Source: Acidihalobacter aeolianus (GTDB lineage: Bacteria > Pseudomonadota > Gammaproteobacteria > DSM-5130 > Acidihalobacteraceae). From it: a stretch of 64,000 nucleotides of DNA. The notes below the pieces were generated by a model. It did not search any database, was not told the DNA's origin, and was given only the letters and a program-made list of their open reading frames with translations. The stretch is taken from NCBI RefSeq assembly GCF_001753165.1, contig NZ_CP017448.1:700462-764461 (forward strand), given 5' to 3'. The position numbers were made by a program, and so were the translations under genes. Shown in pieces: positions 1 to 64,000 of the stretch (the stretch's first letter is position 1; each line of letters starts with the position of its first letter).

Positions 1-255
1 TTCGCGGCGGGGCGGCACGCCGTCGGCGCCGGTGCGCTGCGCTTCGTGCCTCGCGACGAGCTGGATCTGAATCGACTCGACGGGGCGATGGACGAGCTCG
101 AAAAGCTCAAGCCACCACTCAAGCGCCGTTTTCTCGATGCCTGCGCGGCCTGCATCGCCATGGACGGCGACGTCACCGTGGGCGGTGCCGAGCTGCTGCG
201 CACCGTGGCCGCGGCGCTGGACTGCCCCATGCCGCCGCCTTTGCCGCTTGCATAA
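1..255 (+). CDS. C-terminal end of a probable M48-family metallopeptidase (5' partial)
   Basis: The reading frame is open from the first base and ends at a TAA at 253-255, so this is the last 84 residues of a longer protein. The visible part is an alpha-helical segment containing LKRRFLDACAACIAMDG and ending in ALDCPMPPPL. I recall this kind of TerB-like tail on membrane-bound M48 (Ste24/HtpX-like) zinc peptidases of gammaproteobacteria. The HExxH catalytic part would lie upstream of the window, so the assignment rests on the tail alone and is tentative. Confidence 0.55.
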   Translation, partial: FAAGRHAVGAGALRFVPRDELDLNRLDGAMDELEKLKPPLKRRFLDACAACIAMDGDVTVGGAELLRTVAAALDCPMPPPLPLA

Positions 256-626
256 GGATCATGGCAATTTTTCACCATCCGAAGGTGGCATCGCACTTGT
301 GTCTATGCGTACTATCTGACGCTAGGTATCGCAGGCGCTGAGACGGGGTAGCGACGCCAGGTCAGGGAAACACAGAGGGTCCGATGCGCGGGCCTTGGAT
401 ATCCAAGTTATTGGGATAAATTGCCAGTGAGCCCCTATGGGCAATACCGCTTTCGATAGAGGGCATGTTTTCGAGTGGTATTTTTTCAATATTCATTGCT
501 ATTTCAATATTCCCTTTGGTTGCGTGATTATCACATCGCTGCTGATGTGTGGTTGGCATGGAAAACAAATTTTCAGATCTGCGGGTTTGAAAGCCCGATG
601 TTGACGATGAGTGTGCGGAGCGCGCA
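256..626. other. Intergenic region, AT-richer than its surroundings
   Basis: No convincing gene is visible in these 371 bp. The second half (about 470-600) is clearly richer in A and T than the flanking coding DNA and contains a small hairpin, CACATC-gctgct-GATGTG, near 532-549. It probably carries the promoter and leader of the HAD-UbiA gene that starts at 627. Short open frames on both strands show no recognisable protein features. Confidence 0.5.
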
Positions 627-2054
627 ATGAAGCCGTTGGTGGTTGATCTTGATGGGACGTTGATTAAAACGGATTTGTTGATGGAAACTGCAAATCGATT
701 TGTGACTAGAAACCCTTTTCGAATTTATAAAATTCTGCAATGGCTTGCTCGCGGTAAGGTGCACCTGAAATTGGAGTTGGCAGAGCGAGCCGGGGTGATC
801 CCGGCGTCGCTGCCATATCACGAATTCGTCGTCGATTGGCTAAAAGAGCAAAAATCGCAGGGCAGAACCTTGATCCTGGCGACGGCCAGTTGTCAGGCCT
901 TGGCGGATGAAGTGGCCGGGTATCTGGGTGTGTTTGATTCGGTTATGGGTACTGACGGTGATACCAATCTGAAGTCGCATGCCAAGCGCGATCGACTGGT
1001 CGAGCGCTTTGGACATAAAGGATTTGATTACGTAGGTAATGACTATGCGGACCTTTCCGTTTGGGAGTCGTCAGATCGCGCATACGTGGTGAGCAACGAT
1101 TCGGGTCTGGTAAAAAAGGCTCGCAATATCGGTAATGTCGAGCACGTGTTTGAAACCGGTAAACCCGGTTTTGTCGGTAGTATGTTGAAGGCCTTGCGCC
1201 CTCATCAGTGGGTTAAGAATTTTCTGGTATTCATACCCTTGATCATGGCGCAGCGTTATGGTGATGTCGGTAGCGTTTTTCAGGCGGTATTCGCTTTTCT
1301 GGTTTTCGGAATGACGGCATCGAGTGTCTATTTGCTCAACGACTTGGTGGACGTGGAGGATGACAGGCATCATGCACGCAAGCGGAAGAGACCCTTTGCC
1401 GCGGGCAATTTATCGCTCTTGCATGGGTGGCTAGCCTGGCCGATTGTGCTGTTGGCGGCATTTGGCGTTTCCTTGGCGATTTTACCGATAAAATTTGTCG
1501 GTGTGCTGGCCGTTTATTTCGGGCTCACCCTGGCTTACTCCTTCCGTCTCAAGCGTGCTGCGATGGTAGACGTCATTACGCTGGCGGCGCTGTACACCTT
1601 GCGCATCATCGCCGGCGCAGCCGCGATTTCCGTGCCGCTCTCGTTTTGGTTGCTGGCATTTTCGATGTTCATCTTTCTATCTCTTGCATTTATCAAGAGG
1701 TACAGTGAACTCAGGGTTGCTGCGGAGCGTGATAAACAGAAGTCCTTGCGCGGCAGAGGCTACAGCCCGGACGATCTCGAAGCGATTTCGACAATGGGCA
1801 TCGGCGCGGGGTACATGTCGGTATTGGTGCTGGCGCTTTATGTGAACAGCGATACGACAGCGGCTTTATACCGAAACCCGCACCTGATTTGGTTAGCCTG
1901 TCCGGTGCTGCTTTATTGGATATCTAGAGCCTGGCTGATCACGCACCGCGGCGAAATGCATGACGACCCGATCGTTTTTGCCTTGAAGGACCCCATGAGT
2001 TGGGCGATGGTGCTGACTCTGGTGGTTATTTTCGGGTTGGCGAAAATAACCTGA
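627..2054 (+). CDS. HAD-UbiA fusion: phosphatase-like domain plus prenyltransferase
   Basis: The 475-residue protein has two parts. Residues 1-170 form a HAD-type phosphatase domain: DLDGT at 7-11 gives the nucleophile Asp7 and acid/base Asp9, TAS is at 86-88, and GNDYAD at 137-142 is the metal-binding motif. Residues about 185-475 are a multi-spanning UbiA-type prenyltransferase with the prenyl-diphosphate motif NDLVDVEDD at 238-246. The family includes decaprenyl-phosphate phosphoribosyltransferase of arabinan synthesis, and HAD-UbiA fusions are known next to polysaccharide genes. A role moving a sugar phosphate onto a polyprenyl phosphate at the inner membrane is inference. The gene is AT-richer than its neighbours, which hints at horizontal acquisition. 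The ATG at 627 starts directly on the HAD core. Confidence 0.85.
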   Translation: MKPLVVDLDGTLIKTDLLMETANRFVTRNPFRIYKILQWLARGKVHLKLELAERAGVIPASLPYHEFVVDWLKEQKSQGRTLILATASCQALADEVAGYLGVFDSVMGTDGDTNLKSHAKRDRLVERFGHKGFDYVGNDYADLSVWESSDRAYVVSNDSGLVKKARNIGNVEHVFETGKPGFVGSMLKALRPHQWVKNFLVFIPLIMAQRYGDVGSVFQAVFAFLVFGMTASSVYLLNDLVDVEDDRHHARKRKRPFAAGNLSLLHGWLAWPIVLLAAFGVSLAILPIKFVGVLAVYFGLTLAYSFRLKRAAMVDVITLAALYTLRIIAGAAAISVPLSFWLLAFSMFIFLSLAFIKRYSELRVAAERDKQKSLRGRGYSPDDLEAISTMGIGAGYMSVLVLALYVNSDTTAALYRNPHLIWLACPVLLYWISRAWLITHRGEMHDDPIVFALKDPMSWAMVLTLVVIFGLAKIT

Positions 2055-2158
2055 CATTGGTATCTGGATAATCGAGCCTTCGTCATGTCCTCAACTGCGC
2101 GGTTGCACTTATCCCGTCAGCAGGAATTCCGTCTATGGCCTGCTCCGGTATTCAGGTT

Positions 2159-4600
2159 TCAGGTCACAGGGGAGCTGTCTTTGTCCAGGAATGATTCGAA
2201 TGTTCGAGCGTCTACGGGTCTGCCAATCAGATAGCCCTGGAAACGGGTACAGCCTAGAGTAGACAGTATTTCCATCTGCTGTTGGGTCTCGACGCCCTCC
2301 GCGATCACCCCGAGATTGAGTGCACCGGCCATAGCGAGCACTGCGCGTACGATGTTCCTGCCGCTGTCGTTGGTGGAGATGTCACGCACGAACGACTGAT
2401 CGATCTTGAGCTCGTCCAGCGGCAGGTGTTTGAGGTACTGGATCGAGGAATAGCCGGTGCCGAAATCGTCGAGCGAGAACTGGATGCCGATTTTCTTGAG
2501 AGCAGACATCGACTCGATGGTCTCCTCGATGTTGTCGAACAGCATGCTTTCGGTGAGTTCGAGCTTGATGTTCTCGGGCGGGATGGCGTGTCGCTCGATT
2601 GTGGCCCGGATGTCGTCGATGAATTTCCTGTTCTTGAACTGCTTGGCGCTGATATTGATCGCGAGCACCAGCCCATGGGTGCGTTCGTCCTGTTGCCACA
2701 AATGCAATTGACTGCAGGCAATGTCCAGCAGGTCGCGGCCCAGCTGCAGGATCAGGCCGGTTTCCTCGGCGATTGGGATGAACTGGCTGGGCGGAATATA
2801 CCCCCTTTGCGCGTGTTTCCAGCGCACCAGTGCTTCCGCGCCGACGAGCCGATTTTGGTCGTCTACCTCGGGTTGGTAATACAAGGTGATTTCCCGCTTG
2901 TCGATGGCCTTGCGCAGAGCCGATTCGAGACCTAGGCGCGTAGTCACGGTATCCCGCATATGCGGCTCATAAAAACAAATACTGCCTTGGCGATGGGTCT
3001 TGGCCTGATACATGGCCAGTTCGGCCTGCTTGAACAAATCCTCTATATTCCCGGTATCCCGGTCGAACAGCGTGATGCCGATGCGTGAGGTGTTGTGATA
3101 TTCGTTCGCCATCAATTTGAACGGGCGGTCCATGGTGAGCAGCATTTCCTTGGCGCGGGCTTCCGCGAGAGCGCTTGCTTCACTCCGCGAGGTACCTAGA
3201 TTGGTGAGTAGAACCGCGAATTCGTCGCTGCCGAGACGTGCGACGGTATCGTTCGGGCGAGTCTTGTTGCTGAGCCGCTTGCCGACGCTCTGCAGCAACA
3301 GGTCGCCGAAGGCGTGTCCCAGGCCGTCATTGAGAATGCGGAAGTTGTTCAGGTCGACGTGTAGCAGCGCGCCCCAGCGTGTTTTGTGTCCACTGGATTC
3401 GATGGCGCGCCGTAGATGCTTGAGTAGCAGGCTTTTGTTGGGCAATCCCGTCAAGGGGTCGTAGTGGGAGAGGTATTCGACCTTTTTTTCCGATTCTTTG
3501 CGTTTCGACTGATCGATCATGTAGGTGAGCAGGTGGAGTTCGCCGTTCAATTCGATCGTTCTGGTGGAAACATAAACGGGAAATTCCGAGCCGTCGGCGC
3601 GGTATGAGATTGATTCAAAGGTGGCGTTTGTGGTCGGTGTTGTGCGTATCTCCGGTGGTTGTCCGGTTTCGCGCAGCTGCAGAATTTCCGCAAGATGCGC
3701 ATTGGCGACATGCTGAATATCGCTGTAGCCATGCATTTCCAGGAAAATTGGATTGGCATCTATCAGCCTGCTCTGTCGCGTCAGCGCGATGCCTACTGGC
3801 GATTCTTCTATCAGCGTTCTGAAACGGCGTTCTGATTCGATGATTTTGCGTTGATTATCCCGCATTAACGCCATGCTGATGACGACGATCACGACGAAAA
3901 AACTGAATGCGCCGGGGGAGAACGAACGGAGTAGCGACAGCCTGACGGCCAAGCCCATCGAGCTGAATATACCGAAAAGCACGAAGGCCACCAGCATGTG
4001 CAAATCGACGCCCCGACGCCGAGCCCGATAGGTGTCAATGATATCGGCGAGCGATTTCGCATAAATCAGGGCGACCATGGCAATGGCGAAATAACCCCAG
4101 ATACTGTGGCGCCCAACGCCATGGGTGATTTGTTCGCCCCAGGGCAGTGGTGTGATTAACAAGGTGTCTAGATGCGCATACGAAATACCGAGGGGTAGGT
4201 AGATATTGAGTGCAATGCACCCTGCGATCATGAGGTTGACTACGATCAGATAAGCCTTGGAAATTTTGTGTGCGTAGGCAGCGGTAAACCAGGGAATCAG
4301 CAGAAAAACACCCAGCGAATACGTCACGTTCCACTTTAGGTCGGCGACGAAATTTGCGATGTCCGTCGACTGTATTACGAACGTACGGCTGATCGCCGAC
4401 ATGGCAACCAGCAGGGCTATGCCCGCAAAGAAAATATGCTGCATTTCGTGCTTGCGTGGTGGGCGGCCGAGCAGGTTGTTCAGCGCTGCAAATGTGCTGA
4501 CGCCGCCCAGGAAATACAGCGAATTGGTGATGAGATCCATCTTTATGCTTGGAATCTTGTCGCTCTGTATTGTGGGATGCGGTTTGTGAACGCCCGCCAT
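2159..4600 (-). CDS. Membrane-bound PAS-GGDEF-EAL cyclic-di-GMP protein
   Basis: This 813-residue protein starts with about 230 residues of hydrophobic helices (roughly seven membrane segments), followed by a PAS sensor domain (about 265-375), a GGDEF domain and a C-terminal EAL domain. The GGDEF active-site loop reads GSDEF near residue 460, a small deviation, with an RPND inhibitory site just upstream. The EAL domain keeps EAL (GAEALVRW) and DDFGTGYSS, so phosphodiesterase activity is likely. The longest start is at 4600. The ATG at 4540 (MDLITNSLYFLGG) begins right before the first membrane helix and is equally plausible, as neither has a strong ribosome binding site. It stands alone, divergent from the broken EAL gene at 5223. 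Confidence 0.9.
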   Translation of the reverse strand: MAGVHKPHPTIQSDKIPSIKMDLITNSLYFLGGVSTFAALNNLLGRPPRKHEMQHIFFAGIALLVAMSAISRTFVIQSTDIANFVADLKWNVTYSLGVFLLIPWFTAAYAHKISKAYLIVVNLMIAGCIALNIYLPLGISYAHLDTLLITPLPWGEQITHGVGRHSIWGYFAIAMVALIYAKSLADIIDTYRARRRGVDLHMLVAFVLFGIFSSMGLAVRLSLLRSFSPGAFSFFVVIVVISMALMRDNQRKIIESERRFRTLIEESPVGIALTRQSRLIDANPIFLEMHGYSDIQHVANAHLAEILQLRETGQPPEIRTTPTTNATFESISYRADGSEFPVYVSTRTIELNGELHLLTYMIDQSKRKESEKKVEYLSHYDPLTGLPNKSLLLKHLRRAIESSGHKTRWGALLHVDLNNFRILNDGLGHAFGDLLLQSVGKRLSNKTRPNDTVARLGSDEFAVLLTNLGTSRSEASALAEARAKEMLLTMDRPFKLMANEYHNTSRIGITLFDRDTGNIEDLFKQAELAMYQAKTHRQGSICFYEPHMRDTVTTRLGLESALRKAIDKREITLYYQPEVDDQNRLVGAEALVRWKHAQRGYIPPSQFIPIAEETGLILQLGRDLLDIACSQLHLWQQDERTHGLVLAINISAKQFKNRKFIDDIRATIERHAIPPENIKLELTESMLFDNIEETIESMSALKKIGIQFSLDDFGTGYSSIQYLKHLPLDELKIDQSFVRDISTNDSGRNIVRAVLAMAGALNLGVIAEGVETQQQMEILSTLGCTRFQGYLIGRPVDARTFESFLDKDSSPVT

Positions 4601-5222
4601 AGGTTCCGCAGTGTTAGTTTTTCGTTGTTTCCGCGGCGCACATTCTGCAGCTGGGACGTATTATGCTTATTCGTCCTCTCGGTGCATTGAGGCGCAGTGT
4701 AGCATTGTCCGACAATGATGATTACCCAGCCATTAGGCAATGTGCGTATGTCAAAATGGCGCAGTGTGATATTGCCTGGATGGTTTTTCTCCGCTGCCGT
4801 AGTGTGTTCTTTTAGTGGCAGGGGCTTCACCGAAATGTGCGGCGATCTATGCGCTTCCATACCTCCTCCGCTGGGTTTTTCGTTAGCGATTTTGTTGCGC
4901 CGTCGGCGGTCACGAAGCACACCAACTGCGCGCTCTGCGTGTCTGGTTCCGTGATTCGTGCACGGGATGACTGAACGATAATCCGGAACTGCCGCATGGA
5001 CAGATCGCTCGGCCGACTATTGGCGTTATCTGACGTTTTCCATTGATGCCTGCGCCCAGAACCGGGCGGTAGTCTCGGCTCCGTGAGCCCGATGACGCGA
5101 CCACATCCGCACACCGAGCGCTGTCACTCAAGGCTTGCAGCGGTGCCTGCCTCGTAAGTAACGAGGCGGAAAAGCGCCATCTTTCTGCCGGCGATCTATC
5201 GTTCGGGAGGCCGGGTTCTACC
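4601..5222. other. Intergenic region between divergent signalling genes
   Basis: This 622-bp stretch separates the GGDEF-EAL gene on the minus strand from the EAL-CZB remnant. Short open frames exist on both strands but none carries a recognisable motif. Complete EAL-CZB proteins usually have PAS and GGDEF domains upstream of EAL. I see no remnant of those here, so the missing N-terminal part was probably deleted rather than degraded in place. No riboswitch or RNA gene was recognised; in particular it does not fit the cyclic-di-GMP (GEMM) riboswitch. Confidence 0.4.
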
Positions 5223-6410
5223 GTGACCGCGAGCAACAAACTGGAACTGATTGCCGGTTCGCTGACCGCGCAGCGTCTGCGCGATGCGCTCCGTGACGAT
5301 GAGCTGCGTCTCGTCTACCAGCCCAAGGTCAACATGCGCAGCGGCAGGGTGGTCGGGGCAGAGGCACTGCAGCGCTGGCAGCATCCCGAGCACGGCGTGA
5401 TTCCGCCCTATCTGTTTCTGCCGCTGGCCGAGCGCGACGACCTGATCGTGGAAGTGGGCACCTGGGTGCTGCGTGCTGCGCTGCGTGAACTGGCACACTG
5501 GCGCGAACTCGGCATCGATCTCACGGTGAGCGTCAACATCGCACCGCGCCAGCTGTTGCATCCGGGATTTCTGACCACGCTGTAGCAGTGCCTGGCGGAC
5601 GAGCCCGATGCACACCCGACCCGACTGGAGCTGGAGATTCTCGAATCGGCGGCCTTGGACAATACACGACAGGTTCGTGAACTCATCGAGACGTGCCGGG
5701 AATGGGGAGTGACGTTCGCGCTTGACGATTTCGGTACCGGCTATTCCACGCTGTCCTACCTGCGTCAGATACCCGCCAACGTGCTGAAGATCGATCAGAG
5801 CTTAGTGCGCGATTTGCTCGAGGAAGAGGATGCGCGCACCCTCGTATCCGGGGGGATCGGGCTGGCACAGGCGTTTCGTCGCGAAGTGGTCGCCGAAGGC
5901 GTCGAGGAATCGGCGCAGGGGGCTCTGCTGATGCGCCTCGGCTGCGATGTGGCGCAGGGATTCGGCATCGCCCGCCCCATGCCGGCTCTCGATCTTCCGC
6001 GATGGATCGCCGACTACCGGCCGGATCCTGACTGGCAGGCCTGGATCGATGTGCCCTGGGATATCCAGGACCTGCCGTTGCTGGCGGCGCGTTTCGATCA
6101 CTGAACCTACGTCGAACACGTGCGGAAATATCTGAGCGGTGGAGAACTCAACCTCGCGCGCAGCGAGCTTGAGGACCATTGCCAGTGCCGTTTCGGCCGT
6201 TGGTATGACCACGAGGGAAAGTCCCGTTACGGCGACATGTCCGAGCTCCTCGCCATCGAGGAGGTTCACCGACATCTCCACGAAGTCGGTGTAGAGGCCG
6301 TTGCGCTCAAGGAGGACGGCAAGGACCACACGGAAATCGTCAAGAGTTTGCGTGCCATCCGCGACGAACTGGGCAGCCGTCTGCGCAGCCTGCAGCCGAG
6401 CCGTGTACAG
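5223..6410 (+). pseudogene. EAL phosphodiesterase with C-terminal CZB zinc domain, broken by two in-frame stops
   Basis: One reading frame encodes an EAL domain (YQPKVNMRSG, GAEALQRW, then DDFGTGYSTLSYLRQIP and VVAEGVEESAQG) and then a chemoreceptor zinc-binding (CZB) domain with HCQCRFGRWYDHEG followed by a His-rich helix (EEVHRHLHEVG). The frame is interrupted by TAG at 5583 within EAL and TGA at 6102 at the EAL-CZB border; the protein sequence continues in the same frame after each. The catalytic residues of EAL are otherwise intact. The PAS-GGDEF part usual for this architecture is absent. The frame continues past the CZB domain but loses family resemblance near 6410. A GTG at 5223 could start the first fragment. 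Most likely a decayed gene; read-through of both stops is less likely. Confidence 0.8.
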
Positions 6411-6471
6411 GCAGAGCATTGTGCAGCGCGCCAAGCCCGCGGCCAGTCGCCTGGCCGCCGGGCTCACGTCG

Positions 6472-7221
6472 GTGCAGCCGATCTGCATCCTGATCGTCGA
6501 CGATGCCCCGAGCATCGAGCTGGACAAGTTGGTAGAGACCCTGCTGGTCTGGATCAGACCCCGCGAGGCGGGAAGTGATGGATCATCGGGTGCTGTCTCT
6601 CACGCGGCTTTCGAGCCCACGGTGCCGTCCCTTCCGGGGCTCGATCTTGAGCGCGCCGCTGGGCAGCTGGGTGGCGATCAGCGACTTTTGCGCAGCGTGC
6701 TTGAAAGTTTCCGCCGCGATTTTTCCGATGCGCCGGTACGTGTACAGGAATTGATCGAGCTGGGCCAGCTGCCCGATGCCGCACGGATGGTGCATACGAT
6801 CAAGGGTCTGGCTCCGAACCTCGGGGCTCCCGCCCTGGCCGTCGCCGCTGCCGAGTATGAGGCTGCGCTCAGGCAGGGCGACGCCCAGGCTGAGCTGCAC
6901 GGCCGGTTCATCCAGACCCTGACGGAGGTGCTCGCAACATTGGACGGACTGGAGTCAGAGCCGACCCGTGAGCCGGTGGCGTCGTCCACGGCGGCTACGC
7001 CAGAGGACCTCGAAACGCTGCGTGCGCTGGCGGCAAATCTGGACCAGTCGGTCATCATTTCCCAACTGCAGAAGGATCGGGTGGCGTCGGTGCTGCATGG
7101 TCGCATCGACGCTGTGCAGATCGATAAGCTCTTTACCGCCATCAGCCATCTCGACTATAGCGAGGCGGCCCGCGTCCTTGGTGGGATATTGCGTGAACTG
7201 CGCGGCACAAAGACGGCCTGA
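6472..7221 (+). pseudogene. Receiver-HPt signalling protein with most of the receiver domain deleted
   Basis: The fragment opens with VQPICILIVDDAPSI, the first strand and acidic pocket of a CheY-like receiver domain. It then jumps directly to DKLVETLLVWIRP, the usual tail and linker after a receiver domain. About 100 residues, including the phosphorylated aspartate, are missing in frame. The rest is a normal HPt domain with phosphoacceptor motif HTIKGLAPNLGA and a helical C-terminus of about 80 residues. GTG 6472 is a possible start without a clear ribosome binding site. The HPt part could still be made. The full-length ancestor was probably the C-terminal part of a hybrid sensor kinase, or a stand-alone REC-HPt protein. 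Confidence 0.65.
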
Positions 7222-7608
7222 TCAGTCATCGGCAGGCAGTCGGCCCAGACGTTCGTCGAACACCCAGCGGTAGGGGGCAAAGGTCTTTTGGGCGATGGCT
7301 TCGCTGGCCAGCCCGAAGGGTTCGGCTGTTGCCTCGGCATGGCGGCCGGCATCCGCGAGCGTCAGGGCCTTGAACATCGGCAGTACGTGGTAACCAGGGA
7401 ATTCCTCGGCGCCTCGTTCCAGCCAATGTAGGGAGCTTTCGTAGTCGCCGATATTGCGGTAGGACGAGCCAAGGCCGACATAGGCAGGCAGTCGGCGCGA
7501 TTTGCGCAGGCCGAGGGCCAGAGCCTGTTCGTACAGAGGAATCGCCTCGCTTTCCCTGCCCGCCTTGTCCAGGGCAAAGGCCGAATCCAGAATGTCGTCG
7601 GCGTCCAT
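7222..7608 (-). CDS. Small tetratricopeptide-repeat protein
   Basis: A 128-residue protein made of about three TPR-like helical hairpins, with typical positions in EAIPLYEQALALG, AYVGLGSSYRNIGDYESSL and HVLPMFKALTLADAGRHAEA. No signal peptide or membrane segment is visible, so it is probably a cytoplasmic protein-interaction module. Small stand-alone TPR proteins of this kind occur widely, mostly without known function. It lies upstream of and in the same direction as nothing obvious: its stop abuts that of the REC-HPt remnant, and thrC lies downstream of its start on the same strand. The ATG at 7608 fits the beginning of the first helix. Confidence 0.75.
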   Translation of the reverse strand: MDADDILDSAFALDKAGRESEAIPLYEQALALGLRKSRRLPAYVGLGSSYRNIGDYESSLHWLERGAEEFPGYHVLPMFKALTLADAGRHAEATAEPFGLASEAIAQKTFAPYRWVFDERLGRLPADD

Positions 7609-7690
7609 GGCGCTCCTTCCTGCCGCCCGGTTGCGGCTATTGCGTTTGGATGCGCCAGCGGGCGGAAAGTTGCGCTCGCGCGGTGCAGGC

Positions 7691-9160
7691 TTAGATGAAA
7701 CCCAGCACCGCCTCTTCGATCTCGGCCTTGTCGATCACCTCGCCCTGGGTGACCGGCTTGTCGAACAGGGCCTGGATGCGCGCGGGGATACGGGTGCCGG
7801 CGCGCGCCGCAATGGCCGCGAGGGCGTCGATGTCGCGGGCCCCGGTCTCGCCGGTCAGCGCGTTGGCGATGGTCGGCGAGAACTTGGTCCACTCGGCGGT
7901 GGAGTAGGCGATGGTGACGAGCGGTCGCTCGCGGCAGGTGTCGTAGGCCTTGAAGCAGGTGGCGGTGTGCGGGTCCATGAGGTAGCCGCCGTCGAAGGTC
8001 TCGCAGATGTAGCGCCGGCCCTCGTCGTCGTCGCACCAGTCGGCGGCGAAGATCGCCTGCAGCCTGGCGAGTTCGTCGGCGTCAAGCTCGTAGTGACGCT
8101 CCTCGTCCAGCTGCTGCATTAGCTCGCGGGTGCGTTCGGGACCGTAGAGGTCGAACAGCACGCGCTCGACATTGGAGGACTTGAGAATGTCCATGGCCGG
8201 CGAGCTGGTGGGGATCACGCCACGGCTGCGCAGGTCGTAGCAGCCGTGGCGGATCAGTTCGGTGAGCACGTTGTTGCGGTTGGAGGCGATCAGGATCTTT
8301 TCCACCGGCAGCCCCATGCGCATCGCATAGTAGCCGCCGAGGGCGTTGCCGAAGTTGCCGCTGGGCACGTCGAGGTAGACCTTGTCGCCGAACGCGATCG
8401 CGCCCTGGCGCACCAGCTCCAGATAACTGTGGATGTGGTAGATCTGCTGGAACACGATGCGCCCGAAGTTCACCGAGTTGGCGGCCGAGAGCAGGGTGTG
8501 CTTTTCCTTCAGCCTGGCGCGGAAGGTGTCGGAACCGAGCAGGTTCTTGAGCGCCGACTGGGCATCGTCGAAGTCGCCGTGGATGCCGATGACCTTCAGG
8601 TTGGCGGCGTCCTCGGTGACCATCTGCAGGCGCTGCACGTCGGAGGTGCCGCCGTCGGGGTAGAGGCAGGCGACCTTGACGTTGGGCCGGTTCTTGAAGG
8701 TCTCCAACGTGGCCGGGCCGGTATCGCCGCTGGTGGCGGCCATGATGAGGTAGTGCTCGCCGCGGCGCTGCGCCAGCGCCGACAGGATCGCGCCGAAGGG
8801 CTGCAGGGCCATGTCCTTGAAGGCGCGCGTGGGGCCGTGGTACAGCTCGCTGACGTAGAGATCGTCGCGCACCTTCACCACCGGAACCGGATTGCTCGGG
8901 TCGTCGAAGCCGTCGTACAGGGCCAGCGCCTCGTCGATGAGGGCGGCGTCGACGTCGAGCTCGAAGGCGGCGAGCACGTCGCGGGCCAGGGTCTTGTAGT
9001 CGCTGTCGAGGTGTGCGCGCAGGAATTCCAGGCCCAGTTGCGGCAGCCGTTCGGGCACGTAGATGCCGCCGAAGGACGACATGGGGTTGAGGATGGCCTC
9101 GGAGAAGCCGACCTGGGCCGGGCGCCGACCGTCGTTGCCGCGGGTTTCGATGAGGTTCAT
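7691..9160 (-). CDS. thrC: Threonine synthase
   Basis: The enzyme converts O-phospho-L-homoserine to L-threonine with pyridoxal phosphate. The 489-residue protein belongs to the long bacterial/yeast-type class. It has the N-terminal GFSEAILNPMSSFGGIYVPE segment, the PLP lysine in TRAFKDMALQPFG (Lys115), and the SGDTGPA and SGNFGNALGGYYA phosphate-binding loops. I chose the ATG at 9160 because MNLIETRGNDGRRPAQVGF matches the normal family start; an upstream frame to 9208 adds 16 unlikely residues. hom and thrB are not in the window. Housekeeping biosynthetic gene with no visible anomaly. Confidence 0.95.
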   Translation of the reverse strand: MNLIETRGNDGRRPAQVGFSEAILNPMSSFGGIYVPERLPQLGLEFLRAHLDSDYKTLARDVLAAFELDVDAALIDEALALYDGFDDPSNPVPVVKVRDDLYVSELYHGPTRAFKDMALQPFGAILSALAQRRGEHYLIMAATSGDTGPATLETFKNRPNVKVACLYPDGGTSDVQRLQMVTEDAANLKVIGIHGDFDDAQSALKNLLGSDTFRARLKEKHTLLSAANSVNFGRIVFQQIYHIHSYLELVRQGAIAFGDKVYLDVPSGNFGNALGGYYAMRMGLPVEKILIASNRNNVLTELIRHGCYDLRSRGVIPTSSPAMDILKSSNVERVLFDLYGPERTRELMQQLDEERHYELDADELARLQAIFAADWCDDDEGRRYICETFDGGYLMDPHTATCFKAYDTCRERPLVTIAYSTAEWTKFSPTIANALTGETGARDIDALAAIAARAGTRIPARIQALFDKPVTQGEVIDKAEIEEAVLGFI

Positions 9161-9358
9161 GGACTGGCCTGGGGCGGTGTGCGAAAGCGCGCCATTATAG
9201 CCGAGCACAACCAGGGCGGCATGGCGCTGCGGGGAACCGATGGGCCTTTGCAGGGTTCAGTAGAGACGGGCTTTCGTCACGCTCGACGTAGAATGCGGCT
9301 TCCGCGCGGCAGGCGCGGAGAAGCCCATCCATTCACACAAGCACTGAGAGAGGCAATC

Positions 9359-10051
9359 ATGGGTGAAATGATCAGCTACAAGCGGCCGGACGGTGGCGAT
9401 TCCAAGGGGTATCTGGTCGAACCGGCGCAGGTCGGCAGCGCGCCAGGTGTCGTGGTGATCCAGGAGTGGTGGGGCCTCAACGACCAGATCAAGGGCGTGG
9501 CCGAGAAGCTGGCAGAGGCCGGCTATCGCGCGCTGGTGCCGGATCTGTATCGGGGCGAATTGGCGCTGGAGGCGAACGAGGCCGAGCATCTGATGAACGG
9601 GCTCAATTTTGCCGATGCGGCGAGTCAGGACATTCGCGGTGCGGTACAGCATCTCAAGGCCACCGGCAGCGCCAAGGTGGGCGTTACCGGCTACTGCATG
9701 GGCGGCGCGCTGACCGTGCTTGCGGCGGTATTCGTGCCGGAAAGCGACGCCAATGCCACCTGGTACGGCTATCCGCCGCTCGAATACGTCGATGCCGGCA
9801 GGATCGCGGCGCCGTTGCTGGGGCACTGGGCAACCCAGGACCAGTTCTTCGTCATCGGCGGCGTGGATGCCCTGGAGGGCAAGCTCAAGGAGGCCGGCGT
9901 CGGCTACGAATTCCATCGCTACGATGCGAAGCATGCCTTCGCCAACGAGGAAGCGGATTCCAAGAATCTGTCGCCGCTCGGTTACAACCCGGAGGCCGCC
10001 GAACTGGCCTGGACCCGCACCCAGGCCTTCTTCGACAAGCACCTGCGTTGA
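9359..10051 (+). CDS. Dienelactone hydrolase family protein
   Basis: A 230-residue alpha/beta hydrolase of the dienelactone hydrolase family, acting on lactone or ester substrates in the cytoplasm. The catalytic triad is visible: Cys113 in GYCMGG, Asp161 in ATQDQFF and His192 in KHAFANE. The EWWGLN segment near residue 36 is typical of the family. The start at ATG 9359 has a good ribosome binding site (GAGAGAGG). No other aromatic degradation gene is nearby, so the physiological substrate is unknown and the name should be read as a family name only. A hairpin without a T-tract follows at 10057-10077. Confidence 0.9.
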   Translation: MGEMISYKRPDGGDSKGYLVEPAQVGSAPGVVVIQEWWGLNDQIKGVAEKLAEAGYRALVPDLYRGELALEANEAEHLMNGLNFADAASQDIRGAVQHLKATGSAKVGVTGYCMGGALTVLAAVFVPESDANATWYGYPPLEYVDAGRIAAPLLGHWATQDQFFVIGGVDALEGKLKEAGVGYEFHRYDAKHAFANEEADSKNLSPLGYNPEAAELAWTRTQAFFDKHLR

Positions 10052-10056
10052 GCGGG

Positions 10057-10077
10057 GCGCGGGTGCAATGCCCGCGC
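10057..10077. terminator. Hairpin after the dienelactone hydrolase gene
   Basis: GCGCGGG and CCCGCGC form a 7-bp stem around a 7-base loop, six bases after the stop codon. No T-tract follows, so termination, if any, would need Rho or the structure alone. The convergent gene on the minus strand ends at 10118. Confidence 0.4.
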
Positions 10078-10117
10078 GATCCCGAGTCCGGGCGGGCCGG
10101 TTGGGCTCGCCAGGGCG

Positions 10118-10834
10118 CTACACCAGACGTTGCGTTCTCGCACATTCCGCGGCGGCGTGTTCGCGGATGATGTCGGCCAGTCGGCGCACACCGGGGCCTG
10201 CGTCCCCGGGATCGGCCAGGGTGAGATAAAGCTCCACGGCGCCTTCGTTGCCTTCCCGGAGCGGCAGGGGTTTGAGCCTGCCTGCGTGAAGGTCATCGCG
10301 GATATGGTCGATCGGCAGCAAGGCGAAGCCGCAGCCGCGGCGTACGGCGTCGATCGAGGTCGATAGCTGACTCACCGTCAGGCGTTGTTCGACCTCCACC
10401 GGCAGGTAGTCGCGCAGATCGCGGTTGCCGCCGGAATCGCGCACCACCAGATGCAGATGGGCGTGCAGGTCGCGCATCGAGAGCTTGCGTCCGAGCTTGT
10501 GCAGCGGATGCTCGGGGTGCGCCACCGCCAGCGTGCGGATGCGTACCAGCGGGTCACCGAGAAAGCCGGCCGGAATGCGCGGCGCGATGGCCATGTCCAC
10601 CTGTCGGTCGAGCAAGGCCTGCGAGGTGCCGTCAAGTACCGATTCGATGACATCGATGCGGGTCAGCGGGCTTTCTTGCCGGAAACGTTGCAGGCAGGCG
10701 AGCAGGAAGCGCGGCGGATACATGATCTCGGTGGCGATGCGAATTTCCGCTTCCCAGCCGGCGGACAGGGTCTGCGCCGCGCGTTCCAGTTCGCGTGCCT
10801 GATCGACCAGCAGCGCGGCGCGGCGGTAGAGCAT
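10118..10834 (-). pseudogene. LysR-type regulator truncated at its N-terminus (no DNA-binding domain)
   Basis: The 238 residues from MLYRRAALLVDQARELERA onward are a normal LysR linker helix and effector-binding domain (for example RFRQESPLTRIDVIES and RRGCGFALLPIDHIRDD). The winged helix-turn-helix, about 65 residues that should come before, is missing. Upstream of 10834 the minus-strand frame runs on but encodes only the antisense of azoR. The truncation lies exactly where azoR begins on the other strand, so one deletion seems to have removed the regulator's DNA-binding part, the intergenic region and the azoR start codon. The product, if made, could not bind DNA by itself. Confidence 0.75.
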
Positions 10835-11432
10835 AAAGCTACTGCAGATCAACGCCAGTCTGTTTTCCGGCGATGGCCATTCCACCCGACTGGCCGAGCA
10901 GTTCGTGGAGAGCTGGCGGGAGAAGTATCCCGAAAGCGAGCACGTGGTGCGCGATCTGGCCCGGGACTCGGTGCCGCATCTGGATGAACAGCGCTTCAAG
11001 GCCCTGATCACCGATCCGGCGCAGCGCACACCCGAGCAGGTGGCGGTCGCGGACTATTCGGACGCCCTGATCGAGGAACTGCGCGGCGCCGACGTCGTCG
11101 TGCTCGGCCTGCCGATGTACAACTTCGGCGTGCCCTCGACGCTCAAGGCCTATTTCGACCACGTCGCCCGCGCCGGTGTCACCTTCCGCTATACCGCAAA
11201 CGGGCCGGAAGGCCTGCTGCGCGACAGGAAGGTGTACGTGCTGGCCGCGCGAGGCGGGTTCTATGTCGGTACGCCGCTGGACAGCCAGACCGGCTACGTG
11301 CGCGATTTCTTCGGCTTCCTGGGTATGCGGGACATTGAGTTTGTCTATGCGGAAGGACTCAACATCGACGAGAACAGCCGCGACGCGGGCCTGAGCGCGG
11401 CGCGCGAACGGTTGCGTGCACTGGTCGCCTGA
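10833..11432 (+). CDS. azoR: FMN-dependent NADH-azoreductase, apparently without its normal start codon
   Basis: The frame encodes KLLQINASLFSGDGHSTRLAEQ (FMN phosphate-binding region, given here as fragments of a known family start), then PMYNFGVPSTLKAYFDHV and ARGGFYVG, all typical of the AzoR flavodoxin-like quinone/azo reductase. The codon where Met1 should be is ATA at 10833. The first canonical alternatives are CTG 10842 and GTG 10905; the latter loses the FMN-binding loop. The remaining length, 199 residues, is essentially the family length (about 200). The upstream flank is the truncated LysR gene, so the promoter and ribosome binding site were probably lost too. Probably silent, though the coding part is intact. 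Confidence 0.8.
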   Translation: MKLLQINASLFSGDGHSTRLAEQFVESWREKYPESEHVVRDLARDSVPHLDEQRFKALITDPAQRTPEQVAVADYSDALIEELRGADVVVLGLPMYNFGVPSTLKAYFDHVARAGVTFRYTANGPEGLLRDRKVYVLAARGGFYVGTPLDSQTGYVRDFFGFLGMRDIEFVYAEGLNIDENSRDAGLSAARERLRALVA

Positions 11433-11612
11433 GCCGCTCTAGGGGCCGAGATTGCGCACGCGCCTCGCCGCTGGCTGCGGCGGGGCGTATGGAGGGAAGC
11501 CGAGACGATTTTTCGGGATCTGTGCGGTTTGTCGCCGCCAAACGCTTAGGCCTGCGCTAATATAGCGGGCATGCAGCCATAACAACGATAAGACTCCGGA
11601 GGAGCCGTCACC

Positions 11613-13022
11613 ATGCATGAGATCGTCGACGATCCCATGAAGCTGACCCTGAGCGAACTCAACCTGTTGCGTGCGAGACCCTCGCAGGTGGAATCCCGGG
11701 TGACTCGCTGGGTCATGCTTGTGCTGATCCTGCTTTGCCTTGCTGTATTGCCCTTCGCAACCGACCAGTGGCGAACGACCCACTTGTTTTATGCCGCCGC
11801 CGGAATTGCATCGTTCGTCGAGGTGGCTACCGGCATCCTGTTGCTGACCCAGGTTTCACTGCTGCGTCACGATGCCGGCCTGGCCCTGGGCATGGGGTAT
11901 CTGCTGGGCGGCGCGATCATTTGCATCAATCTGCTTCTGGTGCATGACACGGCTACCCGTTTGTGGTTGTTTCGCCTGTGGCACGGCGTGTTTACGCTCA
12001 GTGTCCTGGCGTATGCGATCTTGCAGAGAAGCGGAAGCTACCGCTTTCGCCGCGACCGCTTTCACATAAGGCGCCGCTGGGCGCTGTTCGCAGGCGGTGC
12101 GTTCTTAGTGTTGCTGGTGCTGTATCTGGATATTCGCCCGTTCGCGCTACCCGGGATCATCCATGATGGCGACTACATCACCTTCTCGAATGTTCTGGTC
12201 AATGGGATACAGCTGGCCATGATTTTCGCGGCGCTCGGCCTGCTGCTGACGGCGCCCCGCAAGACGGTGCTATCCGAATGGATGGCCGTGGTGGCCTGCG
12301 CGGTGGCGATCGACATCGTGCTGTTCGTATTGGGTGGCAGGCTGTTCAGCGTGGGTTTGTACGCCTCCAAAGTGAACAACCTGTTTGCAGCTACGCTCGT
12401 ATTCGGTGTGATCTATTACCGCCTGATCCGTTTGCAGGCCGAGTTTGCGCGGCACCGGCAGCAGCTGGTCCGTGCCAATCGACGGCTGCAACGCGAGGCC
12501 TTGACCGACGCCCTGACCGGCCTACCCAATCGGGCCGCACTGGAACAGCGCCTGGAGGCCGCCCTTGAACAGGCAAAGGCTGCAGGCACGATGCTTGCCG
12601 TATGCGTGGTCGATCTCGATGACTTCAAGCCCATCAATGACAATTACGGGCATGCGATCGGTGATGCCGTACTCTCGGCATTTGCCAGGCGGTTGTCGGG
12701 AGTGCTGCGCGCAGGCGAGTATGCGACCCGTCTGGGTGGAGATGAATTTGTGCTGATACTCGAGGAACTCGACGGTCAGCCCGCACTGGATGCGGTGATG
12801 AGTAGGATCAGCGATGCCTTGGATACAGCGTTTTCCCTGCCTGATGGCGTCGAGGTGAGAATCGGCGCAAGCATTGGCGTCGCGGTCTATCCTTTTATCG
12901 AGGACGGGCGCGAACTCTTGCGCGAAGCCGATCAGGCTTTGTACCGTTCTAAGGCGAATAAATCAGGGCGTGAGCGTATCTGGAGCGCTCGTAGCACGGG
13001 GGCACGTATCCCTGGCGGATAG
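11613..13022 (+). CDS. Membrane-anchored diguanylate cyclase (GGDEF)
   Basis: A 469-residue protein with about eight hydrophobic helices in residues 30-280 followed by a cytoplasmic GGDEF domain (about 305-465). The active site RLGGDEFVLIL, near residue 375, is intact, so it should make cyclic di-GMP from two GTP. The inhibitory-site position reads RAGE instead of RxxD, which suggests weak or no product feedback inhibition. The ATG at 11613 has a GGAGGAG ribosome binding site nearby. It is followed after 54 bp by a second GGDEF gene in the same direction, so the two may be co-transcribed. Confidence 0.93.
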   Translation: MHEIVDDPMKLTLSELNLLRARPSQVESRVTRWVMLVLILLCLAVLPFATDQWRTTHLFYAAAGIASFVEVATGILLLTQVSLLRHDAGLALGMGYLLGGAIICINLLLVHDTATRLWLFRLWHGVFTLSVLAYAILQRSGSYRFRRDRFHIRRRWALFAGGAFLVLLVLYLDIRPFALPGIIHDGDYITFSNVLVNGIQLAMIFAALGLLLTAPRKTVLSEWMAVVACAVAIDIVLFVLGGRLFSVGLYASKVNNLFAATLVFGVIYYRLIRLQAEFARHRQQLVRANRRLQREALTDALTGLPNRAALEQRLEAALEQAKAAGTMLAVCVVDLDDFKPINDNYGHAIGDAVLSAFARRLSGVLRAGEYATRLGGDEFVLILEELDGQPALDAVMSRISDALDTAFSLPDGVEVRIGASIGVAVYPFIEDGRELLREADQALYRSKANKSGRERIWSARSTGARIPGG

Positions 13023-13076
13023 GCATTTGTGTTGCGCCTGCATCAATGAACCGCGGATGGTTGCGGAGACAGCGTC

Positions 13077-14417
13077 ATGAATCTGGACGCCACCGTCCAT
13101 GCCAAGATCATGGACATGCTGTTGGACACGATCTGCGTCGTCGACGAGGACGGCCGCTTCATGTACGTCAGCGCATCCAGCGAAAAGCTGCTGGGTTACC
13201 GGCCCGAGGAACTGCTCGGGCGCAATATGATCGAGCTCGTCCATCCGGAGGATCGCGAGCGGACGCTGGCGGCCGCCGACGAGATCATGGCGGACGAGGA
13301 AAAGCCGCATTTCGAAAATCGTTACATCCGCAAGGATGGGAGCATCGTACACATCATGTGGTCGGCGCGCTGGTCCATGTCTGACCGGCTGCGCATCGCG
13401 GTGGCACGCGACGTGACCGAAGTGCGGCGGGTGGCGCGGCTCAAAAGTGCGCTGTATCAGATTTCGGAGGCGGCGCATGCGGCAGAAAGCCTTGCCGTGT
13501 TGTACCGCAAGATTCATCAGATCATCGCAGAGTTGCTGCCGGCGGAAAGCTTCTGCGTCGCCCTGTGCGATCCGGCATCCGCGGACGGTGTGCTCGAGTT
13601 TCCTTACTGGGCGGACGCCCGCGCCGCAGCGCCGGGGCGCAGGACGACGGCCAGTGCCGATGCGCATCTCAACGAGGTGATTCGTTCGGGCCGTCCCTTG
13701 CTCGCATGCGTGCTGCGCTGTACCGAGCATGCTGACGGCACGCCTAACGCCGACTGGTTGGGAGCGCCTTTGATCTCCCAGGGGCGGGTGATGGGTGCGC
13801 TGGCAGTGCGCACGCGTACCCCCGCCCTGCGCTATACCGAGGAAAATCGGGATCTGCTGCAGTTCGTGTCCACGCAAATCGCGACCGCCATCGAGCGCAA
13901 GCGCGCGCAGACTCAACTGCAGCACATGGCGGGGCACGACCCGCTGACCGGCTTGCCCAACCGGATGCTGTTTCAGGATCGCTTGGAAGCTGCACTGCGG
14001 CGGGCGCAACGGGACAGCGAACGCTTGGCGTTGTTGTATATCGACCTGGATGGTTTCAAGGAGATCAACGATAGCCTGGGTCACGAGACGGGCGATCGTA
14101 TGCTATGCGAGGTGGCCCAACGCCTCAAGGGGTGTGTGCGCGCTCAGGATACCGTGGGACGCATGGGTGGCGACGAGTTCACCGTGTTGTTGCCCAATAT
14201 CGGAGGTAAAGCCGAGGTGCACGAGCTGGTCGCGAAGGTGCGATCGATGCTCATGCGTCCGCTTGAGCTTGACGGGCGCGTGCATAGGGTCGGCGCGAGC
14301 ATCGGCGCAGCGGTATATCCCGACCAGGCGTTCGACGGCGAACATCTGATGCGTTTGGCGGACAAGGCTATGTACGCACAAAAGCGTTACGACGATCACG
14401 CAAGCCGAACGGTGTAA
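13077..14417 (+). CDS. PAS-GAF diguanylate cyclase
   Basis: A soluble 446-residue protein: PAS domain (about 5-120, with GRFMYVSASSEKLLGYRPEEL), GAF domain (about 130-280) and GGDEF domain (about 285-440). The catalytic loop is GRMGGDEFTVLL near residue 362, and the RAQD inhibitory site is present just before it, so product inhibition is expected. No membrane segment is seen, so it should sense a cytoplasmic signal. It lies 54 bp after another diguanylate cyclase and may share its transcript. Ligands of the PAS and GAF domains cannot be read from the sequence. Confidence 0.93.
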   Translation: MNLDATVHAKIMDMLLDTICVVDEDGRFMYVSASSEKLLGYRPEELLGRNMIELVHPEDRERTLAAADEIMADEEKPHFENRYIRKDGSIVHIMWSARWSMSDRLRIAVARDVTEVRRVARLKSALYQISEAAHAAESLAVLYRKIHQIIAELLPAESFCVALCDPASADGVLEFPYWADARAAAPGRRTTASADAHLNEVIRSGRPLLACVLRCTEHADGTPNADWLGAPLISQGRVMGALAVRTRTPALRYTEENRDLLQFVSTQIATAIERKRAQTQLQHMAGHDPLTGLPNRMLFQDRLEAALRRAQRDSERLALLYIDLDGFKEINDSLGHETGDRMLCEVAQRLKGCVRAQDTVGRMGGDEFTVLLPNIGGKAEVHELVAKVRSMLMRPLELDGRVHRVGASIGAAVYPDQAFDGEHLMRLADKAMYAQKRYDDHASRTV

Positions 14418-14544
14418 TCGAACAAACGCGGCACAATCGCCGTGAACATTGACGCAGGTCGCCTTGGCTCGAATGTGCGCTTGGCAGCCCGGGGGCGATG
14501 AGTTCTGCTGAGACCGCTTCCGATGGTGCGCCGGGACGGATGCG

Positions 14545-16149
14545 ATGGAGTGGCTGAAACTTGCCTTCGGCGCAGGACCGGCGGGAGGGGCTGGCGTGCA
14601 GACGACGGTTTCCAAACGGCTGCTCATTACCTGGAGCGTGATGATCGCGGCGGTGATGCAGATCGTGGATACCACGATCGTGGTCGTCGCGCTGCCGCAC
14701 ATGGAAGGCTCGCTTTCCGCGACCCCGGACCAGATCACCTGGGTGCTCACGAGCTATCTGGTCGCTTCCGGCGTGTTCATGCCGTTGACCGGGTATTTCT
14801 CCGACCGCATCGGGCAGCGGCGCTATCTGGCGGTGAGCATCGCCAGCTTCATGGTGACCTCGGCGCTTACCGGGCTGTCGCAGAGTCTCGATCAGGTGGT
14901 CCTGTTCCGGTTGCTGCAAGGGGTTGCAGGCGCCGCGCTGATGCCGCTGGCCCAGTCGGTGCTGGTGCGCGCCTACCCGCCGGAGGAGCGCGGTCGGGCG
15001 ATGGCGATCTTCGGCCTGGCGGCGATCGTCGGCCCCATCATCGGACCGACGCTCGGCGGCTATCTGACCCAGGTCGCGAGCTGGCGATGGGCATTCTTCA
15101 TCAACATCCCCATCGGTCTGCTCGCGCTGGCCGGGGCGTGGTTCTATGTGCCGGACACGCCGCGTCGGCCGCGGCGCATGGACTGGTCGGGTTTTCTGTA
15201 TCTGTTCTTCGCCCTTGGCGCGATGCAGTTCGTGCTCGACCGCGGCACCGAGTACGGCTGGTATTCGTCGCCGGCCATCGTCGTCGCCACGGTGCTGAGC
15301 GCGCTGGGTTACGGCCTGCTGATGATCCATGCCGGCACGGCCACGGGCCCGGGAATACTGGATCTCAAGCTGTTCAAGGACCGCAATTTCGCGATCTCGA
15401 ATCTGGTGTTCGCCTCGGTCATGTTCAATCTGTTCGGCGTGCTCACCCTGCAGCCGATGTTCGCCGAATCCCTGCTCGGCATCCCCGTATTGACCACCGG
15501 GCTGCTGCTTGCCCCGCGCGGCGTCGCGGCCGCCGCGTCGATGCAGTTCGCCGGTCGCATGCTCAACCGCTTCGGGCCGCGCTTGCTGGTCCTGGCCGGG
15601 ATACTCTTCGCCGCCGTGGGGACGTTGGCGATGACCGATTACGACCTCAACGTCGGCCTGTGGTGGCTGATCTGGCCGATCATCCTGCAGGGACTCGGCA
15701 TGGGGCTGGTGTTCGTGCCGTTGACCGCGCTGGCCTTCGCCACGCTGCCGCCCGAGCGCACGACCGAGGCGGCCGGGCTGCGCCAGCTCGTGCGTACCAT
15801 CGCGGCCTCGGTGGGCACCGCGGCGAGCACCGATCTGACCACGCACTATGCCCAGCAGGATTGGAACCGCCTGGGCGGGTTCATCACCCCGTTCAACCCG
15901 GCGCTGCAGCGCTATCTCGCACCCTTCTCATCCTCGCCGGATCGTCTCCAGGCGGCCCTGGTCGGCAGGATGCTGGGGCAGCAGGCGCAGATGGCGGGGT
16001 TGGTGCACGTGTTCGAGCTGTTCGGTTTCGCCCTGCTGGCGACGATGCCCCTGCTGCTGCTGATCCGCCCCGGTCAGGACTACCTCGGAACAGGCGGAAA
16101 GGCCGGGTCTAAGGCGCCGCAGCATGAAGGCGGGCATGAACCGGTTTAG
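14545..16149 (+). CDS. DHA2-type (14-helix) MFS drug exporter, EmrB/QacA family
   Basis: A 534-residue inner-membrane transporter with about 14 hydrophobic segments. Family signatures are visible: MQIVDTTIVVVALPHM in the first helix, WVLTSYLVASGVFMP and GYFSDRIGQRRYL (motif A), and the motif C-like GLAAIVGPIIGPTLGGYL. EmrB proteins pump drugs by proton antiport, usually with an EmrA adaptor and an outer-membrane channel, but neither is adjacent here. The start is uncertain: ATG 14545 is used, while internal starts before VSKRLLITWS are also possible. The substrate cannot be inferred. Confidence 0.9.
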   Translation: MEWLKLAFGAGPAGGAGVQTTVSKRLLITWSVMIAAVMQIVDTTIVVVALPHMEGSLSATPDQITWVLTSYLVASGVFMPLTGYFSDRIGQRRYLAVSIASFMVTSALTGLSQSLDQVVLFRLLQGVAGAALMPLAQSVLVRAYPPEERGRAMAIFGLAAIVGPIIGPTLGGYLTQVASWRWAFFINIPIGLLALAGAWFYVPDTPRRPRRMDWSGFLYLFFALGAMQFVLDRGTEYGWYSSPAIVVATVLSALGYGLLMIHAGTATGPGILDLKLFKDRNFAISNLVFASVMFNLFGVLTLQPMFAESLLGIPVLTTGLLLAPRGVAAAASMQFAGRMLNRFGPRLLVLAGILFAAVGTLAMTDYDLNVGLWWLIWPIILQGLGMGLVFVPLTALAFATLPPERTTEAAGLRQLVRTIAASVGTAASTDLTTHYAQQDWNRLGGFITPFNPALQRYLAPFSSSPDRLQAALVGRMLGQQAQMAGLVHVFELFGFALLATMPLLLLIRPGQDYLGTGGKAGSKAPQHEGGHEPV

Positions 16150-16168
16150 GGCGGGAGATGAGGGGTCT

Positions 16169-16435
16169 TCAGCGCAGCTGGCTGTCCTTGCTGCCGCGGC
16201 GGTTGTAGCCGCTGAACACGCTGGCCTCGCTGTCGTGCGCTTCCTGGCAGGCGATGCACAGGCGGACGCCGGGAATCGCCCGGCGCCGGGCGGGCGGAAT
16301 AGGCTCGCCACATTCGGCGCAGTGGCTCAGACCCTCGCCCTGCGGCATTCGGCTACGCGCCTGCAGCAGCGCATTCTGCACCGTCGCGTCGATCTGGTCC
16401 TGTACCGCACCATCCTTCGCCCATCCGCTTGCCAT
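16169..16435 (-). CDS. ybiI: DksA/TraR-type C4 zinc-finger protein, YbiI-like
   Basis: An 88-residue protein with CAECGEPIP and CIACQ forming a four-cysteine zinc finger of the DksA/TraR type, and the conserved ends MASGWAKDGAV and GYNRRGSKDSQLR that closely match enterobacterial YbiI. Members of the wider family bind the RNA polymerase secondary channel, but the long coiled coil of DksA is shortened here and the function of YbiI is not established. It is transcribed toward the converging MFS gene. Confidence 0.9.
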   Translation of the reverse strand: MASGWAKDGAVQDQIDATVQNALLQARSRMPQGEGLSHCAECGEPIPPARRRAIPGVRLCIACQEAHDSEASVFSGYNRRGSKDSQLR

Positions 16436-16501
16436 CGTGCCGCCCTCGTCCGGTTTCCCTTCCGTTCAAGATAGGGACGCGCCGCAGTCGCGACAAGGGC
16501 G

Positions 16502-17750
<1,249 letters not shown>

Positions 17751-18265
17751 ATAACAACAGAAAAGACTTGGAGGAGATGTCGACGTGGCGCAGTCGTTTG
17801 CGTGTTCGAACAGGTCCGGCGAAGGCGTAAGTCCACCAATGGCGGGCCTTCATCTCATGCAAAGAATCTATTCGTGGATAATGCCAAGGCATAGGCTGAC
17901 TTTGGTTGAAGGGGGCTGGAGTCTGGTTCATCGGTTAAGCATGCGCGCCTCGGCAGGCTGCGGATACCGACACGAGAGCAGCCTGGCAATACGCGAATCG
18001 GAGGTGGGTTTCTGTTCTCTCCAGACTTCCAGGGCGGTAGGGGAGTGATGATGATGGAGCCGCATCCTCCACACGTGCGGTATGCGCTCTATAGATTTGC
18101 GGGACAATGCGCATGACCCCTGGTTGACGCCTATCGTTGTTCGCCTCTGTCTGTCTCCGAGCCGTTGCCGGCCTGTCCATACCTGTTCCCACAGATGATT
18201 CGGAATAGGACACGTTATCTGCATGGCCTTGTCCCGGCGATTGCCGGGTTCGGAATCCTGATGAT
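17751..18265. other. Intergenic region without recognised gene
   Basis: Between the MITE-like element and the GGDEF gene at 18266 there are 515 bp with several short open frames on both strands, none with a recognisable motif, good ribosome binding site or codon pattern like neighbouring genes. It probably holds the promoter of the GGDEF gene. The 124 bp before the MITE (17484-17607) contain only the upstream region of the broken aldo/keto reductase. Confidence 0.4.
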
Positions 18266-20158
18266 ATGAGAATAGAGAAGATAGATCAGCGCCGCATTTT
18301 GTTCATCGCCAGGGCAATCCTGGTGGTGACAGCGCTTGTCGTCGGTATCGGCGTGTTCTACGTGATGAAGTACCAGGCCGAACATCAGCTGATCGCCAGC
18401 CTTCAGTCTTCCCTCGACAATATCGTGATGCTGGAGGATACGGAGATACGTCATGGCATCGAAAAGAGCCGGATGATATCCACAAGGCCTTTCCTGATCG
18501 CCCAACTCGTCAAGCTGCAGGCTCACCGCGACGATCCGCAGGCATTGGCAGCTCTGCGTCGGGGCGCGAATTCATTTCTGCATACAGGGCTTTCCGGGAT
18601 CGCTTTTTACGATGCGTCAGGCACCGAACTCGTGCGTGCAGGAGATTTTATCAATCGACCCGAAATTTCCGTGCCGGTAAATGTGGGTGTGGATGCGCGC
18701 CTGTTGTTCGAACATCGTTTCTTCCTGCATAGCGTGGTGACCATAGAAGATCGTGGCAAGGTCATCGGAAAACTGGTCGTTGAGCTTCCGCTGCATACCC
18801 TGGAACAGCTGTTCAGATCCGTACGCACTTGGGGGAAAACCGCCGAATTGGCCATGTGCGCACCCTCCGCCGAAAACGAAATGTCTTGTTTCCCTTCGAC
18901 CTTGAGCGACAAGGTGCTACACCTCTCACGGACACAGAAAGGCGGCGTCCCTTTACCTATGAGCTACGCGTTGAAAGGCGAGCGGGGCTGGGTGATAACC
19001 CGGGATTACCGGAATAAGGAAGTCGTGGCCGTATACCGGCCTCTGGAGAGCCTTGGGCTTGGCATGGTGCTGAAGATCGATACCCACGAGCTTTATGCGC
19101 CGGTATGGCGGCAACTGCGCTACCTACTGCCCTTGCTACTGGTGTTGATGGTGGCCGCCTTGCTGTCGCTGCGCTGGTTGTTGGCGCCGTTGGTGGCCGG
19201 ACTGGTGAAATCCCAGCGCGAGGCGTATGAGGCGAATGAGCGCTTGAGTTCCAGCGAGTCACGCATGCGTAGTCTGGTGGAGAGCGTCAACGAAGGCATC
19301 ATCAGTATTTCAGCTGCAGGGATCGTGGAGCTGTTCAATCCCGGTGCCGAACGGATGTTCGGCTACAAGAGCAGCGAGGTGGTGGGGCGCAACGTCTCCA
19401 TGCTGATGCCGGAGCCATTCCACAGCGAACATGACGCCTATCTGCGTCGCTACCGGGAAACGGGCGAATCGCAGGTGGTGGGACATGTGCGCGAGGTGGA
19501 AGCCATGCGCCGGGACGGCAGCGTGTTTCCCGCAGAACTGCGCGTTTCCCGGCTCGACAGCGGCGAACACGGCGGTTTCATCGGCGTGCTTCACGACATC
19601 ACCAGGCGCAAGGAAATCGAATGGCAGGTGGCGCATTTCGCGAATTACGACCCGTTGACCAATCTGGCCAATCGGCGTCTCGTGCAGGATCGCATCGAGC
19701 AGGCTATCGTTCGTGCCAAGCGGGTACAGAGCCAGTTCGCATTGATGTTCATTGACCTCGACAAGTTCAAGCAAATCAATGACACCCTGGGCCACGACGC
19801 CGGCGACCAATTGCTGCAGGCGGTGGCGCGGCGTTTAACCACCTGTCTACGTGGCGAGGATACAGTGGGGCGTCAAGGCGGCGACGAGTTCATCGTCCTG
19901 CTTGCGCGGATCAAATCAGTGGATGATGCCGCGACGGTGGCGCGCAAGATCATTGAAAGTCTGACGCGACCATTTTCCATCATGGGACACGATCTATTGA
20001 TCGATGCGAGTATCGGGATTGCGACTTATCCGCGTGACGGCACGGATTTTGAGGAATTGCTCCGTCACAGTGATGATGCCATGTACAGTGCCAAGCAATC
20101 CTCCACGCAGCGCTATCGGTTTTTCCAGTCCATGTCTAATGATGTCCCGCAGGAGTGA
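18266..20158 (+). CDS. Sensor diguanylate cyclase with periplasmic domain, PAS and GGDEF
   Basis: A 630-residue protein: membrane helix at about 10-35, an extracytoplasmic sensor region of about 240 residues (Cache-like, by its position and pattern), a second membrane helix near 288-312, a PAS domain (about 330-450, VNEGIISISAAGIVELFNPGAERMFGY) and a GGDEF domain (about 465-625). The catalytic loop GRQGGDEFIVLL is near residue 537 and the inhibitory site RGED is present. It should couple an external signal to cyclic di-GMP synthesis. No clear ribosome binding site is seen at ATG 18266. The TonB-dependent receptor gene follows 234 bp downstream in the same direction, separately promoted by its look. 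Confidence 0.92.
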   Translation: MRIEKIDQRRILFIARAILVVTALVVGIGVFYVMKYQAEHQLIASLQSSLDNIVMLEDTEIRHGIEKSRMISTRPFLIAQLVKLQAHRDDPQALAALRRGANSFLHTGLSGIAFYDASGTELVRAGDFINRPEISVPVNVGVDARLLFEHRFFLHSVVTIEDRGKVIGKLVVELPLHTLEQLFRSVRTWGKTAELAMCAPSAENEMSCFPSTLSDKVLHLSRTQKGGVPLPMSYALKGERGWVITRDYRNKEVVAVYRPLESLGLGMVLKIDTHELYAPVWRQLRYLLPLLLVLMVAALLSLRWLLAPLVAGLVKSQREAYEANERLSSSESRMRSLVESVNEGIISISAAGIVELFNPGAERMFGYKSSEVVGRNVSMLMPEPFHSEHDAYLRRYRETGESQVVGHVREVEAMRRDGSVFPAELRVSRLDSGEHGGFIGVLHDITRRKEIEWQVAHFANYDPLTNLANRRLVQDRIEQAIVRAKRVQSQFALMFIDLDKFKQINDTLGHDAGDQLLQAVARRLTTCLRGEDTVGRQGGDEFIVLLARIKSVDDAATVARKIIESLTRPFSIMGHDLLIDASIGIATYPRDGTDFEELLRHSDDAMYSAKQSSTQRYRFFQSMSNDVPQE

Positions 20159-20186
20159 AACGTGTCTGCACTTCGATGTGATTCGT

Positions 20187-20223
20187 TTCACAAATCTTAA
20201 ATTCAATATTCACAAATCTTAAA
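20187..20223 (+). promoter_or_regulatory. Two 15-bp direct repeats with 22-bp period upstream of the TonB receptor gene
   Basis: TTCACAAATCTTAAA occurs exactly at 20187-20201 and again at 20209-20223. A start-to-start distance of 22 bp places both copies on the same DNA face two helical turns apart. This is the arrangement used by tandem-binding OmpR/PhoB-type response regulators. It lies 170-206 bp upstream of the receptor's start codon, in AT-rich DNA. It does not match a Fur box. A regulator is not identified. Confidence 0.5.
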
Positions 20224-20392
20224 AAAGGCACTTGGCGCCAGTCACCGTAAGTGGTTTTTTCCCTGTTTGAAATCACGTGTAAGTTTCGTGTCAGGTTTTG
20301 CCTTGTCGCGTCGCATGAAAATTCGCAGCCATGTCTGCCCCTCGGACAGATCTCCCCGCGACTTTCAAGCCATGCAATGAGGTGAATACATA

Positions 20393-22765
20393 ATGCTTCG
20401 TCAGTTTGTTGTGCGACCCCTGGTCGTAGCCTTGGCTGCGGCCAGTACGTATACGCTCGGTCCCGTTGCGTTTGCAGCGGATGCTCCGGCAAGTTCTGCC
20501 GCCACGACCAAGACTGCTCCCGGCGACATCAACGTGGGCAAGGTTTCCGCGACCGGCAAGGCGGCTTCCGAGCAGGTGGGGCAGGCCGGCGCATTCCTGC
20601 AGCCCAAGGCCGATTTCAAGTCGGGGCAGGCGCTCAAGGTGCTCGGCAAACACCAGCTGGCAGCAGCCGGTCCGGTGGGCGGCAGTGCGCAGGCATTGAG
20701 TTATGCGCCGGGCGTCAGCGTATCGGGTTACGGCGGTACCGGCGCGACGAAGAATTCGATCAGCGTGAACGGCATCAAACAGGGCTGGGGCGGTTTCGCC
20801 GGCGGCCAGATCGACGACGGCAGCCTTTCGGTGACCTTCGACGGTGTGCCGATGGTCGACCCCTCGACCGGCCTGTGGGAGAGTCCGCAGGTGCCGCAGT
20901 TGGATATGCTGCAGGGCATCGGCATTACCTACGGCCCCGGCAATCCGCTCGACCGCTGGTACAACAACATCGGCGGCCAGATCGCCTTCGTGCCGTTGCA
21001 GCCGACGCGCAAGCCCGGCGCCACGGTCAAGCTGACCTACGGCAGCTACAATGCGCGCAACCTGTTCGTGTCCGGCCGCACCGGCGAGATCGACGGCTGG
21101 TCGACTGTCGTCGCGGGCGGCGTCGGTTCGAGCAACAGCTACCGCAAGAGCCCGAACGGCTTCGAGAATCCGAGCTACAACTACGCCTGGTTCGCGAAGA
21201 CGATCAAGAGCTTCGAGGGCGGCAACTTCTCCGTGGGCGCCTATCTCGCCAAGGGTTCCGGGTATCGTCCGGTGCCGATTCCGATCAATCCGATCGCCGG
21301 TGTGACCCTGGATGGGACGGCGAACAGCCCGCTGTACAGCCAGCAGACCTCGGGTTACTACTCGTCGATTCCCGGGAACGTGTGGAACAAGGAAGACAGC
21401 AACGAAACCTGGCTGCTGTACAGCAAGCTGAACGTGGCACTGGATCGCTCGACCACGGCGCACAACATGGTGTGGTACCGCTACGGGCATCGCTTCCATT
21501 TCCACTACAACAATTACGGCCTGAGCAATCCGAACAATCTCTACGAGTACAATAACCCGCGCGACGACGTGTACGGCGACAAGCTCTGGTTGAGCGTGAA
21601 CCTGCCGTACAACGAAGTGAATTTCGGCGGTTTCTTTCTGGTCAGTCACTACAACTCCAGAAACGCCTTCTACAACCCCAATGCGCCGTATTACGGCTCC
21701 AATACCGTCCCCAACGCGCATTACCGCAGCGACTACTGGGATCAGACCGATATCGCCGCCTTCGTGCAGGACCGCATCAGCCCGACGGACAACGTGCACG
21801 TGACGCCCGGCGTGCGCCTGATCAAGTACTACACCAGCTACTATCCGGCCGCAGCCGGCGATTTCGCCCAGGCTTACGCCCTGTACCCGAACAACAATCA
21901 GGGGCAACTGCCGCCGGCGAAGAACGCCTTCGTGAAGGTCGAGCCATCGATCGACTTCAATTGGAAGGTGCAGCGTCACGTGGCGGTATTCGCGAACTAC
22001 TCGACGGCGCACAAGGAGCCACAGGTTGGCGGCGGCGGCGGGCTCTATCAGTCCACGCCACCGGTCTACAACCTGGAGAAGAGCACGGACTACAACGTCG
22101 GTGTGAAGGTCCATGTGAAGCATGCAGCCTATCTGCACGACTTCATGTTCACCGCCGAGTACTACCATCTGCACTACGCCAACCAGTACATCCCGCTGTA
22201 CGACGCCAACGGCAACTATCTGGGCGACGCGAACGGTGATTCCACCTATGACGGCGCCAATCTGGCGGTGGTGGACAAGCCGCTACAGAACACCGAGGCG
22301 TTCGCCAACCTGAACGTCGAACGGGCGGTGTTCACGCAGTACGTGACCGGTGGCGTGAGCTACAACGGCCTGCCGGTGTCCAACGTGCCAGACACCACGT
22401 TCAACGTCGGCGGCAACTACAGCGCCTACGTGGCCGGCGGGGTGCTGACGCCGAAGGTGTGGTACCAGTACACCGGTTCGCAGGCGATCTTCAACGACAA
22501 CACGGGCGCACCCAGCCGTCAGAAGCTGGCTGGCTATGGCACATTCAACCTGGGCTTGAGCTACACCATCCCGACCGCGGGCAACAGCCTGGGTCTGAAG
22601 GACGTCAAGCTCGCCGTCGACGTGCTCAACGTGGCCGATACCCGCTACAACGAGTTCGAATACGTCACCGGCGGCGGGTTGCTGGGCGGCAATTCCGCCG
22701 GGCAGCTGCTGGTGCTGCCGGGTGCGCCGACGACGGTGTACAGCAGCATCACCGCCAACTTCTAG
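20393..22765 (+). CDS. TonB-dependent outer-membrane receptor
   Basis: The 790-residue protein has a signal peptide (cleavage probably after PVAFA, near residue 28), an N-terminal plug region (about 60-200, with ALSYAPGVSVSGYGGTGATK and a VNGIKQGW segment) and a C-terminal beta-barrel rich in alternating aromatic residues that ends in TTVYSSITANF, the usual terminal Phe. Such receptors import siderophores, vitamin B12 or other bulky ligands using TonB-ExbBD energy. The plug order and Tyr/Asn-rich barrel do not tell the substrate. No TonB, ExbB/D or ABC transporter is nearby. A 22-bp-period direct repeat lies upstream, and a strong terminator directly follows. Confidence 0.92.
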   Translation: MLRQFVVRPLVVALAAASTYTLGPVAFAADAPASSAATTKTAPGDINVGKVSATGKAASEQVGQAGAFLQPKADFKSGQALKVLGKHQLAAAGPVGGSAQALSYAPGVSVSGYGGTGATKNSISVNGIKQGWGGFAGGQIDDGSLSVTFDGVPMVDPSTGLWESPQVPQLDMLQGIGITYGPGNPLDRWYNNIGGQIAFVPLQPTRKPGATVKLTYGSYNARNLFVSGRTGEIDGWSTVVAGGVGSSNSYRKSPNGFENPSYNYAWFAKTIKSFEGGNFSVGAYLAKGSGYRPVPIPINPIAGVTLDGTANSPLYSQQTSGYYSSIPGNVWNKEDSNETWLLYSKLNVALDRSTTAHNMVWYRYGHRFHFHYNNYGLSNPNNLYEYNNPRDDVYGDKLWLSVNLPYNEVNFGGFFLVSHYNSRNAFYNPNAPYYGSNTVPNAHYRSDYWDQTDIAAFVQDRISPTDNVHVTPGVRLIKYYTSYYPAAAGDFAQAYALYPNNNQGQLPPAKNAFVKVEPSIDFNWKVQRHVAVFANYSTAHKEPQVGGGGGLYQSTPPVYNLEKSTDYNVGVKVHVKHAAYLHDFMFTAEYYHLHYANQYIPLYDANGNYLGDANGDSTYDGANLAVVDKPLQNTEAFANLNVERAVFTQYVTGGVSYNGLPVSNVPDTTFNVGGNYSAYVAGGVLTPKVWYQYTGSQAIFNDNTGAPSRQKLAGYGTFNLGLSYTIPTAGNSLGLKDVKLAVDVLNVADTRYNEFEYVTGGGLLGGNSAGQLLVLPGAPTTVYSSITANF

Positions 22766-22785
22766 GCATCAAGGCTGGTCCCTTG

Positions 22786-22811
22786 CCCGCCCCGGTCACG
22801 GGGCGGGTTTT
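22786..22811. terminator. Strong intrinsic terminator after the TonB receptor gene
   Basis: CCCGCCCCG and CGGGGCGGG form a perfect 9-bp stem around GTCA, followed by TTTT. It lies 20 bp after the receptor stop and touches the end of the minus-strand gene 22811-23221, so it may stop transcription mainly from the plus side. Confidence 0.85.
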
Positions 22812-23221
22812 CAGCGCCCGGGCAGGTCGACCTCGATGGACTTGCCGCCATACCCGTAGCGCTGGTCGCGTGCCTGAATCACCACCCGGCGGACGCCGGC
22901 AGGTATTTCCACGCCATACAGATCGCGGGTGAAGGGTTGCTCCTCGGCATGATCGTGCAGCAGCTTGCGTTCCCCGTAGCGTTCTCCGTCCAGCCCGGAC
23001 ACCCGGAAGCCGTCCGCATAGCGGGCCGGGGTGTCGTAAGGGGACGAAATCGTCACATCGAAATCGAAGCGGTTCTCGCCGCGCGGGGTTATCTCGGCAC
23101 TGAGCACGTCGGGAAAGCGCTGCTCCTCTCCCCCGGTCTCTCCGGGCACGGCGGTCATGGCTCCGAGACCAAAGGTCAGGGTCGCGAGCAGTTGCAGCCC
23201 GGTACGATATCCACGGATCAT
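22811..23221 (-). CDS. Small exported protein of unknown function
   Basis: The 136-residue protein starts at ATG 23221 with ribosome binding site AAAGGAA. Its first 25 residues (MIRGYRTGLQLLATLTFGLGAMTAV) form a signal peptide. The mature part is beta-rich (FDFDVTISSPYDTPARYADGFRV, VVIQARDQRYGYGGKSIEVDL) and looks like a small immunoglobulin-like or FixG/CARDB-type fold, probably periplasmic. I do not recognise the family. It converges on the TonB receptor gene and is separated from it only by the shared terminator. Confidence 0.7.
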   Translation of the reverse strand: MIRGYRTGLQLLATLTFGLGAMTAVPGETGGEEQRFPDVLSAEITPRGENRFDFDVTISSPYDTPARYADGFRVSGLDGERYGERKLLHDHAEEQPFTRDLYGVEIPAGVRRVVIQARDQRYGYGGKSIEVDLPGR

Positions 23222-23695
23222 GTTGATTCCTTTAGGGAACGGCGTTTGCCGTCGAGTCGAATGCGCCGGTCGGGCCCGGTTGAAAGAGATCTTACCATCG
23301 ACGTTTCTTTTTGGCGTGCGAGGTAGCCGCGCGCGGCGATTTTGATTTGTATTGATTGAAGTCAATAACATGCATTATTGCCTGCCCCCATGACTTGCGT
23401 AGCGGGTAGGTCGTACGTAATTTCCACACTAACTGCAGCAAAATACCCGCTCGAACTTAAAATCGGATTATGCGTCCTTACGGTCTCTCTTATTCCGTCT
23501 CGGGCGTGTTGTCGCCCGATACCCGCCCCTAAATCCATAGCCATAAGCGAATGGTTCGCTGGCGGAGTGCTGTAGGGAAAACTCCATAAATACAAATGAT
23601 TGAGCACCGAAAGCATGCGCGTAATCGGTTCGGATGCTTGTTCGCCGGGATATGGGTGGGGAGCGTGATTAGAACGATTTCAGGAGATCAGTTAC
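23222..23695. other. Intergenic region with a possible FNR-type site
   Basis: These 474 bp between divergent genes carry no convincing ORF. TTGATTGAAGTCAA at 23352-23365 fits the FNR/Anr consensus TTGAT-N4-ATCAA with one mismatch. It lies 131 bp upstream of the small exported protein gene and 330 bp upstream of the bacteriohemerythrin gene. The rest is unremarkable. Confidence 0.4.
23352..23365. promoter_or_regulatory. Candidate FNR/Anr binding site
   Basis: TTGAT-tgaa-GTCAA differs from the FNR consensus at one position. An oxygen-sensing regulator would make sense next to an oxygen-binding bacteriohemerythrin, but a 14-bp site with a mismatch can arise by chance and its distance to both starts is large. 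Confidence 0.3.
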
Positions 23696-24151
23696 ATGAC
23701 CATCAGGTGGACCGACGATTTGAATACCGGAATCGACGTTATCGACAAGCAGCACATGAGAATCGTGGAGTACATCAACGAACTTGAGAGCATACATGGG
23801 AGCCAGAATCGCGAAGCCGTGGGCAGGATACTGGATGACTTGATGGACTATACGCTGTCCCATTTCGCATTCGAGGAAAGTCTGCAGGAAGAGGCCGGGT
23901 ATGAGTTTTCCAAACCGCACAAAAAGGTACACGAGTTGTTTGCGCGACGCGTGGGGCAGTATCTGAGCCGATATCGCATGGGTGACGACGTGGCGGGCGA
24001 AATCCACGGCCTGCTACGAACCTGGTTGATTAGCCATATCAAGCATGATGACGCGGATTACGTTGCAGCGGTAAAGGACAATATGAACGCAATCATCGGC
24101 GAAAAGCAGCGGCAGAAATCAGATGGGTGGCTGAGGCGTTTCTTCAGGTAG
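23696..24151 (+). CDS. Bacteriohemerythrin
   Basis: A 151-residue single-domain hemerythrin that binds O2 at a di-iron centre. All expected ligands are visible: His20 (DKQH), His56 and Glu60 (HFAFEE), His75 and His79 (HKKVHELF), His114 and Asp119 (HIKHDD). Bacterial single-domain hemerythrins are thought to store or deliver oxygen, or to help in oxygen sensing and chemotaxis. The gene stands alone, with gene-poor DNA on both sides. ATG 23696 lies after CAGGAGATCAGTTAC, giving a good ribosome binding site. Confidence 0.94.
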   Translation: MTIRWTDDLNTGIDVIDKQHMRIVEYINELESIHGSQNREAVGRILDDLMDYTLSHFAFEESLQEEAGYEFSKPHKKVHELFARRVGQYLSRYRMGDDVAGEIHGLLRTWLISHIKHDDADYVAAVKDNMNAIIGEKQRQKSDGWLRRFFR

Positions 24152-24989
24152 GCGACGGGTCATGTGAATGTTCGTTGTCGACACGGGAGTTCAGTTATGC
24201 CCCACATGAAGCATGTAAGCGCTGGATGGGGCAGAGTTGCCTTCATAAATCGATGATTGCGAAAAAGGATCGCCGGAATGCTGGTCGGAATACGATTCTG
24301 AATAGGGCGGATCACGTTGTTACCGTATAGGAAAAACTTAATAACTAATTGTCTATAAAGATATTTTCTGGTTGTTGTCGGGTGCGCCTGTGCTATGTGG
24401 CGAGTAGAATGGCATGGCATGACATACCGTATGTCCCATCTCACAGAGGGTTCTCGGCTCGTCTGGTCTCGGGTTCGTCTTGATATCGCCCTGATTTGTC
24501 ATGGCGACGGTATGTTTTGGTGCGGAGTTGGTCGGGGTTTTTGGTATTTTCGCACCAAATCGGTGCATTCCGTGAGCGGTGCGGCATGGGCCATGGCGCA
24601 GATTTTTCTCTGCCTGATGCTGCTATTTGGCGCGACTTGCACTAGGTTTAGATTGAGTGGGGGGCCCCGCTATGGTGCAGATGCGGGGCATGACGGCGGT
24701 AGCCGCAGACTGTCCGGGAAATTGCTGGAATTCCCGGGCAAGGAGGTCCGGGATAGTGAAGGTCCGGCAATCTGCCGGTTGCGTCTATTCCCGGCGGTTG
24801 CGGGGCATGTCCGTCGTGCCGGGCAGCGTGTCCGGGGCATCCCAATGGCATTGCAATTGCATCGTTTACCAGTGAAGGCGTCCTCTGTTGACCCGTGCCG
24901 ATAAATAACATCGACAACAAATGGGCGGGGACAAACCTCAGATGGAACGTCCGTATCTGAAACGGTGGGTTTCGAGAGAGGGTATGTCC
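24152..24989. other. Long leader/intergenic region before prkA
   Basis: No supported gene in these 838 bp. The part from about 24290 to 24370 is AT-rich and may hold a promoter. A 15-bp palindrome lies at 24421-24435 and a CCGGGAA/TTCCCGG hairpin near 24713-24736. Open frames on both strands lack known motifs. prkA of enterics is controlled by stress sigma factors. I looked for a sigma-54 element here and found none with correct spacing. Confidence 0.4.
24421..24435. promoter_or_regulatory. Perfect short palindrome, possible operator upstream of prkA
   Basis: GACATAC-c-GTATGTC is a perfect dyad with one central base, the shape of a site for a dimeric repressor or activator. It lies 555 bp before the prkA start in non-coding DNA. 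Nothing in the sequence tells which protein binds. Confidence 0.35.
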
Positions 24990-26912
24990 ATGACCATATT
25001 CAACCGCTATCAATCGCGATACGCGGAAAGCCGCGAAGAGGAGTTGACCCTCCAGGAATATCTGGAGTTGTGCAAGAAGGACCCTACCGTTTACGCCACG
25101 GCGGCAGAACGCATGCTGATGGCAATCGGCGAGCCGGAACTGGTGGATACGCGCCATGACGCTCGGCTGAGCCGAATCTTCTCCAACAAGATCATCAAGA
25201 TCTATCCGGCGTTCCGCGAGTTCTACGGCATGGAGGAGACGATCGAGCAGATCGTCGCCTACTTCCGCCACGCGGCCCAGGGCCTGGAAGAAAAGAAACA
25301 GATTCTGTACCTGCTCGGCCCGGTCGGCGGCGGCAAGTCCTCGCTCGCCGAAAAGCTCAAGTCGCTGATGGAGAAGATCAGCTTCTATGCGATCAAGGGC
25401 TCGCCGGTCAACGAATCGCCGCTCGGGCTGTTCTCGCCCGCCGAGGACGGCGCGATCCTCGAAGAGGATTACGGCATCCCGCAGCGCTACCTCAAGGGCA
25501 TCATGTCGCCGTGGGCGGTCAAGCGCCTGCACGAGTACGGCGGCGACATCTCGAAGTTCAAGGTCGTCAAGCTCAAACCCTCGGTGCTGCAGCAGATCGG
25601 CATCGCCAAGACGGAGCCGGGCGACGAGAACAATCAGGACATCTCCTCGCTGGTCGGCAAGGTCGATATCCGCATGCTGGAGCAGTTTTCCCAGGACGAC
25701 CCTGATGCCTATTCCTTCTCCGGCGGCCTGTGTCTGGCCAATCAGGGCCTGCTCGAATTCGTCGAGATGTTCAAGGCGCCGATCAAGGTGCTGCACCCAT
25801 TGCTGACCGCCACCCAGGAAGGCAACTACATGGGTACGGAAGGACTGTCGGCGATCCCCTTCGACGGCATCATTCTTGCGCACTCGAACGAGTCCGAGTG
25901 GCAGTCCTTCAAGAACAACCGCAACAACGAGGCGTTCCTGGACCGCATCTACATCGTCAAGGTGCCCTACTGCCTGCGCGTTTCCGAAGAGGTGAAAATC
26001 TACGAGAAACTGCTCAAGAACAGTTCCCTGTCGCATGCCATCTGTGCGCCGCATACGCTGGAAATGATGGCCCAGTTTGCCGTGCTGTCGCGGCTCAAGG
26101 AGCCGGAAAATTCGAATATCTATTCGAAGATGCGGGTATTCGACGGGCAGAATCTCAAGGACACCGATCCCAAGGCCAAGTCGTATCAGGAATATCGCGA
26201 GTATGGCGGCGTCGACGAGGGCATGACCGGCCTGTCCACGCGTTTCGCCTTCAAGATCCTGTCGCGGGTATTCAATTACGACCACCAGGAGGTTGCCGCG
26301 AACCCGGTGCACCTGCTGCATGTGCTGGAACAGCAGATCGAGCAGGAGCAGTTCCCGCCCGAGGTGCACGACGCCTATATCTCCTACCTCAAGGAATATC
26401 TCGCGCCGCGCTATGCGGAATTCATCGGCAAGGAAATCCAGACCGCTTACCTGGAGTCGTATTCCGAGTACGGCCAGAATATTTTCGACCGTTACGTCAC
26501 CTATGCGGATTACTGGATCCAGGACGAGGAATACCGAGATCCCGACACCGGCGAAATTCTGGACCGCGCGTCGCTCAACGGCGAACTGGAAAAGATCGAG
26601 AAGCCGGCCGGCATCAGCAATCCCAAGGACTTCCGCAACGAGATCGTCAATTTCGTGCTGCGCGCGCGGGCCAACAACCATGGCAAGAACCCGGCCTGGA
26701 CCAGCTACGAGAAGTTGCGCGAGGTGATCGAGAAGAAGATGTTTTCGAGTACCGAGGAGTTGCTGCCGGTCATCTCCTTCAACGCCAAGGCCTCGGCGGA
26801 GGATCAGCGCAAGCACCAGGACTTCATCGACCGCATGGTGAAGAAGGGCTACACCGAGAAGCAGGTGCGCCTGCTCGCCGAATGGTATCTGCGCGTCCGC
26901 AAGGCTTCGTGA
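24990..26912 (+). CDS. prkA: PrkA-type serine protein kinase (YeaG)
   Basis: The 640-residue protein closely follows E. coli Yea[26 protein letters not shown] at the start, an AAA-like ATPase domain with Walker [10 protein letters not shown] (110-117), and a C-terminal kinase-like domain. In enterics YeaG with YeaH acts in nitrogen starvation and stationary-phase stress; in Bacillus PrkA affects sporulation. I chose ATG 24990, which has GAGAGAGG about 8 bases upstream and matches the family start; an upstream frame to 24921 adds 23 unlike residues. It opens the prkA-yeaH-spoVR operon: 13 bp to the next gene. Confidence 0.96.
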
Positions 26913-26925
26913 GGTTCACGTCCCT

Positions 26926-28191
26926 ATGAGTCAGCTCATCGACAGGAGGCTCAACGGCCGCAACAAGAGCGCGGTCAATCGGCAGCGCTTCATCCGGCGC
27001 TACAAGAGCCAGATCAAGCAGGCGGTGAGCGAGGCGCTGGCCGGGCGCAGCATCACCGATGTCGACAAGGGAGAGAAGATCAGCATCCCCAGCAAGGACA
27101 TCTCCGAACCCGTGTTCCAGCATGGCGGCGCAGGCCGGCGCGAGGCGGTACATCCCGGCAACCACGACTTCGTGACGGGAGATCGAGTCAAGCGCCCGCC
27201 TTCGGGTTCGGGCAGCGGCGGCAGCAGCGCCAGTGAGGACGGCTGCGGCGAGGACGATTTCGTGTTCAACCTCTCGCATGAGGAGTTCCTGGAATTCTTC
27301 TTCGAGGACCTGGCACTGCCCGATCTGGTCAAGACGCAGCTGGCCAAAATCGAGGACTTCAAGTCGGTGCGCGCCGGCTACACGCCGAGCGGCGTACCCT
27401 CGAACATCGACGTGGTGCGTTCCCTGCGCGGCGCCGTGGCCCGGCGCATGGCGCTGGGCGGCGGGGTTCGCCGTCGGCTGCGCGAGGCGGAGGCGGCCCT
27501 GGAGGCCTTGCTGGCCGATGGCGACGACGCGGACGAGGCGTCGGTGCTGGCGCTGCGCGAGGAGATCGAGGCGCTCAGGCAGCGGCTCGACCGGATACCC
27601 TTCATCGACACCTTCGACCTGCGCTTCCGCAATCGGGTCAAGGAGCCGAAACCGGCCTCGCAGGCGGTGATGTTCTGCCTGATGGACGTGTCCGGGTCGA
27701 TGGACGCGGCACGCAAGGACATCGCCAAGCGCTTCTTCATCCTGCTGTACCTCTTCCTCACGCGGCATTACGAGCACATCGAGGTGGTGTTCATCCGCCA
27801 TCACACGACGGCGCTCGAAGTCGACGAACACGACTTTTTCTACGCCCGCGAGACCGGTGGCACAGTGGTCTCGAGCGCGCTCGAACTGAGCTACGACATC
27901 ATCCGTTCGCGCTATCCCACCTCCGACTGGAACATCTACGCGGCGCAGGCCTCCGACGGCGACAACTGGACCGACGACTCGCCGCTGTGCCGGAATCTGC
28001 TGATCGAGAAAATCCTGCCCTGCCTGCAGTACTACGCTTATGTGGAGATCGAGGCGGAAAAACCGCAGAACCTGTGGATGGAATACGAAAAGGTGCAGGC
28101 CGCCTGCGCGAATTTCGCCATGCAGCGGATTCGCACGCTGCAGGACATCTACCCCGTGTTCCGCGAATTGTTCAGGAAGCAGACTGTATGA
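26926..28191 (+). CDS. yeaH: YeaH/YhbH family protein (DUF444, vWA-like)
   Basis: A 421-residue protein starting [20 protein letters not shown], with a charged N-terminal half containing a Gly/Ser-rich stretch (about residues 95-105) and a C-terminal von Willebrand A-like domain whose metal site DVSGSM is near 253-258. Family members work with the PrkA kinase; the biochemical role is not established. Its stop codon overlaps the ATG of spoVR (ATGA at 28188-28191), which shows translational coupling in the operon. Confidence 0.95.
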
Positions 28192-29693
28192 AGCGCAACA
28201 AGCCGCTGTCCGAGGGATCGGAATGGGATTTCGAGCTGATCCAGCGCTACGATGCCGAGATCGCGCGCGTCGCGGCGCACTACGGGCTGGATACCTACCC
28301 GAACCAGATCGAAATCATCAGCGCCGAGCAGATGATGGATGCCTACTCGTCGTCCGGCATGCCCGTCGGCTACAACTACTGGTCCTATGGCAAGCAGTTC
28401 ATCGCCGTGGAGCAGCGCTACAAGCGGGGCCAGATGGGGCTGGCCTACGAAATCGTGATCAATTCCGATCCCTGCATCGCCTACCTCATGGAGGAAAACA
28501 CCATGATGATGCAGGCGCTGGTGATCGCGCACGCCAGCTACGGACACAACTCCTTTTTCAAGAACAACTACCTGTTCCGCACCTGGACCGACGCCGACGC
28601 GATCATCGACTACCTGCTCTTCGCCAAGCACTACATCGCCGAATGCGAATCGCGCTACGGTGAGGAGGCGGTCGAACTGCTGCTCGATTCCTGCCATGCG
28701 CTGATGAACTACGGCGTCGACCGCTACAAGCGCCCCACGCGCCTGTCCGCGCAGCGCGAGCGCGAGCGCCAGCAGGAACGCGAGGCCTACCGCCAGTCGC
28801 TGATCAACGACCTGTGGCGCACCATCCCCACGCCGCCGGGCGGCGCAGGACGCGACGAGCGCGTCGCGCGCTTCCCCGGAGAACCGCAGGAAAACCTGCT
28901 GTACTTCATCGAAAAGAATGCCCCGCTGCTGGAGCCCTGGCAGCGCGAGATCGTGCGCATCGTGCGCAAGATCGCGCAGTACTTCTTCCCGCAGCGCCAG
29001 ACCCAGGTGATGAACGAGGGCTGGGCGACGTTCTGGCACTACACCATCATCAACCACCTGTACGACGAAGGGCTGATCAACGACGGCTTCATGCTGGAAT
29101 TCATGCAGTCGCACACCAACGTGGTGTTCCAGCCCGGCTTCGACGACCCGCGCTACAGCGGCATCAACCCCTATGCGCTGGGCTTTGCGATGATGAGCGA
29201 CATTCGCCGCATCTGCGAGCACCCCACGGACGAGGACCGTTACTGGTTTCCCGAACTGGCCGGGTCCGACTGGGTCAAGTCGCTGGATTTCGCGATGCGC
29301 AACTTCAAGGACGAGAGCTTCATCGTGCAGTACCTCTCGCCCAAGGTCATCCGCGATCTGAAGCTGTTTTCCGTGCTGGACGACGACGAGCGCGAGAACC
29401 TCGAGATCTCGGCGATCCACGACGAAGCCGGGTACCGCTACGTGCGCGACGCCCTGGCCGAGCAATACAACCTCGGCAGCCGCGAACCCGACATCCAGAT
29501 CTACGACGTCGACCGTCGCGGCGACCGTTCGCTCACCCTGCGCCACACCCGGCACAACCGGCGCGAACTGGGCGAGTCGACCGACGAGGTGCTGCGCCAC
29601 CTGGCACGGCTGTGGGGTTTCGACGTGCGCCTGGAGACGGTGTTCGAGGACGGCAGCGTGGAAATCACCCACGAATGCCTCGTCGAACCCTGA
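28188..29693 (+). CDS. spoVR: SpoVR family protein (YcgB)
   Basis: A 501-residue protein with the SpoVR signatures [28 protein letters not shown] near the start (given here in part), [15 protein letters not shown], and [13 protein letters not shown] in the middle. SpoVR of Bacillus is needed for spore cortex formation; in non-spore formers the family is tied to stress and stationary-phase survival, usually next to PrkA and YeaH as here. The start ATG 28188 overlaps the stop of yeaH. Cytoplasmic: no signal peptide or membrane helix. Length is typical (510 in E. coli YcgB). Confidence 0.95.
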
Positions 29694-29721
29694 GCGCGGC
29701 TCCAGGCCGAGTGGCCATGCG

Positions 29722-30357
29722 ATGACGGGGGCCGCGCCGATCCATCTGCTCGGTTTCGGGCTGGTCAGCCTCGCGATGGTGCTGACCCCGGGGCCGAACA
29801 TGATCTATCTGCTGTCGCGCACCCTCTGCCAGGGACGCCGTGCGGGACTGGTGTCGCTGGCCGGCGTGGCCACCGGCTTCGTCTGCTACATGTTGTGCGC
29901 CGCGCTCGGCATCACCGCGCTGCTGCTGGTGATGCCCTACGCCTACGATGCCCTGCGCGCGGCCGGCGCGGCCTACCTGCTGTTGTTGGCCTGGCAGGCG
30001 GTACGCCCCGGCGGGCGCTCGCCGTTCGAGTTGCGCGCCCTGCCGATCGCTAGAGGCCGTCGGCTGTATTTGTCAGCACTATTGACGGCTCTGCTCAATC
30101 CCAAGGCCGCCGTGCTTTATCTCTCGCTGCTGCCGCAATTCATGACCCCGCATGGCGATGTATTCCTGCAGTCGATCGAACTCGGCACGACGCAGATCCT
30201 GGTGAGTCTCACCGTCAACGGGCTGATCGTCATCGCCGCCGGCAGCGTCGCCGTCTTCCTGACGCGTCGGCCCGCCTGGGTGCTGATGCAGCGCTGGCTG
30301 ATGGGGGTGGTGCTTCTGGGGCTTGCCGCGCGTCTGGCCTTCGACCGTCCGCGGTAA
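29722..30357 (+). CDS. LysE/RhtB-type amino acid exporter
   Basis: A 211-residue inner-membrane protein with about six hydrophobic helices and the family signature LTPGPNMIYLLSRTLCQGRRAG at the end of helix 1 (shown in part). The family exports amino acids such as lysine, homoserine or threonine; the substrate here is unknown. It follows spoVR after 28 bp in the same direction and may be transcribed with that operon. Confidence 0.9.
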   Translation: MTGAAPIHLLGFGLVSLAMVLTPGPNMIYLLSRTLCQGRRAGLVSLAGVATGFVCYMLCAALGITALLLVMPYAYDALRAAGAAYLLLLAWQAVRPGGRSPFELRALPIARGRRLYLSALLTALLNPKAAVLYLSLLPQFMTPHGDVFLQSIELGTTQILVSLTVNGLIVIAAGSVAVFLTRRPAWVLMQRWLMGVVLLGLAARLAFDRPR

Positions 30358-30527
30358 AGCACCGCGGCACCCTTGATCCTGCCCGCAGGCGACGGAATAT
30401 TCCCCGGAGAAGGCGTGCCGAGGCGAATTCCCGTAGCGCAACTTGATCCCGGTCGTCACGCATTGCCTTGCGATCTTCCATACTTTCCCGGAACGCGCCG
30501 GCTGCGGCGAGGCGAGGGTGACGCACC

Positions 30528-31496
30528 ATGGAGTTCAAGGATTACTACCGGCTGCTGGACGTGGCGCGCGACGCGACGCAGGACGAGATCAAGCGCGCCT
30601 ACCGCAAACTGGCGCGAAAATACCATCCGGACGTGAGCAAGGAGGCGGATGCCGAAGAGCGCTTCAAGGAGGTCAACGAGGCCTACGAAGTGCTCAAGGA
30701 TCCCGAGAAACGCGCCGCCTACGACCAGCTGGGCGCCAACTGGAAGGCCGGGCAGGACTTCCGGCCGCCGCCGGACTGGAACCAGGGCTTCGAATACCAC
30801 GACATGAATCCCGAGGACGCGGCGCAGTTCAGCGATTTCTTCGAGAGCCTGTTCGGCGGCGGTTTTGCCGGCGGCCATGCCCGCCGTGCGCGCGGAGGCG
30901 CACATGGGGCGCACTTTCATGCCCGCGGCGAGGACGCGCACGCCCGCGTCGCCATCGCGCTGGAGGACGCCTACCGCGGCGCCACGCGCAGCCTCGCGCT
31001 CAAGCACACCGAACTCGGCGCCGACGGCCGCCCGCATCTGGTCGAGCGCACCCTGAACGTACGCATCCCCAAGGGCGTGCGCGAGGGTCAGATGATTCGC
31101 CTGAGCGGCCAGGGCGGGCCAGGCATCGGCGGCGGCGCTGCCGGCGACCTGTATCTCGAGGTCACCTTCGAGCCGCACGGCCTGTACCGCGTCGAGGGCC
31201 GCGACGTCTATCTTTCGCTGCCGGTCGCCCCCTGGGAGGCGGCGCTCGGCGCCAGCGTCGAGGCGCCGACGCCGGACGGGCGGGTGGATCTGAAGATTCC
31301 GCCGAACTCGGCGGGCGGGCGCCGGCTGCGTCTGCGCGGGCGCGGGATTCCCGGCGACCCGCCGGGCGATCTCTACGTGGTCCTGAGCATCGCACTGCCG
31401 CCCGCCGACACCGAGGCCGCGCGCGAGGCCTATCGTGCCTGCGCCCGCAGCATGCCCTTCGATCCCCGCGCCGATCTCACGGGAGGACGCCCATGA
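30528..31496 (+). CDS. cbpA: Curved DNA-binding protein CbpA, DnaJ-class co-chaperone
   Basis: The 322-residue protein has an N-terminal J domain (5-70) with the HPD motif in KYHPDVSKEADAEERF, a Gly/Phe-type linker (about 75-135, NQGFEYHDM and GGGFAGGHARRARGG), and two C-terminal substrate-binding domains without the DnaJ zinc finger. CbpA stimulates DnaK and binds curved DNA in stationary phase. Its end overlaps cbpM by 4 bases (ATGA at 31493), as expected for the cbpA-cbpM pair. ATG 30528 begins MEFKDYYRLLDVARDA, matching the family start. Confidence 0.95.
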   Translation: MEFKDYYRLLDVARDATQDEIKRAYRKLARKYHPDVSKEADAEERFKEVNEAYEVLKDPEKRAAYDQLGANWKAGQDFRPPPDWNQGFEYHDMNPEDAAQFSDFFESLFGGGFAGGHARRARGGAHGAHFHARGEDAHARVAIALEDAYRGATRSLALKHTELGADGRPHLVERTLNVRIPKGVREGQMIRLSGQGGPGIGGGAAGDLYLEVTFEPHGLYRVEGRDVYLSLPVAPWEAALGASVEAPTPDGRVDLKIPPNSAGGRRLRLRGRGIPGDPPGDLYVVLSIALPPADTEAAREAYRACARSMPFDPRADLTGGRP

Positions 31497-31807
31497 GCCG
31501 AGACATACCGACGCCGCTCAGCGGCGATCTGCTGGCCGACGAGTTCGAGCTGACCCTGCAGGAGCTGTGCGCCGTCTGCCGGGTGCCGGTCGAGCGCATC
31601 GTGGAACTGGCGGAGGAGGGGGCGGTGGTGCCGCTGGGACGCGACGTCGGGAGCTGGCGTTTTCGGGCCGTCGCCGTCTACCGCGTGCGCAGCGCATTGC
31701 GCCTGCAGCGCGATCTCGGCGTGAATGCGGCCGGTGCCGCGCTGGCGCTGGAGCTGCTCGACGAGATCGGGTGCCTGCGCGCACGGCTGGGTCCGGCCGC
31801 GGATTGA
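31493..31807 (+). CDS. cbpM: CbpM-type chaperone modulator
   Basis: A 104-residue MerR-like helical protein (LTLQELCAVCRVPVERIVELAEEGAV and WRFRAVAVYRVRSALRLQRDLG, both shown in part of the domain). CbpM binds the J domain of CbpA and blocks its co-chaperone and DNA-binding activity. Position right after cbpA with an ATGA overlap and a GGGAGG ribosome binding site supports the call. Sequence identity with E. coli CbpM looks low, so the assignment leans on fold and context. Confidence 0.88.
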   Translation: MSRDIPTPLSGDLLADEFELTLQELCAVCRVPVERIVELAEEGAVVPLGRDVGSWRFRAVAVYRVRSALRLQRDLGVNAAGAALALELLDEIGCLRARLGPAAD

Positions 31808-31818
31808 GGTTCTCGCTG

Positions 31819-32778
31819 GTGACGCCCTCCGCCCTGCCTCCCGCCGCACGGCGCCATGCCTGGCGCAATGCGCTGCAGAGCATGCTGCTGCTGGCGTTCA
31901 TCGCCGTCTTCCTGACTCTGCTGGGCTGGATGCTGTGGGGGCCGGCCGGCCTGGGTCTCCTGATCGGCCTGCTCGTGCTGCCGTTCGTGTCGGGCATGTC
32001 GTCCGCGCAGGCCATGGCGCGCTTCGGCGCCGTGCCGATCCCGCCGGAACGCGCACCGGAGCTGTGGTCGATGCTCGACGAGCTGAGCGCGCGCGCCGGA
32101 CTACCGCGGCGTCCGGTCCTCTACTATCTGCCGAGTCCGGCCGCCAACGCCTTTACCGTCGGCGGCCGCGGCGCCGCCGCGGTGGCGCTGACCGACGGCC
32201 TGCTCAGGCGGCTCGCGCCGCGCGAGCTGGCCGGGGTGCTGGCACACGAGATCGGACATATCCACAGCGGCGACCTGCGGGTGATGGCGATCGCGGACCT
32301 GATGAGCCGGGCCATCGCCCTGTGCGCGCAGATCGGGGTCCTGCTGGCCCTGTTCAGCCTGCCGCTGATGCTGTTCGGCCACGTGGCGCTCAATCCCCTC
32401 GCCCTGGGGCTGCTCATCTTCGCGCCGTATCCGGCGGCGTTGGCTCAGCTCGCGCTGTCGCGCACGCGCGAATACGACGCGGACCGTTTCGCCGTCGGCC
32501 TGACCGGGGATCCCGAGGGTCTTGCTTCCGCGCTGGCCAAGCTGGACGAGGGGCGGCAGGGCTGGCTCGCGCGCATCCTGCTGCCCGGCTATCGGCGCGA
32601 GCCCGCGCTGCTGCGCTCGCACCCGTCGAGCGCGCGGCGCATCGCGCGTCTGGCCGAATACCGCCCGGTGCCCGCGCGTTCGACACCCTGGCGGCATGGC
32701 GAGGCCGGTTTCGCCGTCGGCGCAGGGCATGGTCGCGGTGCGGTGTCGCCGCGTCGCTGGGGCACGTTCCGATGGTGA
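31819..32778 (+). CDS. HtpX-like M48 zinc metalloprotease of the inner membrane
   Basis: A 320-residue protein with two N-terminal membrane helices (about 20-60), the zinc-binding HEIGHIHSGD motif (HExxH) near residue 143, two further hydrophobic helices (about 165-215) and the third ligand in SRTREYDADRFA. HtpX-type enzymes degrade damaged membrane proteins together with FtsH. The start is taken as GTG 31819, 9 bases after GAGG; TTG 31804, which overlaps the cbpM stop, is an alternative. It sits between chaperone genes and trxC, a stress-protein neighbourhood. Confidence 0.88.
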   Translation: MTPSALPPAARRHAWRNALQSMLLLAFIAVFLTLLGWMLWGPAGLGLLIGLLVLPFVSGMSSAQAMARFGAVPIPPERAPELWSMLDELSARAGLPRRPVLYYLPSPAANAFTVGGRGAAAVALTDGLLRRLAPRELAGVLAHEIGHIHSGDLRVMAIADLMSRAIALCAQIGVLLALFSLPLMLFGHVALNPLALGLLIFAPYPAALAQLALSRTREYDADRFAVGLTGDPEGLASALAKLDEGRQGWLARILLPGYRREPALLRSHPSSARRIARLAEYRPVPARSTPWRHGEAGFAVGAGHGRGAVSPRRWGTFRW

Positions 32779-32812
32779 GCGTTTTTCGACAACCCGACAG
32801 TGAGGTCGTCCC

Positions 32813-33253
32813 GTGAGTGATTCATTGCACATCGTGTGTCCGCATTGCGATGCGGTCAATCGCATCCCCGCCGTCCGCCTGGCCGACGGCCCCGGCTGCG
32901 GCAACTGCCATCGCCCGCTGTTCACCGGCGAGCCGCTGCCGCTGACCGCCGAGCGTTTCCACAAGCACGTCGCGCGCAGCGACATTCCCCTGCTGGTCGA
33001 TTTCTGGGCGCCATGGTGCGGTCCCTGCCGGATGATGGCGCCTTACTTCGCCGAGGCGGCGGCGCAGCTCGAACCGCACGTGCGCCTGGTTAAGGTCGAC
33101 ACCGAGGCGGAGCCGGCGCTGGGGGCGCAGTTCTCGATCCGCAGCATCCCCACGCTGGCGCTGTTCAAGGGCGGTCGCGAGGCGGCGCGTCAGGCGGGCG
33201 CCATGGGTACGGCCGACATCGTGCGCTGGGCACGGGCGAACGGCGGCGCCTAG
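32813..33253 (+). CDS. trxC: Thioredoxin 2
   Basis: A 146-residue protein with an N-terminal zinc-binding extension (Cys9, Cys12 in CPHC and Cys29, Cys32 in CGNC) followed by a thioredoxin domain with the active site WCGPC (Cys69 and Cys72) and the cis-proline in SIPTL. This architecture defines Trx2/TrxC, an oxidative-stress disulfide reductase. It starts at GTG 32813. Its stop overlaps by 4 bases the stop of the convergent doeX gene. Confidence 0.95.
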   Translation: MSDSLHIVCPHCDAVNRIPAVRLADGPGCGNCHRPLFTGEPLPLTAERFHKHVARSDIPLLVDFWAPWCGPCRMMAPYFAEAAAQLEPHVRLVKVDTEAEPALGAQFSIRSIPTLALFKGGREAARQAGAMGTADIVRWARANGGA

Positions 33254-33762
33254 CCGGGCTCCGGGTCATCGCGCCGGCGGTTGTCCCAGAAGCGTTCGAG
33301 CGGGAATGCGCGGTCCTGCTTGACGGTGCGCGTGACCACGTAGGTGAAGTAGCGCTCCACGCCCATGCCGTCCTCCAGCCAGCCGTCGATGAAGCGCTGG
33401 TAGGCGACGATATCGGCGGCCACGACCAGCAGCAGATAGTCGAAGCCGCCGGCGACCGCGTAGCAGGACAGTACCTCCGGGCGTTGCGCCACCGCGCCTT
33501 CGAAGCGCGCGAAATCCTCCGCGCGATGGCGGGTGAGCGTGACCTCGACCAGGAAGTGGGCGACGTCGAGCAGTTCGTCGATCGCCACCTCGGCATGGTA
33601 GCCGCGTACCAGACCCTCGCGTTCGAGCCGGCGCAACCGCTCCCAGCAGGGGGTGGGCGAGAGGTGGATGGCCTCGGCCAGGCGCAGCTTGGACATCCGC
33701 CCGTCGCGCTGCAGCGCCGTCAGAATGGCGAGGTCGTAACGGTCCAGTCGCGCGCGCCTCAT
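33250..33762 (-). CDS. doeX: Lrp/AsnC-type regulator of ectoine degradation
   Basis: The 170-residue protein has an N-terminal helix-turn-helix (MRRARLDRYDLAILTALQRDGR, then LAEAIHLSPTPCWERLRRLEREG) and a C-terminal AsnC ligand-binding domain. The start at ATG 33762 matches the family. It follows doeB in the same direction with 40 bp between, as in the doeABX cluster of Halomonas, where DoeX binds the doe promoter. I infer that it responds to an ectoine breakdown intermediate and acts on the divergent region between doeB and doeC. Confidence 0.88.
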   Translation of the reverse strand: MRRARLDRYDLAILTALQRDGRMSKLRLAEAIHLSPTPCWERLRRLEREGLVRGYHAEVAIDELLDVAHFLVEVTLTRHRAEDFARFEGAVAQRPEVLSCYAVAGGFDYLLLVVAADIVAYQRFIDGWLEDGMGVERYFTYVVTRTVKQDRAFPLERFWDNRRRDDPEPG

Positions 33763-33802
33763 CGCGAACCGCCTCGTTTCCGTCTGCCGTGGCGGGCGGC
33801 CC

Positions 33803-34807
33803 TCATGCGCCGTGTCCGCCGTCGCGGCCGACCACGGCCAGCGTGTCGCCGCGCGCCACGCCGCCGCGGGCCGCACGGCACACCAGCACGCCGTCGGCCG
33901 GTGCGTGCAGCGGCAGGGGGGGCGCCAGCGGGGTGTCGATGTCGTACAGCCGGGCGACGATCTGTCCCGCGGCGACCGGATCGCCGACCTCGATCAGCGG
34001 TTCGAGCAGGCCGCCGCGCAGCGCCATCACGTAGCCGTCTTCGGGCACCTCGAGAAAGCGCGTCGGCGCGGACGCCGGTGGGGCAGCGTCGAGCATGCCG
34101 AGGGCGGCGAGGCAGCGCAGCAGCCCGGCATGGGCCAGCGCCACAGTGGCGGGGGTGACGCCGCCGCCACCGCCCAGCTCGGTCGACAGGAAGGGCAGGC
34201 CCATGGCCTCGACCGCGCTGTCCAGCTCGCCGGCGCTGTCCAGCTCGGTGAGCACCTGGGTGAAGGGGGCGGCGAAGGCCTCGGCCAGGGCGCGCGTCGC
34301 CGCGCGCTGCGCCGGATCGGCCAGCTCGTGGATGACCGCGCTGGGCGCAAAGCGCAGGGTGCTGCCCCCGGAATGGATGTCGATCACCGCATCGGCCTGC
34401 GGCAGCAGCCGCGTGTGGACCCAGTGGGCGATGGCGGCCGTGGGGCCGCCGTCCGCGCGTCCGGGGAAGCTGCGGTTCATGTTGGCGCCGTCAAGCGGCG
34501 ACAGCCGCCGGCCCGCCTGGAGCGCGGGATAGCAGAGCGCCGGCAGGGCGACGATGCGCCCGCGCAGCGAGGAGGCGTCCAGGCCCTGCAGCAGGCGCAG
34601 GATGCCGAGCGGGCCTTCGTACTCGTCGCCGTGGCTGGCGCCGGTGAGCACCAGGGTCGGCCCCGGTCCGCCCATGCAGGCGACGATCGGCGTCAGCAGA
34701 CGCCCCCAGGCGGAGGCGTCGGTGGACAGGGGCAGATGCAGATTGCCGGCGCGCAGGCCGGGCGAGTCCAGGTCGATGTCGCAGTGCACGCGGCTGGTGT
34801 CGTCCAT
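33803..34807 (-). CDS. doeB: N-acetyl-L-2,4-diaminobutyrate deacetylase
   Basis: A 334-residue member of the succinylglutamate desuccinylase/aspartoacylase family, a zinc carboxypeptidase-like fold. The zinc ligands are visible in GASHGDEYEGP and DIHSGG. DoeB (also called EutE) removes the acetyl group from the ring-opened ectoine product to give L-2,4-diaminobutyrate. ATG 34807 has a GGGAGG site upstream. The gene is divergent from doeC-doeD-eutB-eutC-doeA, and with doeX forms the left half of the pathway cluster. Confidence 0.92.
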   Translation of the reverse strand: MDDTSRVHCDIDLDSPGLRAGNLHLPLSTDASAWGRLLTPIVACMGGPGPTLVLTGASHGDEYEGPLGILRLLQGLDASSLRGRIVALPALCYPALQAGRRLSPLDGANMNRSFPGRADGGPTAAIAHWVHTRLLPQADAVIDIHSGGSTLRFAPSAVIHELADPAQRAATRALAEAFAAPFTQVLTELDSAGELDSAVEAMGLPFLSTELGGGGGVTPATVALAHAGLLRCLAALGMLDAAPPASAPTRFLEVPEDGYVMALRGGLLEPLIEVGDPVAAGQIVARLYDIDTPLAPPLPLHAPADGVLVCRAARGGVARGDTLAVVGRDGGHGA

Positions 34808-35053
34808 GAATTCCTCCCGTAAGGTTCCCAAGAAACCGCGATGCAGCCGGCGAGTCAAGCGCCGGCGTCCTTCAGGGGGTGGACGCACTGCCGCGAAGCG
34901 GTCCGTTTCGAGGGCCGAGGTCAGGCAAGACTCTCTGCGCAGCGGGGCCGTTTAAGGCCACGGTATCGCCCGGGGCGCGCCCATACTGTGACCATGGGCG
35001 CGGCGTGTGTCGTTGCCCGAACCCCCACGACCTCAGCAACGGAGGGCGACATC
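34808..35053. promoter_or_regulatory. Divergent control region of the ectoine cluster
   Basis: These 246 bp separate doeB from doeC and must hold both promoters. The right part contains a 9-bp inverted repeat (34976-35002), described separately. Near doeB, CCGGCG and CGCCGG (34847-34865) form a weaker dyad. No clear -35/-10 pair stands out. Confidence 0.55.
34976..35002. promoter_or_regulatory. 9-bp inverted repeat, candidate operator of the ectoine operon
   Basis: CGCGCCCAT and ATGGGCGCG are perfect reverse complements separated by ACTGTGACC. It lies 52 bp before the doeC start codon, between the two divergent transcription units, where an Lrp-type regulator such as DoeX would bind. A hairpin role in the leader is also possible. 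Confidence 0.5.
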
Positions 35054-36529
35054 ATGGCCGAAGCCGCCATCAACCGCGAATTCGATACACGCCTCGCCGA
35101 TCCCGAACTCTGGAGCGAGCGCGACTGGGTCGCGGGCGAATGGGTCGCCGAGGGCGGCCGCATCCCGGTCGTCGATCCCGCCACCGGCGATATTCTGGGT
35201 CACGTGCCCGCGGCCGGCCCCGCAACGATGCGCCGCGCCATCGACGCGGCCGCCGCGGCGCTGCCCGCCTGGGCGGCGCTGACCCCGGACGAGCGTGCCG
35301 AGCGTCTGCTGGCCTGGTACGAGGGCATGCGCGGCCACCGCGAGGATCTCGCGCGCATCATGACGCTGGAGGAGGGCAAACCGCTGGCCGAGGCGCGCGG
35401 CGAGATCGACTACGCCGCCAGCTTCGTCCGCTGGTTCGCCGAGGAAGGACGCCGGACCAGTGGCGAGACCATCCCCAGCCATCTGCCCGGGCGCCGCCTG
35501 AGCACCGTGCGCCGGCCGGTGGGGGTCACCGCTGCGATCACGCCCTGGAACTTTCCCTCGGCGATGGTCACGCGCAAGGCCGCCGCCGCCCTCGCCGCGG
35601 GCTGCCCGATGATCGTGCGCCCAGCGAGCGAAACGCCGTTCTCGGCGCTGGCGCTGGCGCGTCTGGCCGAGCGCGCCGGGATTCCCGGCGGCGTGTTCCA
35701 GGTCGTCACCGGTGACGGGCGCACGCTCGCCGCCGAGCTGATGCGCGACGTGCGTGTGCGCGCGCTCAGCTTCACCGGCTCCACCGAGGTCGGCAAGGCG
35801 CTGATCCGCCAGTCGGCGGACACGGTCAAGCGCCTCACCCTCGAACTCGGCGGCAACGCGCCGTTCGTGGTGTTCGACGACGTCGATCTGGATGCCGCCG
35901 TCGCGGGCGCGCTCGCCGCCAAGTTCCAGACCTCCGGCGAGGATTGCCTGGCGGCCAACCGCATCCTGGTGCAGCGGCCGCTCTACGCACGCTTCCTCGA
36001 ACGCTTCGCCGCCGCCACGGCACGCCTGCGCGTCGGTCACGGCCTGGCCGAGGATACCGAGATCGGCCCGCTGATCGACGAACGTGCGGTGGCCAAGGCG
36101 GCGGCCCACGTGGCCGATGCGCGCCGGCTCGGCGCCCGCGTGCTGGCCGGCGGCGAGGCCCTCGGCGGCCATTTCTATGCGCCGACCGTGCTCGCCGACG
36201 TCACCCCGGAGATGGCCGTGTTCCGCGAGGAGACCTTCTCGCCGGTCGCCGCGGTGATGCCCTTCGACGACGAGGCCGAGGCGATCCGCCTCGCCAACGA
36301 CACCGAATACGGCCTGGTCGCCTACTGCTATACGCGCGACCTCGCCCGTGCCGCCCGCGTCGGCGATGCGCTCGACTACGGCATGCTGGCGGTCAACTGC
36401 GTCAAGCTGACCGGCCCGCCGATCCCCTTCGGCGGCGTCAAGCAGTCCGGCCAGGGGCGTGAGGGCTCGCGCCACGGCCTCGACGAATACAGCGAAATTC
36501 ACTACACCTGCCTCGCCCTGCCGGCGTGA
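35054..36529 (+). CDS. doeC: Aspartate-semialdehyde dehydrogenase of ectoine degradation
   Basis: A 491-residue aldehyde dehydrogenase resembling NAD(P)-dependent succinate-semialdehyde dehydrogenases. It has the LELGGNAPFVVFDD segment with the catalytic Glu, the nucleophile Cys in SGEDCLAAN, and a normal C-terminus (GGVKQSGQGREGSRHG). In the Doe pathway this enzyme oxidises L-aspartate 4-semialdehyde to L-aspartate, linking ectoine to central metabolism. ATG 35054 follows GGAGG. It opens the plus-strand operon. By sequence alone it could be a succinate-semialdehyde dehydrogenase; the context decides. Confidence 0.88.
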   Translation: MAEAAINREFDTRLADPELWSERDWVAGEWVAEGGRIPVVDPATGDILGHVPAAGPATMRRAIDAAAAALPAWAALTPDERAERLLAWYEGMRGHREDLARIMTLEEGKPLAEARGEIDYAASFVRWFAEEGRRTSGETIPSHLPGRRLSTVRRPVGVTAAITPWNFPSAMVTRKAAAALAAGCPMIVRPASETPFSALALARLAERAGIPGGVFQVVTGDGRTLAAELMRDVRVRALSFTGSTEVGKALIRQSADTVKRLTLELGGNAPFVVFDDVDLDAAVAGALAAKFQTSGEDCLAANRILVQRPLYARFLERFAAATARLRVGHGLAEDTEIGPLIDERAVAKAAAHVADARRLGARVLAGGEALGGHFYAPTVLADVTPEMAVFREETFSPVAAVMPFDDEAEAIRLANDTEYGLVAYCYTRDLARAARVGDALDYGMLAVNCVKLTGPPIPFGGVKQSGQGREGSRHGLDEYSEIHYTCLALPA

Positions 36530-36551
36530 GGCCAAGCCACAGGAGAATCGC

Positions 36552-37988
36552 ATGAGCCAGGAAGCCATCACCCCACGAGACAGCGCCGGCCTGGCCGAGC
36601 TGGAAGCCGCCGACCGCGCCTATGTGCTGCACCCATCCACCCAGCTCAAGGCGCACGCCCAGGGCCTTTCGGGCGGCCCGCAGATCATCACCGGCGGGCA
36701 AGGCGCGACCATCCGCGACGCCCACGGCAATGAATACCTCGACGGCTTCGCCGGGCTGTACTGCGTGAACATCGGCTACGGCCGCACCGAGGTGGCCGAG
36801 GCCATCGCACGGCAGGCGCACGAGCTGGCCTACTACCACAGCTACGCCGGGTATTCGAACGAGCCGCTGATCGAGCTGTCCGAGCGCCTGATCCGCATGG
36901 CGCCGGCGGGCATGAGCCGGGTGTACTACGGCCTTTCCGGCTCCGACGCCAACGAAACCCAGATCAAGCTGGTCTGGTACTACAACAACATCCTCGGCCG
37001 CACCACCAAGAAGAAGATCATCTCGCGCCACCGCGCGTATCACGGTTCCGGCGTGATGACCGGCAGCCTGACCGGTCTGCCCGTGTTCCATCAGGCTTTT
37101 GATCTGCCGATGCCGCAGATCCGGCATACGCTCACCCCGCATTACTATCGTCGCGAGGATGCCGGCATGAGCGAGCGGGAGTTCTCGCAGTACTGCGCCG
37201 ACGAGCTGGAACGCATGATTCTGGAGGAAGGGCCGGACACGGTCGCTGCCTTCATCGGCGAACCGGTGCTCGGCACCGGCGGCATCATCCCGCCGCCCGA
37301 GGGCTACTGGGAGGCGATCCAGGCGGTGCTGCGCCGCTACGACATCCTGCTGATCGCCGACGAGGTGATCACCGGCTTCGGCCGCCTGGGCACGACCTTC
37401 GGCAGCGAGAAGTACGGCATCGAGCCCGACCTGATGACCCTGGCCAAGGGCCTGACCAGCGCCTACGCGCCGCTGTCCGCGGTGATGGTCGGCGAGCGCG
37501 TGTGGCGCGTGCTGGAAGAGGGCGCCGATCGCCTCGGCGCGCTGGGCCACGGCTGGACCTATTCCGGCCATCCGCTGGGCACCGCCGCCGCGCTGGCCAA
37601 CCTCGACATTATCGAGCGCGAGGGGCTGGTCGAACGGGCGCGCACCACCGGCGACTACCTGCTGGCCGGCCTGCGCGAGGCGCTGGCCGATTCGCCCATC
37701 GTCGGCGAGGTGCGCGGCGCGGGCATGCTGGCCGCGGTCGAGTTCGCCCGCGATCCGGCGGCGCGGCTGCCCTTCGCGCCCAAGCACAAGGTCGGTGTGC
37801 GCATCTACGAGGCCTGCCGTGCGCGCGGCGTGCTCGCCCGCGCCATGCCGCACGGCGACATCCTCGGCTTCGCGCCGCCGTTGGTGCTTACCCGCGCCGA
37901 GGCGGACCGCATCGCCGAAACCGCGCGCGAGGCGGTGGCCGCCGTGGCCGACGAGCTCGTGGGGCAGGGCGCGCTGAGTGGCGGCTGA
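36552..37988 (+). CDS. doeD: Diaminobutyrate transaminase of ectoine degradation
   Basis: A 478-residue class III PLP aminotransferase with YYGLSGSDANETQIKL, LIADEVITGFGRLG (Asp binding the cofactor ring) and the PLP lysine in LMTLAKGLTSAYAPLSA. DoeD converts L-2,4-diaminobutyrate to L-aspartate 4-semialdehyde, feeding doeC just upstream. A GGAG site precedes ATG 36552. The end overlaps the eutB start by 11 bases, which shows tight operon packing. A general omega-aminotransferase activity cannot be excluded from sequence. Confidence 0.9.
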   Translation: MSQEAITPRDSAGLAELEAADRAYVLHPSTQLKAHAQGLSGGPQIITGGQGATIRDAHGNEYLDGFAGLYCVNIGYGRTEVAEAIARQAHELAYYHSYAGYSNEPLIELSERLIRMAPAGMSRVYYGLSGSDANETQIKLVWYYNNILGRTTKKKIISRHRAYHGSGVMTGSLTGLPVFHQAFDLPMPQIRHTLTPHYYRREDAGMSEREFSQYCADELERMILEEGPDTVAAFIGEPVLGTGGIIPPPEGYWEAIQAVLRRYDILLIADEVITGFGRLGTTFGSEKYGIEPDLMTLAKGLTSAYAPLSAVMVGERVWRVLEEGADRLGALGHGWTYSGHPLGTAAALANLDIIEREGLVERARTTGDYLLAGLREALADSPIVGEVRGAGMLAAVEFARDPAARLPFAPKHKVGVRIYEACRARGVLARAMPHGDILGFAPPLVLTRAEADRIAETAREAVAAVADELVGQGALSGG

Positions 37989-38964
37989 GGTCGGCGCGCC
38001 GACCCCGGCCGACGTCTACCGCGCCCGCGCCCGCATCGCCGGGCGCGTGGCGCGCACGCCGCTGCTGTCCTCGCCGCGTCTGGCGCGCGCCTGCGGCGCC
38101 GACTCGGTGTCGCTCAAGCTGGAGATGCTGCAGCCCAGCGGCGCCTTCAAGCTGCGTGGGGCGACGCATGCGCTGCTCGCGCTGGCGCCCGAGACCCGCA
38201 CCCGCGGCGTGGTGACCGCCTCCACCGGCAACCACGGCCGCGCGCTGGCCTGGGCCGCGCGCGCCGAGGGCGTCGCCTGCACCGTCTGTCTGTCCGCTCT
38301 GGTGCCCGCCAACAAGGTCGCGGCGGTGCGCGAACTGGGCGCCGAGGTGGTGCTGGCCGGCGACGACCAGGATGCCGCGGTGGCCGAGGCCCTGCGCCTC
38401 GCCGAGACGCGGGGCCTTGGCTATATCCCGCCCTTCGATCACCCCGATGTGATCGCGGGGCAGGGCACCCTAGGCCTGGAACTGCTGGAGGATGCGCCCG
38501 ATCTCGACACTCTGCTGGTGCCGCTGTCCGGGGGCGGGCTGCTTGCCGGGGTGGCGTTGGCGGTGAAGGCGGTCAAGCCGGACGTGCATGTCGTCGGCAT
38601 CAGCCCGCAGCGGGGTGCGGCGATGATCGAGAGCCTGCGTGCCGGGCGTCCGGTCGAGGTCGCCGAGGAAACGACGCTGGCCGACAGCCTGGGTGGCGGC
38701 ATCGGCCTCGACAACCGCTACAGCTTCGCCCTGGTGCGCGCGTTGGCGGACACGGTCGTCCAGGTTTCCGAGGCGGAAATCGCCGCCGCGATGCGCGAGC
38801 TTTATCGTCACGAGCGCCTGGTGACGGAAGGGGCGGCCGCGGTGGGCGTGGCACTGCTGGCGCGCGGCGAGGTGCCCGGCGGCGGTCGCCGCGCGGTCGT
38901 CCTCGTCACCGGCAACAATGTCGACATGGACCGGTTCACCCGACTCATCTGCGAACGAGACTGA
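37978..38964 (+). CDS. eutB: Threonine dehydratase-like enzyme EutB of hydroxyectoine use
   Basis: A 328-residue PLP enzyme of the serine/threonine dehydratase fold: PLP lysine in PSGAFKLRGA (about residue 58), TASTGNHGRA and the phosphate loop LSGGGLLAG. EutB and EutC accompany ectoine degradation genes in organisms that also use 5-hydroxyectoine, where EutB is thought to act on the hydroxylated diaminobutyrate branch. GTG 37978 is the start, overlapping doeD. Alone, this sequence would be called a threonine dehydratase; the operon supports EutB. Note that the name eutB is also used for an unrelated ethanolamine lyase. Confidence 0.87.
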   Translation: MAAEVGAPTPADVYRARARIAGRVARTPLLSSPRLARACGADSVSLKLEMLQPSGAFKLRGATHALLALAPETRTRGVVTASTGNHGRALAWAARAEGVACTVCLSALVPANKVAAVRELGAEVVLAGDDQDAAVAEALRLAETRGLGYIPPFDHPDVIAGQGTLGLELLEDAPDLDTLLVPLSGGGLLAGVALAVKAVKPDVHVVGISPQRGAAMIESLRAGRPVEVAEETTLADSLGGGIGLDNRYSFALVRALADTVVQVSEAEIAAAMRELYRHERLVTEGAAAVGVALLARGEVPGGGRRAVVLVTGNNVDMDRFTRLICERD

Positions 38965-38965
38965 C

Positions 38966-39955
38966 ATGAGCGTACGGATTCTCGGCGAGGGCGAACTGCG
39001 CCGCCTCGTGCGGCTCGACGAGGCCGCCATCGAGGCCGCGGAGCACGCCTTTCTGGCCCTCGGCGAGGGCCGCGCGATCCAGCCGCCGGTGTTGGCGCTG
39101 GAGATCGCCGCACGCAATGCGGAGGTCGACATCAAGACCGCCTACATCGACGGCTTGCCGCAGCTTGCGATCAAGGCCTCCTCGGGCTTTTTCGGCAATC
39201 CCGCGCGCGGTCTGCCCAGCCTCTCGGGCTTCATGGCGCTGCTCGATGCCACGAGCGGGCGCACGGTCGCGGTGCTGCTGGACAACGGCTATCTCACGGA
39301 CGTGCGCACGGCCGCCGCAGGCGCGCTGGCGGCACGCACCCTGGCGCGTGCCGATGCCCGCGTGGCCGGCGTGCTCGGCAGCGGCGTGCAGGCGCGGCTG
39401 CAGATCGAGGCGCTGAGCCTCGTGCGTCCGCTCGAACGGGTGCTGGTGTGGGCACGCGAGCGCAATGCCGCGCTGGTCTATGCCGACGAGATGCGCGCGC
39501 GCCTCGGCATTCCGGTCGAGCCGCGCGAAGCGGCCGAGGCGGTGGTGCGCGAGGCGGATATCGTGGTGACCACGACGCCTGCGCGCGAACCGCTGGTGCA
39601 GGCCGAATGGCTGCATCCCGGCCAGCACGTCACGGCCATGGGTTCGGATGCGCCCTACAAGAACGAGATCGCCCCCGCCGCCGTGGCGCGGGCAGACCGA
39701 TTCATATGCGACGTGGCCGCGCAGAGCCTGGCCCTCGGCGAGTTGGGTCCGGCGGTGGCGGCGGGCGCAATGCCGGCGGACACCCTGCCCGTCGAACTGG
39801 GCGCGGTGCTCTGCGGACGGTCCAGCGGACGCACCGACAGGGACGAGATCACGCTCTGCGATCTGACCGGCACCGGTGCGCAGGACACCGCGATCGCGGC
39901 CCATGCACTGGCGCGTGCGGTCGCGGCGGGGTACGGTCTGACTATCGGGGAGTGA
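38966..39955 (+). CDS. eutC: Ornithine cyclodeaminase-like enzyme EutC of hydroxyectoine use
   Basis: A 329-residue protein of the ornithine cyclodeaminase/mu-crystallin family. It carries an NAD-binding segment GVLGSGVQARLQ, the substrate-binding IKASSGFFGNP region, and MGSDAPYKNEI near residue 230. With EutB it is assigned to conversion of hydroxyectoine-derived intermediates; the exact reaction is still debated. ATG 38966 is 1 bp after the eutB stop. The gene is followed by an 18-bp perfect palindrome before doeA. Confidence 0.87.
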   Translation: MSVRILGEGELRRLVRLDEAAIEAAEHAFLALGEGRAIQPPVLALEIAARNAEVDIKTAYIDGLPQLAIKASSGFFGNPARGLPSLSGFMALLDATSGRTVAVLLDNGYLTDVRTAAAGALAARTLARADARVAGVLGSGVQARLQIEALSLVRPLERVLVWARERNAALVYADEMRARLGIPVEPREAAEAVVREADIVVTTTPAREPLVQAEWLHPGQHVTAMGSDAPYKNEIAPAAVARADRFICDVAAQSLALGELGPAVAAGAMPADTLPVELGAVLCGRSSGRTDRDEITLCDLTGTGAQDTAIAAHALARAVAAGYGLTIGE

Positions 39956-39957
39956 CG

Positions 39958-39975
39958 CGCCGGACCGGTCCGGCG
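39958..39975. repeat. 18-bp perfect palindrome between eutC and doeA
   Basis: CGCCGGACC joined directly to GGTCCGGCG, two bases after the eutC stop codon, followed by a second small dyad (GCCGGC-acctgc-GCCGGC). No T-tract follows. It may stabilise upstream mRNA, partly terminate, or bind a regulator, so that doeA could be expressed at a different level than eutC. Confidence 0.5.
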
Positions 39976-40028
39976 TGAAGAGGGGGCCGGCACCTGCGCC
40001 GGCGCGAAAGTGAACGAGAGGCTCATGC

Positions 40029-41279
40029 ATGACCAATGAAACCCCTTACCAGCATGCCAGCGCGGTGTCGCCGGTCGGTTGCCCCGCGCGTCACGGCGAC
40101 ATCTGGCCCCTGCCCTTCAGCCCGCTGGAATACGCCGACCGCCTGCTGCGCACCAAGACCCTGATGAAGGCGCAGGGGATCGAGGTGCTGCTGGTGTTCG
40201 ACCCGGCCAACATGAATTACCTGACCGGCTACGACGGCTGGTCGTTTTACGTGCCGCAGCTGATCGTGGTGGCTCTGGCCGAACCCGAGCCGCTGTGGAT
40301 CGGGCGCGGCATCGACCTCAACGGCGCGCGCGAGACGACCTACGTCGAAGACGCCAACCTCTACGCCTATTCCGACCGCTACGTGCACCACGATCACCGC
40401 CATCCGATGGACTTCGTCGCGCACATCCTGCGCGAACGCGAGCTGGACAACGCGCGCATCGGCCTGGACATGGACAGTTACTATTTCTCGGCGCGTGGCT
40501 ATGAGGTACTGCGCAGGCAGATGCCGCACGCGAGCTTCATCGACGTCACCCGTCTGGTGTCCGGACTGCGTTCGATCAAGTCGCCGCAGGAACTCGAATA
40601 CATGCGCCAGGCCGGGCAGATCATGCAGCGGGTGATGAAGGTCGCGCTGGGCAATGTCGAGCCGGGCATCCGCCAGTGCGACGCGGTGGGCGAGATCTAC
40701 CGCGCGCAGATGCGCGGCACCCAGGCCTACGGCGGCGACTATCCCGCCATCGCGCCGATGCTGCCGACCGGTCGCGGCACCTCGACCCCGCACCTGACCT
40801 GGACCGACAAGCCCTTCGTGCGCGAGGAGGCCTGCATCCTCGAACTGGCCGCGGCGCGCTACCACTACCACTGCCCGATGGCGCGCACCGTGTTCATGGG
40901 CGATCCGCCCAAGCGTCTGGTGGACGCGGCGATGATCGTCGCCGACGGCGTGCAGGCGGCGCTGGATGCGGTCAAGCCGGGAGCCACCTGCGAGGCCATC
41001 GAGGCGGCCTGGCGATCGGTCACGGCGCCGCGCGGCATCGTCAAGGAGTCGCGCATCGGTTATTCGATGGGGCTGAACTATCCGCCCGACTGGGGCGAAC
41101 ACACCATGAGCCTGCGCCCCGGCGACCGTTCCGTGCTCGAACCGGGCATGACCTTCCATCTGATTCCCGGAATCTGGATGGACGACTGGGGCGTGGAGAT
41201 CTCCGAGAGTTTCGTGGTCACCGCCGACGGCTACGAACTGCTCGCGCCGTTCCCGCGCAAGCTGTTCGTCAAGCCCTAG
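40029..41279 (+). CDS. doeA: Ectoine hydrolase (M24 peptidase fold)
   Basis: A 416-residue protein with an N-terminal creatinase-like domain (MNYLTGYDGWSFYVPQ) and a C-terminal M24 pita-bread domain. DoeA (EutD) opens the ectoine ring to N-acetyl-diaminobutyrate. Full Xaa-Pro dipeptidases need five metal ligands; in the expected positions here residues such as ELAAARYHYHCPMARTVF replace some of the metal-binding Asp residues, as known for ectoine hydrolases, which act without metal. The start ATG 40029 gives a family-like length. The gene closes the operon and overlaps the stop of a convergent HAD-type gene by 4 bases. Confidence 0.92.
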   Translation: MTNETPYQHASAVSPVGCPARHGDIWPLPFSPLEYADRLLRTKTLMKAQGIEVLLVFDPANMNYLTGYDGWSFYVPQLIVVALAEPEPLWIGRGIDLNGARETTYVEDANLYAYSDRYVHHDHRHPMDFVAHILRERELDNARIGLDMDSYYFSARGYEVLRRQMPHASFIDVTRLVSGLRSIKSPQELEYMRQAGQIMQRVMKVALGNVEPGIRQCDAVGEIYRAQMRGTQAYGGDYPAIAPMLPTGRGTSTPHLTWTDKPFVREEACILELAAARYHYHCPMARTVFMGDPPKRLVDAAMIVADGVQAALDAVKPGATCEAIEAAWRSVTAPRGIVKESRIGYSMGLNYPPDWGEHTMSLRPGDRSVLEPGMTFHLIPGIWMDDWGVEISESFVVTADGYELLAPFPRKLFVKP

Positions 41280-42247
41280 AAGTAGCCTTCCTGCTCGGCC
41301 ACCGCGTTGACCAGCGCGCGACCGCCGTCGAGGCTGTTGCTGATGCCGTGGCGGTGGTCGATCCACCAGCGCGCCTCGGTCTGCGCGGCGAGATAGTCGG
41401 CGGCGCGGGCGATGCCCTGCTTGACCGTGCGCCAGTGGTCGGGGTCCTCGGCCTCGGCCTGCGCATCGACGCGGACGACCCAGGCGTTGACCTTGTCGAG
41501 GCCGCCGAAGGCGGACAGGCGCACGCCCTCGGCCCAGGCGATCTGCCTTTCCGAACCCTCCAACGGCGGCAGCCCGCGCGCCTGCGCTGCGAGGCGCGCG
41601 GCGGCGGCCTGCCGGGCGCGCTCCGCCCCGGCCTCCTCGGCCTGGCATAGCAGGCAGGTGCCTTCCGCGAGCTGCCCGCAACGGTCTTCCCAGGCATAGT
41701 CGTCGTCGCCGTAGAAGGGGTAGAGCATCACATGCTCGCAGGCGTGGCGGATGGTTTTCAGTTCGAACTGTTCGCGCGTCGCGCCGTTGCCCTGGTTGGG
41801 GCCGAACAGGGTGCAGGGCGTGCCTTGCTGCGCATGCCAGCGCGCGACGTCGAGGTGATGTGCCGATTCGTAGACGCGGCGGATGCGCCGTCCTGCGTAG
41901 TGTCGTTCGATCACCTCCGTCTTGAAGGCGAGCGCAGGACGCCGGTCCCGTTCGGGGCGCAGCCAGAGGGCGTCGTGCTCGATCCGCCAGTCGCGCAGCC
42001 AGCGCTCGGTCTGCGCGCGCACGCCCATGCTGCGCCCGCTCAGGAGGATGACCGGGGTGCCCGCCGCGCGCGCCTGGTTGAGCCGCTGGATCAGGGGCAG
42101 GTTGGGCATATCGTCGCCGCAGGCGGCATGGAAGGCGTCCCAGTCGCGCTCGCCGGTCTCGTTGTGCAGGTGATGCAGGCGGTGTTCGATCAGGGCGAGC
42201 ACGCCGTCCAGCCCGCAGATCACGATTTCGCGTTCGTCCGCTGTCAT
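41276..42247 (-). CDS. HAD-fold protein related to polynucleotide 3'-phosphatase, nucleophile missing
   Basis: The 323-residue protein follows the phage T4 polynucleotide kinase phosphatase pattern: HRLHHL, DWDAFHAACGDDMP, ILLSGRSMGVRAQTERWL and a Lys in AFKTEV. But motif I reads CGLDGVLA, so the nucleophilic Asp expected at residue 12 is Gly (only the second Asp, Asp14, remains), and the acidic pair of the last motif is replaced by YESAHHL. The C-terminal third contains CLLC and a GSERQIAWAEGVR segment that I know from other uncharacterised proteins. It is therefore probably not a phosphatase; a binding role is inference. Starts at ATG 42247. Confidence 0.75.
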   Translation of the reverse strand: MTADEREIVICGLDGVLALIEHRLHHLHNETGERDWDAFHAACGDDMPNLPLIQRLNQARAAGTPVILLSGRSMGVRAQTERWLRDWRIEHDALWLRPERDRRPALAFKTEVIERHYAGRRIRRVYESAHHLDVARWHAQQGTPCTLFGPNQGNGATREQFELKTIRHACEHVMLYPFYGDDDYAWEDRCGQLAEGTCLLCQAEEAGAERARQAAAARLAAQARGLPPLEGSERQIAWAEGVRLSAFGGLDKVNAWVVRVDAQAEAEDPDHWRTVKQGIARAADYLAAQTEARWWIDHRHGISNSLDGGRALVNAVAEQEGYF

Positions 42248-42444
42248 CGACCTGCAGCCCTCGCTGATGCGTAAAAACGAGTAAATCTTTGCGACCCGGG
42301 AACCGTCGCAGTGCGGCTACAGACCGCGCGGTCTCTTGCTTTGCGGCATTTACACCGAATGCGGGTCGTTTCGGGCATACGGAACCCCTGCAGCGCTTTC
42401 CTGTCCATCCGCCAGACAATATGCCAGACAGGGAGAAAACGATC

Positions 42445-43932
42445 ATGAAATGGAAGACGTTGCCGCGGCGCCGGCACAGGGCGCCCCGCATCTGGTTGAA
42501 CGCACTCCTGGCCGCGGTGTTCGGGCTCGGTGTGGGCATGAGCGGCTGGGCCTTCGCCGGCAAGCCCGATCTGCCGATCCATCCGGACACCTCGCCGCAG
42601 CGGCAGCTGGTGAACCTGCCCGACTTCACGCCGATCATCAAGCGCGTCGGCGACGCCGTGGTGAACATCAGCAGCACCAGTTCGCGCGTGGTGCACCAGG
42701 GTCCGCAGGATCCTTTCCCCCCGGGTTCGCCGTTCCATCAGTTCTTCCGCCAGTTCATGGCGCCCGGCGGACAGCAGCACGAGAAGGTGACCGACCTCGG
42801 TTCGGGTTTCATTCTCAGCTCCAACGGCTACATCGTCACCGCCGGCCACGTGGTGCGTCACGCCAGCCACATCGTGGTGACCCTGACCAACCACCGCTCC
42901 TATCCGGCCAAGCTGGTCGGCCTGTCGGTGCGCTATGACACGGCGCTGCTCAAGATCGATGCGCATGACCTGCCCACGGCTCCGATCGGCAATTCCAACA
43001 ACCTCAAGGTCGGCCAGTGGCTGCTTGCGGTCGGTGCGCCGTTCGGGTTTTTCAATACCGTGACCCAGGGCGTGGTCAGCGCGATCAACCGCACCCTGCC
43101 GCACGACGACGAGTACATTCCCTTCATCCAGAGCGACGTACCGATCAACCCCGGCAATTCGGGCGGTCCACTACTCAACATGTCAGGTCAGGTGGTCGGT
43201 ATCAACGACCAGATCTACACCAGCAGCGGCGGTTACATGGGGCTCTCGTTCTCGATCCCGATCGACACCGTGATGCACGTGGTGGACGACTTCAAGCAGC
43301 ACAAGCCGGTGCAGTTCGGCTGGCTCGGCGTCGAGGTGCAGGACGTGACCACGCAGATGGCCAAGGCCCTCAATCTGAAGGAGCCGGTGGGCGCGCTGGT
43401 CGCCTCGGTGTCGCACCATAGCCCCGCCGCCAAGGCCGGTCTCAAGCCCGGCGACGTGATCGTGACCTTCAACGGCCAGCCGGTCGACACGGTGGGTCAG
43501 TTGCCGCCGATGGTGGGCAACACCCTGCCGGGGACGAAGGTCGATATCGGCATCCTGCGCAACGGCAAGGCGATGACGCTGCATGCGACGGTCGGCGTGC
43601 TGCCGCAAAACGCCGGTGGCGGCACTGGCTCCACGGTGAACGGCAACATCTCGCGCCTGCACATCCAGGTGCAGTCGTTGAGCGAGAAGGACAAGAAGCA
43701 CTTCGGCGTCGAGCATGGCGTGCTGGTCATCGGCGTCGGCAACGGTCCGGCCGCCAACGCGGGCATCATGCCCGGCATGGTGATCCTGGACGTCGCCGGC
43801 GAGCCGGTCCACTCGCCGGAGCAGCTCAAACGACTGGTCGACGGATTGCCTGCCGGTCGTTCGATCGCCGTTCGGGTGAGGGCGCACGGCCAGACGCTGT
43901 TCACCGCGATCACCCTGCCGCCGAAGGGCTGA
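42445..43932 (+). CDS. degQ: DegQ/HtrA-type periplasmic serine protease (Do family)
   Basis: A 495-residue protein with a long N-terminal signal or anchor (about 15-38), a trypsin-like protease domain with catalytic His (TAGHVV, about 135), Asp (YDTALLKI, about 165) and Ser (GNSGGP, about 239), and two C-terminal PDZ domains. It degrades or refolds misfolded envelope proteins. ATG 42445 has an AGGGAG site upstream. The upstream region contains GGAACC near 42380, which recalls a sigma-E -35 box, but the -10 box is weak. A strong hairpin follows the gene. Confidence 0.93.
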   Translation: MKWKTLPRRRHRAPRIWLNALLAAVFGLGVGMSGWAFAGKPDLPIHPDTSPQRQLVNLPDFTPIIKRVGDAVVNISSTSSRVVHQGPQDPFPPGSPFHQFFRQFMAPGGQQHEKVTDLGSGFILSSNGYIVTAGHVVRHASHIVVTLTNHRSYPAKLVGLSVRYDTALLKIDAHDLPTAPIGNSNNLKVGQWLLAVGAPFGFFNTVTQGVVSAINRTLPHDDEYIPFIQSDVPINPGNSGGPLLNMSGQVVGINDQIYTSSGGYMGLSFSIPIDTVMHVVDDFKQHKPVQFGWLGVEVQDVTTQMAKALNLKEPVGALVASVSHHSPAAKAGLKPGDVIVTFNGQPVDTVGQLPPMVGNTLPGTKVDIGILRNGKAMTLHATVGVLPQNAGGGTGSTVNGNISRLHIQVQSLSEKDKKHFGVEHGVLVIGVGNGPAANAGIMPGMVILDVAGEPVHSPEQLKRLVDGLPAGRSIAVRVRAHGQTLFTAITLPPKG

Positions 43933-43951
43933 AGCGACCATCGGGTCAACC

Positions 43952-43981
43952 TGCGGCGGTGTCCAGTCGGGCACCGCCGCA
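43952..43981 (+). terminator. Hairpin after degQ
   Basis: TGCGGCGGTG and CACCGCCGCA form a perfect 10-bp stem around a 10-base loop, 19 bp after the stop. It is followed by CGTCTTTG, a weak T-tract. Likely terminator. Confidence 0.65.
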
Positions 43982-44038
43982 CGTCTTTGCCCGGTAGGTG
44001 TTAATCTTGCGCCTCAATCCAGCGCCTCGGGGAAGCTC

Positions 44039-44647
44039 ATGCCCACCGGCAAACCCTATGCGGAGTCCAGCGAACAGAACCGGGATCCGATACTGACCGT
44101 GCTGCGGGGGTTTTTCGACGCACCCGGCCGGGTGCTCGAAATCGGCAGCGGCACCGGTCAGCACGCGGTGTATTTTTCCGCCGAGCTGCCGCATCTGAGC
44201 TGGCAGCCCAGCGAGGTTGCCGACAATCTGCCGGGCATCCATGCCTGGCGTGACGAGGCGGGGCTGGACAACGTGCTGGCACCACTTGAGCTCGACGTGC
44301 GTCGGCGCCCCTGGCCGGTCGAGGCGGCTGCCTACGAATATGCCTATTCCGCCAATACCGCACACATCATGTCCTGGCCCGCGGTCTGCGAGTTCATTGC
44401 CGGCGTGGGCGAGGCGTTGGCGCCCGGCGGGCGTTTCGCGCTCTACGGACCGTTCAACTACGGCGGGCGCTTTACCAGCGAGAGCAATGCCCGCTTCGAT
44501 GCCTGGCTCAAGGGACGCGACCCGCAAAGCGGGGTGCGCGATTTCGAGGCTATTCGCGAACTGGCTACGGATGCCGGACTCGAACTGGCCGAAGACGTGA
44601 CCATGCCGGCGAACAACCGCGTCCTCTGCTGGGTCAAACGGTGCTAA
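44039..44647 (+). CDS. DUF938 family SAM-dependent methyltransferase
   Basis: A 202-residue protein with SAM-binding motif VLEIGSGTGQHAVYFS, WQPSEVADNLPGI and the family markers PYAESSEQNRDPIL at the start and YGPFNYGGRFTSESNARFD in the second half. DUF938 proteins are Rossmann-fold methyltransferases of unknown substrate, common in proteobacteria. Cytoplasmic and apparently monocistronic. Confidence 0.92.
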   Translation: MPTGKPYAESSEQNRDPILTVLRGFFDAPGRVLEIGSGTGQHAVYFSAELPHLSWQPSEVADNLPGIHAWRDEAGLDNVLAPLELDVRRRPWPVEAAAYEYAYSANTAHIMSWPAVCEFIAGVGEALAPGGRFALYGPFNYGGRFTSESNARFDAWLKGRDPQSGVRDFEAIRELATDAGLELAEDVTMPANNRVLCWVKRC

Positions 44648-44710
44648 AAAGCGAACGCGAGGCTTAGGAACGGGTCAAAGTAAGGTTTGATGCCTATCTA
44701 ATGACCTTTG

Positions 44711-44734
44711 CGATGACGCTCGAGTGCGTCATCG
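44711..44734. repeat. 9-bp hairpin just upstream of the YncE-like gene
   Basis: CGATGACGC and GCGTCATCG form a perfect stem around TCGAGT. It ends 18 bp before the start codon and 5 bp before the GGAG ribosome binding site. It could be an operator, a terminator of upstream reading or a translation-modulating hairpin. Confidence 0.5.
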
Positions 44735-44752
44735 TGCACTGGAGACGCGCCC

Positions 44753-45793
44753 ATGTCGAAGCTGCATATTTCCGAGGCCGGACCCTTGAAGCGGATATCC
44801 CTTTCCTTCGCGCCCCATGTCAGGCGGATTGTGAACCTGGTCACTCTGTGCGTTGCGCTACCGGCAGTTGCCCACGCCGGGGGCCTGCAAAGGCTGTTCC
44901 CCGAACCGGTATACGTCGACATGCAGCAGACCGGAGATATCGAGGAATTTCCTCGCCAGGTCGTGTGGCATGGTTATCCAGACTGTCATTATGTCGAGGT
45001 AGGACCCAAGGGAAATCTGCTGATGATCAGCGGGTTCAAGACGGGGCGGATCTATTTCGCCGACGCCCATAACGGACGGAAATTGGCCACGGTCAGGATC
45101 GGCAGGGTGGTGCAGGGCGTCAACATAAGTCCCACCGGCCAGCTTGGCGTCGCGGTGGACACCTCGGCCGGCGCGATCAAGCTGATCAACCTACGGGATT
45201 TCAAGGTGACCCGCACCATCCCCGTGGGCCGGATGCCGCACAACCTGGTATTTTCGAAGCACGGCCATCTGGCCTATGTCTCCGTTCAGGGCGCGGACAA
45301 GATCGCCGTGGTCGATATACGCGCCGGCAAGGTGCTCCGGGACATTCCGTTGCCGGGTATGACCGGACCACACAATCTGGCCCTGAGCCCCGACGGGCGC
45401 ACGCTTTGGGTGCGCAATCATCCCGCGCCACACCAGGACGGTACGGTGGCGGTCGTTGATCTGGCCACTGGAAGGGTTAAACGCTACATTCACGTCGGCC
45501 TATTTCACGGTGGCATGGATGTGCTGGCGGACGGCAAACTTGCCTTTACCACGGATATTGGCGGGGATACGGTGGATGCGATCAATACCCGTTCGCTGAA
45601 AGTGGTACGGCGTATTGACGTCGGAGCCGGCCCGCACGGTGTGCGCTCCTCCGACAACGGCCGTTATGTCTATAGCGCCACGACGCGTGGTAACCAACTC
45701 GCGGTGATTGATGCCCGGACACTCAAGGTGCTCCGCCGCATTCCCCTGCACGGTCGGTTCGGATTCTGGCTCGCGGTGCGGGGGAGACCGTAA
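44753..45793 (+). CDS. YncE-like beta-propeller protein, exported
   Basis: The 346-residue protein has a long N-terminal segment ending in a hydrophobic stretch and an AHA-type signal cleavage site (LVTLCVALPAVAHAG, about residues 28-43), followed by YVTN-type beta-propeller repeats such as GAIKLINLRDFKVTRTIPVGRMPHN and NQLAVIDARTLKVLRRIP (shown in part). YncE proteins are periplasmic propellers, some binding DNA or copper; the ligand here is unknown. GGAG precedes ATG 44753, but a start closer to the signal core is possible. Confidence 0.85.
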   Translation: MSKLHISEAGPLKRISLSFAPHVRRIVNLVTLCVALPAVAHAGGLQRLFPEPVYVDMQQTGDIEEFPRQVVWHGYPDCHYVEVGPKGNLLMISGFKTGRIYFADAHNGRKLATVRIGRVVQGVNISPTGQLGVAVDTSAGAIKLINLRDFKVTRTIPVGRMPHNLVFSKHGHLAYVSVQGADKIAVVDIRAGKVLRDIPLPGMTGPHNLALSPDGRTLWVRNHPAPHQDGTVAVVDLATGRVKRYIHVGLFHGGMDVLADGKLAFTTDIGGDTVDAINTRSLKVVRRIDVGAGPHGVRSSDNGRYVYSATTRGNQLAVIDARTLKVLRRIPLHGRFGFWLAVRGRP

Positions 45794-46003
45794 GCGAGCT
45801 ATCCGCCAGCGGTAGGAATTGGATCGCTTTTTGCTTTGTGCTGGGGTGCTCGTAGATCATCGGGCCGATGCCGAATGTTGCCGACTCGGTATGTGTCATC
45901 GTTCTGAAGCAATATGTTGTTAATTCGGATGGCTGGCTGGTGTTAGGGAAAACAGAAATGGCGACATTGTGGACGCCTTGAACCAGATCGGGGCAAAAAA
46001 CAG

Positions 46004-46684
46004 ATGACGGTCCAGCAGGATATCGAACTAGCCAAACAGCCACAGGATGCCGAACCCAGCGATTTCAGCCCCATTCTGACCGGCGGTCTCAAGGTCTTCG
46101 TGCAGGTTCCGCCTTATGAGGCGCGTTTCGAGGCGAGCATTCTGGGCTGTGTGGCGCAGGAATACGTGATTGTGCGTGCCGCCGCCTCGGGCAAGTCGCC
46201 GGGTGTGGCCTCGCTTGCCCCAAGAGTGGGCGACAAGCTTATCGTGCGCTTCCTTGTGGACGGTGTCGCCTATGGATTCGTGACTCCCGTGATCCATTCG
46301 GGCGCGCTGCCGGAGCCGCTGCTTTTCCTGCACTATCCGGAGCGGATCGACCGTGTCAGTGTGCGTCAGCACCGCCGTCTGCCATGTCGACTGCCATGCA
46401 CTTTGGTTGGCTCGACTGGTGAAAAGAACATTGCCCTGTTGCTCGATATCTCGGAGCAGGGCGCCAAGATCGCCTATCCGGAGTCCAATGCGCAGGGCTG
46501 CGACGCCGGCACCGCGATCGGACTGGACTTGCCATTGCCGGCGCCGTTTGGAATGCAATCGCTGCATGGGCGGGTCGTGAGCGTGAGTCAGCAGGGGCGC
46601 GCCCTGGTCGCAGGCGTCATGTTCGACGATAGCTATACCGATCTGTTGTCCAGTCTGTATTCCATCCTGAGTCTGATGACCTGA
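46004..46684 (+). CDS. PilZ-domain cyclic-di-GMP receptor, YcgR-like
   Basis: A 226-residue protein with an N-terminal YcgR-N/PilZN-like beta domain (about 25-115) and a C-terminal PilZ domain. The cyclic-di-GMP-binding motifs RxxxR (Arg121-Arg125 in RQHRR) and DxSxxG (Asp148-Gly153 in DISEQG) are intact. YcgR-type proteins slow the flagellar motor when bound to cyclic di-GMP, but no flagellar gene is near. It is a likely output of the several cyclic-di-GMP enzymes encoded in the window. Confidence 0.92.
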   Translation: MTVQQDIELAKQPQDAEPSDFSPILTGGLKVFVQVPPYEARFEASILGCVAQEYVIVRAAASGKSPGVASLAPRVGDKLIVRFLVDGVAYGFVTPVIHSGALPEPLLFLHYPERIDRVSVRQHRRLPCRLPCTLVGSTGEKNIALLLDISEQGAKIAYPESNAQGCDAGTAIGLDLPLPAPFGMQSLHGRVVSVSQQGRALVAGVMFDDSYTDLLSSLYSILSLMT

Positions 46685-46723
46685 TTCTGCCTGACGGCTG
46701 CGCGCTTCGCCTGCGGAAGCGAT

Positions 46724-47247
46724 ATGCTGTGCGTTATGCCGTACTCGCAGATGCCCGAACAAACCGCTGCCGCCCTTGCCGACGATGGAGCGATGCCGCT
46801 GCTGTTCGTCGCCGCGGCACTGCTGGCTGCGCTCGCCGGTTACGTGAATGCGATGATGCTCAGCTATGCCGGACTGCCGGTCAGCCACATGAGCGGTCCC
46901 GCGATCATGCTGGGCATCGACCTTGGGCATGACGATCTGCGCCGGTTGCTGGTGCTGTTCGGGATTATGGCGAGTTTTCTGATCGGCGCGATGGCCGGTC
47001 TGATGATCTCTTCCACGGTGCTGCGCCCGGGGCGCAGCTACGGCATTGCGCTGCTGATCGAGGGCGGGCTGCTGACGCTGGCGGGCCTGTCTGCCGTCGG
47101 CGGCTACAGCGTACCCGCGCTGATGTTGGCGGCCTCGGCGGCGTGCTGGCCTTCATCCACTGGGGGCCGGGGGCGCTGTTCCTCGCCGTCGGGTTGTGCC
47201 TGCTGATCGCGCTCGCCTATCTGCCGCGCCAGGAGCGGGCGGCGTGA
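46724..47247 (+). pseudogene. DUF1275 (YoaK-type) membrane protein with central deletion and frameshift
   Basis: The first 137 or so residues match the DUF1275 N-terminal half: LAGYVNAMMLSYAGLPVSHMSG and four to five hydrophobic helices up to SVPALMLAASA. At about 47131 the homologous sequence moves to another frame and resumes with LGGVLAFIHWGPGALFLAVG, the last helix, ending at TGA 47245-47247. The middle, about 70 residues with a QNA-type motif and two helices, is missing. The natural reading frame continues instead to 47206 as nonsense. A decayed gene by one deletion. The next gene starts within its last codons (GTGA). Confidence 0.72.
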
Positions 47248-47657
47248 TCGAGGGCCGCTGTGCCTGCGGTGCCTGCCGCTACCGGATCGACGCCGCGGGT
47301 CTCGACGACGTGGCGATCTGCCACTGCGGCGAGTGCCGGCGCAGCACCGGAGGGACGCATGTCACCTGGGCCAGCGTGCCGCGCGCGGCCTTCCAGTGGA
47401 CCGGAGTCGAGCCGCACTGCTACCGGCCGGCAAGCGGGGGCGAACGTTATTTCTGTCCCGCCTGCGGCGCACACCTCGCGCTGTGGACGCCGCTCGCGCC
47501 GGATACCCTCGACGTCACCGTGAGCACCCTGGACCATCCCGAGCGCCATCCGCCGGATCGACATATCTGGGTGAGCAGCCGCCTGCCCTGGGTGTCACTG
47601 AACGACGGCCTGGCGCAGGAGGACGAGGAAACGCTGCCGCCGCGCGAATCGCGCTAG
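47244..47657 (+). CDS. GFA family zinc protein (glutathione-dependent formaldehyde-activating type)
   Basis: A 137-residue GFA-fold protein with zinc-binding cysteines in CACGACRY, CHCGECRR and CPACGAH. The family name comes from Gfa of Paracoccus, proposed to speed S-hydroxymethylglutathione formation, but many homologues have other or unknown roles. The formaldehyde pathway genes of this genome segment are 13 kb away at 60.6-62.6 kb, so a link is possible but unproven. GTG 47244 starts with MIEGRCACG, in phase with the family start. It ends tail-to-tail, overlapping by 4 bases, with the AEC carrier gene. Confidence 0.88.
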   Translation: MIEGRCACGACRYRIDAAGLDDVAICHCGECRRSTGGTHVTWASVPRAAFQWTGVEPHCYRPASGGERYFCPACGAHLALWTPLAPDTLDVTVSTLDHPERHPPDRHIWVSSRLPWVSLNDGLAQEDEETLPPRESR

Positions 47658-48586
47658 CCGCCGAGCCAGGCGGCGAGACCGGAGATCGTCGCCACCGAGA
47701 GCAGCGTGGAATAGAGAATCGAACGCGAGGCGAGACCCGCTTCGCGGTCGTAGAACTTGGCCAGCATGAACGGTCCCGTGCCCACCGGCAGGGCGCTCAT
47801 CAGCACCGCCGTATGCGACCACACCGCCGGCATCTGGAAGGCGCCGAAGGCGAGCGCGGCGGTGACCAGCGGCTGCAGGAACAGCTTGAATCCGACCACG
47901 CGGCCGACGCTGCCGCCGGCCTGCCCGGGTTGCCTGCGCGACAGGAACAGGCCGATGGTGACCAGCGCGCAGGGGCTGGCGGCGGCGCCGAGCAGGCTGG
48001 TGAAGCGCAGCACCGGGGCGGGCAATGGCCATCCGGTGAGCGCGTAGGCCAACCCGAGCAGGGGGGCGAGCACCAGCGGATTGCGCAGCAGCGAGCGGCC
48101 CACGCGCAGCAGGGTGCGGCCGAAATGAGGGCTTTGCTGCAGATCGGTCTCGATCAGCACGATGGCGCCGGCGAACAGCACGGTCGCGGTCATCAGGGTG
48201 GCGATGATCGCGGGCGGCAGGCTGTCCTTGCCGAACAGGATCAGACACAGCGGGATGCCCATGTAGCCGGTGTTGGCGTAGGACGCGCTCAGTCCCTCCA
48301 GGCTCAGGTCCGCGAGTCCGCGGCCCGGTGCGCGCGCGAACAGCAGTGCGACCAGGAAGGTGACGCCCATGCCGACGCCGAAGGCGATCAGGAAACCCGG
48401 GTGGGCGACCTCGCGCCAGGTGATCTGCGCCATGGCCTGGAACAGCAGCGCGGGCAGTGCCAGCCAGACCACGAAATTGTTCAGGCTGTCGGTCGCCGCG
48501 GCGCCGAGCAGGCCCCGCCGACCGACCACGAAACCGGCCAGAATCAGCGCGAACACGGGCAGCACCGAACCCAGCACGGAGGTCAT
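47654..48586 (-). CDS. AEC (auxin efflux carrier) family transporter
   Basis: A 310-residue membrane protein with about ten hydrophobic helices and the typical VLPVFALILAGFVVGRRGLL start and NTGYMGIPLCLILFG segment (helix-breaking region). The AEC/BART family carries small organic anions such as malate or malonate in bacteria; the substrate is not deducible. ATG 48586 has a GGGTTC-type weak site. The gene follows the epimerase gene on the same strand with about 110 bp between. Confidence 0.87.
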   Translation of the reverse strand: MTSVLGSVLPVFALILAGFVVGRRGLLGAAATDSLNNFVVWLALPALLFQAMAQITWREVAHPGFLIAFGVGMGVTFLVALLFARAPGRGLADLSLEGLSASYANTGYMGIPLCLILFGKDSLPPAIIATLMTATVLFAGAIVLIETDLQQSPHFGRTLLRVGRSLLRNPLVLAPLLGLAYALTGWPLPAPVLRFTSLLGAAASPCALVTIGLFLSRRQPGQAGGSVGRVVGFKLFLQPLVTAALAFGAFQMPAVWSHTAVLMSALPVGTGPFMLAKFYDREAGLASRSILYSTLLSVATISGLAAWLGG

Positions 48587-48696
48587 GTCGGCGTCCGGTG
48601 CGGGCGGGAGTGTGCTATGGAGATCGGCGGCAGGCCGGGCATGGCGGTACGACGCAGGCGGCAAACGTGGGATTCTCGTGTGCCTGCGATCTGGGG

Positions 48697-49638
48697 TCAA
48701 TCCGCGGGCACCGGCCCTTGCAGCATCTCGCGCATGACCTCGTCCAACGGGGTCCGCGGGCAACGGTCGCCGACGATCGACCGCAGCCGCCCGTCATCCA
48801 GGTTTACCTCCCGCTGCCACAGGTAGCGCATTTCGATCACGCCTCTCATCAGAGGCGAAAACGGTGCCGCGAGTCGCAACGGCCACCACGCCATGGGATG
48901 CGGGATCACTTCGAGGCCGCTGGCTGTGTGCAGGGCGGTGGCGATTTCGGCGAAGCTGGCGCGGTGGCCACGGTAGTGCAGAGGACACCAGGCGGGCAGC
49001 TCCCCCCGCACCTCGAGCAGGGCCGCGGCACAGGCCGCGGCGTCCGGCAGATAGGCCCAGGTATGCGGCAGTTCGGACGTGCCCGGCAGCGTGAGTCGGA
49101 TGCCCCGGGGTACCCGTCGGATCAGGTGCTGCAACCAGCTGCCTGCGGCATGGCGGCCGATGAAGTCGCCCATGCGCAGCAGGATGACCCTGGCGCCCCG
49201 CTCGGCGGCTTGCGCGAGCCGCGCCTCCATGGCCAGGCGCAGCCGACCTTTCTCGGTGATCGGCCGCTGTGGCGAGCTCTCGTCGAAGACCGGACCGTCG
49301 GCCGGGTCGAAGACGTAGACGTTGCCCGGGAAAAGTACGGTCAGACGTTCGCTCTCGGCGACTGCGGCGGCGTTTTCGAGCATCGGCAGCGCGACGCCGC
49401 GCCAGCGGTATTTGGCCGGGTTGGCCGCGTGCACCAGCACCTCGGCACCCTCCGCGGCGCGTTGCAGATCGTCGCGCCGCCGGGCATCGCCGGCGAATAG
49501 CCTCGCCGCCGGCAAGCCTGGGGGCAATCGCGACGCATCGCGTACCAACGCGCTGAGTTCCCAGCCCCGTGCGTGCAGCGCCCCGGCCACGGCACTGCCG
49601 AAACCGCCGCCCAGGCCCAAAATGAGTGCTCTCGGCAT
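48697..49638 (-). CDS. NAD-dependent epimerase/dehydratase-like protein (SDR, atypical)
   Basis: A 313-residue extended-SDR-type protein. The nucleotide-binding start ALILGLGGGFGSAVA fits the GxxGxxG pattern, and LFPGNVYVFDP with a following substrate region supports the fold; the YxxxK pair is not clear, since the region reads GRLRLAMEARL. It could be an NAD(P)-binding protein without classical SDR chemistry. It is divergent from the LysR gene at 49730, whose product probably controls it. Confidence 0.82.
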   Translation of the reverse strand: MPRALILGLGGGFGSAVAGALHARGWELSALVRDASRLPPGLPAARLFAGDARRRDDLQRAAEGAEVLVHAANPAKYRWRGVALPMLENAAAVAESERLTVLFPGNVYVFDPADGPVFDESSPQRPITEKGRLRLAMEARLAQAAERGARVILLRMGDFIGRHAAGSWLQHLIRRVPRGIRLTLPGTSELPHTWAYLPDAAACAAALLEVRGELPAWCPLHYRGHRASFAEIATALHTASGLEVIPHPMAWWPLRLAAPFSPLMRGVIEMRYLWQREVNLDDGRLRSIVGDRCPRTPLDEVMREMLQGPVPAD

Positions 49639-49729
49639 GGTTGTCTCCTGACCATGTGATTTCGACGGCCAGTTTGAGTTATGTATATTGGCATTAGAAT
49701 AGGAATATTCTTCGTACCGTTATGCAAAT

Positions 49730-50632
49730 ATGAATGACGTCGATTGGCGCCGCGTGCGTATTTTCCTGGCCGTTGCCGTTGCCGGCAGTCTGTCCGCGGC
49801 GGCCCGTGAGCTGGGTCTTTCGCAACCGACCCTGAGCAGGGAGATGCTGGCGCTGGAGCGCGAAACCGGGGTCAATCTCCTGCGCCGTACGAAACAGGGC
49901 GTGAGCCTGACCGAGGCCGGCGAACGCCTGGTCGAAACCGCGGCAAGGATGGGGCGGGCTGCGGGCGATTTTGCCCGCGAGGCTGCGGGCATTTCCGCCG
50001 AGACGGTGGGTGACGTCCGGGTCAGCGTCAACGAGGTGCTGGGTACCTATCTGCTGCCGGCCGCGCTGGCGGCGCTGCGCCGCCGTCATCCGGGCATCCG
50101 GGTGGATGTGGTGATCAGCAATCGCGTCGCCAGTCTCGACCGCGGCGAGGCGGATATCGCGCTGCGCATGTTCCGTCCGGCGCAGGCCGATCTGGTGGTG
50201 CGTCGGCTCGCCGACATGCCGCTGGGTTTTTATGCGCACCGGGATTACGTGGCCCGGCACGGCGATCCGGCCCATTGGGGCGATTTGGTCGGGCACAGCG
50301 TGATCGGCAACGATCTTGACGCCGATTTCATCGAGGGTGCTTCGCGCATGGGCCTGGAGATCACGCGTGACGATTTCAGCCTGCGTTGCGATCATCTGCC
50401 GACGCAGATCGAACTGGCGCGGGCGGGCGCGGGCATCTGTGCCATGCACCAGGGGCTTGCCGTGCGTTGGCCGGAGCTGGTTCCGGTCATGAGCTGGCTG
50501 CAGCTGCCGGCGCTCGAATGCTGGTGCGTGGCGCATCGCGATGTCCGGCGCAATCCGGCGATCGGGGCCACGATGCGTCATTTGGCCGATTGGTTCGAGA
50601 GCGACCCGTATGCCCTGTCGCGCGCCACTTGA
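49730..50632 (+). CDS. LysR-type transcriptional regulator
   Basis: The 300-residue protein has a complete N-terminal winged helix-turn-helix (residues 1-65, RRVRIFLAVAVAGSLSAAARELGLSQPTLS in part) and a C-terminal effector-binding domain. Its ATG is 91 bp from the start of the divergent epimerase gene, the usual layout for a LysR regulator and its target. The effector is unknown. Confidence 0.92.
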   Translation: MNDVDWRRVRIFLAVAVAGSLSAAARELGLSQPTLSREMLALERETGVNLLRRTKQGVSLTEAGERLVETAARMGRAAGDFAREAAGISAETVGDVRVSVNEVLGTYLLPAALAALRRRHPGIRVDVVISNRVASLDRGEADIALRMFRPAQADLVVRRLADMPLGFYAHRDYVARHGDPAHWGDLVGHSVIGNDLDADFIEGASRMGLEITRDDFSLRCDHLPTQIELARAGAGICAMHQGLAVRWPELVPVMSWLQLPALECWCVAHRDVRRNPAIGATMRHLADWFESDPYALSRAT

Positions 50633-50660
50633 ACCGCGGGGCATGTCGCGGCCACAGTCT

Positions 50661-50675
50661 TGCGAACAGACCCTA
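50661..50675. repeat. Degenerate solo end of the TAGGGCCTGTTCGCA repeat
   Basis: TGCGAACAGACCCTA matches the right end of the MITE-like element at 17608-17750 in 14 of 15 bases. No partner end is nearby. It may be a remnant or a chance match. Confidence 0.3.
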
Positions 50676-50709
50676 GCGATACCCGAACCACGCAACAGGA
50701 GGACACAAC

Positions 50710-51174
50710 ATGCTCGAAACGGGACAAAAGGCGCCGGATTTCTCCACGCTCGACCAGTCTGGCGCGCCGGTCAGGCTGGCGGATTACGAGGGCGTGCAGC
50801 ACGTGGTGCTGTATTTCTACCCCAAGGACGACACCCCCGGATGCACCATCGAGGCGAAGGATTTCTCGCGTCTGGCCCGCGATTTTTCGGCCGCCGGCGC
50901 CGTGGTGTTCGGCGTGAGCCGTGACTCCAGTGAAAGCCATCGCGAGTTTATCGATAAGTACGGCTTGGACATCGGTCTGCTCGCGGATACCTCGGGCGAT
51001 TTATGCGAGCGTTATGGGGTGTGGCAGGAGAAGGAAAAGAATGGGGAGCGGCTGATGGGCATCATGCGCTCAACCTTCATTGTCGACCGGGAGGGCAGGC
51101 TGGCCTATGCAGAATATGGGGTCGATCCAACCGGGCATGCCGAACGCATATTGGAGCGGGTGCGCGCGCTTTAG
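50710..51174 (+). CDS. bcp: Peroxiredoxin of the BCP/PrxQ type
   Basis: A 154-residue thioredoxin-fold peroxidase. The peroxidatic Cys is in YPKDDTPGCTIEAKDF; the second Cys found five residues later in many BCPs is absent. A Cys in DLCERYG, near residue 98, could resolve the intermediate, or external thiols may do so. It reduces hydrogen peroxide and organic peroxides using thioredoxin. ATG 50710 follows CAGGAGGACACAAC. A solo copy of the MITE-type end lies 34 bp upstream. Confidence 0.93.
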   Translation: MLETGQKAPDFSTLDQSGAPVRLADYEGVQHVVLYFYPKDDTPGCTIEAKDFSRLARDFSAAGAVVFGVSRDSSESHREFIDKYGLDIGLLADTSGDLCERYGVWQEKEKNGERLMGIMRSTFIVDREGRLAYAEYGVDPTGHAERILERVRAL

Positions 51175-51387
51175 CTTCTGCCTTGTGGCGGGGCGGGCCG
51201 GGACCTGATCGCACTAAAGCGAAGCGTAAAAGCCCAGTAAAACGGTCAGATTGACTTGTCTTAGATGGCCCTGGGCTTGCATACATGGACGTGGCGCGGC
51301 AGATAGCCGGGCGGTGAATCGGCGCTTGCTTGGCGATTCGGCGCAAGACTGTCAGCCGCATGGAAACCTGACAAGGAGGTCCCGCGC

Positions 51388-52806
51388 ATGTCGTCCGTTG
51401 TCCTGCTCGGCCGCAATGCCAGCAAACGCAAGCAATTAATCCAGACGCTCGAACGTCTGACCGAAAGGGATTGGGATCTAACCGTCTCTTTCGCCGAAAC
51501 GGGGGCGGACCCCGAGCTGGCCACGGCGCTCAATCGTTTCGTGTCGCGTCTCGCCGAAACGATCGGGCGGTCGTCCCGCTCGGCCATCGCCGTGGCGGCG
51601 GCCGCGCCCAGGCTGGAGGAGTTGGGGCGCCAGACCCGGGGCGACAGCGAGGCCTTGTCGCTGGCCTCGTCGAACATCGCCAGCGCCGCGGAAGAGATGG
51701 CGATGACGATCGAACGCGAGCTGGCGCGCAATTCCCACGAGATCGCAGACTTTTCGGCCGGCGTCACGCGCGCGGTAGCCGAGGGCGACGGCCACGGGGC
51801 CGATCTGGAGGAGCGCATCCGCGAAGTCGACGAGCGTGTCTCCAGTCTGCTGGGCGAGGTCGAGGCATTGAGCGCGCAGGCGCATAGCATCGGCGAAATC
51901 ATCGGGCTTATCGACGGCATCGCCCGCCAGACCAATCTGCTGGCACTCAACGCGGCCATCGAGGCTGCGCGTGCGGGTACCTATGGACGCAGCTTCGCCG
52001 TGGTCGCCGGAGAGGTGCGCGGACTCGCCCATCAGACCGCCGAGGCTACCGCCCGGGTGCAGGAGATCGTGGATCAGGTGCAGGCGGGGATCGGCGCTAC
52101 GGTCAGCGGGGTCGGCGAAGTACATGACAGCGTAGTGCGAGGTCGCGAACAGATGGGGGCGGCCCGTCAGCGCCTGGGCGAGGCGCGCGTGGCGATGGAT
52201 CATCTTGACGAACGCATCCGCGGCATCGCCTCGGCCACCGAGCAAATGGGTGTGGCAGCACAGACCGTCAGCCACGACGTGCAGGAGGTGGCGCGTATTG
52301 CGCGCAGCATGACCGAGAAGGCGGGCGAGGCCGGGGATACCAGCCAACACCTGCATAAGCTGGCCGACGAACTGTTGACCTCCATCGGCGTATTCCGTTT
52401 CGACGTGCATCGCAGCGCGCGTCTGGCGGCCGAGAGCGTGGCCGGCGATCCCGGCATCGTCGGGCTGCGCCGGCCGGGGCTGGAACAGACCCTACGGCGA
52501 GCGCTGGGGCAGCATGCCTTCTTCGAACTGCTCTACGTGACCGACGCCCACGGACGTCAGGTCAGTGAGAACGTGGCAGCGGAAGGCTTCCAGGCCAGTT
52601 ACGGCGCCAGCGGCATCGGTCAGGACTGGGGCGAGCGCGAGTGGTTCAGACGCGTACACGACGACGGGGTGTCCTATGTCAGCCCGGTCTACCGTTCGGC
52701 GGCGACCGGGCGTTTCTGTTTTACCGTGGCGGTGCCGATACGGGAACATAACGGCTTGCTGCGTGGCGTGCTGGGCGCCGACGTGCGGCTCGACGCGCTG
52801 CTCTGA
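51388..52806 (+). CDS. Soluble methyl-accepting chemotaxis-type receptor with C-terminal sensor domain
   Basis: A 472-residue protein without signal peptide or membrane helix. Residues about 85-335 are a chemoreceptor signalling coiled coil whose hairpin tip [25 protein letters not shown] (shown in part; about 172-197) binds CheA and CheW. The C-terminal 110 residues ([21 protein letters not shown], then [26 protein letters not shown]) resemble a PDC/Cache sensor domain, usually found extracytoplasmic in front of the coil. Here sensing must happen in the cytoplasm. An AAGGAGGTC site precedes ATG 51388. No che or fla gene is close. Confidence 0.9.
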
Positions 52807-52842
52807 GGTCGTTTCCGTGCAGGGAACAAAACGCTTCCTTGC

Positions 52843-53592
52843 TTAGTCTTCCTTGGCGAGGACGAAGGCCAGTTCCACGGTAAAATTGCCCACACCTTTA
52901 TAATCGGTCATGACCCAACCGTTAGCTTCGAGGTGATCGGTCATTTCCTGATTCATGTTCGGGTTGCCGCATAACATGACGCGGTCATGTTCCGGGTCGG
53001 GCGCGGGCAGGTCGAGCATCGAAGACAGTTCGCCGGAGCGGAACAGGTCGGCGCCGCGTCGACAGACCTCGAAGGGCTCCTGGGTAACCGTCGGCATGTA
53101 GCGTAGGTGCTCGTTGGCCAGAGACTCGATTTCGCTGCGATAGGCGAGCTCCGGGACGGTGCGCACGGTGTGTACGAGAATCACGTTTTCATGCTGCTTG
53201 TAGGTTTCCGGGTCGCGGATCAGGCTCATGAACGGTGCCAGGCCGGTGCCGGTGGCGAGCAGGTAGAGGTTGCGCCCAGGACGGACATAGTTCAGGGTCA
53301 GCGAGCCGGTGGCCTTGGTGTTGATCCAGATGCCGTCACCGGGTTGGATCTTGGCGAGTCGGCTCGTCAAGGGGCCGTCGGGCACGTGGATGCTGAGGAA
53401 TTCGAGGTGATCGGCGTCGTTCGTGGAGACGATGGAATAGGCGCGGGCGATGAGCTTGCCCTCCGGGCGCAGGCCCAGGGTGACGAATTCGCCGTTCTTG
53501 AACTGGAAATTTTCGGGCCGCGTGGTAGTGAGGCTGAAGGTCTTTTCCGACCACCGGCGCACGGATGTGACTTGCTGTTCCGAGTAAGGCAT
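52843..53592 (-). CDS. fpr: Ferredoxin-NADP reductase
   Basis: A 249-residue FAD protein with FAD-binding RAYSIVSTND, the NADP-binding segment LATGTGLAPFMSLIRD, and the C-terminal sequence GVGNFTVELAFVLAKED typical of the bacterial Fpr subclass. It moves electrons between NADPH and ferredoxin or flavodoxin and helps oxidative-stress defence. ATG 53592 gives the family-typical start (MPYSEQQVTSVRRWS). It converges on the chemoreceptor gene. Confidence 0.95.
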   Translation of the reverse strand: MPYSEQQVTSVRRWSEKTFSLTTTRPENFQFKNGEFVTLGLRPEGKLIARAYSIVSTNDADHLEFLSIHVPDGPLTSRLAKIQPGDGIWINTKATGSLTLNYVRPGRNLYLLATGTGLAPFMSLIRDPETYKQHENVILVHTVRTVPELAYRSEIESLANEHLRYMPTVTQEPFEVCRRGADLFRSGELSSMLDLPAPDPEHDRVMLCGNPNMNQEMTDHLEANGWVMTDYKGVGNFTVELAFVLAKED

Positions 53593-53714
53593 TGATGCTG
53601 TCCACTTTTACGTTTCTGGCGGCGGCGTGCCGGCATACCCCGGCCGCGGTCGCGTTAAGGTTGCTGCATGTCGCGCGCCTGTGCGCGACATGAGTGTCTT
53701 TCGAGGAGCTTATT

Positions 53715-54161
53715 ATGACATGTGAGGCCGGGCAGTTCGAGATGCGCTTGACAGTTTCGGCTGCGGATATCGATGCCCTGGATCATGTCAACAACGTAGT
53801 TTACCTCCGTTGGGTGCAGGATGTCGCAACCGCCCATTGGCTGGCGGTGGCGCCGGAGGCCTTGCGGGCGTCGCTGCTGTGGGTGGTGTTGCGTCACGAG
53901 ATCGACTACAAGCGACCGGCGCATGAGGGCGAAGTGGTTCTGATGCGCACCTGGGTGGGCGAATCAACGCGTCGTCAGTTCGTCCGGCATACCGAGATGC
54001 GGCGCGATACCGACCAACGATTGGTGGTTCGTGCACGTACATTATGGTGTCCCATCGATCGGGCATCGCGCAAAGCCATTGCGGTCGGGCCGGAGGTGGA
54101 ACATTGTCTGCGTGGCCCGGTTCCGCTGCGCACGACGGACGTGCGCATAGAGAGGGGTTGA
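53715..54161 (+). CDS. Acyl-CoA thioesterase of the 4HBT hotdog family
   Basis: A 148-residue hotdog-fold protein with the 4-hydroxybenzoyl-CoA thioesterase signature DIDALDHVNNVVYLRWVQD (catalytic Asp within DHVNN region). It should hydrolyse short acyl-CoA or related thioesters in the cytoplasm. I chose ATG 53715 because GAGGAG lies 6 bases upstream; a GTG at 53694 would add seven residues. It is followed 6 bp later by arfB, likely co-transcribed. Confidence 0.85.
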   Translation: MTCEAGQFEMRLTVSAADIDALDHVNNVVYLRWVQDVATAHWLAVAPEALRASLLWVVLRHEIDYKRPAHEGEVVLMRTWVGESTRRQFVRHTEMRRDTDQRLVVRARTLWCPIDRASRKAIAVGPEVEHCLRGPVPLRTTDVRIERG

Positions 54162-54167
54162 ACGACC

Positions 54168-54614
54168 ATGTGCGAGAACGCCGCAGCCTTTGGTGGCCTG
54201 CAGGTCGACAGCGGTGTGACGATCCCTGGGCGCGAGATCGAGCTAAGCGCGATCCGTGCCTCGGGGCCTGGCGGCCAGCACGTGAACAAGGCAGCCACTG
54301 CGGTTCATCTGCGTTTCGACATTCGTGCGTCCTCGTTGCCGGAGGCGGTGCGCGCACGCCTGCTGGCGCTGCGCGACCGGCGCATCGCGCGCGGCGTTCT
54401 GGTGATCAAGGCACAGCGCTTTCGTAGTCAGGAGCGCAATGTCGAGGACGCGCGCGAGCGTCTTCGCGAGCTGGTGGCGGCAGCGTTGCACGAACCCAAG
54501 GCGCGACGCGCGACGCGTCCGACACACGGTTCGCAGGAGCGCAGGCTGGCGGGCAAGCAGGCGCGCGGGAGCGTCAAGGTGCTACGTGGCCGGATCAAGG
54601 GCGAATGGGATTGA
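54168..54614 (+). CDS. arfB: Alternative ribosome-rescue peptidyl-tRNA hydrolase ArfB (YaeJ)
   Basis: A 148-residue protein with the catalytic GGQ at 35-37 in ASGPGGQHVNKAAT and a basic C-terminal tail (SQERRLAGKQARGSVKVLRGRIK in part) that enters the empty mRNA channel. ArfB hydrolyses peptidyl-tRNA on stalled ribosomes. It lies between the thioesterase gene (6 bp) and the exported 2H phosphoesterase gene (10 bp), so these three are probably one operon. Confidence 0.94.
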   Translation: MCENAAAFGGLQVDSGVTIPGREIELSAIRASGPGGQHVNKAATAVHLRFDIRASSLPEAVRARLLALRDRRIARGVLVIKAQRFRSQERNVEDARERLRELVAAALHEPKARRATRPTHGSQERRLAGKQARGSVKVLRGRIKGEWD

Positions 54615-54624
54615 GGGGGAGCCG

Positions 54625-55305
54625 ATGAAGTACTGGCATGCGTTCGCACATGGGTTGCTGTGGTTCGGCTTTGCAGGCATGGCGCAGGCCGCCGGACAGG
54701 TGCGCGGCTACGATGTGTTCCTGATTCCGGGGCCGGAACTGCGCCCGGTGATTGGCGGTCTGGCGCGCCAGCTCGAGACGCACGGTCTCAAGCCGTTGTA
54801 TGCGCGCGGCTACCTGCCGCACGTCACGCTGTATCTCACCGACTATCCGTCGGGGCGGCTGCCGAAGATCGAGCGTCGGGTGCGTGCGCTGGCGGCGCAC
54901 GAGCCTGTCTTCGACATGCGCCTTGGGCGGATCGTGGCCACGCCCAGCCACTGGCTGCTGCTGGAGGTCGGCGTCAATCGCCGCATGCAGCGTCTTGCCG
55001 ATGCGGTCACCCGCGCGCTCGATCCCCTGCGCGTGCCGCACCCGCCGATGCCGGGTTGGGTGAGGGCCTATCCGGAAAAGCAGGCCGTGTTCCGCCGCTG
55101 GGGCAGTCCCAACGTGTTCGCGCAGTTCCAGCCGCACCTGACCCTGCTGACTCCCGCCGACCCGGCACGCATCGCGTCCTTCATGCGCGGGCCGGGCGGG
55201 CATTTCGCCGGCAGGAGAATTCGCGCCGAGGGTATCGGTATCGCCGAGGTCGACGCCCATGGGCAGGCGCGGCGCATCCTCGCGCGATTTCCCTTCGCGC
55301 GCTAG
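54625..55305 (+). CDS. Exported 2H phosphoesterase-like protein (2'-5' RNA ligase fold)
   Basis: A 226-residue protein with a signal peptide (MKYWHAFAHGLLWFGFAGMAQA, cleavage near residue 23) and two HxT motifs spaced as in 2H phosphoesterases: His66-Val-Thr68 in HVTLYL and His171-Leu-Thr173 in HLTLLT. Family members hydrolyse cyclic phosphodiesters or ligate 2'-5' RNA, normally in the cytoplasm; export to the periplasm is unusual. ATG 54625 has GAGGGGGAG upstream and is 10 bp after arfB. Substrate unknown. Its end overlaps the stop of the convergent EamA gene by 4 bases. Confidence 0.83.
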   Translation: MKYWHAFAHGLLWFGFAGMAQAAGQVRGYDVFLIPGPELRPVIGGLARQLETHGLKPLYARGYLPHVTLYLTDYPSGRLPKIERRVRALAAHEPVFDMRLGRIVATPSHWLLLEVGVNRRMQRLADAVTRALDPLRVPHPPMPGWVRAYPEKQAVFRRWGSPNVFAQFQPHLTLLTPADPARIASFMRGPGGHFAGRRIRAEGIGIAEVDAHGQARRILARFPFAR

Positions 55306-56192
55306 GCCGTCGCGAGCTGGCGTCTGGGCAGCATCGCCAGGGTGACGCCGCCGATCACCAGCGCGCCGCCGACGAGTTGGGCGGCGGTCGGCAGAATGCC
55401 GACCAGGGTGTCGAGCAGCATGGCGAAGACCGGCACCAGATTGAGAAACAGCGAGGTGCGGCCCGCGCCCAGGTGGGCGATGCCGATGCTCCAGAAGAGA
55501 TAGAACAGCACGGTGCCGCCGATCACCATCACCGCCAGCGCGGCCAGGGCCTCGCCGCCCGGCATGCGCAGCGGCTCGCCCGAACCGAGGGCGACGAGCA
55601 CCAGCAGCGCCGCGCCGGCCGCCATCACCAGCGAGGTGTTGGTCAGCGGCGGCCCGGCCGGCATGTAACGGCGGGTAAGCACGTTGTAGGCCGCCCAGGC
55701 GAAATCGGCGGCGATCATCAGCGCATCGCCGCTGGAGATCTTCAGTGCCGCCAGGCGTTCCAGGCTGCCGCCCGAGATCACCACCACCACGCCGATCAAC
55801 GCCAGGGGCAGTGCGGCGAGCTGGCGTGCGGTGGGGCGTTCGCCCAGGGTGAGGGCCGCAAGCAGGGTGGTCAGCAGGGGGTTGGTGGCGAGGATCAACG
55901 CGGCGTTGGCCGGTGAGGTGTGCTGCAGGGCGAAGAAGAACAGCAGGTTGAAGCCGCCGATGCCGACCACCCCGAGCATCAGGTAGATCGGACCGTGACG
56001 GCGTGCGGAACCGACCAGGTCGCCGCCGCGCCAGGCCACGATGGCCATGATCAGCAGCGTGCCGAAGAGAAAGCGCGCGGCCGCCGCCCACAGCGGGGGC
56101 AGGGCGGTCATCACTGGACCGGCGAGGGTGAAATTGGCGCCGCCGAAGAACACCGCGGCGGTGACGAGGAGGTAGACCAGTGCCGTGTTCAA
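55302..56192 (-). CDS. EamA/DMT-family metabolite transporter
   Basis: A 296-residue protein with ten predicted membrane helices as two EamA repeats (FGGANFTLAGPVM, then NLVPVFAMLLDTLVGILPTAAQLVGGALVIGGV in part). DMT carriers export amino acids and other metabolites; the substrate is unknown. It is divergent from a LysR-type regulator gene 75 bp away, which probably controls it. Confidence 0.9.
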   Translation of the reverse strand: MNTALVYLLVTAAVFFGGANFTLAGPVMTALPPLWAAAARFLFGTLLIMAIVAWRGGDLVGSARRHGPIYLMLGVVGIGGFNLLFFFALQHTSPANAALILATNPLLTTLLAALTLGERPTARQLAALPLALIGVVVVISGGSLERLAALKISSGDALMIAADFAWAAYNVLTRRYMPAGPPLTNTSLVMAAGAALLVLVALGSGEPLRMPGGEALAALAVMVIGGTVLFYLFWSIGIAHLGAGRTSLFLNLVPVFAMLLDTLVGILPTAAQLVGGALVIGGVTLAMLPRRQLATA

Positions 56193-56267
56193 TGAAGTAT
56201 TCCTTGAATTGGAATTTGGATGCGCACAGGCTAATGACCTTGGTGGCTAATCTCAAACGACATTTCA

Positions 56268-57194
56268 TTGAGCGAATTTAAAGAAAATCTTAAAACTAGA
56301 CGCTTGCCTCCGCTGACTGCCGTGCGTGCGCTCGAGGCGGCCATCCGCCTGCGTTCGTTCACGCGCGCGGCGGAGGAGCTGCATGTCACGCCCGCCGCAG
56401 TCAGCCAGCAGATCCGGCAGCTCGAGGAGCTGCTCGGCGTCGCGCTGTTCCGGCGCGGCCGCGAACTCGAACCGAGCGAGGCGGCGCTCGCCGCGCAGCC
56501 CCTGCTGAGCGAAGGCTTCGAGCGTCTGGCCGAAGGCATCGCACGCCTGCGCGGGGACGATGCGGGCGGTCCGCTGGTCGTATCCTGTCCGCCGACCTTC
56601 GCCGCGCGCTGGCTGGTGCCGCGGCTGGACGATTTCCAGGCACGCTATCCCGAGATCGAGCTGCGCCTGCTGCCGACCCGCCGCTCGGTGAATTTCCGGG
56701 TGGAGGACGTGGATGCGGCGGTGCGTTTCGGTGCCGGACCCTTTGCCGGACTGCATGCCGAGCGCCTGATGCCCGAGTCCATCGTGCCGGTGGCCTCGCC
56801 GGGGCTTGCCGCCGGTCTGCGCGCGCCGCGCGATCTGTTGCGCACGACGCTGCTGCAGGACGACCAGCAGGGCGTGGAGGTGGGGATGCCGGACTGGGAA
56901 ACGTGGCTGGCCTCGCTCGGGGTGGACGTCGAGGGCCCGCTGCGCACGCGCTACGTGGGCGATCTCAACCTTTCCATCCAGGCGGCGGTTTCCGGCATCG
57001 GCGTCGCCCTGAGCTGGCACAGCCTGGTGGCGGACGAGCTGAAGGCCGGCCGCCTGGTCCATCTGTTCGACGGTGCGGTGCCGAGCAATCACGTGTATCA
57101 CTTCGTCGCGCCGCTTTCCCGGCTGGGATTGCCCAAGGTGGCCGCCTTCCGTGCCTGGCTCAGGGAGCAGGCCGGCGGCGAATCGCCGTCGTAG
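56268..57194 (+). CDS. LysR-type regulator (GcvA-like)
   Basis: A 308-residue protein with an N-terminal helix-turn-helix in LPPLTAVRALEAAIRLRSFTRAAEELHVTPAAVSQQIR (shown in part), and a LysR effector domain with FRVEDVDAAVRFGAGPF. This pattern fits GcvA-type LysR proteins. It is divergent from the EamA transporter gene and likely regulates it. Its TAG stop overlaps the left border of a palindromic repeat at 57194. Confidence 0.92.
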   Translation: MSEFKENLKTRRLPPLTAVRALEAAIRLRSFTRAAEELHVTPAAVSQQIRQLEELLGVALFRRGRELEPSEAALAAQPLLSEGFERLAEGIARLRGDDAGGPLVVSCPPTFAARWLVPRLDDFQARYPEIELRLLPTRRSVNFRVEDVDAAVRFGAGPFAGLHAERLMPESIVPVASPGLAAGLRAPRDLLRTTLLQDDQQGVEVGMPDWETWLASLGVDVEGPLRTRYVGDLNLSIQAAVSGIGVALSWHSLVADELKAGRLVHLFDGAVPSNHVYHFVAPLSRLGLPKVAAFRAWLREQAGGESPS

Positions 57195-57239
57195 GCTCTA
57201 GGGCCTGTTCACCCCATGGGATGCACAGGCCCTAGAGCC
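57194..57239. repeat. 46-bp palindrome sharing the ends of the MITE-like element; possible bidirectional terminator
   Basis: GGCTCTAGGGCCTGT and ACAGGCCCTAGAGCC, 15 bp each, flank a 16-base loop. It lies between convergent genes and contains the stop codon of the SLC13 gene (TAG on the minus strand at 57234-57232). The inner core TAGGGCCTGT ... ACAGGCCCTA equals the outer 10 bases of the element at 17608-17750, so it may be a deleted copy now used as terminator. Confidence 0.55.
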
Positions 57240-58659
57240 AGCCGAGTGCGTGCCACCACAGATAATCCAGCGGCAACAGCACGAGCAGGCTGAGCAGCGC
57301 CAGGGCGAGGAGCAGGCGGAGCGCTGCCGAGAGCGGTTCGCCGGCGAGCTGCATGGCCACCACCAGCGGAGCCGACTGGTAGGGAAACAGTGCGGTGGAG
57401 AAACCCAGCACCTCGGTCATGAGCACGGATTTCACCGGCAACCCGGAAGCGGCCGCCATCTTGCCGGCGAGTGGCGTGAGCACGGCGGGCACTCCGGGCA
57501 GGGTGGTGAAGACGCCGGTCACCATCGAAACCAGCGTCAATGAGGCGAAGTCGCGGGCCGGATGACCTGGGGCGAGGGGCAGGATGCGGGCGAGCCAGCC
57601 GGCGAGGCGTGCGCCGAGGCCGGCGTGCGTCACCACTGCGCCGAAGCCGATCACCCCGGCGACGAAGAACAGGGAGTTGAAGTTGGTGCCCTGGCGGAAC
57701 AGCCGGGAGTCGATCACGCCGACGCCCGGCAGCATGAGAATCAACGCCGCCGCCAGCGCCACCCAGGCCGGCGAGATGTGATTGATCGAATCGGTCATCC
57801 ACAGCAGCAGGGCGACGGCCAGGACCGCCGCCAGCAGGCGTTCGTGGCCGCTCCAGGCGGAGGTGCGAGTGGGGGTGCCGTTCGTGTCGGCGGGTCGAAG
57901 GCGGTCGGGGAAAAGCCAGGCGATCAGGCCGACCATCAGCACCGCCTTGAGCGCGCCGAGCACCGGGAAGTGGAGCAGCAGGTATTCGCCGTAGCTGGGC
58001 GAGAGGTGCAGCACCGTTTCCGCGCTGCCGACCAGGATCATGTTGGGCACGTTGGCGGTGAGGATGGCGAAGGCGGGTATCTGGCAGCCGAAGGCCGCCG
58101 CCAGGGCCACGCCGGTACGGCCGCGCGAACCCGATTCCAGCCCGGCGTGGTCGGCCACGGACAGGGCGATGGGAACCAGCAGCGCAACGCGACCGAGCGA
58201 GGACGGCATCAGGAAGCTCAGCACGATGCCGACCGCGACCAGTCCGGCGAGCAGGACGATGTAGTGCTGCGTGAAGCGATCCGCCATGTGATGCGCGATG
58301 CGCCCGCCGAGCCCGGTCCTGTCGACCGCGAGCCCGAGCACCAGGCCCGAAAACACCAGCCACAAGGCCGGCGAGGTGAAGCCCGAAAACACCACGCCGG
58401 CGGGGGCCAGCCCGAACAGCATGGCGAGCAGCATGAACCACAGTGCGGTGAGATGCTCGGGGATGGCACCGGTGGCCCAGAAGGCGATCGCGAGCACCAG
58501 CAGGGCGGCGCTGCGCGACGTTTCGGCATCCCAGCCGAACGGGGCATGCACGAGCGGCACGAAGGCAAGCACGACTCCCAGCGCGACGGTAATCCAGCGC
58601 AGGCGGCGCGGCCAGGGAGCGGCGCGGAATCCTGCGGCGGGTTGAACGGGGGGCGGCAT
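57232..58659 (-). CDS. SLC13/DASS-family anion symporter
   Basis: A 475-residue inner-membrane carrier with about 12 hydrophobic segments. Typical DASS features are LAIAFWATGAIPEHLTALWFMLLAMLFGLAP near the start and the two anion/sodium-binding loops in LSFLMPSSLGRVALLVPIAL and TALFPYQSAPLVVAMQL (each shown in part). The family moves dicarboxylates or sulfate, usually with sodium. ATG 58659 is used; an upstream TTG at 58716 is possible. The stop codon lies in the palindromic repeat. Confidence 0.88.
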   Translation of the reverse strand: MPPPVQPAAGFRAAPWPRRLRWITVALGVVLAFVPLVHAPFGWDAETSRSAALLVLAIAFWATGAIPEHLTALWFMLLAMLFGLAPAGVVFSGFTSPALWLVFSGLVLGLAVDRTGLGGRIAHHMADRFTQHYIVLLAGLVAVGIVLSFLMPSSLGRVALLVPIALSVADHAGLESGSRGRTGVALAAAFGCQIPAFAILTANVPNMILVGSAETVLHLSPSYGEYLLLHFPVLGALKAVLMVGLIAWLFPDRLRPADTNGTPTRTSAWSGHERLLAAVLAVALLLWMTDSINHISPAWVALAAALILMLPGVGVIDSRLFRQGTNFNSLFFVAGVIGFGAVVTHAGLGARLAGWLARILPLAPGHPARDFASLTLVSMVTGVFTTLPGVPAVLTPLAGKMAAASGLPVKSVLMTEVLGFSTALFPYQSAPLVVAMQLAGEPLSAALRLLLALALLSLLVLLPLDYLWWHALGWL

Positions 58660-58779
58660 GTGGATCGGCGGCGGTAAGCGAGCGGCAATTTTCGGTCCCG
58701 TGCATGTTGTTGGCAATCACGATTTCTAATGGTATGCGCATGCGGTATGCTGGCCGACGCCTCCAGGGCGTTATGACGA

Positions 58780-60597
58780 GTGGACATGGACACACTGAAT
58801 CTGGCAGCGGTGGTCAAGGCGCTGTCGCGCGAATCCCGGTTCGAGGAGTATTTCCGCAAGGCGGCCGGCGCGGCTGCGGGTTGCTGTGGTGCTGACGGTG
58901 CCGCCCTGATCGTCCGCGACGGCGACGTCATGCAGTACCGGTTTTTCCTCGGCGTCCCCTTTGCCTTCCATCAACGTTTCATGGGTTATCGTTATTCTGC
59001 CGAGCAGGGGGTGTCCGGCGAGGTCATGCGCAGTGGGCAGGCGCACTTCATTCAGGATTACAAAAACTCCCCTATGGCCATGGACGCGTTTATTGAGGCG
59101 GGTCTCAGTGCCAATCTCGTGGTACCGGTGCACCTGCCGGATGGTGAAACGGGTGCTGTATTGGCTGTGGCTTGGTTCGGTAGTCCGGTAGAAATTCCTG
59201 ACGAACAGGCGCTGGATACGGTCGAGGCACTGGCGGATCTGATCGGTGCAGCACTGCAACGCGAGGAAATGGAGTCAAGATTGCGTGAGCAGGCGCAAAG
59301 TGACTCCTTGACCGGGCTGCCCAACCGACACGCGCTACCTGAAGTGCTTGAGCGAGCCATGAACAGGGCGCGTCGCCTCGAACGCATGCTGAGCGTGATC
59401 GTGATCGATTTGGATGGGTTCAAGGGCGTCAATGACCGTTTAGGCCACCGTTTCGGTGACTTGCTGCTCAAGAGCTGCGCGGCGCGTCTGCGCGAGATCG
59501 TCCGGCGTGGCGATACCGTGGTGCGCATGGGGGGCGATGAATTCCTGGTGTTGTCCGAGGGAATTCGCCGGGTAACCGAGGTGGAAACATTATGCCGCCG
59601 CATCGACACAGCGCTGCGTTTGCGCATGAATGTCGAGGGGCGTTATGTGGGTGTCCGCCCGAGCATAGGCGTATCCATGTTGATGGGGGAAGAGATGGAT
59701 GGCGATACCCTCATCCATCAGGCCGATATGGCGATGTACAACGCCAAGAGTGAAGGTGGCGGTTACCGCTTTTACGGTTACGAGATAGATCGGCAGCAGC
59801 AGACCCGCCGCGAAATTCGTGAGGCTTTGGAGGTCGCGCTGGCGGCTAACCGTTTGGCGCTCTATCTGCAGCCTATCGTCGATCTTACCGATGGCTCCAT
59901 CGTCGGGGCGGAGGCCTTGTTGCGCTGGCCCCAGCCGGATGGCGAAGTGCTGGCGCCCATGGCGTTTCTCTGGGCGGTGCAGGATGATCCGCTGATGGAA
60001 CAGATTGGTCGTTGGATACTGAATACGGGTATCGCGGTGTTGCGCGCGTGGCAGGATGAGTCTGTTCTGGATGGATTGACCCTGGCGCTGAATGTTTCCG
60101 ATTGGGAACTGCGCAAGCGGGGGTTCTGTGAGTCGCTGGACCAGATGACGGTAGGAGAGCGGCCGATCAATTACAGTCGCCTCCACTTTGAAATTGTCGA
60201 GACGGCGGCGCTCGATCAGCGCAAGGAAATCTTCGAAGTACTGTCGGAATGTACCGCACGGGGCATTTCCGTTTACCTGGACGACTTCGGTACCGGCCAC
60301 GCCAGCCTGTCACATTTGAGCGAGATGCCAGTCAATGGCGTCAAGATTGATCGGCGTTTTGTGGCTCAGGTCGATGTCAGCAGCGAGAGTCGCAGCCTGG
60401 TACGGGCCATCCTTGGCATGGCCGAGCCTTTCGGCCATGCCGTGGTCGCCGAGGGGATCGAGCGCCCTGCCCAGATCACCGAGTTGCGCGAGCTGGGCTG
60501 TCGTTTGGGTCAAGGATACCTGTTCGGGCGGCCGATGCCGGTGGCGGAATTCCGCCGTTGGGTGCTTGAGCGGACAAGGGCCACTCCCCCCGCCTGA
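58780..60597 (+). CDS. GAF-GGDEF-EAL cyclic-di-GMP turnover protein
   Basis: A soluble 605-residue protein: GAF domain (about 15-165), GGDEF domain (about 175-335) with intact loop VRMGGDEFLVLS near residue 250 and the RRGD inhibitory site, and EAL domain (about 345-595) with GAEALLRW and DDFGTGHAS. Both active sites look complete, so it may be bifunctional or controlled by its GAF domain. GTG 58780 or ATG 58786 can start it. It is convergent with the S-formylglutathione hydrolase gene, with a 6-bp gap. Confidence 0.93.
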   Translation: MDMDTLNLAAVVKALSRESRFEEYFRKAAGAAAGCCGADGAALIVRDGDVMQYRFFLGVPFAFHQRFMGYRYSAEQGVSGEVMRSGQAHFIQDYKNSPMAMDAFIEAGLSANLVVPVHLPDGETGAVLAVAWFGSPVEIPDEQALDTVEALADLIGAALQREEMESRLREQAQSDSLTGLPNRHALPEVLERAMNRARRLERMLSVIVIDLDGFKGVNDRLGHRFGDLLLKSCAARLREIVRRGDTVVRMGGDEFLVLSEGIRRVTEVETLCRRIDTALRLRMNVEGRYVGVRPSIGVSMLMGEEMDGDTLIHQADMAMYNAKSEGGGYRFYGYEIDRQQQTRREIREALEVALAANRLALYLQPIVDLTDGSIVGAEALLRWPQPDGEVLAPMAFLWAVQDDPLMEQIGRWILNTGIAVLRAWQDESVLDGLTLALNVSDWELRKRGFCESLDQMTVGERPINYSRLHFEIVETAALDQRKEIFEVLSECTARGISVYLDDFGTGHASLSHLSEMPVNGVKIDRRFVAQVDVSSESRSLVRAILGMAEPFGHAVVAEGIERPAQITELRELGCRLGQGYLFGRPMPVAEFRRWVLERTRATPPA

Positions 60598-60603
60598 GCC
60601 GCG

Positions 60604-61446
60604 CTACTTCAGCGCGACCGCATGGTAGGCGAGGTGCTCGCCGATGAAGCTCGCGATGAAGTGGTAGCTGTGGTCGTAGCCTGCCTGCATGCGCAGGGTG
60701 AGCGGGAAATCGCGCGCGCGGCAGACGGCTTCGAGATCCTGCGGATAGAGCTGGTCGGGCAGGAATTCGTCGTCCGTGCCGTGGTCGATCAGCAGCGGGA
60801 TGGGCGCGGCGCCGGCGGCGACCAGTTCGGTCGCGTCGTAGGCCTTCCAGGCCTCGCGGTCGCCGCTGAGGTAGGCGCCGAAGCAGCCCTCGCCCCAGCC
60901 GCACACCGTCGGGTGGCAGATCGGTGCGAACGCCGATACCGAGCGGTAGGCGCCGGGATTCTTCAGCGCGCAGATCAGCGCGCCGTGGCCGCCCATCGAA
61001 TGCCCCGTGATGGACTTCAACCCTGGCACCAGCGGGAAGTGCGCCTCGACCAGCGCCGGCAGCTCGCGGGTGACGTAGTCGTACATTTGGTAGTGCTCGG
61101 ACCACGGCGCCTGGGTGGCGTTGACGTAGAAACCCGCGCCCTGACCGAGGTCGTAGCGCTCGGGCACGTCGGGCACGCCCTCGCCGCGGGGGCTGGTGTC
61201 GGGGATGACCAGCGCGAGACCGAGTTCCGCGGCGTAGCGCTGGGCGCCGGCCTTGGTGCGGAAGTTGTCGTCCGTGCAGGTCAGGCCGGACAGCCAGTAG
61301 ACTGCCGGCACCGGTCCCTGCTCGGCCTGCGGCGGCAGGTAGATCGAGAAGGTCATGGGGCAACGGCAGGTCGCCGAGTCGTGCCGGTAGCGCTCCAGCC
61401 AGCCGCCGCTTTCCCTGATGCGTTCGATGCGTTCGAGTGAGCTCAT
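60604..61446 (-). CDS. fghA: S-formylglutathione hydrolase
   Basis: A 280-residue esterase-fold enzyme with nucleophile Ser150 in [10 protein letters not shown], Asp in DHGTDDEFL and His in YDHSYHF near the end. It hydrolyses S-formylglutathione to formate and glutathione, the second step of glutathione-dependent formaldehyde removal. It follows the dehydrogenase gene by 8 bp on the same strand, forming a two-gene operon. The start is ATG 61446. Confidence 0.95.
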
Positions 61447-61454
61447 GGCCGGCC

Positions 61455-62564
<1,110 letters not shown>

Positions 62565-62761
62565 GTCGGTCGGTTCCTTGTCGATGGGCGACTGACGTCT
62601 TCGTGCCAGCCGCGAATGGTCGGCCGGGCCGCGCCGCGGGGCGTTGCAGGTGGCGGGGCGCCCGGTTTGGATGGCCGTATTCTAGGTGCCTAGGTATGAA
62701 TCCGCTATCGCCAGATATTCCTCATCAAGCTAGTGGCTATAAGATAATCCGTTGATATGTA

Positions 62762-62778
62762 AATGAAATTATTTCATT
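62762..62778. promoter_or_regulatory. 17-bp perfect dyad upstream of the formaldehyde operon
   Basis: AATGAAAT-t-ATTTCATT lies 198 bp upstream of the frmA start and 65 bp beyond the end of the ATP-grasp gene, both on the minus strand. In this AT-rich gap it could be an operator for frmA-fghA or part of a terminator for the ATP-grasp gene. Confidence 0.4.
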
Positions 62779-62842
62779 CAACGAATGGATGTTATCGAGA
62801 AATGCAATATACCTTTGCTGCCGCCTCCAAGGTGCAAGCCTT

Positions 62843-63676
62843 TTAGACGGCGATGGGCCACACCGGTGTGGGTCGGATGGGATCATGCGGTTCGTGGTTG
62901 TCGCTCTGTGCGAGCAGGTAGTCGAGCATGATTCCGGCCAGGCGTTCGTGTTGTCCCGCCAGCCCGCGATGGCCGAACAGGCGGTTGAATTCGAACACGT
63001 AAGGGTGTCCGCCAACCATGGCGATGTCGAAGCCGGCATGGTCGATGCCGAGCGTGTGAGAGAGGTTGAGAGCCAGTGCGAGGGCCGCTTCGGGTACCGG
63101 TGCGCTGCCGACCGAGCCGCCGCATGCGAGGTTGTTGTGGAAGCCATCGGGCGACTGCAGTCGCCAGAACGCGGTCACGACCTGGCCGGCCACGACCACC
63201 ACGCGCAGATCGCGGTCGATCGGCAGGTGTTCCTGCACGTAGAGTGTCGGGGTCAGGTCGAGGTAGTCCTCCCAGTCCTGGCGGGTGGAGACGAGAAACA
63301 CGCCCTGGCCCATGCTGCTGCGCGGAATCTTGGCGACGAAGGGGCGCGGCAGGGCCTCCCACAGGCATTCGGCTTCCTCGCGGGTGTTGGCTGCGATGCG
63401 GGTGTCGGGAACATGTTGCGGCGCCACCCCGAGAAAGGCGCGCGTCATCTCGATTTTGTCGTGGCCGAGCAGGTAACTCGCCAGGCTGGGGAAGATGCGC
63501 TTGCGCAGGCCAAAGACGAGCGTGCCGAGCTGCCAGTATTCCGGGAACAGCAGCCAGTCGGCGGCCTCTACCGTTTCACGTTCGCGCAGGAAATGCTCGG
63601 GCTTGACGTAACGTGCGTCGGGGAGCCGAAGGGTGCGGAAGGCATCGAAGGTGACGAGCCGCATGGAACGCTGCAT
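62843..63676 (-). CDS. ATP-grasp protein of the RimK type
   Basis: A 277-residue protein with ATP-grasp features: PFVAKIPRSSMGQGVFLV (ATP-binding Lys and loop), YVQEHLPIDRDLRVVVVAGQVV and the metal-binding GFDIAMVGGHPYVFEFNRLFG near the end (shown in part). RimK-like enzymes ligate an amino acid to a carboxylate, using ATP. Acceptor and donor are unknown. ATG 63676 is the longest start; a second Met five codons later (MRLVTFDAFR) is also good. Confidence 0.85.
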   Translation of the reverse strand: MQRSMRLVTFDAFRTLRLPDARYVKPEHFLRERETVEAADWLLFPEYWQLGTLVFGLRKRIFPSLASYLLGHDKIEMTRAFLGVAPQHVPDTRIAANTREEAECLWEALPRPFVAKIPRSSMGQGVFLVSTRQDWEDYLDLTPTLYVQEHLPIDRDLRVVVVAGQVVTAFWRLQSPDGFHNNLACGGSVGSAPVPEAALALALNLSHTLGIDHAGFDIAMVGGHPYVFEFNRLFGHRGLAGQHERLAGIMLDYLLAQSDNHEPHDPIRPTPVWPIAV

Positions 63677-63826
63677 GGGTGAAGGTGCGCGATTATACTT
63701 GGCGCTCGGGTGGGATTGGAATGGTGGCCAGAGACCAATCTCGCGGACTTAAGTCTACAGGCCTGAGCGCGCATGCCGCTTGCGATGTCGCTTGCTGGAA
63801 GCTCGGAAGGTGTGCTGAGGAACCGA

Positions 63827-64000
63827 ATGACCCGGAACTCGATTCACGACTTGGCGCGTGAACTGAACGAGAGCGACGAGTTCGTCAGAACCAAGATCCG
63901 CTTCATCACCATCGCCACTGTCATTGGCGTGGTTGTGGCGTTGCTCATGAGTTATCTCGAACTGCAGCACGGTGCCTGGTTCCGCGCCCTGCCGGCCGCC
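63827..64000 (+). CDS. Start of a membrane protein, cut by the window edge
   Basis: ATG 63827 with GAGG six bases upstream opens a frame that stays open to the end of the window (58 codons). It reads MTRNSIHDLARELNESDEF, then a charged segment and one strong membrane helix (FITIATVIGVVVALLMSYLE, about 29-48). No family is recognisable from this part. It is divergent from the ATP-grasp gene, with 150 bp between. Confidence 0.65.
   Translation, partial: MTRNSIHDLARELNESDEFVRTKIRFITIATVIGVVVALLMSYLELQHGAWFRALPAA

Follow-up and report, generated by a model that had tools for sequence, protein, structure and literature searches.

One of the closest described systems is the EAL-CZB group of CZB proteins, for which the available text of PMC8262984 gives a 3His/1Cys core and the motif Cx(L/F)GxW(Y/L). 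The window analysed here, a 64,000-nucleotide stretch of the Acidihalobacter aeolianus genome (NZ_CP017448.1), encodes a CZB domain that shares both the core and the motif. Unlike the EAL-CZB group as it is presented in that text, the gene in the window is interrupted by stop codons and a product is not expected.

Scanning GTDB genomes gave 315 matching stretches; a relative is encoded by 264 of these, and the best 80 loci were retained. Some match was found in 30 of 37 genomes (the genome of the window included). The closest relatives, both from MAGs, are L024 (JAIFLB010000019.1; 54% identity, residues 3-395) and L025 (CAISDD010000507.1; 56% identity, residues 19-396). They are single open reading frames of 888 and 737 residues, respectively, with the domain order EAL, CZB, REC, GGDEF, and in L024 a PAS domain precedes EAL. 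The window has the same EAL-CZB order, with REC sequence at the matching place. Whereas the frames of L024 and L025 include a complete REC and GGDEF, the window has a frame change as well as two stops, and neither the remainder of REC nor a GGDEF was recognised. No close intact orthologue was found in the GTDB scan, these two being the best matches; in the two other species of the genus that were compared no orthologue was seen, and the best-scoring matches were 37% identical.

An EAL-CZB frame with two stop codons

The features of the EAL-CZB part are as follows.

5223..6410, plus strand: EAL-CZB portion of the disrupted gene; 396 codons counted from GTG 5223, including the two stops
5271..5978, plus strand: EAL domain, by profile match and catalytic-type residues
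E 5361, N 5535, E 5634, D 5724, K 5787, E 5895, Q 5955, plus strand: catalytic-type residues of the EAL domain, located in the sequence
5583..5585, plus strand: in-frame TAG at residue 121, a highly variable EAL position
6099..6302, plus strand: CZB domain, profile match 6108-6302
His 6099, Cys 6186 in CRFGRWY, His 6267, His 6279, plus strand: CZB ligand-type residues, giving the 3His/1Cys core with its motif
6102..6104, plus strand: in-frame TGA at residue 294, directly 3' of the first zinc-ligand-type His, at a position of ordinary variability

As the first-pass annotation had reported, both stops are present in the assembly: reading from GTG 5223, the frame runs open as far as the TAG, from there to the TGA, and again past 6410. 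The TAG is flanked by two halves of an EAL domain, scoring 102.3 bits (profile 2-104) and 119.1 bits (profile 113-236) with Pfam. Read across the TAG, they make up a full-length EAL domain (PF00563) of 234.4 bits (profile 2-236), which ranks tenth of 36 EAL matches in a profile search of the genome, 35 of them above the cut-off. The third piece, after the TGA, matches CZB (PF13682) with 50.8 bits against a cut-off of 29.4.

We take residues E, N, E, DD, K, E and Q of EAL domains to have catalytic roles, and the assignment of the CZB histidines above as zinc ligands is likewise in part our assumption. All seven catalytic-type EAL residues checked and the zinc-ligand-type residues are kept. The uninterrupted frame of a working EAL phosphodiesterase is nevertheless lost at TAG 5583 and TGA 6102. 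If the gene is translated at all, its first product would be half an EAL domain of 120 residues, expected to have no phosphodiesterase activity because it contains only E 5361 and N 5535 and lacks the other five of the seven residues.

The residues around both stops had also been described as conserved, which does not agree with the relatives. Across 99 relatives, position 121, that of the TAG, is occupied by 15 different amino acids and ranks among the 15 most variable of the 238 EAL positions. At position 294, that of the TGA, variability is ordinary, since 52 of 85 positions of the CZB region are at least as variable among six EAL-CZB relatives; R occurs there in 10 of the 15 relatives that have an aligned residue.

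GTG 5223 is possibly the native start. Upstream of it, tblastn with L024 gave no PAS match at 4600-5228. An eight-residue L024 match at 4130-4153 (E 4.1), a candidate PAS remnant, was taken as chance.

A frame change and a junction with a second gene

Downstream of CZB three further features were distinguished.

6411..6477, plus strand: region of the shift between the EAL-CZB frame and the homologous frame that follows, located to the region and not to an exact base
6478..6513, plus strand: start of a REC domain, PICILIVDDAPS, in a frame other than that of EAL-CZB
6514..7221, plus strand: tail of a hybrid-sensor-like gene, consisting of a REC end, IELDKLVETLLVWI, and then Hpt (His at 6793-6795), stop codon included

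The EAL-CZB frame itself continues past CZB to a stop at 6576-6578. In this frame the tblastn alignment with L025 extends to 6527, with low similarity after about 6410. Homology in one frame across both stops, as first proposed, stands as far as EAL and CZB are concerned, and is lost past CZB, where the frame changes. The gene had also been taken to end near 6410; its relatives run on into REC and GGDEF, and here the REC start follows in another frame. A complete REC and GGDEF in one frame after CZB is absent, and the 247-residue tail contains no REC and no GGDEF according to Pfam. An 18-residue L024 match at 7606-7659 (E 0.067) was considered as a GGDEF remnant and attributed to chance, since a conserved minus-strand ORF runs through this site.

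The REC start was compared with both relatives. By tblastn it aligns with L025 at E 1.5 (52% identity over 29 columns) in a frame that differs from that of EAL-CZB, and L024 gave no match to it at E up to 10. In direct comparisons, block shuffling reached the score once in 2000 trials with L025 and four times in 2000 with L024. Among 672 overlapping plus-strand stretches of the window, the L025 score was reached in two, both containing the site, and the L024 score in four, two of them near 50256. A stretch near 50256-50540, which scores as high against the L024 REC start as the REC start described here, is possibly another REC.

After 12 residues the REC start passes into the REC end and then into Hpt. 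The Hpt part scores 36.4 bits with Pfam and keeps the motif HTIKG, and its frame (6295-7221) is open up to its stop. Within the class, 58 of 274 genomes contain a match to the tail, counting the genome of the window and that of the nearest species compared, G002. Of eight tail-match loci, one is the window itself, and six of the other seven were read (L163-L166, L168 and L169; 26-35% identity). By eye, all six have a REC end, with KP and a helix like those of the window, ahead of the Hpt part. The window differs from them in that the front part is missing and the tail is joined to an EAL-CZB remnant. These relatives are putative hybrid sensors, named from their length and domain order. G002 retains only the last 36 residues of the tail (64% identical), beside the same threonine-synthase gene.

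Because the REC start, in its other frame, turns into a REC end followed by Hpt, the locus appears to be the wreck of two genes. We consider it very likely that it is a pseudogene in which the front of an EAL-CZB-REC(-GGDEF) gene, with two nonsense codons and a frame change, is joined to the end of a hybrid-sensor-like gene (REC end and Hpt). The stops, the domains, the frame change with respect to the intact relatives and the REC start abutting a REC end are direct observations. Points against the pseudogene reading are the shortness of the REC start and its weak tblastn E-value, the lack of a tblastn match to it with L024, the low-similarity extension of the L025 alignment to 6527 in the EAL-CZB frame, and the open Hpt frame. 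The ancestor at the locus would have had a full REC and GGDEF after EAL-CZB, a layout that we infer for the genus since no intact orthologue closer than the two MAG relatives was found. A deletion would then have joined the two parts, perhaps at the short IEL-coding stretch at 6514, because in relatives the REC start contains NIEL and the REC end KPI(D/N). The locus would make no functional enzyme. The first-pass annotation had seen decay by substitution only, with the frame kept; that description fails just downstream, at the frame change and the junction to part of another gene.

Read-through, sequencing error and the Hpt end

The first-pass annotation had offered read-through as an option. 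Both stops would then be decoded, giving small amounts of the complete EAL-CZB protein. Neither the catalytic-type residues nor the CZB ligands have been lost, the sequence is only slightly decayed, and a survey of in-frame stops in bacterial genes reports, in its available text, that many are retained by purifying selection (PMC7918605); these points speak for it. However, two different stops would have to be decoded, and even then the homologous frame breaks before REC. An anticodon for UAG or UGA was seen in none of the 43 tRNAs found with ARAGORN, a list that is incomplete by three against the 46 given for the genome in the available text of PMC5255921; a GAT (Ile) anticodon is also absent from it. 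For a selenocysteine system, the genome search gave nine SelB matches, the best at 189.1 against a cut-off of 242.25, and 14 tRNA-Sec matches, the best at 45.7 against 47 and identified by ARAGORN as tRNA-Ser, so that neither component lies above its cut-off. Moreover, an in-frame stop lies inside two of the 36 EAL matches of the genome, and the second of these sits in a frame-shifted gene. With no suppressor in the 43 tRNAs, no SelB or tRNA-Sec above cut-off and a frame that breaks downstream, read-through of EAL-CZB is unlikely, and decoding of both stops seems to us highly improbable. Its product would be an under-expressed zinc- or oxidant-responsive phosphodiesterase severed from its REC-GGDEF half, to which we give very little credence. 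The locus also illustrates that in-frame stops on their own may point to read-through when a frame change and a gene junction close by go unnoticed.

Errors in an intact gene deserve equally little weight as the source of the stops and the frame change. The assembly is a hybrid of Illumina and PacBio data with chromosome coverage of about 18-fold, according to the available text of PMC5255921, which leaves some room for error. Yet two nonsense changes, a frame change and a two-gene junction within 1.3 kb must then all be errors, and a junction between two genes is no base error. It is doubtful, and less improbable than either of these, that the Hpt end (6295-7221) is a working short Hpt protein and EAL-CZB alone is dead, which would be compatible with the pseudogene reading. 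A shortened Hpt protein could be made, the frame being open to its stop with HTIKG kept. On the other side, it begins inside a REC domain, no start of its own was recognised (judged without a tool), G002 has lost all but the end of the tail, and no close homologue of the Hpt end was found for a selection test. On the pseudogene reading the locus is an unremarkable case of a c-di-GMP signalling gene being lost from a genome that has 36 EAL matches.

Degree of decay and surroundings of the locus

The first-pass annotation had proposed a very recent inactivation. Of the 50 EAL columns with conservation of 85% or higher across 99 relatives, 46 are retained in the window; the proportion retained is no higher in 23 of the 99 relatives, and its median is 96%. 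With the threshold raised to 95%, the window retains 29 of 31 columns, with six of the 99 relatives as low or lower and a median of 100%. In relative-rate counts the window had more unique changes than the relative in six of eight comparisons, three of them above a chi-square of 3.84; the two reversed comparisons, in which the window had fewer unique changes, used outgroup L026. Control counts for L024 versus L025 were 24/23, 19/27, 17/30 and 23/16. L024 and L025 share 65% identity over the CZB region, and the window has 44% identity with either one. Since the EAL part is little eroded, the loss may be recent, and the slight erosion fits a fairly recent loss; greater phylogenetic distance would give a similar picture. 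Of the proposal, a fairly recent inactivation is what fits; the rate acceleration is weak and depends on the outgroup.

The genome consists of two contigs of 3,363,634 and 162,484 bases. Comparison with G002 places the locus within the following block.

249..7135, no strand: block with only short matches among the G002 candidates scored, which lie inside EAL/GGDEF genes

The flanks of the block match different G002 contigs (96% and 94%): similarity resumes at 7136, at 95% to 9206, and positions 1-248 correspond to another contig. With 40 of 113 first-look candidates scored, no orthologue was seen at the same place in G002. The block boundary may mark a rearrangement or a lineage-specific insertion.

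Gene decay is not unique to the EAL-CZB locus, since a PAS-PAS-PAS-GGDEF-EAL gene lies in pieces 5-8 kb to the left of the window start (contig positions 692882-695532; L021:4883-7533). Two in-frame stops and one or more frame changes interrupt it, and its domain order is kept. Further to the left, at L113:8510-11197 (contig C1:684509-687196), a DEAD-type helicase match is split between two open frames; it ends at profile position 53 and resumes at 53 about 0.8 kb on, as if by an insertion between.

No Rfam match at gathering score and, with ARAGORN, no tRNA was found in the window. At 627-2054 the window encodes a protein of 475 residues that combines a UbiA prenyltransferase part with a HAD-like front; in the two other species of the genus compared, its UbiA part alone is matched (31-33%). 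The region 4600-7700 contains ten direct-repeat families (25 bases or less) and one 15-base inverted pair.
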